Positions 1 through 36,722 of a stretch of DNA of 36,722 bases are shown here, piece by piece. This stretch comes from Acidobacteriota bacterium. GTDB taxonomy: Bacteria > Acidobacteriota > Terriglobia > Bryobacterales > Bryobacteraceae. The notes beneath the pieces are model-generated. The model searched no databases. It was not told where the DNA came from and saw nothing but the letters and a program-made list of their open reading frames with translations. Every line of letters starts with the position of its first letter. The stretch's first letter is position 1. Both the position numbers and the translations under genes were made by a program. Location: NCBI GenBank assembly GCA_018268715.1, contig JAFDVZ010000017.1, positions 1-36,722 on the forward strand. The letters are read 5' to 3'.

Positions 1-14
1 TCTCCCAAACATTC

Positions 15-32
15 TAATACAGAACTGTACTA
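15..32. promoter_or_regulatory. Operator-like imperfect palindrome upstream of the TIGR03067 gene
   Basis: The 18 bases form two 8-base arms around a central AA, with one mismatched pair (TAATACAG / CTGTACTA). The TACA...TGTA core recalls the half-sites bound by BlaI/MecI/CopY-type repressors, which are common in Acidobacteriota. It lies about 50 bases before the start codon at 83. No regulator gene is in the window, so the link to that family is inference. Confidence 0.3.
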
Positions 33-60
33 CCGCAACTAAGCACTAGCATCTTTCCAG

Positions 61-86
61 CCATGGGTTATTATAAGTACCCATGG
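61..86. repeat. Perfect 8-bp inverted repeat covering the start codon at 83
   Basis: CCATGGGT (61-68) and ACCCATGG (79-86) are exact inverted copies around a 10-base AT-rich spacer. The right arm contains the ATG of the TIGR03067 gene. The spacer includes TATTAT (69-74), a possible -10 element eight bases before the start codon, and no Shine-Dalgarno sequence is visible. The repeat could be an operator or a hairpin that hides the start codon. Confidence 0.35.
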
Positions 87-832
87 CTCGAGATCTGGAC
101 CTCCTCCAAGGCGCCTGGGCGCTCGCTTCCCTGGAAGTGGACGGAGCCCCGGCGCCGGCCGGTTCCGCGCGCATCGTCATAGACGGGGAACGCTTCACCG
201 CCATCGGCATGGGCGCCGAGTATGGCGGCCGCATCGAACTACACCCCAGCCGCGAGCCGAAGGCGATCACCATGCTGTTCGACGTTGGCCCGGAGGCCGG
301 GGCCGCCAATCACGGCATCTATGAGATCGCCGCCGACGGGTGGAGGCTGTGCCTGGCCACTCGCGGCGGTCCGGCGCCGGTCGAGTTCAAGACCATTCGC
401 GGGAGCGGACACGCGCTGGAGACTTTGACGCGGGCGCCGGCCGCCGTCCCGGCCGTCGCGCCACTCGGCGGCGAGCCGGTCGAGGAGTTACAGGGAGAGT
501 GGGCCATGGTCTCTTGCAAAAAAGCCGGCATGGCCATCCCCGCCGGGTTCGCCAAGTCGGGCCGGCGAACCATCTCCGGCATCGACTTTGTCCTGAATTT
601 CGGGACTCTCCAGCACATGAAGGGATTCCTGACTCGTGACGGCGGGCCAGGCCTGCTACGGCTCCAGGTTACCGAAGGCGAAGGACAGGGCAATGTCCAG
701 TTAGGCATCTTCGAACTCAAGGGCGACAAGTTGCGCACTTGCATGGCGGGGGCCGGCCGGCCTCGGCCCGCCGGGTACGCGTCGTCGGCCGAGGGCGGCG
801 AGACCTTCGCCGTCTGGAAACGGTCCGGTTGA
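83..832 (+). CDS. TIGR03067 domain protein, two tandem copies
   Basis: This 249-residue protein carries two copies of the small TIGR03067 beta-rich domain, which is abundant in Planctomycetes and Acidobacteriota and has no established role. Each copy opens with the hallmark LQGxW (residues 8-12 and 136-140) and continues through a G-I-Y/F-E-x...D-x-LR/LC strand pair typical of the family's barrel. No signal peptide or membrane segment is visible, so it is probably cytoplasmic. The ATG at 83 is used because the first LQG motif follows directly. It lacks a ribosome binding site but has a -10-like hexamer just upstream, which suggests leaderless or near-leaderless expression. The next gene starts 28 bases downstream and appears to have its own promoter. 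Family assignment is confident; function is unknown. Confidence 0.8.
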   Translation: MARDLDLLQGAWALASLEVDGAPAPAGSARIVIDGERFTAIGMGAEYGGRIELHPSREPKAITMLFDVGPEAGAANHGIYEIAADGWRLCLATRGGPAPVEFKTIRGSGHALETLTRAPAAVPAVAPLGGEPVEELQGEWAMVSCKKAGMAIPAGFAKSGRRTISGIDFVLNFGTLQHMKGFLTRDGGPGLLRLQVTEGEGQGNVQLGIFELKGDKLRTCMAGAGRPRPAGYASSAEGGETFAVWKRSG

Positions 833-838
833 TATACT
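830..838 (+). promoter_or_regulatory. Extended -10 promoter candidate for the first dehydratase
   Basis: TGATATACT fits an extended -10 element (TGN plus TATACT, five of six consensus bases). It overlaps the stop codon of the preceding gene and would start RNA near 845, just before the GAGGA ribosome binding site (850-854) of the GTG-started gene at 861. No convincing -35 is present, as expected for extended -10 promoters. Confidence 0.4.
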
Positions 839-860
839 TGGCGCATCCCGAGGACTTACC

Positions 861-2096
861 GTGAACAGAAGATCGTTCCTGAAATCCCTGGCCGTTCCCG
901 CGGCCGGACTCGCGTTGCGTGGCCGCGTCGCCGCCGCGCTGCCCAAGATGAAGATCACCCGCGTGCGGGCCTATGCTCCGCCGAACGCCACTCCGCTGTT
1001 TAACCAGTCGGACCTGGTGGTGACGGTGGAGACCGACGCCGGGATCACCGGCATCGGCGAGGGCGGATCCCGCGACATGCTGGAGCAGTGCGCGGGGCGC
1101 CTGATCGGACGGGACCCGCAGCATATCGAGCGCCTGTGGCAGGACATGCAGCGGGCCTTTTTCTATCCGCCGGGGCGCGAAAAAACGCACGCCCTGGGAG
1201 CGCTCGACCTGGCGCTGTGGGACATCAAGGGCAAGGTCCAGAAAATGCCGGTCCACCAGGTGCTGGGCGGCATGGTTCGCAACTACTGCGAATGCTACAA
1301 CACGGCCGGCATCATCCCCGGCGTCGAGCGCGGAATGGGCATCCGAGAACGGGCCCGGTTAACCATCGCGGCGGGCTACCGGGCGTTCCGCATGGGCGCG
1401 TCCGATACGCCCGCCAACACGACCTTCAACAGCCGGACGAAGCTGAACCAGTTGCGCGAGGAGTGCGCGCAGGCGCGCGAAGGCGTGGGGCCGAACGGGG
1501 ATTGGTGCGTTGACTTCCACCAGCGTTTCGACCTGGCCGACGCGGTGCGCGGGTGCAGCCTGATCGAGGAGTCCGCGCCAATGTTTGTCGAGGATCCGGT
1601 GCGGGCCGAGGCGTTTATCGACGACCTGCCGCAGTTGCGGAGGATGGCGAAGGTTCCCATCGCGGCGGGCGAGGAGTGGGGCAACCGGTGGGACTTCAAC
1701 CCGCTGGTGGAAAAGCACGTTATCGACTATGTCCGCGCCACCCTGCCCAACGTCGGCGGCATTACGGAAATGATGAAGATCGCGGCGCTGTGCGAGACCC
1801 ACTTCATTGGGATCGTTCCTCACTTTACCGGACCCATCGCGACGGCTGCCCTGGTGAACTCGCTGGGGACTTACTCGGGGCCGGTGCTGATGGAGTATAA
1901 CTTCCAGGGCAAGACGCTGCCGCACTTACCCGTGTGTCTCGACTTCAAGGACGGCAAGTTATACCCGAACGAGCGGCCCGGCCTGGGCGTTGAACTTGAC
2001 ATGAAGCAACTCAAGCTGGTGACCGAGATCACTCAGCCGGTGACGGCGCGGGCGCAGACCTTCTTCCGCCCCGACGGGTCGATTACAAACTGGTAA
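861..2096 (+). CDS. Tat-type mandelate racemase/enolase-superfamily sugar acid dehydratase, galactonate dehydratase-like
   Basis: This 411-residue enolase-superfamily enzyme should remove water from an aldonic or uronic-type sugar acid using Mg2+. It starts with GTG, six bases after GAGGA. The N-terminus has an RRSFLK twin-arginine motif and a hydrophobic stretch to about residue 26, so export by Tat is likely. The capping domain follows (about 30-150), then the barrel. All active-site landmarks match galactonate dehydratase: Asp218 and His220 (DFH), Glu244 (VEDP), Glu271 (AAGE) and His321 (PHFTGP). The exact substrate cannot be read from sequence; galactonate, gluconate or a rarer acid are all possible. 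The 3' end overlaps the convergent hydrolase gene by 14 bases. A second intact relative sits at 6273-7574 and a degenerate one at 7564-8583. Confidence 0.85.
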   Translation: MNRRSFLKSLAVPAAGLALRGRVAAALPKMKITRVRAYAPPNATPLFNQSDLVVTVETDAGITGIGEGGSRDMLEQCAGRLIGRDPQHIERLWQDMQRAFFYPPGREKTHALGALDLALWDIKGKVQKMPVHQVLGGMVRNYCECYNTAGIIPGVERGMGIRERARLTIAAGYRAFRMGASDTPANTTFNSRTKLNQLREECAQAREGVGPNGDWCVDFHQRFDLADAVRGCSLIEESAPMFVEDPVRAEAFIDDLPQLRRMAKVPIAAGEEWGNRWDFNPLVEKHVIDYVRATLPNVGGITEMMKIAALCETHFIGIVPHFTGPIATAALVNSLGTYSGPVLMEYNFQGKTLPHLPVCLDFKDGKLYPNERPGLGVELDMKQLKLVTEITQPVTARAQTFFRPDGSITNW

Positions 2097-4128
2097 GTTG
2101 CCCGAGATCGGCCAGCGATTCGGCGTCGACGTTGGCTGGATACAGGGCTCGCACGCGGGCGGAGTCGACCATGGCTCCGTTCCCGTCCACGGTTCCGGCC
2201 AGCGTGATGCGCCGGGGCGCGGCCAGCGCGGCGACCGCCGGCAGGTCCGCGTGCGCGAGAATATTCGGGATGAAGTTGGCCGTGGGCTGCTTGTATTGAG
2301 CGACCTCCAGCAAAGACCGGTACGAGAGCAGGCATCCGGCGAGCCAGGCCCGGCTAATGCGCGGTTCGAAGGCCGTCGCAAACAGAGCGGGCACGGCCAG
2401 CGAGCCTTCGGCGACCAGCACGATGCGGCGGCCGGGCAGGTGGGCGGAAAGGGCTCGGGCGAAGGCGGCCATATCGTCGACGCGCTGTCCGATCAGAGGG
2501 CGGCCCAGGATCAGAGACGCCCAGGCGTAGGACTCGTCGTTTGCGTGATTGACGGCGTAGCGCTGGGCGCCGCGGCTCAATTCCGGCGAGAGGTCTCCTA
2601 CGCCCGTGACATCCACGGCGCAGACGGGACAGCCGGCCGCGGCGAGTTGGTGATATAAGCCGCCTTCGGCCCAGCGGGATGCGCGGCCGCGCGGGTCGGC
2701 GATGAGTAAGACGGGCTTGGACGAGTTATCGGCGTGGGGCGTGAATAGATAAGCCGGAGCTTTGCCGACTTCGATGGCGGAGATATCGCAGCGCTCCGAG
2801 GGGATGCGCCGCAGGATGTGGACCGCGGCCGATGAGGGCGGCCCGACGGCCAGCAGGCGCTTCAAAGAGGCTAAGTCGGCGGGGCCGGGCTTCAGCGACG
2901 CGGCGCGTTCGCGAGTCAGGATGAGTGGGGTCTTGCTGGCGAAGTCTCGCACAACGTTTCCTGTTGCGCCTACGTGGAGGACCTCGTCGCGTTCCGGGGC
3001 CACGGGCGGTTCCATCACTTCAGAGACGGCGCGGCCTCGGAGCCAACGTTCAAACCACGCGTAGATGCGCGTTCGGAGATAGTAGGCGAGGGCGTGCGGC
3101 GCGGGTGTTTCGTCCCACGCGATGCGGTCGGCGGCGCCCATGACGGCGTAGGCCTTGGCGAGTTTCTCGAACTCCTCGCGGCCGCTGGTGAGATAGCGCG
3201 GCGAATAGGTGCCGAAGAAGTCGCGGGCGCTTGCGAGGACCAGCAGCGGCTTCGGCGCGATGGGGTAGAGCAGGTCCCAACGGTCGAAGGCGGCGGGCGC
3301 GGAGGCGATGAAGTTCTGTTCGGCGTCGTCGGTGGAGCCGGGCGGATTGTAGTTGGCGCAGGCGTAGTTTTCGGTGTTGCCGCAGGAGACGGCGGCGGCC
3401 GCCAGACGATCGTCGACGGCCATCAGCAGCATGGTGAGCGTGCCGCCTCCGGACTGGCCGGTGGAGGCCAGGCGCTTGGGGTCGACCAGCGGATGCGCGG
3501 CCAGCACGTCGAGGCTGCGGACGGCGTCCCACACTTGCAGGCGGGTGGCGGTGTCTCCGACGAGCAGCATTTGACGGCCGGGGATGGTGTGTTGGGCGTC
3601 GGCGGAATCGATGCGCGCGGCGGCGCGTTCGCCCTGGCCCATGGGATCGAAGGCGAGCACGATGTAGCCCAGGCGGGCGAGGCCCTGGCAGCATTTCTGA
3701 TACGGCTCCGCGGCCTTGCCGTTGCCGCTGTGGCCCATCTGGAACAGCACGCCGGGATAGGGCGGCTTCGCGGACTTCGGCAGATAGAGATTGGCGGGCA
3801 CGTAGAGGCCGGGCCGCGACTGGTAGACGAGCTTTTCGACGCGGTAGCCGTCGCGTTCGAACGCGCCGGTGGTGCGCGGGGCGAGCGGGGTCCGTTCGGG
3901 CATGCCGCCGACCAGGCGCCAAAACGTTTCGCGCACCCATTGTTGGCGGGCGCGGATGGCGGCGGGCGTGGTCAATCGTGCGATGGCCTGGTTGCGGCGT
4001 TCGTAGGCGTCGCGCGCCAGCGTCGAGAGGAAGTCCGGCAGGACGCGGCTGTAGTCGCGGTATTCGATGCGCTCGGCGCGGCTGGCGGCGGCCGCTCCCA
4101 GCAGGAGGAAGCCTCGGCGATCGATCAT
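2083..4128 (-). CDS. Exported double-domain alpha/beta hydrolase, acetyl xylan esterase-like
   Basis: This 681-residue protein probably hydrolyses an ester, perhaps an acetyl or uronoyl ester on plant polysaccharide. An N-terminal RRGFLLLG segment with a short hydrophobic stretch looks like a Tat signal. The first alpha/beta hydrolase domain (about 95-365) has a nucleophile elbow GQSGGG with Ser226, a likely acid Asp303 and His345. A second hydrolase-like domain (about 440-680) keeps the fold pattern, but its elbow reads VAEGS, with Glu574 where the serine should be, so it looks catalytically dead. Its start overlaps the stop of the upstream MFS gene by four bases (ATGA), indicating translational coupling. 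The coupling links this esterase to sugar or sugar-acid uptake. The exact substrate is unknown. Confidence 0.75.
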
Positions 4129-5369
4129 GGTGTCCTTACATTATGGCGGTCGGGGATGAGCAGGAATACGAGCGCGGTGGCGAGGACGGGGACCAGGCTC
4201 GCGCCGATGAGGACGGGTTCGAATGAATAGCGGTCGGTGATGCGGCCGATCAGGAGTGTGGACAGGATGGTCCCGATGCCCGCTCCGCATCCGCTCATGC
4301 CGCTGACGGTGGCGACGGCGCGGGTGGCGTAGAGGTCGGCGGGAAAAGTGAGCGCCATGGTGGACCAGGCGGCGTAGGAGAACGTCGCGATGGCGAACAG
4401 GGTGACGATGGCGGCCAGGTTCGAAGTGGCGATGGTGGGGATCAGCAAGGTCATGCCGGCGCCGCCGAACAGGACGACGAGTTTACGCGCCTTGAGCACG
4501 GGCCAGCCGCGATGGGCGAGCCAACTGGACAAGCCGCCGCCCGCGAAATTACCGAGGTCGGCGGCCATGAACGGGATCCAGAAGCCGACCAGCGTGTTCT
4601 CGATCCGGAAGCCTTTGGAGACGAGATAGATGGCGAACCAATCGGTGATGAAGAACCAGATGGGGTCGGTCAGGGACTTGCCGAGGACGATGCCCCAGGT
4701 TTCCTTGCGGGCCAGCAGAGCGAGCCAGGATGACGGTGTGTCGTGCTCCGATTCGGCGGCGCGGCCTTCCATGATGAGACTGCGCTCGGCGGCGCTGAGG
4801 CGGGGGTGTGTTTCGGGCGGGTGATAGGCGACGCGCCACAGCGCGACCCAGGCCAGGCCGAGCAGTCCCGTGATGATGAACGCCGGGCGCCAGGTTCCGA
4901 ACGCCTGATAGAGGCCGATGACGAGCGCCGGAGCGACGGCGCTGCCCACGGCGGAGCCGCTGTCGAAGATGGCGACGGCGAGTCCGCGCTGCGCCTTGGG
5001 GAACCATTCCGAGACCGCCTTGGTGGCGCCGGGCCAGTTGGCCGCTTCGCCCGCGCCGAGCAGGAAGCGGAATGCGCAGAAGCCGCGAAGGCCCGAGGCG
5101 AGCGAGGTCAGCATGGCGACGGCCGAATACCAGAGCACGGCGATGGTGAGTCCTCGCTTAGTGCCGAGTTTGTCGAGGGCCCGGCCGGCCAGGGCCTGGA
5201 AGATGGTGTAGGCGAGGCGGAAGGAGATCACCACCATGGCGAAGTCCGTGTTGGTCCAACGGAATTCGGTCTTGAGGTAGGGCGCGAGGACGCTGAGGGT
5301 CTGCCGATCGATGTAGTTGATTGTGGAAGAACCAAACAGCAGCAGGGCCATCCACCAGCGAAGAGGCAT
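4125..5369 (-). CDS. MFS transporter, anion:cation symporter family, hexuronate transporter-like
   Basis: This 414-residue inner-membrane protein has about twelve hydrophobic helices and the early [13 protein letters not shown] segment typical of ExuT-like members of the anion:cation symporter family. A GTKRG loop follows helix 2-3, and [10 protein letters not shown] falls in helix 4, another family signature. Such proteins take up hexuronates or aldonates by proton symport. It starts 22 bases from the divergent isomerase gene at 5392, so the two promoters must lie in or across each other's 5' ends. Its 3' end is translationally coupled to the hydrolase. Uptake of the substrate handled by the neighbouring dehydratases is the natural inference. 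Confidence 0.85.
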
Positions 5370-5391
5370 CGGTTCCAGCGATGATAACAGA

Positions 5392-6303
5392 ATGGTCCGG
5401 GAATCGGTTCTACACTCGGTGAGCTATTCGGGGTCGTGGGGACAGGCCTGTCTGACAATAGAGCAGTTTGTCGACAAAGCCTCTGACTTGGGTTTCAGCG
5501 GCGTCATGCTGATGGCGAAGCGGCCGCACTTATCGGTTCTCGATACGAATGCGCGGGCGCGGGCCAAGCTGCGCGCGCAACTGGAGCAGCGCGGGCTGCG
5601 GCTGGCTTGCGTGGCGGGTTATACGAACTTCACCGCGGATATGGAGCATCGCGACATCCCGCAACGGGAGATGCAGATCCGGCATGTGACCGAACTGGCC
5701 GAAATCGCGCGCGACATCGGCGGCAACCTGGTGCGTGTGTTCACGGGCTATGAGCATCCGACCGCGCCACGGGGCGAGCAGTGGAGCCTGATCGTATCGA
5801 GCCTGCGGGAGTGCGCCGAACGAGCGGCGGGCTTCGGCGTGACGGTGGGCGTGCAGAATCATCACGACATCGCCTGCGATTACGAAAGCCAGTTCGACCT
5901 GATCGAGGAAGTGAACCATCCGAACTGCCGCGCCATCTTCGACGCCTGGGCGCCGGCGCTGCAATGCGCGGACCTGCGCTCGGCGGCCGAGAAGATGGGC
6001 GCGGTGACGGTGTTCACCACGATGGCGAATTACCAGTTCCGGAAGCGGTTCCGGTATCGGCCGGAGCTGGTGAACTACGAGGGCCTGATCCCGGAAGTGA
6101 AGGCGGTCCCGATCGATGAAGGCTTCATCAACTACGGCTCCTTTCTGCGGACGATGCTGACGAACGGGTACTCGGGGCCTGTGGCGTACGAGATGTGTTC
6201 GCCGCTTACGGGCGGCGGCGGGTGCGCCAACCTGGACCGGTGCGCGAAGAAGTTCCTCAAGTTTCTAAAGCCCTACCATTCGGCCACCGAACCGTCTTCG
6301 TGA
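5392..6303 (+). CDS. TIM-barrel sugar phosphate isomerase/epimerase family protein
   Basis: The protein is 303 residues from the ATG at 5392. The frame stays open upstream to 5317, but that stretch is antisense to the transporter gene and has no family character. It belongs to the xylose-isomerase-like TIM-barrel family that converts ketoses or their phosphates. Conserved pieces are VQNHHD (154-159), FDAW (183-186) and YEMCSP (266-271). Metal-site Asp184 and Glu267 look present, but the usual strand-5 Glu is Gln155, and no histidine aligns well on the next strand. Metal binding may therefore be altered, or this may be a normal variant of a subfamily. There is no signal peptide. The 3' end overlaps the convergent dehydratase by 31 bases. 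Confidence 0.75.
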
Positions 6304-7574
6304 AAGACGCGCGCCATGGGGCGCGTTCCGCCGAAGGGGTATTTGGCCAGGCTCGCTTCGCTGAGTTCGAAGCCGAGGCCGGGCTGCGCGCGTAACGGGA
6401 AGCGGCCGTCCACCATGCGCATGGCGGGGAAGCCAAACCATTCTTCCCAGATTTTGTCGGCTCGCGAGGGGGCGACTCCGCCGCAGATTTCCTGGATGAG
6501 GAAGTTGGGGATGGCGGCGTCGACGTGGAGCGTGGCGAGTCCGCCGATGGGGCCTTCGCAGGCGTGCGGGGCCATCGATACGCCGGACACGCCGGCGAGG
6601 GCGGCGGCCTTCCACAGGCCGGTGATTCCGCCCACGTGGTTGATGTCGCACTGGAGGATGTCGATCACGCCCATTTCGATCAACTGGCGGCAGCCGTAGG
6701 AGGCCACCAGACGCTCGCCGGTGGCGATGGGAGTGGTGGAGTGCCGGGCGATCTTCGCCATGGCCGAAACATTTTCCGGCGGGCATGGTTCTTCGATGAA
6801 GAGCAGGCCCAGGGGCTCCACTTCCTTGACGATGATCTGGGCGACCGAGGGGCTGGTTTTGGCGTGGAAGTCGATGGCGATGTCGATGTTGGGGCCGAGG
6901 CCTTCGCGCAGGAACTGGAGCGATTTCACGGCGCGATCGATTTTGGCGTGCGTTTCGATCCACTCGTATTGGCCTGGAATGCCCGATTTGAAGCACGAAA
7001 CGCCCAATTTTTCGGCGGTTTCACGCAGGGCGAGGAGTTGTTCGCGGGTGTTGGCCTGGGTGTGGTAATAGCCTCGGACGCCGCGTGGGTCGTGGGGGCC
7101 TCCGAGGAGCTGGTAGACGGGCAGGCCGAGGACTTTGCCGCGGATGTCCCACAGCGCCTGGTCGATGCCGGAGATGGCGGAGCCCATGACGGGGCCGGCG
7201 CGGTAGAAGCTGTGCACGTACATCGATTGCCAGATGTGTTCGGACTGGAGCGGGTCCGCGCCGATGACGAAGTCGCGGAAGTCTTCGATGCAGGCCATCA
7301 CGGCGCCCGCTTTGCCTTCGAGAGTGCCTTCGCCCCAGCCGACCACGCCCTGGTTGGTTTCGAGTTTGACGAAGACGTAGGGGCGGTCGGATTCGCGGGT
7401 CAGCGAGACTCCGAAGACCTTCATGCCGGTGACCTTGACGCCGGAGGAGAGGGCGTCGAAGGCGTTGGGTCGTGCGGCTTGCGGGGGCGCGAAGGAGCAG
7501 CCGCAGTCCCGCGTTTTTGTGCCGGCGGATGCTCCGAAGCCGGCGCCGAGGGCGAGGAATCCTCTACGATGCAC
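6273..7574 (-). CDS. Tat-type enolase-superfamily dehydratase, galactonate dehydratase-like
   Basis: I start this 433-residue protein at GTG 7574, which follows GGAGA by six bases and places HRRGFLALG at the N-terminus as a Tat-like signal. An ATG at 7598 in frame has no ribosome binding site. The barrel keeps every galactonate-dehydratase residue: Asp235 and His237 (DFH), Glu261 (IEEP), Glu287 (ATGER) and His337 (PHACEGP). It should dehydrate an aldonic acid with Mg2+. A cysteine-bearing segment (CGC, residues 24-26) follows the signal; whether it is lipidated is unclear. The start overlaps the stop of the upstream paralogue by 11 bases, so the two are co-expressed. Gene order suggests sugar-acid catabolism; the precise substrate is open. 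Confidence 0.85.
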   Translation of the reverse strand: MHRRGFLALGAGFGASAGTKTRDCGCSFAPPQAARPNAFDALSSGVKVTGMKVFGVSLTRESDRPYVFVKLETNQGVVGWGEGTLEGKAGAVMACIEDFRDFVIGADPLQSEHIWQSMYVHSFYRAGPVMGSAISGIDQALWDIRGKVLGLPVYQLLGGPHDPRGVRGYYHTQANTREQLLALRETAEKLGVSCFKSGIPGQYEWIETHAKIDRAVKSLQFLREGLGPNIDIAIDFHAKTSPSVAQIIVKEVEPLGLLFIEEPCPPENVSAMAKIARHSTTPIATGERLVASYGCRQLIEMGVIDILQCDINHVGGITGLWKAAALAGVSGVSMAPHACEGPIGGLATLHVDAAIPNFLIQEICGGVAPSRADKIWEEWFGFPAMRMVDGRFPLRAQPGLGFELSEASLAKYPFGGTRPMARVFHEDGSVAEW

Positions 7575-8583
7575 GGTATTTCTCCAGGGCTTGCTCATTG
7601 ACTTGGACGCCCAGGCCGGGGCCGTCAGGCAGGGCGCAGAAGCCGTCCTTCACGGTTTCGATGGGGCCGGCGATTTCGGCTCGCATGGCGCGGTCCTCCG
7701 GGGCCGTGGGCAGCGGGATGTGCTGGATGAAGAAGTTGGGCAGGCTGGCGGCGAGCTGGAGCGCGGCGGCGGTGGCGATGGGGCCCGCTTCGTGATTCGG
7801 GGCGACCGCGACATAGTAGGTCTCGGCGAGGGCGGCGATGCGGCGGCAACCGGTGACGCCGAAGTGCACGATGTCGGGGCGCGCAATGTCGATCAACGAC
7901 TGGCGGAGGAGGTCCTGGAAGATGGCCGGGTTCTGGATGTCTCGGCCGAAGCCCAGGGGCAGGACGGACTCTTCGGCGATTTTGCGGATGGTTTGCTGGT
8001 TGGCGATGGGACAGGGCTCGTCGAACCAGAGCGGATGGAGGCGCTCTAACTCGGTCGCGAGGCGGGCGGCGTCGCCGGGAGTTAGCCGGGAATTGGCGCT
8101 CAGGATGAAGTCGGCCTCTGTGGCGCGGACCGAGTTCGCGAGCGATTGGACGGCGGCCGTGTAGGGCTGGCCCTGGTTGCGCGCCTTGGGGGCGGGCAGG
8201 CGGATGGCCAGGGCCTTGTGTCCCGCGGCTCGGGCGGCGGCGATGGCTTCTTCGTCCGAGATGGAGGCGAAGGCCCGGGCCTTGTTGCGGGTGGGGCCGC
8301 CCAGGAGGCGGTAGACGGGGGCTTTGGCCGCTTTGCCCACGATGTCCAGAAACGCGGTGTCGAGGGCTCCGGATAAGGGACCGGGCGGGATGGTCCCGTA
8401 GGCCGTGGCGGGCTTGCCTTGCCAGTGGCGCGACGCGTCGGCGAGGTCGGCGGCGACGGCGCCGCGGGCTTCTCCCCAGCCGGTGAGGCCCTCCCTGGTC
8501 GTGGCTTTCAGGAGTTGGAGGATTCGGCCGGATTTCGGTTCCCGGACTTCAAAGAGAGTAAGAGCCTGGATTTCCTGCGGCAT
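7564..8583 (-). CDS. Enolase-superfamily protein with degenerate active site
   Basis: This 339-residue protein has the two-domain layout of mandelate racemase/muconate lactonizing enzymes and aligns through both domains with the next gene in the operon. The catalytic positions have decayed. The first metal Asp is Ser162 and its partner His is Asn164 (SAN instead of DFH). The second ligand is Asp188 (FDEP), the third Glu is Arg214 (GFGRD), and the barrel histidine is Asn263 (APNHEAGP). It has no signal peptide, unlike its relatives. The start has AGGA seven bases upstream, and the gene overlaps the downstream paralogue. It may be a pseudoenzyme, a regulator, or an enzyme with a different mechanism; loss of standard Mg2+ chemistry is inferred from alignment by eye. 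Confidence 0.8.
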   Translation of the reverse strand: MPQEIQALTLFEVREPKSGRILQLLKATTREGLTGWGEARGAVAADLADASRHWQGKPATAYGTIPPGPLSGALDTAFLDIVGKAAKAPVYRLLGGPTRNKARAFASISDEEAIAAARAAGHKALAIRLPAPKARNQGQPYTAAVQSLANSVRATEADFILSANSRLTPGDAARLATELERLHPLWFDEPCPIANQQTIRKIAEESVLPLGFGRDIQNPAIFQDLLRQSLIDIARPDIVHFGVTGCRRIAALAETYYVAVAPNHEAGPIATAAALQLAASLPNFFIQHIPLPTAPEDRAMRAEIAGPIETVKDGFCALPDGPGLGVQVNEQALEKYRAS

Positions 8584-8676
8584 GGCATTTCCTGGTGGAC
8601 GGCGGACTGGCGGCGCCCGCCGTTCGATGGTAATGCATTTTCCAGAGGAACTCCACGCCCCGTGGGCGGGCGGCGG

Positions 8677-9348
8677 TTAGTCGCTTTCCGAGGGAGCGGC
8701 GGAGGATCCGCCGAAACGGGCTTTTGCGGCGTGGATGATCACGGGGAGCACGGATATGAAGATGATGCCCAGCACCACCTTCTCAAAATGCCGGCGGATG
8801 ATGGGGACTCCGCCCAGGTAGTAGCCGAGCAGCGTCATCGAAAGCACCCAGCCCATGCCGCCGAAGATGTTGAAGGAGAGGAACCGCATGTACTGCATGC
8901 GCGCCACGCCGGCCATGAACGGCGCGAAGGTCCGCACGATGGGGACGAACTTGGCGTAGATCAGCGTCTTGCCGCCGTGCTTGTCGTAGAACTTCTGGGT
9001 TTCGGTGATGTACTGCTGTTTGAACAGCAACGAGTCCGGGCGGCTAAAGATCTTCGGGCCGGTGCGATGGCCCAGGAAGTACCCTGACTGATCGCCCAAA
9101 ATCGCCGCCACCATCATGCAGAGGCAGAGCGCCGCGACGTTGGCGTCGCCCGCGCCCGCCACTACTCCCACCGTGAACAGCAGCGAATCCCCCGGGAAGA
9201 TGAAGCCGACCAGCAGACCGGTTTCGGCGAAGACAATGCCGAACAGCATGGCATAGCCGACCCAACTGGTGAGGACGCCCGCAAGGAATGGGATGAGACG
9301 CTCCGGAGTCCAGAGCGTCCGCATGAATTCGATCAGGGTTTCTATCAT
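8677..9348 (-). CDS. DedA family inner-membrane protein
   Basis: This 223-residue polytopic membrane protein belongs to the DedA/SNARE-associated family (PF09335), whose members help move lipid carriers such as undecaprenyl phosphate or phospholipids across the membrane and support proton-motive-force balance. Signatures are Glu42 in FAETG, FPGD (51-54), GDQSGYFLG (85-93), and KFVPIVRT followed by Gly147, with Arg139 a residue usually essential in the family. It lies ten bases after the ppiD-like gene on the same strand and probably shares its transcript. No clear ribosome binding site is visible before the ATG at 9348. Which lipid it handles cannot be told. Confidence 0.9.
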   Translation of the reverse strand: MIETLIEFMRTLWTPERLIPFLAGVLTSWVGYAMLFGIVFAETGLLVGFIFPGDSLLFTVGVVAGAGDANVAALCLCMMVAAILGDQSGYFLGHRTGPKIFSRPDSLLFKQQYITETQKFYDKHGGKTLIYAKFVPIVRTFAPFMAGVARMQYMRFLSFNIFGGMGWVLSMTLLGYYLGGVPIIRRHFEKVVLGIIFISVLPVIIHAAKARFGGSSAAPSESD

Positions 9349-9358
9349 GAACGGCTGA

Positions 9359-11287
9359 CTAGCCGCGGTAGGCCGCGATCAGCCTCTTGATCACGTCGTT
9401 GTGCTTCTTCACCTTGCCGGACTTGATGAGCGAGGCGAGGATGCTGTCGTAGAACAGTTCACGCCGCTCGGCGGCCTTCTTCTGCTTCAGCTCCTGCACG
9501 ATGTTGGCGCGCTGGGCGACGAGCAGGTTCATGTCGGCCGGAGTCTTGGAGACGCTCTTGGCCACGACGGTGGCGTCGCCGGCGGCCGGCACGGGCCCCA
9601 TGACGGCGCCCACGGGCTTGGCGAACGCATCGGCGAACATGCTGGCCGCGCCGAGACCTTCAATGGCGTCGTTGATGTTGAAATCCGAGGAGGTCTTCAC
9701 TTCGGCGCCCAGTTCCTTGGCGACCTTGGCGGGTTCCTCGCCGGCCTTCAGCCGGGTGGCGGCCTGATTGGCGCGCTCCATGGAGAGCGCCTTGCTCTTC
9801 TGGGCGGTGACGGCGTCTTTGACGCGCGCTTCCACTTCGGAGAGCGGCTGGACGTGGGACGGGAAGGAATCGAGGACCTCAACCAGCACCAGCTTGTCGC
9901 CGGGGGCCTGGAACACCGGGGTCACTTCACCCTTCTTCAAGCCGGAAAGCGCGGCGTCGAGATCGGGCACGGAGCCGATTTGCGGCAGGGCCTGCCCGGG
10001 GCCGGCCTTGTCGACGCGCACCAGTTCGAGGTTGAACTGATTGGCCACCTGGTCGAGCGAACCGGGCGCCTTCTGGAGGGCGGCGTGCGCCTGTTCGGTG
10101 GCGGTCTGCATGCGCTCGAACACCACCTGCTTCTTCAGTTCGGCCGAGAGCTGGTCCTTCACTTCGTCCAGGGTCTGGGTGTGCGCGGCCTGCTTCTCTT
10201 CCACCTGAATGATGTGGAAGCCGTATTCGGTGCTGACCAGGTCGCTGATCTTGTTGACGGGCAGCGAGAAGGCGGCGGCCTCGAAATTCGCCACGGTCTG
10301 CCCCTTCACGACCCATCCGAGTTCGCCGCCCTTGACGGCGGAGGAGGTGTCCTCGGAGTTCTTCTTGGCCAGGTCCTCGAAGTTGCCGCCGCCGCGGAGC
10401 TGCTTCAACAGGTCCTCGGCCTTCTGCTTGATCTTGGCGGTGTCGGCGGGGGCCTTGCCGGTGGTCTTCAACAGAATGTGGCGGGCGCGGACGCGTTCCG
10501 GCGTGCGGTACTGGTCGCGGCGGGCGTTGTAGGCGGCCTGCAGCTGAGCGTCGGAAACCACGATGGAGGCGGCGACCTTCTCCTGGTCGGCGATGAGCAG
10601 GGCGAGATTGCGCTTTTCCGGCTCCATGTACTGGTTCGTGTTCGCCTGATAGTAGGCCTGGATGTCGGCGGGCGCGACGGTGACCGAGGCCTTCAGGTTG
10701 TCCGGCTTGAACAGGATGTACTCCACCTTGGCCTTCTGATTGGCCTTCTCAAACTGCGCCTGGATTTCCTGCGGCGTGACCACGATCCCTTCCATCACCA
10801 GGTTCTGCAGGCGTCCGGTGAGGATCTGCTTGCGCACCATGTTTTCGAATTCGGGGATGGTCATGCCCTTGTCGCCGAGCACGCGCTCGTAGGCGGCTTT
10901 GTCGACCAGTTGGCCGTTGTTGAACAGTTGGGGCAGCACGGAGCGGATGCCGGCGGCCACTTCGGCGTCGGTGGCGTTGAGGCCCATACGTTCGGCCTGC
11001 AAGGACACGGCCCGTTCCATGATCATCTGATCGATGAACTGAGGCGCATACATCTGCAGCATGTCGGGGGGGACCTGGCGATTGCGGACCAAGCCCTGCA
11101 ATTCAGTCTGGACCTGGCGGACCGTAATGACGTCCTTGCCGATTTCGGCGACTACGGGGTCGTCGCCGCTGGTAGCGGAGCCAAAGCCGGGGATGAGCGT
11201 GACGACCATCGAAAGGGCCACCAACATCAGCATTCCGCCCAGCACGTAGCGGACAGCCTTATCCCGGCTGCGGAAGAGATCAAACAT
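9359..11287 (-). CDS. ppiD: Membrane-anchored SurA/PpiD-type peptidyl-prolyl isomerase
   Basis: This 642-residue periplasmic folding factor is close in length to E. coli PpiD (623). One membrane helix (about 13-34) anchors it. A SurA_N-like chaperone region (about 44-260) is split around one parvulin domain (about 264-365) that shows RARHILLK, GGELGWV and GFHIIQVEEK. A second, weaker PpiC-like or helical region follows to the C-terminus. It should help exported proteins fold at the periplasmic face of the inner membrane. It has its own extended -10 promoter (11331-11339) after galT, and AGGAG lies 12 bases before the ATG. The dedA gene follows directly. Strict orthology to PpiD is likely but not proven. 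Confidence 0.88.
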   Translation of the reverse strand: MFDLFRSRDKAVRYVLGGMLMLVALSMVVTLIPGFGSATSGDDPVVAEIGKDVITVRQVQTELQGLVRNRQVPPDMLQMYAPQFIDQMIMERAVSLQAERMGLNATDAEVAAGIRSVLPQLFNNGQLVDKAAYERVLGDKGMTIPEFENMVRKQILTGRLQNLVMEGIVVTPQEIQAQFEKANQKAKVEYILFKPDNLKASVTVAPADIQAYYQANTNQYMEPEKRNLALLIADQEKVAASIVVSDAQLQAAYNARRDQYRTPERVRARHILLKTTGKAPADTAKIKQKAEDLLKQLRGGGNFEDLAKKNSEDTSSAVKGGELGWVVKGQTVANFEAAAFSLPVNKISDLVSTEYGFHIIQVEEKQAAHTQTLDEVKDQLSAELKKQVVFERMQTATEQAHAALQKAPGSLDQVANQFNLELVRVDKAGPGQALPQIGSVPDLDAALSGLKKGEVTPVFQAPGDKLVLVEVLDSFPSHVQPLSEVEARVKDAVTAQKSKALSMERANQAATRLKAGEEPAKVAKELGAEVKTSSDFNINDAIEGLGAASMFADAFAKPVGAVMGPVPAAGDATVVAKSVSKTPADMNLLVAQRANIVQELKQKKAAERRELFYDSILASLIKSGKVKKHNDVIKRLIAAYRG

Positions 11288-11330
11288 GGGACTCGAACAC
11301 TCCTAAAAGAGGAAGGGGATTCCTCGAATA

Positions 11331-11339
11331 ATTATAGCA
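11331..11339 (-). promoter_or_regulatory. Extended -10 promoter for ppiD-dedA
   Basis: On the minus strand the bases read TGC TATAAT, a perfect -10 hexamer with the TGN extension. Transcription would begin near 11324, giving a leader of about 37 bases. The early leader holds a small hairpin (GAGGAA 11309-11314 / TTCCTC 11320-11325) followed by TTTT. No -35 is recognisable. Confidence 0.6.
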
Positions 11340-11360
11340 GGGAGGCCTGCCGCGGCCGCT

Positions 11361-12359
11361 CTATACACGGGCTTCGCGCAAAAATGCGGCGGCTTCCTCC
11401 GGCGGGGTGGGGTTTATGTAGAATCCGGTGCCCCATTCGAAGCCGGCCACCTTGGTCAGCTTGGGGATGACTTCCATGTGCCAGTGGAAGTGCGGCATGG
11501 CCGGATCCTGCACGGGCGCGGTGTGAACCATCAGGTTGTAGGGCGGCCGCTCCAGCACCTTCTCCATCTTGCGGACCAGCACGCGGGTCATCGCGCCGAG
11601 GTTCTGGACGGTGGCGATTTCCGAGTTCTCGAAATGGGAGCAGTGGACTTTGGGCAGGATCCAGGTCTCGAAGGGGAAACGGGGGGCGTAGGGGGCCACG
11701 GCCACCATGTGGTCGCTTTCCATGACGATGCGGGCGCCGGAGTCGAGCTCCTGGCGGATGACGTCGCACCAGACGCAGCGTTCCTTGAAATCGTAGTATT
11801 TGCGGGCGCCGTCGATCTCCTCCAGGGCGCGCTTGGGGACCACGGGCAGGGCGATCAGTTGGGAATGGGTGTGTTCGAGGGAGGCGCCGGCGGCCTCGCC
11901 GTGGTTCTTGAACAGGATGATGTAGCGGAGGCGCTTGTCCTTGCGCAGGTCGGCGATGCGGTCGCGATAGGCCCAGAACAGGTCCTCCACCTGCTTTTCC
12001 GACAGGTCTCCGAGGGACAGGTCATGGGACGGCGATTCGATCAGGACTTCGTGGGCGCCGACGCCGTTCATCTTGTCGTACATGCCGTCGCCCTGGCGGG
12101 TGAGGTCGCCCTCGATGCGGAGGGCGGGGAATTTGTTGGGGATGACCCGGAGCGACCAGCCGGGTTCGTTGGGCCGGCCCTGGGTGCGGTAGGACAGAAC
12201 CTCCGGTGGGGTTTTGAACTCCCGACTCTCACAAAAGGGGCAATTGGCGGCTCCCCGCACTTCGATGGGTTGCCGGACGAAGTCGGCAGGCCTCTTGGCG
12301 CGGTCGGTCGCGATAATCACCCAGCGGCCCGCTATGGGGTCTCTGCGCAGCTCTGGCAA
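11361..12359 (-). CDS. galT: Galactose-1-phosphate uridylyltransferase
   Basis: GalT exchanges UMP between UDP-glucose and galactose-1-phosphate in the Leloir pathway. The protein is 332 residues from the chosen TTG at 12359, which sits six bases after GGAGG and yields the family-typical start MPELRRDP. A GTG at 12377 is in frame but lies upstream of that ribosome binding site. Zinc-type CxxC pairs occur at Cys40/Cys43 and Cys195/Cys198. The catalytic HIT motif is HTHSQ (163-167) and the C-terminal HIT-like motif is HFHWH. No galK or galE is in the window, but galU lies about 7 kb away on the same strand. It is separated from ppiD by 73 bases containing the ppiD promoter. Confidence 0.93.
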   Translation of the reverse strand: MPELRRDPIAGRWVIIATDRAKRPADFVRQPIEVRGAANCPFCESREFKTPPEVLSYRTQGRPNEPGWSLRVIPNKFPALRIEGDLTRQGDGMYDKMNGVGAHEVLIESPSHDLSLGDLSEKQVEDLFWAYRDRIADLRKDKRLRYIILFKNHGEAAGASLEHTHSQLIALPVVPKRALEEIDGARKYYDFKERCVWCDVIRQELDSGARIVMESDHMVAVAPYAPRFPFETWILPKVHCSHFENSEIATVQNLGAMTRVLVRKMEKVLERPPYNLMVHTAPVQDPAMPHFHWHMEVIPKLTKVAGFEWGTGFYINPTPPEEAAAFLREARV

Positions 12360-12401
12360 AATACAGCCTCCCGCCACCCGCCGGCCGACGTTTTGGGCAT
12401 C

Positions 12402-12426
12402 GGCGCCACTTCAACGGGTTGGCGCC
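12402..12426. repeat. Hairpin-forming inverted repeat in the galT leader
   Basis: GGCGCCA (12402-12408) and TGGCGCC (12420-12426) can pair as a perfect 7-bp stem with an 11-base loop. The element lies between yraN and galT, about 40 bases before the galT start. It has no T-run on either strand, so it is not a standard terminator. The rest of this 117-base gap is AT-richer than its surroundings and may hold the galT promoter, but I cannot pick one with confidence. Confidence 0.35.
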
Positions 12427-12476
12427 TACTTAAACGATACAAAGGCGAAAAAAGTGTATTGTATAACGGCCGATGG

Positions 12477-12920
12477 TCAGTTCGGACAGGCCGCTCCACC
12501 GACCGGGAACACGTCGCGGAAGTGGGTGACCGCCGGAGGCTTCGAGAAGACCACGTTCAGCACGTCAAACCGGAGCTTCGGAGGCGGCATATCGGTGCGG
12601 CGCAGATAGTCGGTCGCGGCGCGGGTCAGACGGCGGCGCTTCTCGCCGTCAATGGCGCGGTCGGGCTCGCCGTAGTCCGACGTGGCGCGGCTCTTCACCT
12701 CGACGAAGACGAGGGTGTCGCCCTCCCAGGCGATCAGGTCGACCTCGCCGGAGCCGTTGGCGGTCCTGTGATTACGGGCGACGACGGTCATGCCGGCGCG
12801 CTGAAGGAAGCGGTGGGCGATGTCCTCGCCACGGCGGCCAGCGGCCAAATCGGGGTTCCAGGTGCGTCTTCGCCCGTGATCCCGGAGCAGATCTCCCAGC
12901 CGGTACAGCGATCCGAGCAT
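12477..12920 (-). CDS. yraN: YraN/UPF0102 family protein
   Basis: This 147-residue protein matches the YraN (UPF0102) family, which has a restriction-endonuclease-like fold. Recognisable parts are GRRGEDIAHRFL, followed by GEVDLIAWEGDTLVFVEVKSR, the family's D...ExK nuclease-type signature, and then an RRR.L..AA.DYL helix. The family's role is uncertain; a nuclease function tied to DNA repair or recombination is usually proposed. The N-terminal 20 or so residues before the core are variable. The ATG at 12920 follows GAGG by five bases. The gene is separated by 82 bases from the upstream methyltransferase and may start its own unit. Confidence 0.9.
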   Translation of the reverse strand: MLGSLYRLGDLLRDHGRRRTWNPDLAAGRRGEDIAHRFLQRAGMTVVARNHRTANGSGEVDLIAWEGDTLVFVEVKSRATSDYGEPDRAIDGEKRRRLTRAATDYLRRTDMPPPKLRFDVLNVVFSKPPAVTHFRDVFPVGGAACPN

Positions 12921-13002
12921 ACCTACCTCACTTCACTCGAGACGTATGGCGAGTTGGGATGCGTTTCGTGGGGAGAAACCATCCCGGGTCCGCGTTGGCT
13001 GT

Positions 13003-13530
13003 CTATTTGACGACTTTCAGCTCCCACTCGATGACTTTGCCGCGCACCACGTAGCAGAGGTAGTACTCCCAGTTGCGTCGGAAACCGGGAAATCGGTTCA
13101 CCAGGAACTCAAAGCCCAGCCACTTCCAGAGCTTCAGTAGCTTCACGCGGACGGAAGTCTCTTCGAAACGTACGGGCGAGTAGTAGCCGTAGCCGGCGTT
13201 GTCGGGACCGAAGTAGCGGAGGCTGAAACTGTTCAGGTGCCAGCGGTGGGTGGGGTCGCAGAAAGAGCTGAAATCGGTGTAGTGGGGGGTGGCGATGTAG
13301 ACCGATCCGCCCTTACGCACCAGGCGGTGGAACTCCTCCATGGCGCGGACGACGTCGGCGACGTGCTCGATGACGTGAACGGCGCGCAGGTGGTCGAAGG
13401 AATCGTCGCGGAAGGGGTAGGGGAAGTGGTTCAACTCGCACAACACATCGGCCCGGCTGCGCGGGTTCACATCGACTCCGACGGCGCCGGGATATTTGTT
13501 GATCCCGCAGCCCACGTCCAGTATTCGCAT
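13003..13530 (-). CDS. Class I SAM-dependent methyltransferase
   Basis: This protein is 175 residues from the ATG at 13530, where MRILDVGCG begins. The frame is open further upstream, but that part has no methyltransferase character and runs into the divergent gene. Motif I is LDVGCGINKYPG (4-15), the acidic Asp of the SAM ribose site is in GVDVNP, and the HVIEHV segment fits the Methyltransf_11 group. The C-terminus is basic and aromatic (RRNWEYYLCY). Such proteins are often linked to lipid or cell-surface glycan methylation; the substrate here is unknown. No Shine-Dalgarno is seen, but TACAAT lies 11 bases upstream of the start. Confidence 0.82.
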   Translation of the reverse strand: MRILDVGCGINKYPGAVGVDVNPRSRADVLCELNHFPYPFRDDSFDHLRAVHVIEHVADVVRAMEEFHRLVRKGGSVYIATPHYTDFSSFCDPTHRWHLNSFSLRYFGPDNAGYGYYSPVRFEETSVRVKLLKLWKWLGFEFLVNRFPGFRRNWEYYLCYVVRGKVIEWELKVVK

Positions 13531-13541
13531 CGGTACTGACG

Positions 13542-13547
13542 ATTGTA
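13542..13547 (-). promoter_or_regulatory. -10-like element for the methyltransferase gene
   Basis: TACAAT on the minus strand (five of six consensus bases) ends 11 bases before the ATG at 13530, so RNA would begin within about five bases of the start codon. The rest of the 244-base divergent region (13531-13774) contains no gene and no other element I can support. Confidence 0.3.
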
Positions 13548-13774
13548 GCGGTCGGCTCGGCGAAAGTTCGCGGCGGGGGCGAACAATCTTGTTTCCCAAA
13601 GGGCGCCGGCGCGCGTCAGTGCATCGGATAAGCCGAGTATTCCAGTGCGTGCGTGGGGTACTCCCGCTGTTAGAGGATAGAAACGTAGATGAATCCGGCT
13701 TGTATTGGTGACGGCGATGGACGCCGGCGGGTATGCGGCCGGATCGGAGTGGGGAGAAATCCGGGATAAGACCG

Positions 13775-15622
13775 ATGAAACATCTCAATCTGGCGTTAAT
13801 CCTGACCGCCGCGGCCGTTTGGCCCGTTGCGGCGCAGAGCACGATCCCTTGGGACTCGAGCGGGAACTCGATGCTTTCGGGGACCTACTATTTCCGGCAG
13901 CTGGCCTTTCAGGGCATCAAGTCGTCCGGCTCCATCGGACAAACCACCTTGCTGTACGGGACGATGACGTTCGACGGCAAGGGGAATTATACGGTCACCG
14001 GCCAAAAGGTGGATTCCACGATATCTTCCGGGACTCCACAGTCGTTCACTTTCAACTCCGGGACCTATGGCATTTCGGCCAGCGGTTTCGGATATATTGA
14101 TAACCCCCTGTTCACCAGCGAGTCGGTGATCGGGGCGGTGGCGCAGGGCGTTTTCGTGGGCAGTTCGACGGAAGGCTCGTTGAACGATGTGTTCGTGGCG
14201 GTGCCGGCGGGCAGCGCGCAGGCGGGGCTTTCCACGTTCAACGGCAAGTACTGGTTCGGATATATGAACATGCCCGGGTCGGACCCGGGGCAGTTCACCG
14301 ACGCGTTCATGCCGATCACGGCCAACGGCGCGGGCGGGTTCACGGGGTCGATCACGGCCACCGGCTATGCCGGCACGTCGACGGCGGCGGTCAGCCAGAC
14401 CGTGTCGAGCCTGTCCTATTCATTCTCGGGCGGCGTGGGGACGTTGACCTTCCCCTCCTCCGGAACGCTGATCAGCGGGGCCAAGGTGATGTATGTGTCC
14501 GCCGACGGCAACTTCGCCATCGGCGGGTCCGCCAACAGCTACGACCTGTTTTTCGCCATCCGCGCGCCCACGGGCACGGTGAGCAACTCGTCCTACTCGG
14601 GACTTTATTACACGGCGGGAGTGGACGAGGATAACTCGACGGCGGGGGCGGCGGTGCTCGATACGTTTTACGGCGCGTTCACGGCGTCCGGCACGGGCTC
14701 GATTTATCGCGACGACCGGCTGGCGTATTTCGACTCGGCCGCCTACGAATTCGCCTATGACACGAGTTACTCGCTGGACAGCACCGGGTCCTACAGCAGT
14801 TACTACTATCGCTACGGCGTGGGGAACGGCGGCCTGGGGTTTGTCGCGGTGGGGAAGGGGCCGGTCCTGGCGCTGAGTTTCGGCGTGAAGGCGCCGACGT
14901 TCAGCGGCAACGGGGTGTACCTGAATCCGACCGGAGTGGTGAACGCGGCAAGTTATGCGCCGTTTATCGGAGGCGTTGCGCGCGGCGAACTGATCACCCT
15001 GTACGGGTCGGGACTGGCGGCCTCCACGGTGGTGTCGCCGTCGCTGCCGTTCCCGACGACGCTCGGCAACGTGCAGGTGACCATCAACGGACGCAAGTGC
15101 CCCATCTACTACGTGAGCCCGACGCAGATCAGCGTGATCGTGCCGTATGAGACGGAGCTTTCCTTCGCGGCGGTGCAGGTGACCAACAACGGGACTGCGT
15201 CGAATACGGTGACGGTGTACATGAACGACGCGGCGCCGGGCGTCTTCAGCCAGGGCGCCACGGGCGTGGGCTACGCCGCGGCGTTACACGCCAACTACCA
15301 GTTGGTGAGTGCGGCGAATCCCGCCAAGAAGGGCGAAACGATCCTGGTGTTCCTGACCGGGTTGGGCGACGTGACTCCGTCGGCCACGGCCGGGGCCGCC
15401 GCGCCGTCGAATCCGCTGAGTTACACGAGCGGCGCGTTCTATGTCTATGTGGACGGCGCCGACGCCACCACTTCCTATGTCGGGCTGGCGCCGGGTCTGG
15501 CCGGTCTGTACCAGATTAACGTCGCCGTGCCATCCACGGCCTCGGCCGGGGATCTGTACCTGGATATTCAAGCCGATTCAAACGGCTTCTATACGTCGCA
15601 GGTGAAGATACCGGTACAGTAA
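13775..15622 (+). CDS. Secreted protein with TIGR03437 C-terminal domain
   Basis: This 615-residue protein starts at ATG 13775 with a clear Sec signal (MKHLNLALILTAAAVWPVAA, cleavage near residue 21). Residues about 22-380 are rich in Gly, Ser, Thr and Tyr, with repeated beta-strand patterns. I do not recognise a named domain there; it looks like an extracellular beta-solenoid or barrel-like surface region. Residues about 385-615 match TIGR03437, opening with VVNAASYAP, then RGELITLYGSGL, YYVSPTQISVIVPYE and VFLTGLGDV. That domain is strongly expanded in Solibacter-like Acidobacteriota and has no proven role; a surface-attachment or sorting role is a guess. The gene ends at a strong hairpin terminator. 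Upstream frame to 13733 adds a basic stretch before the signal and is rejected. Confidence 0.85.
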   Translation: MKHLNLALILTAAAVWPVAAQSTIPWDSSGNSMLSGTYYFRQLAFQGIKSSGSIGQTTLLYGTMTFDGKGNYTVTGQKVDSTISSGTPQSFTFNSGTYGISASGFGYIDNPLFTSESVIGAVAQGVFVGSSTEGSLNDVFVAVPAGSAQAGLSTFNGKYWFGYMNMPGSDPGQFTDAFMPITANGAGGFTGSITATGYAGTSTAAVSQTVSSLSYSFSGGVGTLTFPSSGTLISGAKVMYVSADGNFAIGGSANSYDLFFAIRAPTGTVSNSSYSGLYYTAGVDEDNSTAGAAVLDTFYGAFTASGTGSIYRDDRLAYFDSAAYEFAYDTSYSLDSTGSYSSYYYRYGVGNGGLGFVAVGKGPVLALSFGVKAPTFSGNGVYLNPTGVVNAASYAPFIGGVARGELITLYGSGLAASTVVSPSLPFPTTLGNVQVTINGRKCPIYYVSPTQISVIVPYETELSFAAVQVTNNGTASNTVTVYMNDAAPGVFSQGATGVGYAAALHANYQLVSAANPAKKGETILVFLTGLGDVTPSATAGAAAPSNPLSYTSGAFYVYVDGADATTSYVGLAPGLAGLYQINVAVPSTASAGDLYLDIQADSNGFYTSQVKIPVQ

Positions 15623-15632
15623 GGTCCACGGG

Positions 15633-15660
15633 GGCGGATCCGGCGGCTGCCGGGTCCGCC
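15633..15660. terminator. Strong two-way hairpin terminator
   Basis: The 28 bases fold into a 12-bp stem (GGCGGATCCGGC paired to GCCGGGTCCGCC with one T-G wobble) and a 4-base GGCT loop. It lies in the 40-base gap between two convergent genes. On the plus strand it is followed by TCTTATAA, a weak T-tract. It begins two bases after the stop of the minus-strand thioredoxin gene, so it can end transcripts from both sides. Confidence 0.7.
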
Positions 15661-15662
15661 TC

Positions 15663-16562
15663 TTATAACTGAGCCTTCAATTCTTCATAACTCATCTCGC
15701 CCGGATGATATAGCTTCACCAGGCCGGCGGCGTCGATGATGACGATGGTCGGCGTGGTGCTTGCTCCATAGTTTTTGAACGCTTCCTCACTCACCGGGAC
15801 CAGAAACTCCGGAATCCGCGCGGCGTAATATTTCAGACGCACCTCGTCGATGTACTTCAACTCCGCCTCCGGCGGCGCCTCCTCGCCCTGGGCCACGTAG
15901 CCGTAGCGCTGGGTAGGCGCGATCAGCGTGATCCTGCCGGCGTACTCCTTCTGGATTCGGGCGAGCGTGGGGATCTCCGTCTTGCAGTCGCCGCACCAGT
16001 GGGCCCAGAAGAACAGCAGCACGGGCTTGCCCTTGAGTTGGGCGAGCGTGGGGACCTTCGCGCCCAGGTGCACGTCCGTGGAGATGGCCGGCGCGGGCTT
16101 GCCCTTGAGCGTCAGCAGGTTCAGGTTCTTCTGCAACCGGGTGCGGATGGTGGCGCCATGGAAGGCCTTCAACTCGCGGGTAAGCAGCGACACCGCCTCC
16201 GCCCGTTGGCCCCGCGCCGCCAGAACGCTCGCCTGCACTTCGATGGACGCGCCCAGCGCGATGGGCAAGTAGCGATCCTGGTCGAGAGGACGGCGCTTCA
16301 GCAACTCGAGGCACGCCTGGTAGGTTTGCCGCGCGATCGATTCCGCGCGCGGGTAGTCCTTGCTTGCGAATGCTCCCCGGGCCAGCCAGGATTGCGCCTC
16401 CAGCATTTCGGCGGTGACTCCGTTCAGCTTCCGATAGGCTTCCACCTGAGCTTCGGCCTGGCTGAATTCCTTCTTCGCGATGGCGTCGCGGACGTCCTTG
16501 ACGATGGCCGAGGAGGCCGTGGACGCCGCCAACAGGGCGTATGAGATGATGCGTTTCTGCAT
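15663..16562 (-). CDS. Exported TlpA/ResA-like thioredoxin-fold protein with helical N-terminal region
   Basis: This 299-residue protein starts at ATG 16562 with a short signal (MQKRIISYALLAASTASSA). Residues about 20-145 form helical TPR-like pairs (KKEFSQAEAQVEAYRKL, SKDYPRAESIARQTY). Residues about 155-299 are a redoxin/thioredoxin domain with WCGDC (189-193) after LKGKPVLLFFWAHW, and a cis-Pro region near STTPTIVIID. It should act outside the cytoplasm as a thiol-disulfide reductant or oxidant. It is the last gene of the galU-to-thioredoxin operon, 22 bases after the SDR gene, and ends at the shared terminator. A partner protein is not evident in the window. Confidence 0.83.
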   Translation of the reverse strand: MQKRIISYALLAASTASSAIVKDVRDAIAKKEFSQAEAQVEAYRKLNGVTAEMLEAQSWLARGAFASKDYPRAESIARQTYQACLELLKRRPLDQDRYLPIALGASIEVQASVLAARGQRAEAVSLLTRELKAFHGATIRTRLQKNLNLLTLKGKPAPAISTDVHLGAKVPTLAQLKGKPVLLFFWAHWCGDCKTEIPTLARIQKEYAGRITLIAPTQRYGYVAQGEEAPPEAELKYIDEVRLKYYAARIPEFLVPVSEEAFKNYGASTTPTIVIIDAAGLVKLYHPGEMSYEELKAQL

Positions 16563-16584
16563 GTCGAGGGACTTATCGGACCCG

Positions 16585-17343
16585 TCAGGGCAATAGCCGG
16601 CCGCCGTCGATGACAAACGTCTGGCCGGTGATGTAGGATCCGCGATCGCTGGCGAGCAGCAGGGCGGTTTCGGCGATTTCAGCGGGCTGCCCGAGATGCT
16701 GCAAGGGCTGTTGGGCCAGGATCGCGTCCAGCTTGCCTTCGCCGTTCCAGTAATACTCGCTGAGCGCGGTTTGGATGAGGCCCGGCGCGATGGCGTTGAC
16801 GCGGACGCCCTTCGGTCCCAGTTCGAATGCGTACGACTTCGTCATCATGATCAAGGCGGCCTTGGTCATGCTGTACAGCATGCCGTGATATTGCGGCCGC
16901 AATCCGGCGATCGACGCTATATTGATGATCGAACCGCGCCCGCGGTCGCACATTCCGGGCGCAACGGCCTGGATGAGACGGAAGGCGGACTTCAGGTTCA
17001 CCTCCACCATCTTGTCGAACTTCCCTTCGTCGACCTTGAGGACGGGCTCCTGGGCGATGTTGGTGGCGGCGTTGTTCACCAGCACGTCCACGCGGCCGAA
17101 GCGCTGGTGGGCGGCCTCGACCAGGCGCTTCAGATCGTCGGCGCGCCCGACGTGGCAGGCGTGGGGGATCAGGGCGCCGGGTCCATCGAAGGGTTCGGCG
17201 GCCACCTGCTCCAGGGTCTCCTGCTTGCGGCCGCAGATGATGACCGAGGCGCCCTCGCGGGCGAAGGTCCGGGCGATCGCCTTGCCGATGCCGCGGCTCG
17301 AGCCGGTGACGATCGCCACCTGGTTTTCAAGCGCGGGTTTCAT
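16585..17343 (-). CDS. SDR family NAD(P)-dependent oxidoreductase
   Basis: This 252-residue classical short-chain dehydrogenase has TGSSRGIG (13-20) for the nucleotide, NNA (90-92), and the catalytic set Asn115/Ser144/Tyr157/Lys161 (YSMTK), followed by the PG turn after the NAIAPG strand. It oxidises or reduces an alcohol/ketone group, plausibly on a sugar derivative given its neighbours. The ATG at 17343 overlaps the stop of the upstream isomerase by four bases (ATGA), a coupling signal that supports this start. A much longer open frame exists upstream in the same frame but is antisense-like and alternative to the isomerase frame, so it is not used. The substrate cannot be set from sequence. 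Confidence 0.88.
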   Translation of the reverse strand: MKPALENQVAIVTGSSRGIGKAIARTFAREGASVIICGRKQETLEQVAAEPFDGPGALIPHACHVGRADDLKRLVEAAHQRFGRVDVLVNNAATNIAQEPVLKVDEGKFDKMVEVNLKSAFRLIQAVAPGMCDRGRGSIINIASIAGLRPQYHGMLYSMTKAALIMMTKSYAFELGPKGVRVNAIAPGLIQTALSEYYWNGEGKLDAILAQQPLQHLGQPAEIAETALLLASDRGSYITGQTFVIDGGRLLP

Positions 17344-18365
17344 ACTCCGAGGAGCTTGTGCGCGTAGCGGAGGCTCGCCTCGACGTCCTCTCGCTCCTTC
17401 TGTACGGCTGCTTCCTTGGATAATTGCGGCAGGGGCGGCAGGGGTTTGCCGCTCTCCGCGATCTTCAGGAACCGGGAGAACTCCCAGGCGGGTACGGTCT
17501 TGTAACCGTCCCAGAATTTCGGGTCGAGGAACGGGTAACTGCGTCCGCCGGTGACGATAACTTCGAGCGACAGCGCCTTGCCGGGGCAGAGTTCCTGATA
17601 CCGGCGGACGTAATCGTCGATGCCGACGTTGCCTTCGCCCATGCGCATCCACGCCACCGACGCGCCTTCGGGAGTCAGCCAGACGTAGGAGTCGCGGATG
17701 TGGCTGGTGAGCACGTACGGATGCAGCGTTTCGAGCGTCAGGTGCGGATCCTCGAGCACCCACAGCGGGTTGCCCGAATCGAGACAGGCCCCGACGAAAT
17801 CCTTGCCGGCCTCCTCGATGAGCCGCTTCAGTTCGCGCGCCTGCATGTCGCCGGCGTGGTTTTCGATGGCGATCTTGAGACCGGCGTCGACCACTCGCGA
17901 CTTCACGGCGCGCAGCACCTTCACCGAATCGTCGATACGGGCGTCGATGCCGCCGGGCGTCTTGCGATCGGCCATCGTGCCCTGGAAACAGCGCACGATG
18001 GGGGAGCCGACGGACTTGGCGGCGTGGATCATGCGCGCGATCTGCTCTTCGGCCGTGCCCTGCTTGGGATCGAAAGCCGTAGACGTCGGGCAGATGGAGC
18101 GCATGCCGATCTCGACTTCGATGCCGAGCTTTTCGGCGTGATCGCGCACCTTGCGCAGGTGGTCGTCCTCCAGGCTGCCGATGAAACGGATCTCGGAGAA
18201 GTGCACCACCTTGGCCTTCCACTTCGCGCAGTAGTCCAGGTGCTGGAAGGCGTCCCAGGGCTGCGAACGAAGGCTGAAGAGATCCACCCCCAGCCGAACC
18301 GCGGGCCCGGTGGCGGCGAGCGCCGGAACCGCGCCGGCGGCCGCGATGAAGCTTCGTCGTGTCAT
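17340..18365 (-). CDS. Tat-type sugar phosphate isomerase/epimerase
   Basis: This 341-residue xylose-isomerase-like TIM-barrel protein starts with MTRRSFIAAAGAVPALAA, a twin-arginine signal, so it probably works in the periplasm. The metal site is intact: Glu168 (AIENH), Asp196 (CLDSGN), His222 (SHIRDS) and Glu268 (SLEVI). The likely reaction is isomerisation or epimerisation of a sugar or inositol-type substrate; an exported enzyme is unlikely to use a phosphorylated one. It is 36 bases downstream of the unknown gene and coupled by ATGA to the SDR gene. Isomerase plus dehydrogenase is a common pairing in oxidation of sugars or inositols. Confidence 0.85.
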   Translation of the reverse strand: MTRRSFIAAAGAVPALAATGPAVRLGVDLFSLRSQPWDAFQHLDYCAKWKAKVVHFSEIRFIGSLEDDHLRKVRDHAEKLGIEVEIGMRSICPTSTAFDPKQGTAEEQIARMIHAAKSVGSPIVRCFQGTMADRKTPGGIDARIDDSVKVLRAVKSRVVDAGLKIAIENHAGDMQARELKRLIEEAGKDFVGACLDSGNPLWVLEDPHLTLETLHPYVLTSHIRDSYVWLTPEGASVAWMRMGEGNVGIDDYVRRYQELCPGKALSLEVIVTGGRSYPFLDPKFWDGYKTVPAWEFSRFLKIAESGKPLPPLPQLSKEAAVQKEREDVEASLRYAHKLLGV

Positions 18366-18401
18366 TTCCTGACTATCATGGCACGGCTCGGGCCGGGCTG
18401 C

Positions 18402-19523
18402 TCAGCCGTATAGACAGGCGGCGGTTTCCACCACCGCCTCCGCCACGGCGTCCGCGTCCAGGTGGGCCGGAAGCGGCAGCCGATAGTTCAGGCGGCCGGC
18501 GGCGGCGCGGCCCAGCCGTTCCAGTTCGAGGGGCGTCGCATCGGCTCGCGCAGCGATGGTCAACGTGACGTTGTAGGGGCGCACTGCCTCGGCCAGCGCG
18601 CCCGTCTCCGACCATGGGCCGGCCTCCGGCTGGATCGCCTGGACGATGGGGCCGTGGGGCTTCAGCGACTCCAGACATTCCGCCACGGCGTCCGGCGAGG
18701 CCGCCCCGGATCCTTCGAGCGACAATTCGAGGTCGAATTGTTTCGAAACGGATTGGCTCGATCTTGTTTCGGCGATGAAGGCGTGAAGGCGCGGGACGAG
18801 TTCCAGTTGGGCCGGCGTCGCGACGACGGTGAAGCGCGAGCAAAGGGGGCGCCGCAGCGCCGCCTGTTGGGCGATTTCGAGCCCATCGCGCAACGGGATG
18901 CGGGCGCAGGCGGCGAATCCTTCGCGCCAGCCCGCGCGAACGGCGGACCAGATGGCCGCGTCGAGCGCCCGCTCTCCGTCGACGGCGGCGATACGCGCGC
19001 CATAGGTGCGCAGGATGCGCCGGAACGCCTGGAAGGCGGCCGGCAACTGCGTTTCGGGCGACGCCGCCTCCACCGTCAGGACCGGTTGCGCCCCGGCAGC
19101 GCGCGGCAGGAACGACGGATCCACATGAGCGGCGAACTTGCGGACCTCCTCCACGTTCGAGGCGGCGAAGGGAATGGCGTTCACGACGATTTCGCGGCCC
19201 GCGCGCGATCGGGAGCGGGTGATGAGGATCGGGTTGGGAAACAGCGCGCTGGCCGGGGCCGACGCGAGCGCGATCCGCAGCAGGTGGGGCGCTGAATCGG
19301 TCGAATCGACGGCGATGAAGAACGCGGAGGCGTGAACGGGATCTTCGGCGAGCGAGCCGGGATGCGGCGTAAGGCGGTCGAATCGCTCGGCGTTCAGGCG
19401 GGCGGCGATGCGGTTGCGCACGTCGTCGCGGAACGGGCGGCGCTCGGCGGCGTCGAAGATGATGTCGGCAAGCGCGATGGCGTCGGCCGCGCGGACCGGC
19501 AGGATGAGCGGAACACTGGACAC
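18402..19523 (-). CDS. Protein of unknown function in the galU operon
   Basis: I do not recognise this 373-residue protein. It has no signal peptide or membrane helix. It is rich in Ala and Arg, and beta-strand/alpha-helix alternation runs through most of its length, which would suit a TIM-barrel or Rossmann-like fold. Pieces that look conserved are VVNAIPFAASN followed by a DPSFLPR segment, and an IAAVDGERALDAAIWSAVRAG helix region. It starts 15 bases after galU stops and is 36 bases before the Tat isomerase, so it is co-transcribed with sugar-nucleotide and sugar-modifying genes. A sugar-processing role is inference from position only. Confidence 0.7.
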   Translation of the reverse strand: MSSVPLILPVRAADAIALADIIFDAAERRPFRDDVRNRIAARLNAERFDRLTPHPGSLAEDPVHASAFFIAVDSTDSAPHLLRIALASAPASALFPNPILITRSRSRAGREIVVNAIPFAASNVEEVRKFAAHVDPSFLPRAAGAQPVLTVEAASPETQLPAAFQAFRRILRTYGARIAAVDGERALDAAIWSAVRAGWREGFAACARIPLRDGLEIAQQAALRRPLCSRFTVVATPAQLELVPRLHAFIAETRSSQSVSKQFDLELSLEGSGAASPDAVAECLESLKPHGPIVQAIQPEAGPWSETGALAEAVRPYNVTLTIAARADATPLELERLGRAAAGRLNYRLPLPAHLDADAVAEAVVETAACLYG

Positions 19524-19538
19524 GGTTGTCGGACCTCG

Positions 19539-20423
19539 CTACAGCGCGAGACTCTTCAGGTACTCGCGGAACTCGGCGCCGAGATCGCTTCTGCGAAGGG
19601 CGAACTCGACCGTCGCTCGTAAGAACCCGAGTTTGTCGCCCGCGTCGTACCGCGTGCCCTCGAACTTGTAGCCGTAAATGGGACGGCTGCGCAGCAGATG
19701 CTTGAGGGCGTCGGTCAACTGGATTTCGCCGCCGGCGCCGGGCTCCACCGCGTCGATGGAGTCGAAGATTTCGGGCGTGAGGATGTAGCGGCCGATGATG
19801 GCCAGATTCGAGGGCGCGTCTTCAGGCCGCGGCTTCTCCACCATGTTGCGGATGCGGAACAGACGATCCTTTTCCCCGTTATGCGAGACCGGTTCGGCGT
19901 CCACCACGCCGTAGGCGGAGATGGCCTCCTTGGGAACCTCCATCAGGGCGACGACCGAGGCTCCATAGAAGTCGTAGACGTCGAGCAGCTGGCGCACCGC
20001 CGGGACCTCGGCGTGGATCACATCGTCCGACAGGATGACGGCGAACGGTTCGTGGGCCACCAGTTCGCGGGCCCGCAGAACGGCGTGGCCCAATCCGAGC
20101 GCCTCCTTCTGGCGAACGTAGGCCACGTTCAGCATGTCGGAGACGGACCGGACGATCTTGAGTAAGTCCGACTTATGCCGCGATTCGAGCATCTGCTCGA
20201 GTTCGAAGCTGACATCGAAGTGATCCTCGATGGCGGTCTTGCCGCGCCCGGTGACGATGATGACGTTTGGCACCCCGGAGTGAAGCGCCTCTTCAACGCC
20301 GTACTGGATCAACGGCTTGTCCACCAAGGGAAGCATCTCCTTGGGTTGGGCCTTGGTGGCCGGCAGGAAACGGGTTCCCAGCCCGGCGGCCGGGAAGACT
20401 GCCTTGCGAACCTTTGTGATCAC
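19539..20423 (-). CDS. galU: UTP--glucose-1-phosphate uridylyltransferase
   Basis: GalU makes UDP-glucose from UTP and glucose-1-phosphate. The 294-residue length is usual. The nucleotidyltransferase signature GLGTRFLPATKAQPKEMLP (14-32) is intact, as are ALGLGHAVL, the DDVI metal motif, the EKP segment and GGEIQLTDAL. It starts with GTG at 20423; GGAG lies three bases upstream and a TAAAAT -10-like hexamer six bases upstream. The gene heads a five-gene leftward unit. UDP-glucose feeds trehalose, cell wall glycan and galactose pathways; galT and otsB elsewhere in the window fit that use. Confidence 0.96.
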   Translation of the reverse strand: MITKVRKAVFPAAGLGTRFLPATKAQPKEMLPLVDKPLIQYGVEEALHSGVPNVIIVTGRGKTAIEDHFDVSFELEQMLESRHKSDLLKIVRSVSDMLNVAYVRQKEALGLGHAVLRARELVAHEPFAVILSDDVIHAEVPAVRQLLDVYDFYGASVVALMEVPKEAISAYGVVDAEPVSHNGEKDRLFRIRNMVEKPRPEDAPSNLAIIGRYILTPEIFDSIDAVEPGAGGEIQLTDALKHLLRSRPIYGYKFEGTRYDAGDKLGFLRATVEFALRRSDLGAEFREYLKSLAL

Positions 20424-20429
20424 AACTCC

Positions 20430-20435
20430 ATTTTA
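20430..20435 (-). promoter_or_regulatory. -10-like element for galU
   Basis: TAAAAT on the minus strand, within GATAAAAT, ends six bases before the GTG start of galU. The same octamer GATAAAAT occurs before the DUF302 gene at 27034-27041. No -35 is recognisable. RNA would start at or next to the start codon. Confidence 0.3.
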
Positions 20436-20469
20436 TCCCGTGGAGCCGGGTGGACGACCGCGATCCCTT

Positions 20470-21696
20470 TCAGGCGATCAAGTTACAGAATCGTTGCCGG
20501 TGATCGGGAAACACTCGATCGGGCGAACTCGCGCCCAGATGTCTCACGGTTAACTCGCCCAGCACGTCGCGAAAGTCAGTGGTGACCGCCAGGTCGCGCC
20601 CTTCATATAACTTCGCGGGAGTTAGCCCGGGCCACTCGCCGTACACCTTGCCGCCGCGCACCTGGCCGCCCATCACGAACATCGCGTTGCCATGGCCGTG
20701 GTCGGTTCCGCGATTGCCGTTCTCTCGCGCGGTGCGGCCGAACTCGGACATGGTCACCACCGCGACGTCGGACATTCTATCTCCCATGTCGCTGTGAAAC
20801 GCCGCCAACGCCTGCCCGAAGTCGGCCAAAAGATTCGCCAGTTGGCCGGCCGAAGGCTTCGCGCCTACCTCATTGACGTGCGTGTCCCAGCCGCCTAACT
20901 CCGTGAAGGCGACCTCCAGTCCGCAATCGGCCTTGATCAGCCGAGCGATCTGCTCCATGCTTTGGCCGAAGCGGCTGGACGGATAGACGGCCTGGTTGGC
21001 GGGTGCATAGGGGCTCCGGCGAACGGCCTCGATGACGCGCAGGGCTTCGAAGGTTTCGCGAGCGGGCGCGGCCATCAACGGGTCGGCGCCGTACATGGCT
21101 TCAAACGAGGACGCGGAACGGACGTCGCGCACCTGGAAGTCGGCCAGGCTGCTCATGGCGATGGCGTTGTGCGGTCCGCGCAGGCTACGCGCCAGATTCG
21201 CGCCGATGTTCACCGCCTGCACCGGAGAGGCCTTCGAATCAGGCAGCGCGCGGTTGAGCCAGCCGTCGGCCGTCGACTTGCGGCCCGGCGTGCCCGACTC
21301 CATGTAATCCTGAGCGTCGAAGTGCGAACGCGTCGGGTCCGGCGAGCCGGCCGCGTGCACGATGGCCAGTCGACGGTCCGCGAAGATAGGCTTCAGCGGC
21401 GCAAGCGACGGGTGGAGGCCGAAAAAGCCGTCCAGATCGATTGCCGATTCGCCGTCGCCCGCGGGGCGGGGAATCGCGATGCCCGGCCGCAGCGCGTAGT
21501 AGTCGGCCTCGCCGTAGGGGACCACCATGTTCAGGCCGTCCACCGCGCCGCGCTGGAAGATCGCCACCAGCACTTTGCGACGCCGCGACGGTTGGCCGTC
21601 GGAAAGGCCTGCCGCCCGCGCCAGCCATCCGGGTGCCGCGCCCTCGGCGAACATCGCCAGCGCGGACGATTTCAGCAACAATCTGCGGGAGAACAT
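20470..21696 (-). CDS. DUF1501 family exported protein
   Basis: This 408-residue protein belongs to DUF1501 (PF07394), an alkaline-phosphatase/sulfatase-like fold family common in Planctomycetes and Acidobacteriota. The N-terminus SRRLLLKSSALAMF is a Tat-type signal. Family marks are VAIFQRGAVDGLN, LGGWDTH, SEFGRT and GTDHGHGN, which would place metal ligands as in sulfatases. The ATG at 21696 follows GGAGG at a ten-base distance; frame upstream of it overlaps the DUF1800 gene. It begins seven bases after the DUF1800 stop, the usual gene order for this pair. The substrate is unknown; an exported hydrolase is likely. Confidence 0.88.
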   Translation of the reverse strand: MFSRRLLLKSSALAMFAEGAAPGWLARAAGLSDGQPSRRRKVLVAIFQRGAVDGLNMVVPYGEADYYALRPGIAIPRPAGDGESAIDLDGFFGLHPSLAPLKPIFADRRLAIVHAAGSPDPTRSHFDAQDYMESGTPGRKSTADGWLNRALPDSKASPVQAVNIGANLARSLRGPHNAIAMSSLADFQVRDVRSASSFEAMYGADPLMAAPARETFEALRVIEAVRRSPYAPANQAVYPSSRFGQSMEQIARLIKADCGLEVAFTELGGWDTHVNEVGAKPSAGQLANLLADFGQALAAFHSDMGDRMSDVAVVTMSEFGRTARENGNRGTDHGHGNAMFVMGGQVRGGKVYGEWPGLTPAKLYEGRDLAVTTDFRDVLGELTVRHLGASSPDRVFPDHRQRFCNLIA

Positions 21697-21703
21697 TGTC
21701 GTC

Positions 21704-23353
21704 TTACCTCCGTTGGAATTCCGGCGAACCGAGCACCAGCCCGTTGAGCGTCGCCCGATCGGGACGATTCCCTTCGGCCGCCCGATCCACCGACGCGCGA
21801 GTCTCCCTGGACGCCGAAGCGTACAGGTCGATGTCCGCCGCGGACACGCCTGGAATCCGGTTATGCGCAAGCGCCGCGGCCAGATTCATACGGCCCACCA
21901 GCGACGCCGAGTTCAGCCAATCGACGCTCGCGGCCGAATACCCCGTCGGTTCCATTTTGCGATACAACGGCTGCCCGAGTTGGGCGATCTGGTTGGCGAG
22001 CGGGAACGCGTAGTCCACCTGGGCGCCGGATGCGCGAACGGCGCTGACGGCCATTTCAAAGGGCGTCTTCAGTTTGGCGCGCCAGGCGCCCTCGCTCCAG
22101 AACTCCTTCGATTGGAGCATGGTCCTCATCACCGCGCGCAGGTTGCCGCCGGTGGAGGTGAAGGTCTTCGCCATGCGGTCCACCAGTTTTTGCGGCGGAT
22201 CGTCGGCGACGAAGCGGATGGCGAGTTTGCGCGAGATGAAACGCGCGGTGGCCGGATGCCGGGCCAGGATGTCGAGGACGCGTTCGCCGTCCTCCATGCC
22301 GCCGCCCGCCGGGATCGTCACGCCGAGCACGACCTTTTCGCCCTTGTCGTGGATCCTTTCGTTGAACTCGAAGCCGCCCCCGAGCCTCGGCGTCCTGATG
22401 GTCCAGCCGGTGAAGCAGCGGGCCACCTCCACGATGTCCTTCTGCGTGTATCCGCCGTCCACGCCCAAGGTGTGCAGTTCGAGCAGTTCGCGCGCGTAAT
22501 TCTCGTTCAGCCCGCGCCGGCGGTTGCCGCGCGCCTGCGAGGGAGCGACGGACTGCCAGTTGTCGAGATAGAACAGCATGGCGGGGTTCCTGGCGGCAGC
22601 GCCCAGCAGGTCGCGGAAGCGGCCCAACACTCCTGGGCGGATGGCGTCGCGTTCGTATGCCGCCACCAGGTAACGGTCCGCTCCCTTGTCGAGATTGACG
22701 TTGAAGTGGTTGAACCAGAAATCGGCCAGCACTTCGGCGAGTTGTCGCTCGGAGTAGACGGCTCGCAGGATCTTGCCTTGCGCCAGGTCGTGATTTGGGA
22801 TCGAGCGCGGGGCGTTCAACAGCAGGATCTTGCGGCGGTCGGATTCGGAGACCAGAGTCAGCAACTGCTGGCGCCCGCCGCGCGGCAGGGCCTCGATCAG
22901 TCGGCCGAGCGTGTCGGGCGGAAGCGAGGCGATCAGGCGCCGTTTGTCGTCCGGAGCGCCGCGCCGCAGGGTGCGAAGCTGCTCGGGCGTGAGCAGGGTT
23001 GACGGCGCGATATCCGTCTCGCCGCCGCCGTCCGCCTTCGCCGCGGGTCTGCGGGGGTAGCGCAGCACCGCGTCGGCGGGCGTCATCCACAGCGTCTCCA
23101 GCGGTTTCAGCTTCGCCTCGAGCGCCGGATTCTCGGGAATCCGCTGGGGGTCGAGTTGCAGATCCACCCACTTTTTCACGCCGAGTTTGTGGATCGCCTG
23201 AAGGTCTCCGGGCCGGGCTCCGAAGGTAAGCCGGCTGAGCGCATGCTCCTCCATGCGTACGGCCGGCAGTTTCCGCTCAAAGCGGTGCGCATCCGGCGAA
23301 GTGGGCGCCGCCGCCAGCGAGCCAAGGACGGTGAGTACGATCAGGTTCCGCAT
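21704..23353 (-). CDS. DUF1800 family exported protein
   Basis: This 549-residue protein is a DUF1800 (PF08811) member. It starts at ATG 23353 with a short Sec-like signal (MRNLIVLTVLGSLAAAP), and AGGAAG lies just upstream. Typical motifs are ALSRLTFGARPGD near the N-terminus, DFWFNHFNV, NENYARELLELHTLG, FTGWTIR and FISRKLAIRFV. The family is almost always encoded next to DUF1501, as here, and its function is unknown; a secreted complex acting on extracellular polymer has been suggested only from context. A longer open frame upstream reaches into the divergent GH5 gene and is not used. The gene is divergent from GH5 with an 85-base gap. Confidence 0.88.
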   Translation of the reverse strand: MRNLIVLTVLGSLAAAPTSPDAHRFERKLPAVRMEEHALSRLTFGARPGDLQAIHKLGVKKWVDLQLDPQRIPENPALEAKLKPLETLWMTPADAVLRYPRRPAAKADGGGETDIAPSTLLTPEQLRTLRRGAPDDKRRLIASLPPDTLGRLIEALPRGGRQQLLTLVSESDRRKILLLNAPRSIPNHDLAQGKILRAVYSERQLAEVLADFWFNHFNVNLDKGADRYLVAAYERDAIRPGVLGRFRDLLGAAARNPAMLFYLDNWQSVAPSQARGNRRRGLNENYARELLELHTLGVDGGYTQKDIVEVARCFTGWTIRTPRLGGGFEFNERIHDKGEKVVLGVTIPAGGGMEDGERVLDILARHPATARFISRKLAIRFVADDPPQKLVDRMAKTFTSTGGNLRAVMRTMLQSKEFWSEGAWRAKLKTPFEMAVSAVRASGAQVDYAFPLANQIAQLGQPLYRKMEPTGYSAASVDWLNSASLVGRMNLAAALAHNRIPGVSAADIDLYASASRETRASVDRAAEGNRPDRATLNGLVLGSPEFQRR

Positions 23354-23423
23354 GAGCTTCCTATTGTCATAACGCGCTCCGTGCGGTTGGGTTGACACGG
23401 ATGCCGCCGTCGCGCGCCCGCCA

Positions 23424-23429
23424 TACAAT
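23424..23429 (+). promoter_or_regulatory. -10-like element for the GH5 gene
   Basis: TACAAT ends nine bases before the ATG at 23439, within the 85-base divergent gap shared with the DUF1800 gene. A perfect TTGACA is found at 23392-23397, but the 26-base spacing to this hexamer is too long for a standard promoter. RNA would start close to the start codon. Confidence 0.3.
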
Positions 23430-23438
23430 GGGGCCGGT

Positions 23439-24554
23439 ATGAATCGCAGAACCTTCCTTGCCTCCTGCGCCGCCGCCATTCCCGCCGCCCAGGCCGCCTC
23501 CGCCGAAACGCCCTCTCGACTGAAGGCCGGCGTCAATCTCGGAACCTGGATCTCGCAATATCAGAGCCGTAAGAACCCTGACTTCGACGCCCGCGTTCAG
23601 GAGCGCGATCTCGCCCAGATCGCCTCCTGGGGCATGGACCACGTGCGCCTGCCCATCGACTACGACTTCTTTGAGGACGACGCCAAGCCCGGCGTCTATC
23701 GCGAAGAGCGTCTGGCCTACGCAGACCGCACCATCGCCTGGGCCAAGAAGAACGGCCTGGCCCTCATTCTCGACCTGCATCGCGCGCCTGGCTACTTCTT
23801 CGGCGATCTCGGCAAGAACCGCTTGTTCTCCGAATCCGCCATGCAGGACCGCTACCTGGCCATCTGGAGCATGTTCGCCAAACGCTATCGCGCCGAGGGC
23901 GATGGCCTGGCGTTCGAACTGTTGAACGAAGTGGTGGAGGCGACTCCCGACCAGTGGAACGGCCTGGTGGCGCGCGCCGTCGACGCCATTCGCGCCGTGG
24001 ATCCGAAGCGCTGGATCGTGGTGGGCGGCATCCACTACAACGCCATCGACGCACTGGATAAGATCCGCATTCTCGATAAGCCGCGCATTATCTACACGTT
24101 CCACTACTACCATCCCATGCTGGTGACGCATCAGAAGGCCGGGTGGGTGAAGCAGTCCATGGACTATGACAAGTTCACCGGCGGGCAGCGCGTGGACTAT
24201 CCCGGTGCGACGCCCCGGCTGGCCGAGTTCTGCGACGCCTATCCGGCCTACCAGGGCCTGCGGTCACAGATCGGCGTGAAGTACGACCGCGATTGGATGC
24301 GCGCCGATATGAAACCCGCCGCCGATTTCGTCAAGGCGACGGGGAAGCCGTTGTACTGCGGGGAGTATGGGGTCATCCGCCACGCCTCCATCGAAAGCCG
24401 GCGGAAGTGGCACGAGGACGTGGGCGCCATTCTGGGCGACCTTGGCGTGGGGCGCGCGGCGTGGTCTTATAAGGACGGATCGTTCTTGTTTGTCGAGGCC
24501 GATTCCAGCAGGCCCGTCGACATGGAACTGGTTCGCATCGCCAGCCGCAAGTGA
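23439..24554 (+). CDS. Tat-type glycoside hydrolase family 5 enzyme
   Basis: This 371-residue retaining glycosidase is a GH5 (cellulase superfamily) TIM barrel. The signal MNRRTFLASCAAAIPAAQAASA is Tat-like. The acid/base is Glu164 in LLNE, the nucleophile is Glu309 in YCGEYG, and His222 in TFHYYHP and the DLHRAPGY strand also match. It should cut a beta-glucan, mannan or similar polysaccharide outside the cytoplasm. The early GVNLGTWIS and HVRLPIDY strands are standard for the family. It is a single-gene unit, convergent with the AAA ATPase gene 12 bases downstream. The linkage it cuts cannot be told from sequence alone. Confidence 0.88.
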   Translation: MNRRTFLASCAAAIPAAQAASAETPSRLKAGVNLGTWISQYQSRKNPDFDARVQERDLAQIASWGMDHVRLPIDYDFFEDDAKPGVYREERLAYADRTIAWAKKNGLALILDLHRAPGYFFGDLGKNRLFSESAMQDRYLAIWSMFAKRYRAEGDGLAFELLNEVVEATPDQWNGLVARAVDAIRAVDPKRWIVVGGIHYNAIDALDKIRILDKPRIIYTFHYYHPMLVTHQKAGWVKQSMDYDKFTGGQRVDYPGATPRLAEFCDAYPAYQGLRSQIGVKYDRDWMRADMKPAADFVKATGKPLYCGEYGVIRHASIESRRKWHEDVGAILGDLGVGRAAWSYKDGSFLFVEADSSRPVDMELVRIASRK

Positions 24555-24566
24555 CCTCGCGCGGCG

Positions 24567-25985
24567 CTAACGTTCCATATCGGGGTTCTCGGCGAAGCAG
24601 CTTTCCCAGGCGCGATTCAATACGTCGGGAGTCAGCTCCCACTCCAGCCGCTCGAAGTTGATCAGGTCGATGGCGTGCGAGATGACGTCGCGGGGGTGGC
24701 AGCGGCGCATCGGCTTGCGCGTCTGGTGATAGTGCCGCCCGATGAAGTTGCTCAGCACGGTGGGGTGGCAGGGCAGGTCCTTGGCGTTGGCGAAGTTCTC
24801 GAAGATGCTCCGGTATTCGGGCTCCTTCGGGTTGCCCAGGAACATCTTGTACTGGATGCGGCGCAGAAAGGCCTCGTCGCCCAGCTTGTCCGGATGCAGG
24901 TTGGTCGAGAAGATCAGGAACGCTTCGAATGGGACCGTCATCTTGCCGCCGGAGCGGAAGCTCAGGTAGTCGACGTGGCGCTCCATGGGCACGATCCAGC
25001 GGTTCAGGATCTCTGCGGGCGTGGCGAGCTGGCGGCCGAAGTCGTCGATCAGGTAGATGCCGTTGTTGGCTTTCAATTGGAACGGCGCGTCGTAGACCTT
25101 CGACCCCTCGTTGTAGCTGAGGTCGAGCATCGACATGGCCAGTTCGCCGCCCGTAATGATGAAGGGTCGCTTCGACTTGAACCAGCGGCGGTCATACCGG
25201 GATCCGGCCGAAAGGGTGGTGAAGATAGACTCTTCGTCCTGGATGGGCTGGTGGTAGATGGGGTCGTAGACCTGGACGATGTTGCCCTGGTATTCGATCG
25301 CGTAGGGGATGTAGATGGGCTCGGTTTCGAGGCGGAACAGGGCTTCCGCCAGCGCCGTCTTGCCGTTGCCGGGTTGTCCGTAGATCAGGAACGATTTGGA
25401 GGCGTTCACGGCGGGGCCGATCTGGCTGAGGATGTGCTGCGGAACGACCATGTGCCGGTAGGCGGTGGCGAGCGTTTCCGGCGTCAGCCAGTTGTCGAGT
25501 TGCCGTTGCCGGCGGACGATGGCGGTGTATTGGTAGAGCGGGACCGGCGCCGGCCCGGCGTACTGGTTGGTGTCGAGGTATTCGCGCGCCAGGTTGCGGC
25601 CCGTCTCGCCGAGCGAGTAGAGGGCGGACTTGCTGCCGATGCCGAGCGAGCGTTTCACGGAGACCAGGTGTTGGCGCTTCAGCGTCTCGATGGTCTCCTC
25701 GATGACGCTGTATTCCAGCCCGACGGCGACGGCCAAGTCGCGGCCGGTGACGTCGCCCCGGTAGTAGAGGATCTTGAGAAGCAGTTGTTCCAGCAGGGAT
25801 CCCGGCAAGCCGGTGTCGGAGAGGTGCTCCGGGACCGGCGGGACGATACGGTCATCCTCTTCGGCAGCCGCGGATTCCGCCGGCGCCTCCGCTTCGGTGG
25901 GGACCTCTTCTGGGGGCGGGAGTTCGTCGATCAGGTCGTCTCCGGGTTCGCTGAGGAAACCGGCGCTGGACGCGATACTGCTCAT
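24567..25985 (-). CDS. AAA+ ATPase with N-terminal winged-helix-like domain
   Basis: This 472-residue protein opens with an acidic, low-complexity linker (1-55). A winged-helix-like region follows (about 58-125: SLLEQLLLKILYYRG, then an IEETIETLKRQHLV recognition-type helix). An AAA+ module (about 175-400) has Walker A GQPGNGKT (203-210), Walker B IYLIDDFGR (310-318), sensor-1 FSTN (359-362) and Arg375/Arg376 in place for an arginine finger. A helical lid with PRDVISHAIDL follows. I do not recognise a named family. Energy-dependent remodelling of a partner bound by the N-terminal domain is a fair guess. It stands alone upstream of tRNA-Asp, in the opposite direction. Confidence 0.75.
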   Translation of the reverse strand: MSSIASSAGFLSEPGDDLIDELPPPEEVPTEAEAPAESAAAEEDDRIVPPVPEHLSDTGLPGSLLEQLLLKILYYRGDVTGRDLAVAVGLEYSVIEETIETLKRQHLVSVKRSLGIGSKSALYSLGETGRNLAREYLDTNQYAGPAPVPLYQYTAIVRRQRQLDNWLTPETLATAYRHMVVPQHILSQIGPAVNASKSFLIYGQPGNGKTALAEALFRLETEPIYIPYAIEYQGNIVQVYDPIYHQPIQDEESIFTTLSAGSRYDRRWFKSKRPFIITGGELAMSMLDLSYNEGSKVYDAPFQLKANNGIYLIDDFGRQLATPAEILNRWIVPMERHVDYLSFRSGGKMTVPFEAFLIFSTNLHPDKLGDEAFLRRIQYKMFLGNPKEPEYRSIFENFANAKDLPCHPTVLSNFIGRHYHQTRKPMRRCHPRDVISHAIDLINFERLEWELTPDVLNRAWESCFAENPDMER

Positions 25986-26161
25986 CAGCCTGAGTCTGCC
26001 CGATCAGCGCCGTCCGGACAATAGGGGGAAACACCGCCTCTCTGATGAATAATCCATGCCCTGGGGAGCGGATGGCGAGGGTTCGCGGGCGGAATTTCGA
26101 CCGAGCGATGTGGCGGACGGCGCTGGCGAGTGTTACTATGTGAATACCGACGTAACGAAAC

Positions 26162-26238
<77 letters not shown>

Positions 26239-26640
26239 TTCCCTTCTTTCAATCCTTCGCTCCCATGCATTTTGAGAAACTGTGCCCATCGGGCAGCGTC
26301 CAGCGGCTTTGGCCAATCTGCATGTATTCGACGGTAGGCTCGTATCAAGGACGGTGGATGCGGGCTCGTTCGACATTTACGGAAAGACGTACTAAGCGAT
26401 AATTAAGCACTATCGCATCCGCAGACCGCAAAGATCCCCGACGCCAGTGAGGTCGGGTGAACGACTGACGCTGCGCCGGCCGCTACTCTGCCTTTCCTGC
26501 TTCTTCAAGCAGCATCGAACGGAGTACTATGGCCGGCTTCAGGCCGTGTGCGAGTCCTTTCTGCGCGGTGTCCATGAGGCGGCGCATGAAGCGAATGCCG
26601 CGCGCCGCATTGTGCAGCGGAGGGAATATGACGGCGAATG
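26239..26640. other. 402-base gap without a supported gene, downstream of tRNA-Asp
   Basis: I see no convincing gene here. A 34-codon frame on the minus strand (26483-26587) has a plausible helix but no ribosome binding site or family match. Two small inverted repeats are visible: GCGATA/TATCGC (26396-26401 and 26411-26416) in an AT-rich patch, and CCCGAC/GTCGGG (26437-26442 and 26452-26457). I find no copy of the tRNA 3' end that would mark an integrated element. Confidence 0.5.
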
Positions 26641-27024
26641 TCAGCCGGCGGCTTCCCGCACCATCTGAATCATGGCGTCTTCCACCTGACGGGCGACGTC
26701 GTCGATGCCCGGCGTGTTGAACCCTTGCATCAACACGGTCGGAAGCAGCGTCGCGATCCGGTGGTCGCCGGGCTTCCCGTAAACCGAAATACGGCACGGC
26801 AGGGCCGTTGAGATCGCGCCGTTTGCGTCCAGCACACGCTTGGCCTGATGCGGGTTGCATACCTCGTAAACCAGGCAGTCCCGGTCGAACTCCACACCCT
26901 TGTCCCGCATCTTCTCCCGAAGATTGATCACTCCCAGGATGCCGAACTGGTGGCGGACGGCGGCTTCGCGCAGACCTCGGTCGATATCCTCAATGGACTT
27001 GGCGGATTGCGCTTCAAACAACAT
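26641..27024 (-). CDS. DUF302 domain protein
   Basis: This 127-residue protein is a single DUF302 (PF03625) domain. Family features are the early IDRGLREAAVRHQFGILG, then a YEVCNPHQAKRVLDAN strand-helix, and ALPCRISVYGKPGD before the C-terminal helix. The conserved cysteines Cys-Asn-Pro and Pro-Cys are present. DUF302 proteins are small, sometimes fused or linked to redox and heavy-metal functions, and have no proven activity. It has GGAGA three bases before the ATG. It is divergent from the otsB operon across an 86-base gap, so the two may share regulation. Confidence 0.85.
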   Translation of the reverse strand: MLFEAQSAKSIEDIDRGLREAAVRHQFGILGVINLREKMRDKGVEFDRDCLVYEVCNPHQAKRVLDANGAISTALPCRISVYGKPGDHRIATLLPTVLMQGFNTPGIDDVARQVEDAMIQMVREAAG

Positions 27025-27033
27025 GGCTCTCCA

Positions 27034-27039
27034 ATTTTA
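27034..27039 (-). promoter_or_regulatory. -10-like element for the DUF302 gene
   Basis: TAAAAT on the minus strand, in the octamer GATAAAAT also seen before galU, ends nine bases before the ATG. A GGAGA ribosome binding site lies between them, so the leader would be very short or absent. Confidence 0.3.
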
Positions 27040-27073
27040 TCGCCCCGTGCGCAGTCCCGGGCAGTCGCTGCGG

Positions 27074-27093
27074 ACCACCGCCCGAGCGGTGGT
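27074..27093. repeat. Perfect hairpin in the leader of the otsB operon
   Basis: ACCACCGC (27074-27081) and GCGGTGGT (27086-27093) form a perfect 8-bp GC-rich stem with a CCGA tetraloop. It ends six bases before the GGAGG ribosome binding site of otsB (27099-27103). There is no T-run, so it is more likely an operator for a dimeric regulator, an RNA stability element or a translation control hairpin than a terminator. Confidence 0.55.
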
Positions 27094-27110
27094 GTAATGG
27101 AGGTTCAGCG

Positions 27111-27875
27111 ATGCGTTATTTCCTCTCCGAAAACTGCCGACCGGTTGCCTTGCGCCTCGCGGAAGAGAGGACGCTGTGCGCCTTCGATTTCGATGGAACG
27201 CTGGCTCCGATTGTGGAGCATCCCGATCTCGCGCGGATGCGCGCCCGCACGCGCCGGTTGCTGACGCGGCTCTCGCGAGCGTATCCCACGGTGGTGATCT
27301 CGGGGCGGTCCCGCGCCGACCTGCTCCGCCACCTCGGCGACATCCCCGTTGCCCGAGCCGTCGGCAATCACGGCGCGGAGACTACCCGGCCGGACCGCGC
27401 GAGTCTCCGCCTTGCCGAAACCTGGGCGCTCGCGATCGGGCCCGCGCTCGCATCGCTCAAAGGCGTCTGGATCGAGAACAAGGGAGCCTCGCTCGCCATT
27501 CATTATCGCCAGGCCCGCAACAAGACCCAGGCGCGGACGGCGATTCTGGCCGCCGTCGGCGAACTGCCGGAGACCCGCACCATCGGCGGTAAGCTGGTGG
27601 TGAATCTAATGCCCGCCGGGGCTCCTGGCAAGGGCGCCGCAGTCGCGCTGCTGCGGGACCGGCTGCGTTGCCGCACGATCCTTTATGTAGGCGACGACGA
27701 CAATGACGAGGACGCCTTCGCCCTCGAGGCCGACATCGCGCCCGTGCGGGTTGGCCGATCGCGAAACTCAAGCGCACGCTACTTCCTGAAGCGGCAGGAA
27801 GAGATCGACGCACTGCTCGAACTGATGATCGGACTGCGCGCGGCGGGCGACGCCGGCGGGAAACAGGAGAGGTGA
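27111..27875 (+). CDS. otsB: Trehalose-6-phosphate phosphatase
   Basis: OtsB removes phosphate from trehalose-6-phosphate to give trehalose, a stress protectant. This 254-residue HAD-superfamily protein has motif I DFDGT (26-30, nucleophile Asp26), motif II in VVISGRS, the substrate-cap segment VGNHGAE, and motif III GDDDNDEDAF. Length and motifs fit the bacterial OtsB family. GGAGG lies seven bases before the ATG. No otsA (trehalose-phosphate synthase) is in the window, so either it is elsewhere or this phosphatase has another sugar phosphate substrate. The DUF389 gene starts three bases after its stop, so it heads a polycistronic unit. Confidence 0.9.
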   Translation: MRYFLSENCRPVALRLAEERTLCAFDFDGTLAPIVEHPDLARMRARTRRLLTRLSRAYPTVVISGRSRADLLRHLGDIPVARAVGNHGAETTRPDRASLRLAETWALAIGPALASLKGVWIENKGASLAIHYRQARNKTQARTAILAAVGELPETRTIGGKLVVNLMPAGAPGKGAAVALLRDRLRCRTILYVGDDDNDEDAFALEADIAPVRVGRSRNSSARYFLKRQEEIDALLELMIGLRAAGDAGGKQER

Positions 27876-27878
27876 CGC

Positions 27879-29291
27879 ATGTCCAGAACCTTTCGCGAAC
27901 ACATTGAAAGCCTGCTCCGGATCCCGCCGGATTCCAAGCCCGAAATCTACCGCGAGGTGTTCAACTCTTCGGAAACGGTCAGCCTGAACTATGCCCTCGG
28001 GCTGTTGTTTTCGGCGGGTATCGCGACCTTGGGCCTGGTGCTGAACAGTTCCGCCGTCGTCATCGGCGCCATGCTCATCTCTCCGTTGATGGGGCCGATT
28101 CTCGCCGCGGGGCTTGCGCTCGCGGCGTCGGACCTCTACCTCGGGATCAAGTCGCTGTTAAGCCTGGCGATCGGCGTCGTGTTCGCGATCCTGTTCTCGG
28201 CGGGGCTGGTGTGGATCCTTCCCATTCAGACCGCCACATCCGAGATTCTGGCCCGCACGCAGCCGAACCTGCTCGACCTCGGCGTGGCGTTGATCTCCGG
28301 CCTTGCCGGCTCCGTCGTGGTTTGCCGGCGGGGCGCGGGGGGCGGCGTCACGGCGCTGCCGGGCGTGGCCATCGCCGTCGCCTTGATGCCGCCGCTTTGC
28401 ACCGTCGGATTCGGCGTCGGAAGCGGGTTCTCCTGGCCGATCATCTCCGGCGCCGGCCTGCTGTTCCTCACCAACCTGGCCGCCATCATCGCCAGCGCTT
28501 TCCTGGTGTTCTACGTTGTGCGGATGGACGCTCCGGACGTTCGCGCGCAGATTGACTCGATGGTGGAGGCGGAAGGCTCGCACGACCAGCTTTACCGGAT
28601 CCTGAAGACGACCGGCATTTCGGGCGCGCTGGGCCATCTGGGCGGACTGCGGGCGCGGATCCTCATGCTGGTGGCGGTGATGTCGGTCCTGTTTGTGCCC
28701 TTAAGCCGATCGCTGCTCCAGGTGGCCGGCGAAACCCGCTGCCGCGCCGCCGTGCGCGAAGCGCTGAGGCTGCTCGGGCCGGCCGAAACCTTCGTCGCCC
28801 AGCAGGTGGACATCACCGCCCGGAACGTTGTGATCCGGCTGGTCGCCGCCGCTCCGGTTCCCAAGGAGAGGATCGACAATGCCGAGAAACTGCTGATCCG
28901 CCGCACCGGCCGCGAGGTTTCGTTGACGGTGCGCCGGGTGGCCAGCGAGGAGGACCTGGCGGTGCTGCGGCAGCAGTTGAGCAAACAGGCCGCGCCGGCT
29001 CCGCCCGCCGACCTGCAGGAGATCGCGGCCAGCGTGGTCCCGCGCCTGGAACAGGCGTTGAAAACGCTGTGGCCGGATTCCGCCGGGGAGTTGCTCGCCT
29101 ACGAATTAGGCTTCGCGCCCGAGGGCGTGGTGGTGCGGATCCGCTACCGTTCGGCGCAACCGCTCGATTCGCCGGCCGCTGATGTTCTGAGTCAGGCGCT
29201 CGAAAGCCAGTTGAACGTGGAGCGGATCCGTCTCGAACTGGAGGCGGAAAAGCCCGCCGCGCCCAAGCCCGTCCCACGTGCTCGCAGATGA
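27879..29291 (+). CDS. DUF389 family membrane protein
   Basis: This 470-residue protein matches DUF389 (TIGR00341-type). The membrane core is about residues 35-220, with five or six helices and the family-typical SSAVVIGAMLISPLMGPIL and ALPGVAIAVALMPPLCTVG segments. A seventh helix near 255-280 precedes a soluble C-terminal domain (about 285-455) with beta-alpha repeats. The family's transport or signalling role is unknown. GGAGAGG precedes the ATG, and the stop overlaps the next start by four bases (ATGA), coupling it to the ABC ATPase. A small hydrophilic N-terminal part (1-30) sits before the first helix. Confidence 0.87.
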   Translation: MSRTFREHIESLLRIPPDSKPEIYREVFNSSETVSLNYALGLLFSAGIATLGLVLNSSAVVIGAMLISPLMGPILAAGLALAASDLYLGIKSLLSLAIGVVFAILFSAGLVWILPIQTATSEILARTQPNLLDLGVALISGLAGSVVVCRRGAGGGVTALPGVAIAVALMPPLCTVGFGVGSGFSWPIISGAGLLFLTNLAAIIASAFLVFYVVRMDAPDVRAQIDSMVEAEGSHDQLYRILKTTGISGALGHLGGLRARILMLVAVMSVLFVPLSRSLLQVAGETRCRAAVREALRLLGPAETFVAQQVDITARNVVIRLVAAAPVPKERIDNAEKLLIRRTGREVSLTVRRVASEEDLAVLRQQLSKQAAPAPPADLQEIAASVVPRLEQALKTLWPDSAGELLAYELGFAPEGVVVRIRYRSAQPLDSPAADVLSQALESQLNVERIRLELEAEKPAAPKPVPRARR

Positions 29292-30220
29292 CTCGGGCGG
29301 CGATATCGATCGCTGGATTGCACAAACGTTACGGCTCGGTGGAAGCGGTCCGCGGCGTGAGCTTCGAGGTGTCGAGCGGTGAGATTCTCGGCCTGCTCGG
29401 CCCGAATGGCGCGGGTAAGACCACCACGCTCGAATGCGTTCTCGGACTACGGCGTCCCGACTCCGGCGTCATTCGGATCGATGGCCTGGATCCGGCCCGC
29501 GCCGCCAACCGTGTGAAGACCCGGGTCGGCGCGTTGCTGCAGGGGGCGGCGCTGCAGGATAAGATCACCTCGCGCCAGGCCCTGGACCTGTTCGGATCCT
29601 TCTATCCGAACCGCTTTGAGACCGACGAACTGCTGGCGCGGTTCGATCTCGAACCGAAGGCGGACGCCTCCTTCCACACGCTGTCGGGCGGCGAGCGGCA
29701 ACGGCTATTTCTCGCGCTCGCGCTGGTGAACCGGCCCGCCGTACTGATTCTGGACGAGCCCACGGCGGGGCTCGACCCGGGCGCCCGCCGGGACCTGCGG
29801 GCCGTCATGCTCGCGATGCGCGAGGAGGGGCGGGCGATCCTGCTGAGCACGCATGACATCGAGGAGGCCGCGCACCTGTGCGACCGCGTCGCCATCATCG
29901 ATGCCGGGCGCGTGGTCGCGATCGGGCCGCCCGCCGAACTGGCGGCTCGCTCGTCGGCGCCGGCCCACATCGTTGTGCGAACGGAGCCGGTGCTGAGCCG
30001 GCCAGCGGTCGAATCGCTCCCGGACGTCGCCGTCACGGCGTGTGGCGATCGGGGCTGGAGGCTCGGAACGCGCTCGCCCAACCAGGTGCTCGCGGCGCTG
30101 CTCAGGCTGGCCGAAGACGCCGGCGCGGACCTTATCGACGTCGAGTTGCGGCGTCCCACGCTGGAAGATGTCTTTCTTGAACTCACGGGCAGGCCGTGGT
30201 CCGAAGAGAGCCGGGCATGA
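29288..30220 (+). CDS. ABC transporter ATP-binding protein, NosF/DrrA-like
   Basis: This 310-residue ATPase drives the permease encoded next. Walker A is GPNGAGKTT (residues 38-46), the signature is SGGERQR, Walker B is ILDEPTAGLDPG, and the switch histidine is in STHDIEEA. A C-terminal extension (about 225-300) ends in RRPTLEDVFLELTGR, the usual end of ABC-2 exporters of the DrrA/CcmA/NosF class. It overlaps genes on both sides by four bases, so it is translationally coupled to DUF389 and to the permease. Copper-enzyme maturation, drug export and polysaccharide export all use this class; position beside a NosR-like protein makes a Nos-type role worth testing. Confidence 0.92.
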   Translation: MTRAAISIAGLHKRYGSVEAVRGVSFEVSSGEILGLLGPNGAGKTTTLECVLGLRRPDSGVIRIDGLDPARAANRVKTRVGALLQGAALQDKITSRQALDLFGSFYPNRFETDELLARFDLEPKADASFHTLSGGERQRLFLALALVNRPAVLILDEPTAGLDPGARRDLRAVMLAMREEGRAILLSTHDIEEAAHLCDRVAIIDAGRVVAIGPPAELAARSSAPAHIVVRTEPVLSRPAVESLPDVAVTACGDRGWRLGTRSPNQVLAALLRLAEDAGADLIDVELRRPTLEDVFLELTGRPWSEESRA

Positions 30221-31527
30221 GATCGACGCTCGAGGGTTGCCTGCGGCACTTCCTGCTGGCGATCCAACTCAACTTCAAGAATCCAGCCGCGATTGTCTAC
30301 GGCTACCTGATTCCTGTCATCTTCCTGCTGGCGTTCGGCGCCGTGTTTCGCACCGGCAGCCCGCCGCTGCTGGCCCAGATGGGGCAACTGGTCACCATCA
30401 CGATTCTCGGCGGCGCCTGTTTCGGCTTGCCGACGGCGCTGGTGGCCGAACGCGAGCGGGGCGTCTGGCGGCGTTATCGCCTGTTGCCGGTCGCAACGCC
30501 CTGGCTCATTCTGAGCGCGATGCTCGCCCGGCTGTCCATTGTCGTTTCCTCCGTTCTGTTCCAACTCGTGGCCGCCGGACTGATTTTCAGGACGCCCGCG
30601 CCGGCGCATCCAGGGGCCTTCGCGCTGGGCCTGCTCGCGGTTGCGGCCGCCTTTCTTGGACTCGGTTTTCTGATCGCGGCGCTGGCGGACAACGTGCCCG
30701 CGGTCCAGGCGCTCGGCCAGTGCATCTTCCTGCCGATGATCATGATCGGCGGCGTCGGTGTGCCGCTGGCCGTGTTGCCCGTGTGGGCTCAGCGCATGGC
30801 CGGATTCATGCCCGGGCGCTACGCTGTCGAGTTGCTCGCGGCGTGCTTCGACCCGTCCGCCACGTGGTCCGGCGCGCGATTCCGCGTCGCTGCCCTGCTG
30901 GTCATCGGACTGGCGGCCGGCGTGGCGGGCGCGCGCCTGTTCCGTTGGGAGACGGGGAGACTCGAAGCGTCCGCGCGATGGTGGATCGCCGGGGCGCTGG
31001 CGTCCTGGATGGCCGTCGGCGCCATTGCGTGGGGAACCGGCCACTTGAAGCCGGTCTTGCCGGAGATGGATGCCTGGTCGAACATTACCGAAGCCCAAAT
31101 TGCCGGGATTACCTTCGACGGCCTGCCCGCAGACAGCGACATCGTCACAACGCTCGCGCCGCCCGATGCGCCCGGCGTCCGGGCATTCGCCGGCAAGCTG
31201 CAGAGCTGGCCACCCGGAGCGACCGATGACGCCGGCCAGAGCATACGGAATCTGGTCGCGGTGGCGGCCATCGCCGACCTGTGCGCCGATCCTCGCGAAG
31301 GCGAGATGGCCCGGGCCGTGTATGACCGCATCCGGTCCGCATTCGACGCGGCGGCGGCCCGGCAGGCGCTGGCCTGGATCGTATCCCGCCCGGACGATGG
31401 CCAGACGCCGGTGAAGGCCCCCGAACTGGGCCTGTTTCGCCATCCGCCCGAACGGCTGGTCCGCCAGCGCAGCGTCCTTTACGCGAAGAAGTACCTCGGC
31501 CGCCTGCTCGGCAAGATCCGGGACTGA
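30217..31527 (+). CDS. ABC-2 permease with extra helix and C-terminal periplasmic tail
   Basis: The protein is 436 residues from the ATG at 30217, which overlaps the ATPase stop (ATGA). Residues 1-245 form a standard six-helix ABC-2 permease. A seventh helix (about 255-273) follows, then about 160 residues with no membrane segment. If the normal N-in/C-in topology holds for the six helices, the seventh sends this tail to the periplasm. The tail has no cysteine pair or heme motif; it is helical in places (SIRNLVAVAAIADL, AAARQALAWIVS) and ends in a very basic stretch. I do not recognise the tail domain. NosY and DrrB relatives normally stop near 260-280 residues. Confidence 0.85.
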   Translation: MRSTLEGCLRHFLLAIQLNFKNPAAIVYGYLIPVIFLLAFGAVFRTGSPPLLAQMGQLVTITILGGACFGLPTALVAERERGVWRRYRLLPVATPWLILSAMLARLSIVVSSVLFQLVAAGLIFRTPAPAHPGAFALGLLAVAAAFLGLGFLIAALADNVPAVQALGQCIFLPMIMIGGVGVPLAVLPVWAQRMAGFMPGRYAVELLAACFDPSATWSGARFRVAALLVIGLAAGVAGARLFRWETGRLEASARWWIAGALASWMAVGAIAWGTGHLKPVLPEMDAWSNITEAQIAGITFDGLPADSDIVTTLAPPDAPGVRAFAGKLQSWPPGATDDAGQSIRNLVAVAAIADLCADPREGEMARAVYDRIRSAFDAAAARQALAWIVSRPDDGQTPVKAPELGLFRHPPERLVRQRSVLYAKKYLGRLLGKIRD

Positions 31528-31561
31528 TAGAGTAGTCCAAAGCCTTGAGGAACAGCGCCGG

Positions 31562-33544
31562 ATGAAACCTGTCGCGGAGACATTCCCGATTTTGGGAAAC
31601 GCCCCCGTTCGGGCGCCGGATCCACCGGTGGCGGCGTCACGGCGGATCGCCCCGCTGGCGGTTCTGCTGGCTGGCGCGCTCGGGCCTGCGTGGTATGCGG
31701 GACTCATTGCCGTCTCGCCGCAGACTCGCGACATCCATATCGAGGCGTATCGCTACGGGTTCAGCCCTTCGCGCATTCACGCCAATCGCGGCGACCGTCT
31801 GCGGCTCACTTTCTCGACGCGCGACACCGGGCAAAGCTTCTTCCTGCAGGATTACGACATCCAGGTGAACATAACGCCCGGCGACAAGCTGGTCGCTGTC
31901 GAACGCCTGTCGCGGCCCGACGATCCTCCCGTGTACGTGGAGACGGTCGAGATCGTCGCGGGACTGCCCGGGTGGCAAGGGTGGCTGACGTCGAAATCGC
32001 AGTTCCGCAACCATACTTATAACGGCCCGTTGCACGGAACCGAACGAGGCGACCTGATCGTGGCGCCGAACTTCCTGCTATACGGCGCGCTGGGGCTGCT
32101 GGCCGCGCTGCCGCTGGCCGGTCTGCTCGCGGGCGGAGGCCGCGCGAGCGTGGAGCGGCGGGTGAACCTGTTCCGCTTCTTCCCCTGGTTGAAGCGCATG
32201 CTGCGGGCGCCGTCGTTCCAGTTCAACCTAGCGCTGCCGATGCTGGGCGTCTTCTGGTTCATCATCCTGGCCGGGCTGTTCGGCACCAAGGTGGCCGGGC
32301 GCAACGCGGGCCCCATGATCATCTGGGTGCTATGGCTTTCGGCGCTCATCCTGTTCCTTGTGCCGATTGGCGGACGCGTCTGGTGCACGGTGTGTCCGCT
32401 GCCTATCGTCGGCGAATGGATGCAGCGCGGCAGGCTCTCAAAGAACCCCGCCGAGATCGACGGCCGGGCGGTGCGGCGCCTGTTCGGCGTACCGCTGGTG
32501 TGGCCCTCGCAGCTTGCCAACGCCTGGCCGAGGGTGCTGCTGTTTCTGCTGCTCGGCACGTTCAGCGTGGCGATTGTCGCGTCGCCGCCCGCCACCAGTT
32601 GGATGCTGATCGGACTCATGCTGCTGGCTGTGGTGACCTCCGTGTTTCCCGAGCAGCGCCTGTTTTGCCGGCACCTCTGCCCGATCAACAGCTACATCAG
32701 CCTGTATTCGACCACCGGCCGCGTGATGGTGCGCGCCGTGTCGGCCGAACCGTGCTCCGGCTGCAAGGAGCATTTCTGTCTGACCGGCAGCGCCAAGGGC
32801 TGGGGGTGCCCGTATGGCCTGTGCGCGGGCGAACTGGACCGCAACAACGACTGCGGCGCGTGCATGGAGTGCGTCAAGACATGCGCTTACGACAATGTCG
32901 CCGTGTTCTGGCGGACCGAAGGCCGCGACACGAAGGTGGCCACCTACGGCGAGGCCTGGCAGGCGATTGTCATGTTCGCGCTGGCCTGCCTCTACTGCCT
33001 GATCAACCTGGGCGCATGGGACCGGATCCGCGATTGGATCGACATCAGCGACAAAGGCAACTGGGGCACGTTCGCCATCTACGGAGCGGCGGTCTGGACG
33101 GTCTCCCTGGGCCTGCTGCCTCTGGTTTGGCATCTGCTGACGCTGGCCGGCGCGCGGCTGGGGCGGGCCAGGGTGAACGCCGGCGCCCAGTTCCGGGCCG
33201 CTAGCGCGTCCTTCATACCGATCGGACTCGGCTGTTGGATCGCCTTCGCCGCGGCCACCGTGCTCTCCATGATGACGTTCGTGCTGCAGAGCCTCTCGGA
33301 CCCCTTCAACTGGGGCTGGAACCTGCTGGGGGCGGCCGGCAGCCGCTGGCATATCTTCTGGGCGGCCGGAATACCATGGATTCAGACGGCTTGCGTCATC
33401 GCCGGCGCCGCTTACTCGCTTCAGACCCTGCAGCGATCGTGGCTGGATGTGCTGCCCCGGCGCCGGGCGCTAGCGGCCATGCTTCCCGGGGGCGCCTTCC
33501 TGTGGATCGCCGCCGCCGCGATGGTCTGGTTCTTCGCCGCCTAG
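31562..33544 (+). CDS. NosR-like membrane polyferredoxin with N-terminal degenerate CuA (COX2-type) cupredoxin domain
   Basis: This 660-residue protein has an N-terminal helix (about 30-50), a periplasmic domain (about 56-167), and then a NosR/NapH-like membrane part with roughly nine more helices. The periplasmic domain aligns by eye with the CuA domain of cytochrome oxidase subunit II: GQSFFLQDYDIQVNITPG matches the region around the first copper His, and N-x-T-Y-N-G-x-L-H-x-x-E-R-G (150-163) matches the CxxxCGxGHxxM loop without gaps. The ligands read Gln91, Asn150, Asn154, His158, Glu161, so only one of the usual set remains. The membrane part carries WCTVCP (274-279) and FCRHLCP (368-374). 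Two Fe-S sites follow: Cys398/401/406/416 and Cys431/434/437/441. It should pass electrons across or along the membrane. The partner is unknown. Confidence 0.85.
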   Translation: MKPVAETFPILGNAPVRAPDPPVAASRRIAPLAVLLAGALGPAWYAGLIAVSPQTRDIHIEAYRYGFSPSRIHANRGDRLRLTFSTRDTGQSFFLQDYDIQVNITPGDKLVAVERLSRPDDPPVYVETVEIVAGLPGWQGWLTSKSQFRNHTYNGPLHGTERGDLIVAPNFLLYGALGLLAALPLAGLLAGGGRASVERRVNLFRFFPWLKRMLRAPSFQFNLALPMLGVFWFIILAGLFGTKVAGRNAGPMIIWVLWLSALILFLVPIGGRVWCTVCPLPIVGEWMQRGRLSKNPAEIDGRAVRRLFGVPLVWPSQLANAWPRVLLFLLLGTFSVAIVASPPATSWMLIGLMLLAVVTSVFPEQRLFCRHLCPINSYISLYSTTGRVMVRAVSAEPCSGCKEHFCLTGSAKGWGCPYGLCAGELDRNNDCGACMECVKTCAYDNVAVFWRTEGRDTKVATYGEAWQAIVMFALACLYCLINLGAWDRIRDWIDISDKGNWGTFAIYGAAVWTVSLGLLPLVWHLLTLAGARLGRARVNAGAQFRAASASFIPIGLGCWIAFAAATVLSMMTFVLQSLSDPFNWGWNLLGAAGSRWHIFWAAGIPWIQTACVIAGAAYSLQTLQRSWLDVLPRRRALAAMLPGGAFLWIAAAAMVWFFAA

Positions 33545-33556
33545 GAGACTGCGTGA

Positions 33557-34945
33557 ATGGGTAAGGAGTCATCGAGACCGAAGTCGCCGAAGAAACGCTC
33601 TTCGCTCGGCTCCGGGGTGGCGATCCTGGCGGTGATGCTCGGGGTTCCGCTGGTGGTGCTGTTCTTCCAGGCGAATCGCTCCGGCCTGTCGTTGGGGCAG
33701 ATGTTCGAGCACATTTTCAAGGGCGCTCGAAAGGCCGACAGCGAGGACGCGCCGTCCAGGGCCGCCACGGGGGCGAAGATCGACTTTCTGACGCCCATTC
33801 CAATTGGATTCCCTTCCACCGAGCCGCCGCGGATCGGCAGCCTCCAGATCGTCGACCTCGACAAAGACGGCCTGCCGGACATCCTGGTGGCCGACATGTT
33901 GGCCAACCGGGTGGGCTGGATTCGCCAGTATCCAGCAGGCGTATACACCGAGAAATGGATCAGTCCGCCGCTTCCCGCGCCGGCCCATGTGAGCGCCGTG
34001 GACATCGACAAGGACGGAGACCTGGACATCCTGGTGGCCTGCATGGGCCAACTGTTCCCGAAGAACGACAAGATCGGGTCGGTGGTGATCCTCGAAAACG
34101 ACGGCAAGCAGAACTTCACGCCGCATGTCATTATCGACCGCGTCGCGCGCGTCACCGACGTCCGCGCCGCCGACTTCAACGGGGATGGCAAGCTGGACCT
34201 GGCTGTCGGTCAGTTCGGCTACGACGACGGCGAGACGCGCTGGATGGAGAACCTGGGCGGATGGCAATTCAAGTCGCACATCCTGCAGAGCCTCTCCGGA
34301 GTTATCCACGCCATTCCAGTCGACATTGACGGCGACGGCGATATGGACTTTGTCAGCCTGGTCAGCCAGGAATGGGAGGAGTTATACGTCTTTGAAAACG
34401 ACGGCCACGGCAACTTCAAATCCCACCTGGTCTGGGGCAGCACCAACGAAGACTACGGCAGCAGCGGCATCCGCCTGGTGGATCTGAACAAAGACGGCCG
34501 GGTGGACATCCTGCTGACCAACGGCGATGCTTTCGATTACCTGCCGCCTCGCCCACGGCCCTGGCACAGCGTCCAGTGGCTGGAGAACAAGGGCGGGTAT
34601 AAGTTCGAGCACCACGCCATCGCGCGGTTTCCCGGCGCAAGCGCCGCGGTGGCGGCCGACCTGGACGGTGACGGCGATTTGGACATCGCCGCGGTGAGTT
34701 GTTATAACTTCTGGGAAAATGCCGACTCACAAAGCCTTGTATGGTTTGAAAACGATGGAAAGATGAACTTCACCGAGCATGAGATCAGCCATTTGCCGAC
34801 TCATCTCGTCAGCCTGGAGCCCGCCGATATGGACGGCGACGGCAAGCCCGATCTGGTGACCGTACGCATGAACGTGTATCAGCCATTTACTAACGACGGC
34901 CGCGTGGTTCTGTGGCTGAATCACTGGGGGCGGAATGCGCGATAA
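33557..34945 (+). CDS. Membrane-anchored FG-GAP/VCBS repeat protein, seven repeats
   Basis: This 462-residue protein has a basic N-terminus, one membrane anchor (about 18-37) and a large extracytoplasmic region. Seven calcium-type D-x-[DN]-x-D-G loops begin at Asp100, Asp149, Asp206, Asp256, Asp309, Asp368 and Asp424, spaced about 50-58 residues apart, which fits a closed seven-bladed propeller of the FG-GAP/VCBS kind. AGGAG, overlapping the stop codon of the polyferredoxin gene, lies nine bases before the ATG. The product should face the periplasm, where it could bind the polyferredoxin or a substrate. Such propellers usually mediate binding; no catalytic motif is seen. Confidence 0.85.
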   Translation: MGKESSRPKSPKKRSSLGSGVAILAVMLGVPLVVLFFQANRSGLSLGQMFEHIFKGARKADSEDAPSRAATGAKIDFLTPIPIGFPSTEPPRIGSLQIVDLDKDGLPDILVADMLANRVGWIRQYPAGVYTEKWISPPLPAPAHVSAVDIDKDGDLDILVACMGQLFPKNDKIGSVVILENDGKQNFTPHVIIDRVARVTDVRAADFNGDGKLDLAVGQFGYDDGETRWMENLGGWQFKSHILQSLSGVIHAIPVDIDGDGDMDFVSLVSQEWEELYVFENDGHGNFKSHLVWGSTNEDYGSSGIRLVDLNKDGRVDILLTNGDAFDYLPPRPRPWHSVQWLENKGGYKFEHHAIARFPGASAAVAADLDGDGDLDIAAVSCYNFWENADSQSLVWFENDGKMNFTEHEISHLPTHLVSLEPADMDGDGKPDLVTVRMNVYQPFTNDGRVVLWLNHWGRNAR

Positions 34946-36647
34946 GCCGAGGAAGGCCAGGGTGCGCCCCGAGTCGCCGGTGGCCGACTCCACTTCCGCA
35001 GAGCGCCAGGCCGGACAGAAACGCTTTCTGCTGCTGGGCGGGCTCGCCGTTCTGTTGGGCGGACTCACCTGGGTGCTGGCGCCGCTGCTTCTGCCGGTGA
35101 AACTGCCCGACGATTTCCCGAAACCGCCCGATTTGAAGTCCGCGAGCGCCGGTCTGCGCGGCCTGCTTCAGGATGCGGACAAGGAGGCGCGGCGGCGCCC
35201 GGGATCGGCCGAGGCGGTGGGCAAACTCGGCGTCGCCTATCACGCGAACCAGTTTCCGGAGCAGGCGGCCGCCGCCTATCGGATCGCCGCCCGACTGGCG
35301 AGCAACGACTATCAATGGACCTACGCGCAGGCCTATCTCGCGGAAGAGAACGGCGATTCGAGCAATCAGGTCCGGCTGCTGCAGCGGACTTTGAAGCTGA
35401 AGCCGGATTATGCTCCAGCGCTGCTTAAGTTAGCCGACTCCTACTTCAAGCTGGACCAACTGGACCAGGCGGCGCACTATTACGAGCAAGCCTCCAGGCT
35501 GACGGACGCGGGCGCCTCGCTGCCCGCCGTCTTCGGGTTGGGCCGGACCGCCGCGCGCCGCCAGGAGTGGAGCAAGGTGGTCGAGATCGCCGCTCCGTTG
35601 TCCCGTTCCTATCCTTATCTGCTGCCTCCTTATGAGTTACTGGAGGAGGCCTATGGGAAGCTGGGCCAGAAAGACAAGGCGCTGGAGGCGAAGCAAGCCG
35701 GCGCCATGACCAAGTGGAAGGTGGTTCCGCCTCCGACCGATCCGTTCGACGATCAACTGACGGCCGCGTCCTTCTCTTCCACGCGATTGCTAAAGCAGGC
35801 CGGCGTACTGAGCCGGTTGGCCCATCCGGACCGGGCCGTGGACGTGGCCCGCCGCGCGGCGCAGGCGGATCCGACCGATCCGGCCATACCGAACTTTCTG
35901 GGCCACACGCTGCTGACGTTCTTCGGCGATCAACCGGCGGCTGTCGACGAGGCGATGAAGCAGTTATCCGCGTGCCTGCGGCTGAGACCCGACGATCTGG
36001 CGCCGCTGTGGAGTTTCGCCGACGACTTCTTCAAGTCGCCGAAGCCTCGGCCCGCGGTGGAGCGGATGCGCGCGTTCCTTCAGCCGTATGGGGAACGCCC
36101 GGAGGCGCAATTCTATCTCGCACAGGCGGCCGATGAGTTGGGTCAATCGGCGGAGGCCGTCGCGCAGTACCGGGCGGCGTTGAAGAGAACGCCGACTGAT
36201 TCGGCGATCCATAACAAGTTGGCGCAGGTGCTGCTGAAGACCGGCAAGACGGATGAGGGCGTCGCTGAGTTTCAGCGAGCGATCCAACTGAACCCGATGA
36301 ACATGGGGGCTCGGCTGAACCTGGGCGTTGCGCTGATGCAGGGCGGCCGTTATGACAGGGCCATCCAGGAACTCGGGGAACTGTTGCGCGTGAGTCCACT
36401 GGACGCCGAGGCGCAGTTCTGCATGGGGTACGCCTATATGTATTCAAAACGCGTGGACGAGGCGATCGGGCGGTTTCGCGAAGGCCTGCGGCTGAAGCCC
36501 GATGACGCCGAGGCGCACTACGGGTTAGGCTCGGCGTACCTCATGCAGCACAAGCGCGGCGAGGCGCTGGCCGAGGCGCGCGAGGCGCTGCGGTTGCGGG
36601 CCGATTTTCCGGCCGCGCGCGAGTTGGCTGAGCAGGCCGCGCGCTGA
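34935..36647 (+). CDS. Membrane-anchored tetratricopeptide repeat protein
   Basis: This 570-residue protein has a charged N-terminus, one membrane helix (about 29-53) and then TPR units over most of its length. The clearest are at the C-terminus: PTDSAIHNKLAQVLLKTG, PMNMGARLNLGVALMQGG, PLDAEAQFCMGYAYMYSK and PDDAEAHYGLGSAYLMQ. Others occur around residues 90-240. The repeats should lie in the periplasm and act as a scaffold for a protein complex. It overlaps the propeller gene by 11 bases and is the last gene of the operon, followed at once by a hairpin terminator. A direct contact with the propeller or polyferredoxin is inferred from gene order only. Confidence 0.87.
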   Translation: MRDKPRKARVRPESPVADSTSAERQAGQKRFLLLGGLAVLLGGLTWVLAPLLLPVKLPDDFPKPPDLKSASAGLRGLLQDADKEARRRPGSAEAVGKLGVAYHANQFPEQAAAAYRIAARLASNDYQWTYAQAYLAEENGDSSNQVRLLQRTLKLKPDYAPALLKLADSYFKLDQLDQAAHYYEQASRLTDAGASLPAVFGLGRTAARRQEWSKVVEIAAPLSRSYPYLLPPYELLEEAYGKLGQKDKALEAKQAGAMTKWKVVPPPTDPFDDQLTAASFSSTRLLKQAGVLSRLAHPDRAVDVARRAAQADPTDPAIPNFLGHTLLTFFGDQPAAVDEAMKQLSACLRLRPDDLAPLWSFADDFFKSPKPRPAVERMRAFLQPYGERPEAQFYLAQAADELGQSAEAVAQYRAALKRTPTDSAIHNKLAQVLLKTGKTDEGVAEFQRAIQLNPMNMGARLNLGVALMQGGRYDRAIQELGELLRVSPLDAEAQFCMGYAYMYSKRVDEAIGRFREGLRLKPDDAEAHYGLGSAYLMQHKRGEALAEAREALRLRADFPAARELAEQAAR

Positions 36648-36676
36648 GCGCGCGGTGCGGACACACGCCGCGCGTT
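36647..36676 (+). terminator. Terminator-like hairpin at the end of the seven-gene operon
   Basis: Starting at the last base of the TPR stop codon, CGCGCGGTG (36649-36657) pairs with CGCCGCGCG (36666-36674) around an 8-base loop; flanking A-T and G-T pairs extend the stem to 11. The bases after it (TTCGTT) are only partly T-rich. The final 46 bases of the window show no further feature. Confidence 0.5.
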
Positions 36677-36722
36677 CGTTGCCAGGATTGTGTATTCAAT
36701 GCATGGCCGGGGGCCACCCACG

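Follow-up and report, generated by a model that had tools for sequence, protein, structure and literature searches.

A conserved acidobacterial gene block joins a NapH-like polyferredoxin carrying an erased CuA site to an FG-GAP propeller and a TPR protein

The question raised by this locus is whether five adjacent genes of an Acidobacteriota bacterium, whose products recall parts of the nitrous oxide reduction machinery, form a single membrane redox system with a partner other than nosZ. The window analysed here is one entire contig of 36722 bases from a genome that is 99.8% complete (G000). The five genes lie consecutively on the + strand at positions 29288–36647, with gaps of −4, 34, 12 and −11 bases, and leave 75 bases of the contig downstream of the last gene. 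They encode a DrrA-like ABC ATPase (310 residues, 29288–30220; ABC_tran, 107 bits), an ABC-2 permease (436 residues, 30217–31527; ABC2_membrane, 70 bits), a membrane polyferredoxin (660 residues, 31562–33544) in which a CuA-derived cupredoxin domain is fused to a NapH-like 4Fe–4S membrane core, an FG-GAP propeller (462 residues, 33557–34945; FG-GAP_3, 161 bits) and a protein matching TPR families (570 residues, 34935–36647). Open reading frames, domain matches and hydropathy all bear out the gene order, spacing and protein types of the original prediction. The genes were called with a custom ORF caller and several starts are approximate; the genes of the AT-rich loci L082, L090 and L091 were located by tblastn. 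PADLOC returned only generic ATPase-type and TPR matches for the block.

The absence of nosZ, also predicted, was supported by a NosZ protein query that gave no match in the window genome. Of 18 polyferredoxin genomes searched together, among them distant relatives, seven gave matches of NosZ length and 11 did not. A search with the nos_propeller family likewise gave no match in the window genome, and none in 14 control genomes either. Nitrous oxide is not reduced by any enzyme seen in the block.

The polyferredoxin matches Fer4_5 (33.5 bits) and, weakly, the NapH model TIGR02163 (40.8 bits, cut-off 213). Hydropathy indicates 11 membrane segments, and the predicted topology places the Fe–S loops in the cytoplasm and the cupredoxin domain in the periplasm. 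The 4Fe–4S region (32666–32884, + strand) contains the pair Cys369/Cys373 and two motifs, Cys398/Cys401/Cys406/Cys416 and Cys431/Cys434/Cys437/Cys441, with a further pair, Cys275/Cys278, upstream; both motifs and both pairs are retained as in related proteins. The protein thus has the two 4Fe–4S motifs, paired cysteines and multi-pass architecture of the NosR/NapH type, with a score below the NapH family cut-off. NosR carries a periplasmic FMN-binding domain, whereas the window protein gave no FMN-domain match at E 0.01 and has the cupredoxin-like domain in its place. Its kinship to polyferredoxins found beside nosZ supports that part of the original prediction. A fold search with the predicted structure, which is poor over the cupredoxin (pLDDT <50), returned nothing at E 0.001 or better.

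In a tree of 27 polyferredoxin sequences, the window protein groups with eight relatives in a single clade (100/100), nested in a group (99/98) whose other ten members all have a cupredoxin adjoining or fused. The tree excludes L016 and L109 (two halves of the G627 gene), L080/L081 (L014/L015 again), G099 and weaker or unfetched matches. By sequence, the window polyferredoxin shares descent with polyferredoxins that adjoin nosZ. Such nosZ genes lie near, and on the same strand as, the polyferredoxin gene in G071 (TIGR04246, 872 bits, cut-off 625), in G099 and G112, two members of a single genus (with two stops in the frame of G112), and in G180 on contig C34 (nos_propeller, 76 bits). The G071 set runs cupredoxin, polyferredoxin, COX2-like protein, nosZ, small ORF, nosD and ABC pair, and its polyferredoxin is 40% identical to that of the window over window residues 199–659. 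The two modules share a homologous polyferredoxin and a homologous cupredoxin; the window differs in that the cupredoxin is fused, the CuA ligands are lost, nosZ and nosD are lacking and the partners are a propeller and a TPR protein. Another relative, in G382, is adjoined by an enzyme resembling the DMSO-reductase type II kind (331 bits, below the model cut-off), as is, by homology, one in G410.

The cupredoxin-like domain (31712–32056, + strand; approximately residues 51–165 of the polyferredoxin, predicted to be periplasmic) falls below the Pfam threshold (PF13473, 18.8 bits, cut-off 27). It aligns column by column with intact CuA relatives, and all ten matches at E 1 in a sequence search of the PDB were CuA subunits, although these are weak (best E 0.013). 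Common descent with the CuA cupredoxins of COX2/NosZ type is thus indicated. CuA is a classic electron-entry site. Its ligands (His, Cys, Cys, His and Met) correspond in the window protein to Gln91, Asn150, Asn154, His158 and Glu161, so that the domain, as read from the alignment, lacks the CuA ligand set, and these same five residues are found at the CuA positions in nine of nine readable rows per position in the window clade; outside this clade, ten of ten cupredoxins of the related group retain all five ligands. The alignment excludes L012 and L013, in each of which the frame is broken inside the domain; both were read separately where readable, as was L109. Over seven full rows, 57% of positions are invariant in the cupredoxin compared with 42% in the Fe–S/membrane core, so the domain is under constraint. 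The fusion and the CuA descent of the cupredoxin stand, and a working copper cupredoxin does not, with four of the five ligands lost.

The FG-GAP protein contains seven DxDxDGxxD-type motifs and, like the TPR protein, a single N-terminal anchor by hydropathy, in agreement with the earlier description of both proteins. Neither contains CxxCH, and each has two cysteines. No UnbV_ASPIC domain was detected in the propeller at E 0.01, and the top fold match of its model is murine CRTAC1 (9etn). The original prediction had suggested that this propeller is not homologous to that of NosZ, and a NosZ-like identity is indeed rejected: no NosZ occurs among the 50 fold matches listed (the best 50 of 384 at E 0.001), and the protein is FG-GAP/CRTAC1-like.

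The explanation that we favour, tentatively and at somewhat less than an even chance, is that the block encodes an inner-membrane complex derived from an electron-transfer module, namely a NapH-like polyferredoxin with a periplasmic CuA cupredoxin, that elsewhere in the phylum adjoins nitrous oxide reductase and a DMSO-reductase type II-like molybdoenzyme. Quinol or a donor in the cytoplasm would supply the polyferredoxin with electrons; at the periplasmic face, the propeller and the TPR scaffold would dock on the demetallated cupredoxin, or the latter would hold a metal other than CuA for them; and the complex may drive or gate a reductive handling step, or the assembly, of whatever cofactor, metal or redox protein the ABC pair or an outer-membrane barrel of the Oar type would move across the envelope. 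Several observations count against such a complex. The linkage of polyferredoxin to nosZ was seen in two acidobacterial lineages only, NosZ-length matches being absent from 11 of the 18 genomes noted above, and the base of the polyferredoxin tree is without resolution, with a long stem (1.27) leading to the window clade. Moreover, the block proteins contain no recognisable periplasmic redox cofactor, so that on paper electrons have no way out to the periplasm.

This last point, together with the fixed residues that replace the CuA ligands, would suit a redox sensor or gate, in which redox state would be sensed by the cytoplasmic Fe–S clusters and signalled, by way of the demetallated cupredoxin, the propeller and the TPR protein, to the ABC transporter or Oar barrel, with no electrons passing to the periplasm. 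No cofactor site is seen in the propeller or the TPR protein, and NosR-type proteins are partly regulatory. We nevertheless regard a sensor as unlikely; against it, the window protein shares with its relatives both 4Fe–4S motifs as well as the cysteine pairs 275/278 and 369/373.

Slightly less likely again, and overlapping with the electron-transfer-derived complex that we favour, is a new mononuclear metal site in the cupredoxin, which would then still transfer electrons, though as a domain of another kind. The candidate ligands are His151 and His158 with Glu161, Gln91, Asn150 and Asn154, and all six are invariant in the seven full rows; against this, His151 lies outside the CuA ligand positions and the confidence of the cupredoxin model is too low for it to be used.

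The ABC pair does not fit the NosF/NosY identity originally proposed for it. The window ATPase scores 236 bits with the DrrA model (cut-off 312) compared with 135–136 bits for NosF chains, is 36% identical over 192 residues to its counterpart in the nos set of G071 and has no NosD partner among the five block proteins; the identity is accordingly rejected, the shared architecture of ABC ATPase and ABC-2 permease notwithstanding. The permease has an extra, conserved C-terminal region of ∼190 residues without a Pfam match at E 0.01, the last 46 residues of which are 80% identical across the window, L009 and L010; a PDB sequence search with the permease gave no match at E 0.1. Permeases at least 62% identical to it occur in five of the eight polyferredoxin genomes of the order (recovered in G640 as two overlapping pieces, one per contig) and not in any of the 249 others. 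G650 has its ABC pair and its polyferredoxin on different contigs, and integrase-like ORFs, identified by eye, come after the pair. Homologs at 38–41% identity occur without a polyferredoxin, which, like the G650 arrangement, counts against the favoured complex. The closest outside relatives of the pair (ATPases 46–51% identical in G462, G458 and G469) lie near heme-copper oxidase genes in three of four genomes (G462, G461, G469 and G458), all of one genus, so that the oxidase link may be a single event. A grouping of the pair with drug exporters, named in the original prediction as an argument against a single system, is thus half borne out: by the name of a model whose cut-off is not reached, and not by these oxidase-linked relatives.

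An Oar-type outer-membrane barrel, a neighbour that the original prediction could not take into account, adjoins the block in seven of the ten loci compared, on varying sides and strands, although not in the window. Fewer than 20 flanks were readable: in both the window and L013 the contig ends on one side of the block, and L016 begins within the polyferredoxin. ORFs of 86–103 residues between the block and the Oar gene in L008 and L016 were treated as spurious. Five of these barrels form one ortholog group, 59–80% identical when full-length, compared with 42–43% for the best matches outside it (G122, G012 and G301); the window genome has no member, its best match being 38% identical, which again counts against the complex. 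In most loci there is a further partner, either the ABC pair, in five of the eight genomes, or, elsewhere, an Oar barrel, and a few loci have both. The same three protein types occur in the Oar, TPR and FG-GAP/ASPIC (CRTAC1-like) sets of Acidobacteriota, such as that on contig C40 of the window genome; what sets the window propeller apart from those of such sets, and from the CRTAC1/ASPIC–UnbV proteins, is the lack of an UnbV_ASPIC match and its tie to a polyferredoxin. In the window genome as a whole, Oar matches number 97 (about 71 genes) and UnbV_ASPIC matches 15, and six of these 15 lie within 8 kb of an Oar gene compared with at most 17% by chance, a weak signal.

A barrel of TonB type beside the block also brings to mind the acquisition of a metal or metal complex, in which barrel and ABC pair would move a copper or iron complex that the polyferredoxin reduces; a grouping of cupredoxin and Fe–S parts is also known from FtrABCD-like iron systems. 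In G462 and G469 the relatives of the ABC pair are accompanied by a TonB-dependent receptor, and in G462 also by a cupredoxin, besides their proximity to heme-copper oxidase genes, and in G216 (L085), and by homology in G438 (L083), an FtsX permease and an FtrD-like Fe–S protein follow the polyferredoxin. Both FtrABCD and the block combine a cupredoxin with an Fe–S protein in an envelope system (FtrD being an Fe–S protein by its Pfam name). FtrB, the cupredoxin of the FtrABCD iron transporter, is reported to show no copper in its crystal, in a paper that also has a section on Fe2+ oxidation (PMC11966278). On the other side, the block has no FtrA or FtrC match, no Ftr1 permease or P19-type protein occurs among its five proteins, FtrD-like proteins are found only in distant relatives, the cupredoxin lacks the CuA set and the oxidase-linked genomes may represent one event. 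ABC-2 pairs are, in addition, usually exporters. Metal acquisition is, on this balance, quite improbable.

Of the proposed five-gene unit, the polyferredoxin, propeller and TPR genes are kept together in eight of eight genomes, and the ABC pair is present in only five. The polyferredoxin and a close propeller (77–100% identity) occur in an identical set of eight of the 257 genomes of the window's order, spread over six of 84 genera, and all other propeller matches of that search are at most 39% identical. The TPR gene follows in all eight, and the three genes are contiguous and in the same order in all eight loci of the order, the window included; this contiguity is more than chance. Propeller and polyferredoxin are on separate contigs in G301 and G122, which counts against the electron-transfer-derived complex, and the propeller–TPR pair is not exclusive to the polyferredoxin, since it was found (47–55% propeller identity) in six further genomes where the stretch retrieved contained no polyferredoxin. 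That a Nos-type polyferredoxin merely stands beside common acidobacterial repeat proteins and an unrelated exporter is very improbable: these genomes abound in members of the FG-GAP, TPR and Oar families, but the identical eight-genome sets (random-draw P of 2e-15, with kinship ignored), the conserved order and the confinement of the close permease to the same genomes all speak against it.

In keeping with the electron-transfer-derived complex, we read the block as a system of the envelope for redox chemistry or cofactor handling, assembled from parts of copper respiration but with the copper site removed. From the originally proposed single redox system of Nos-type parts, a Nos-related polyferredoxin and a conserved block remain; NosF/NosY and a working copper cupredoxin do not. 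A bolder version, possible but on the unlikely side, is a trans-envelope machine unlike known respiratory complexes, in which a quinol- or ferredoxin-fed polyferredoxin, its CuA domain now a copper-free docking (or new-metal) domain, would be coupled both to a scaffold of propeller and TPR protein and to either an exporter or an Oar barrel, with redox state powering or gating transport or assembly. We found no description of this gene set in the literature searched, which covered few subscription papers and included PMC3174227, PMC11966278 and PMC10367259. With its ligands erased, the domain still strongly constrained and the Fe–S partner intact, the locus would provide a natural test of the roles that a CuA domain has besides carrying copper. 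By tying one Oar/TPR/FG-GAP set to an energy-linked membrane protein, it may also offer a handle on such sets, which are abundant in soil Acidobacteriota.

Re-reading of the window bore out the makeup of the gene set in the original prediction: five genes on the forward strand (29288-36647; gaps of -4, 34, 12 and -11 bases) encode an ABC ATPase, an ABC-2 permease, a polyferredoxin with a fused cupredoxin domain, an FG-GAP propeller and a TPR protein, the last three forming what is called here the block. The window makes up one whole contig of a genome of 7.6 Mb in 41 contigs, and the assembly holds nothing past base 36722. Upstream lies a DUF389 gene whose stop shares 4 bases with the start of the ATPase gene, and this neighbour has no match in the related loci compared. 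Named relatives are mostly from Bryobacterales/Solibacteraceae or unclassified Acidobacteria, with one distant match from Desulfobacterales; no description of the gene set was found in the literature searched.

Polyferredoxin matches were found in 41 genomes of a phylum sample of 396 (E 1e-6). In a 27-row polyferredoxin tree the window and loci L008-L015 form one clade (support 100/100), which is nested in a cupredoxin-linked group (99/98). In the relatives closest to the window clade but not part of it, a cupredoxin gene adjoins the polyferredoxin gene (L082, L084 and L086-L091, with one gene in between in L089); it is fused in L083 and L085. Common descent with these cupredoxin-linked relatives is shown at the level of sequence. 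The basal branching of the group has no clear order, so one fusion and two are indistinguishable. The Fe-S cysteines are kept in the window polyferredoxin, and hydropathy predicts cytoplasmic Fe-S loops and a periplasmic cupredoxin domain.

The ligand set of the copper-A (CuA) site, H, C, C, H, M, is intact in all ten cupredoxins beside or fused to relatives outside the window clade, and the window clade reads Q, N, N, H, E at these positions in all readable loci. Each position was readable in nine of the clade's ten loci (the frame of L012 breaks before the first and that of L013 before the others), L109 supplying the N-terminal half of the polyferredoxin for G627. As judged from these residues, the window clade has lost four of its five CuA ligands. 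Six pocket residues, including a second histidine (H151), are invariant in the seven full rows, where invariant positions make up 57% of the cupredoxin domain versus 42% of the Fe-S core.

Within Bryobacterales (257 genomes) the polyferredoxin occurs at E 1e-60 in eight genomes (G000, which is the window genome, G012, G562, G627, G629, G640, G649 and G650), and exactly these carry the propeller at 77-100% identity; propeller matches in four other genomes of the order reach 37-39%. Co-occurrence of polyferredoxin and propeller is shown. The gene order polyferredoxin-propeller-TPR is conserved in 8/8. Outside the order, G301 and G122 hold polyferredoxin and propeller on separate contigs. The propeller is found at 47-55% identity, with an adjoining TPR gene, in six more genomes (G312, G101, G336, G392, G250 and G265). 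In these no polyferredoxin lies within the fetched stretch, and they are absent among the listed polyferredoxin matches (41 genomes in total; equal-size sample). The predicted propeller model (mean pLDDT 70.5) has CRTAC1 as its best fold match.

Several side observations concern these genes. Near the propeller-TPR pair, a second TPR protein in L043 (11996-12976) and L044 (6296-7297) has a C-terminal haem-type segment with CxxCH, and its relative in L042 (6326-7414) matches haem-binding models, a hint that in further lineages, too, the pair is associated with redox proteins. On contig C40 of the window genome (L106, 7254-13667), genes for an Oar, a TPR and an FG-GAP/ASPIC protein follow one another on one strand, the same three types without polyferredoxin. 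G562 has a second, shortened copy on contig C873 (L121, 2241-3116), a 291-residue frame that begins with the polyferredoxin N-terminus and ends in propeller repeats (propeller residues 279-459). The TPR gene after it is intact, and the arrangement resembles an internal deletion or an assembly artefact. A similar gene (187-189 residues), DJ-1/PfpI-like by eye, lies near the block in L009 (6128-6697), L013 (5567-6130, 18 bases past the TPR gene) and L121 (685-1254).

The neighbours of polyferredoxin relatives vary. In G071, one strand carries cupredoxin, polyferredoxin, a cupredoxin-type protein (its G134 relative matches COX2), NosZ (TIGR04246, 872 bits), a small ORF, NosD (TIGR04247, 395 bits) and an ABC pair; G099 and G112 belong to the same genus, the NosZ frame of G112 being interrupted by two stops. 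G180 has a NosZ gene (nos_propeller, 76 bits) that shares its strand with the cupredoxin gene, at a distance of 2.4 kb. Cupredoxin and polyferredoxin adjoin a DMSO-reductase type II-like enzyme, which scores below the models' cut-offs, in G382, and G410 was assigned the same neighbourhood by homology. In G216 the polyferredoxin is followed by a CuA-type plus cytochrome c protein, an FtsX permease and an FtrD-like protein, all with homologs in G438. We infer from gene neighbourhood that these proteins form an electron-transfer module, which works with several terminal partners. Among 18 genomes searched, a NosZ query gave a NosZ-length match in seven and none in 11; the window genome and G122 had no match, G012 a sole match of 57 residues, and G301, likewise in the window clade, carries its NosZ gene on a different contig.

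The proposed NosFY identity of the ABC pair was not upheld, the ATPase scoring 236 bits with the DrrA model (below its cut-off of 312) versus 135-136 bits with NosF chains. That all five genes are kept together held for the block (8/8) but not for the pair: the permease occurs at at least 62% identity in five of the eight genomes (G000, G562, G640, in two pieces across two contigs, G649 and G650), with no match in G012, G629 or G627. None of the 249 other genomes of the order reaches 62%; in ten of them the membrane part is matched at 28-52% (E 1e-30). The pair lies directly upstream of the block in the window, L009 and L010, is separated from it by an Oar gene in L008, and is on a different contig in G650, where integrase-like ORFs (by eye; L119, 776-1846, contig C66) lie downstream of the pair. 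At E 0.01 no Pfam family covers the permease C-terminal region (window 30937-31524); the final 46 residues of this region, 80% identical among the window, L009 and L010, look as if they bind a partner. The four next relatives of the pair (G462, G461, G469 and G458) belong to one genus; the permeases of G462 (aligned over residues 8-420), G458 and G469 match at 38-41% (blast). In G462, G461 and G469 the pair has heme-copper oxidase genes no more than about 5 kb away, and none was noticed within 14.6 kb in G458. A cupredoxin and a TonB-dependent receptor lie nearby in G462 and a TonB-dependent receptor in G469, the receptor being near the oxidase-linked pair in L124 and L127. The relatives of the pair at L124, L126 and L127 (three genomes, one genus) are possibly a cofactor-supply cassette for an oxidase.

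An Oar-type gene adjoins the block in seven of the ten loci (L008, twice, L010, L011, L012, L014, L015 and L016), upstream or downstream and on either strand, and in none of L009, L013 and the window; the binomial chance of such adjacency is 3e-10 to 3e-7 (Oar gene fraction 1-3%; kinship ignored). The L014 copy (CarboxypepD_reg and OMP_b-brl_4 domains) forms one ortholog group with those of L011, L012 (a fragment), L015 and L016, at 59-80% among full-length proteins; the neighbours of L008 and L010 fall outside it, and G012 has a second member elsewhere in its genome. With the L014 protein as query, the top matches in G122, G012 and G301 that fall outside the group reach 43%, 42% and 42% (for G301 over partial length). 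None of the approximately 71 Oar genes of the window genome belongs to the group, and therefore no Oar partner is claimed for the window.

Electrons would enter on the cytoplasmic or quinol side, the former CuA domain would dock onto the propeller/TPR scaffold and the block would be coupled to a transporter or barrel. The weak spot of this proposal is that sequence reading reveals no periplasmic redox cofactor in any block protein, and therefore two alternatives stand beside electron transfer: the block may be a sensor or gate, or the cupredoxin domain may hold a new metal site. The gene set is classed here as a variant of the polyferredoxin-CuA module, neither a Nos system nor a NosFY-containing operon.
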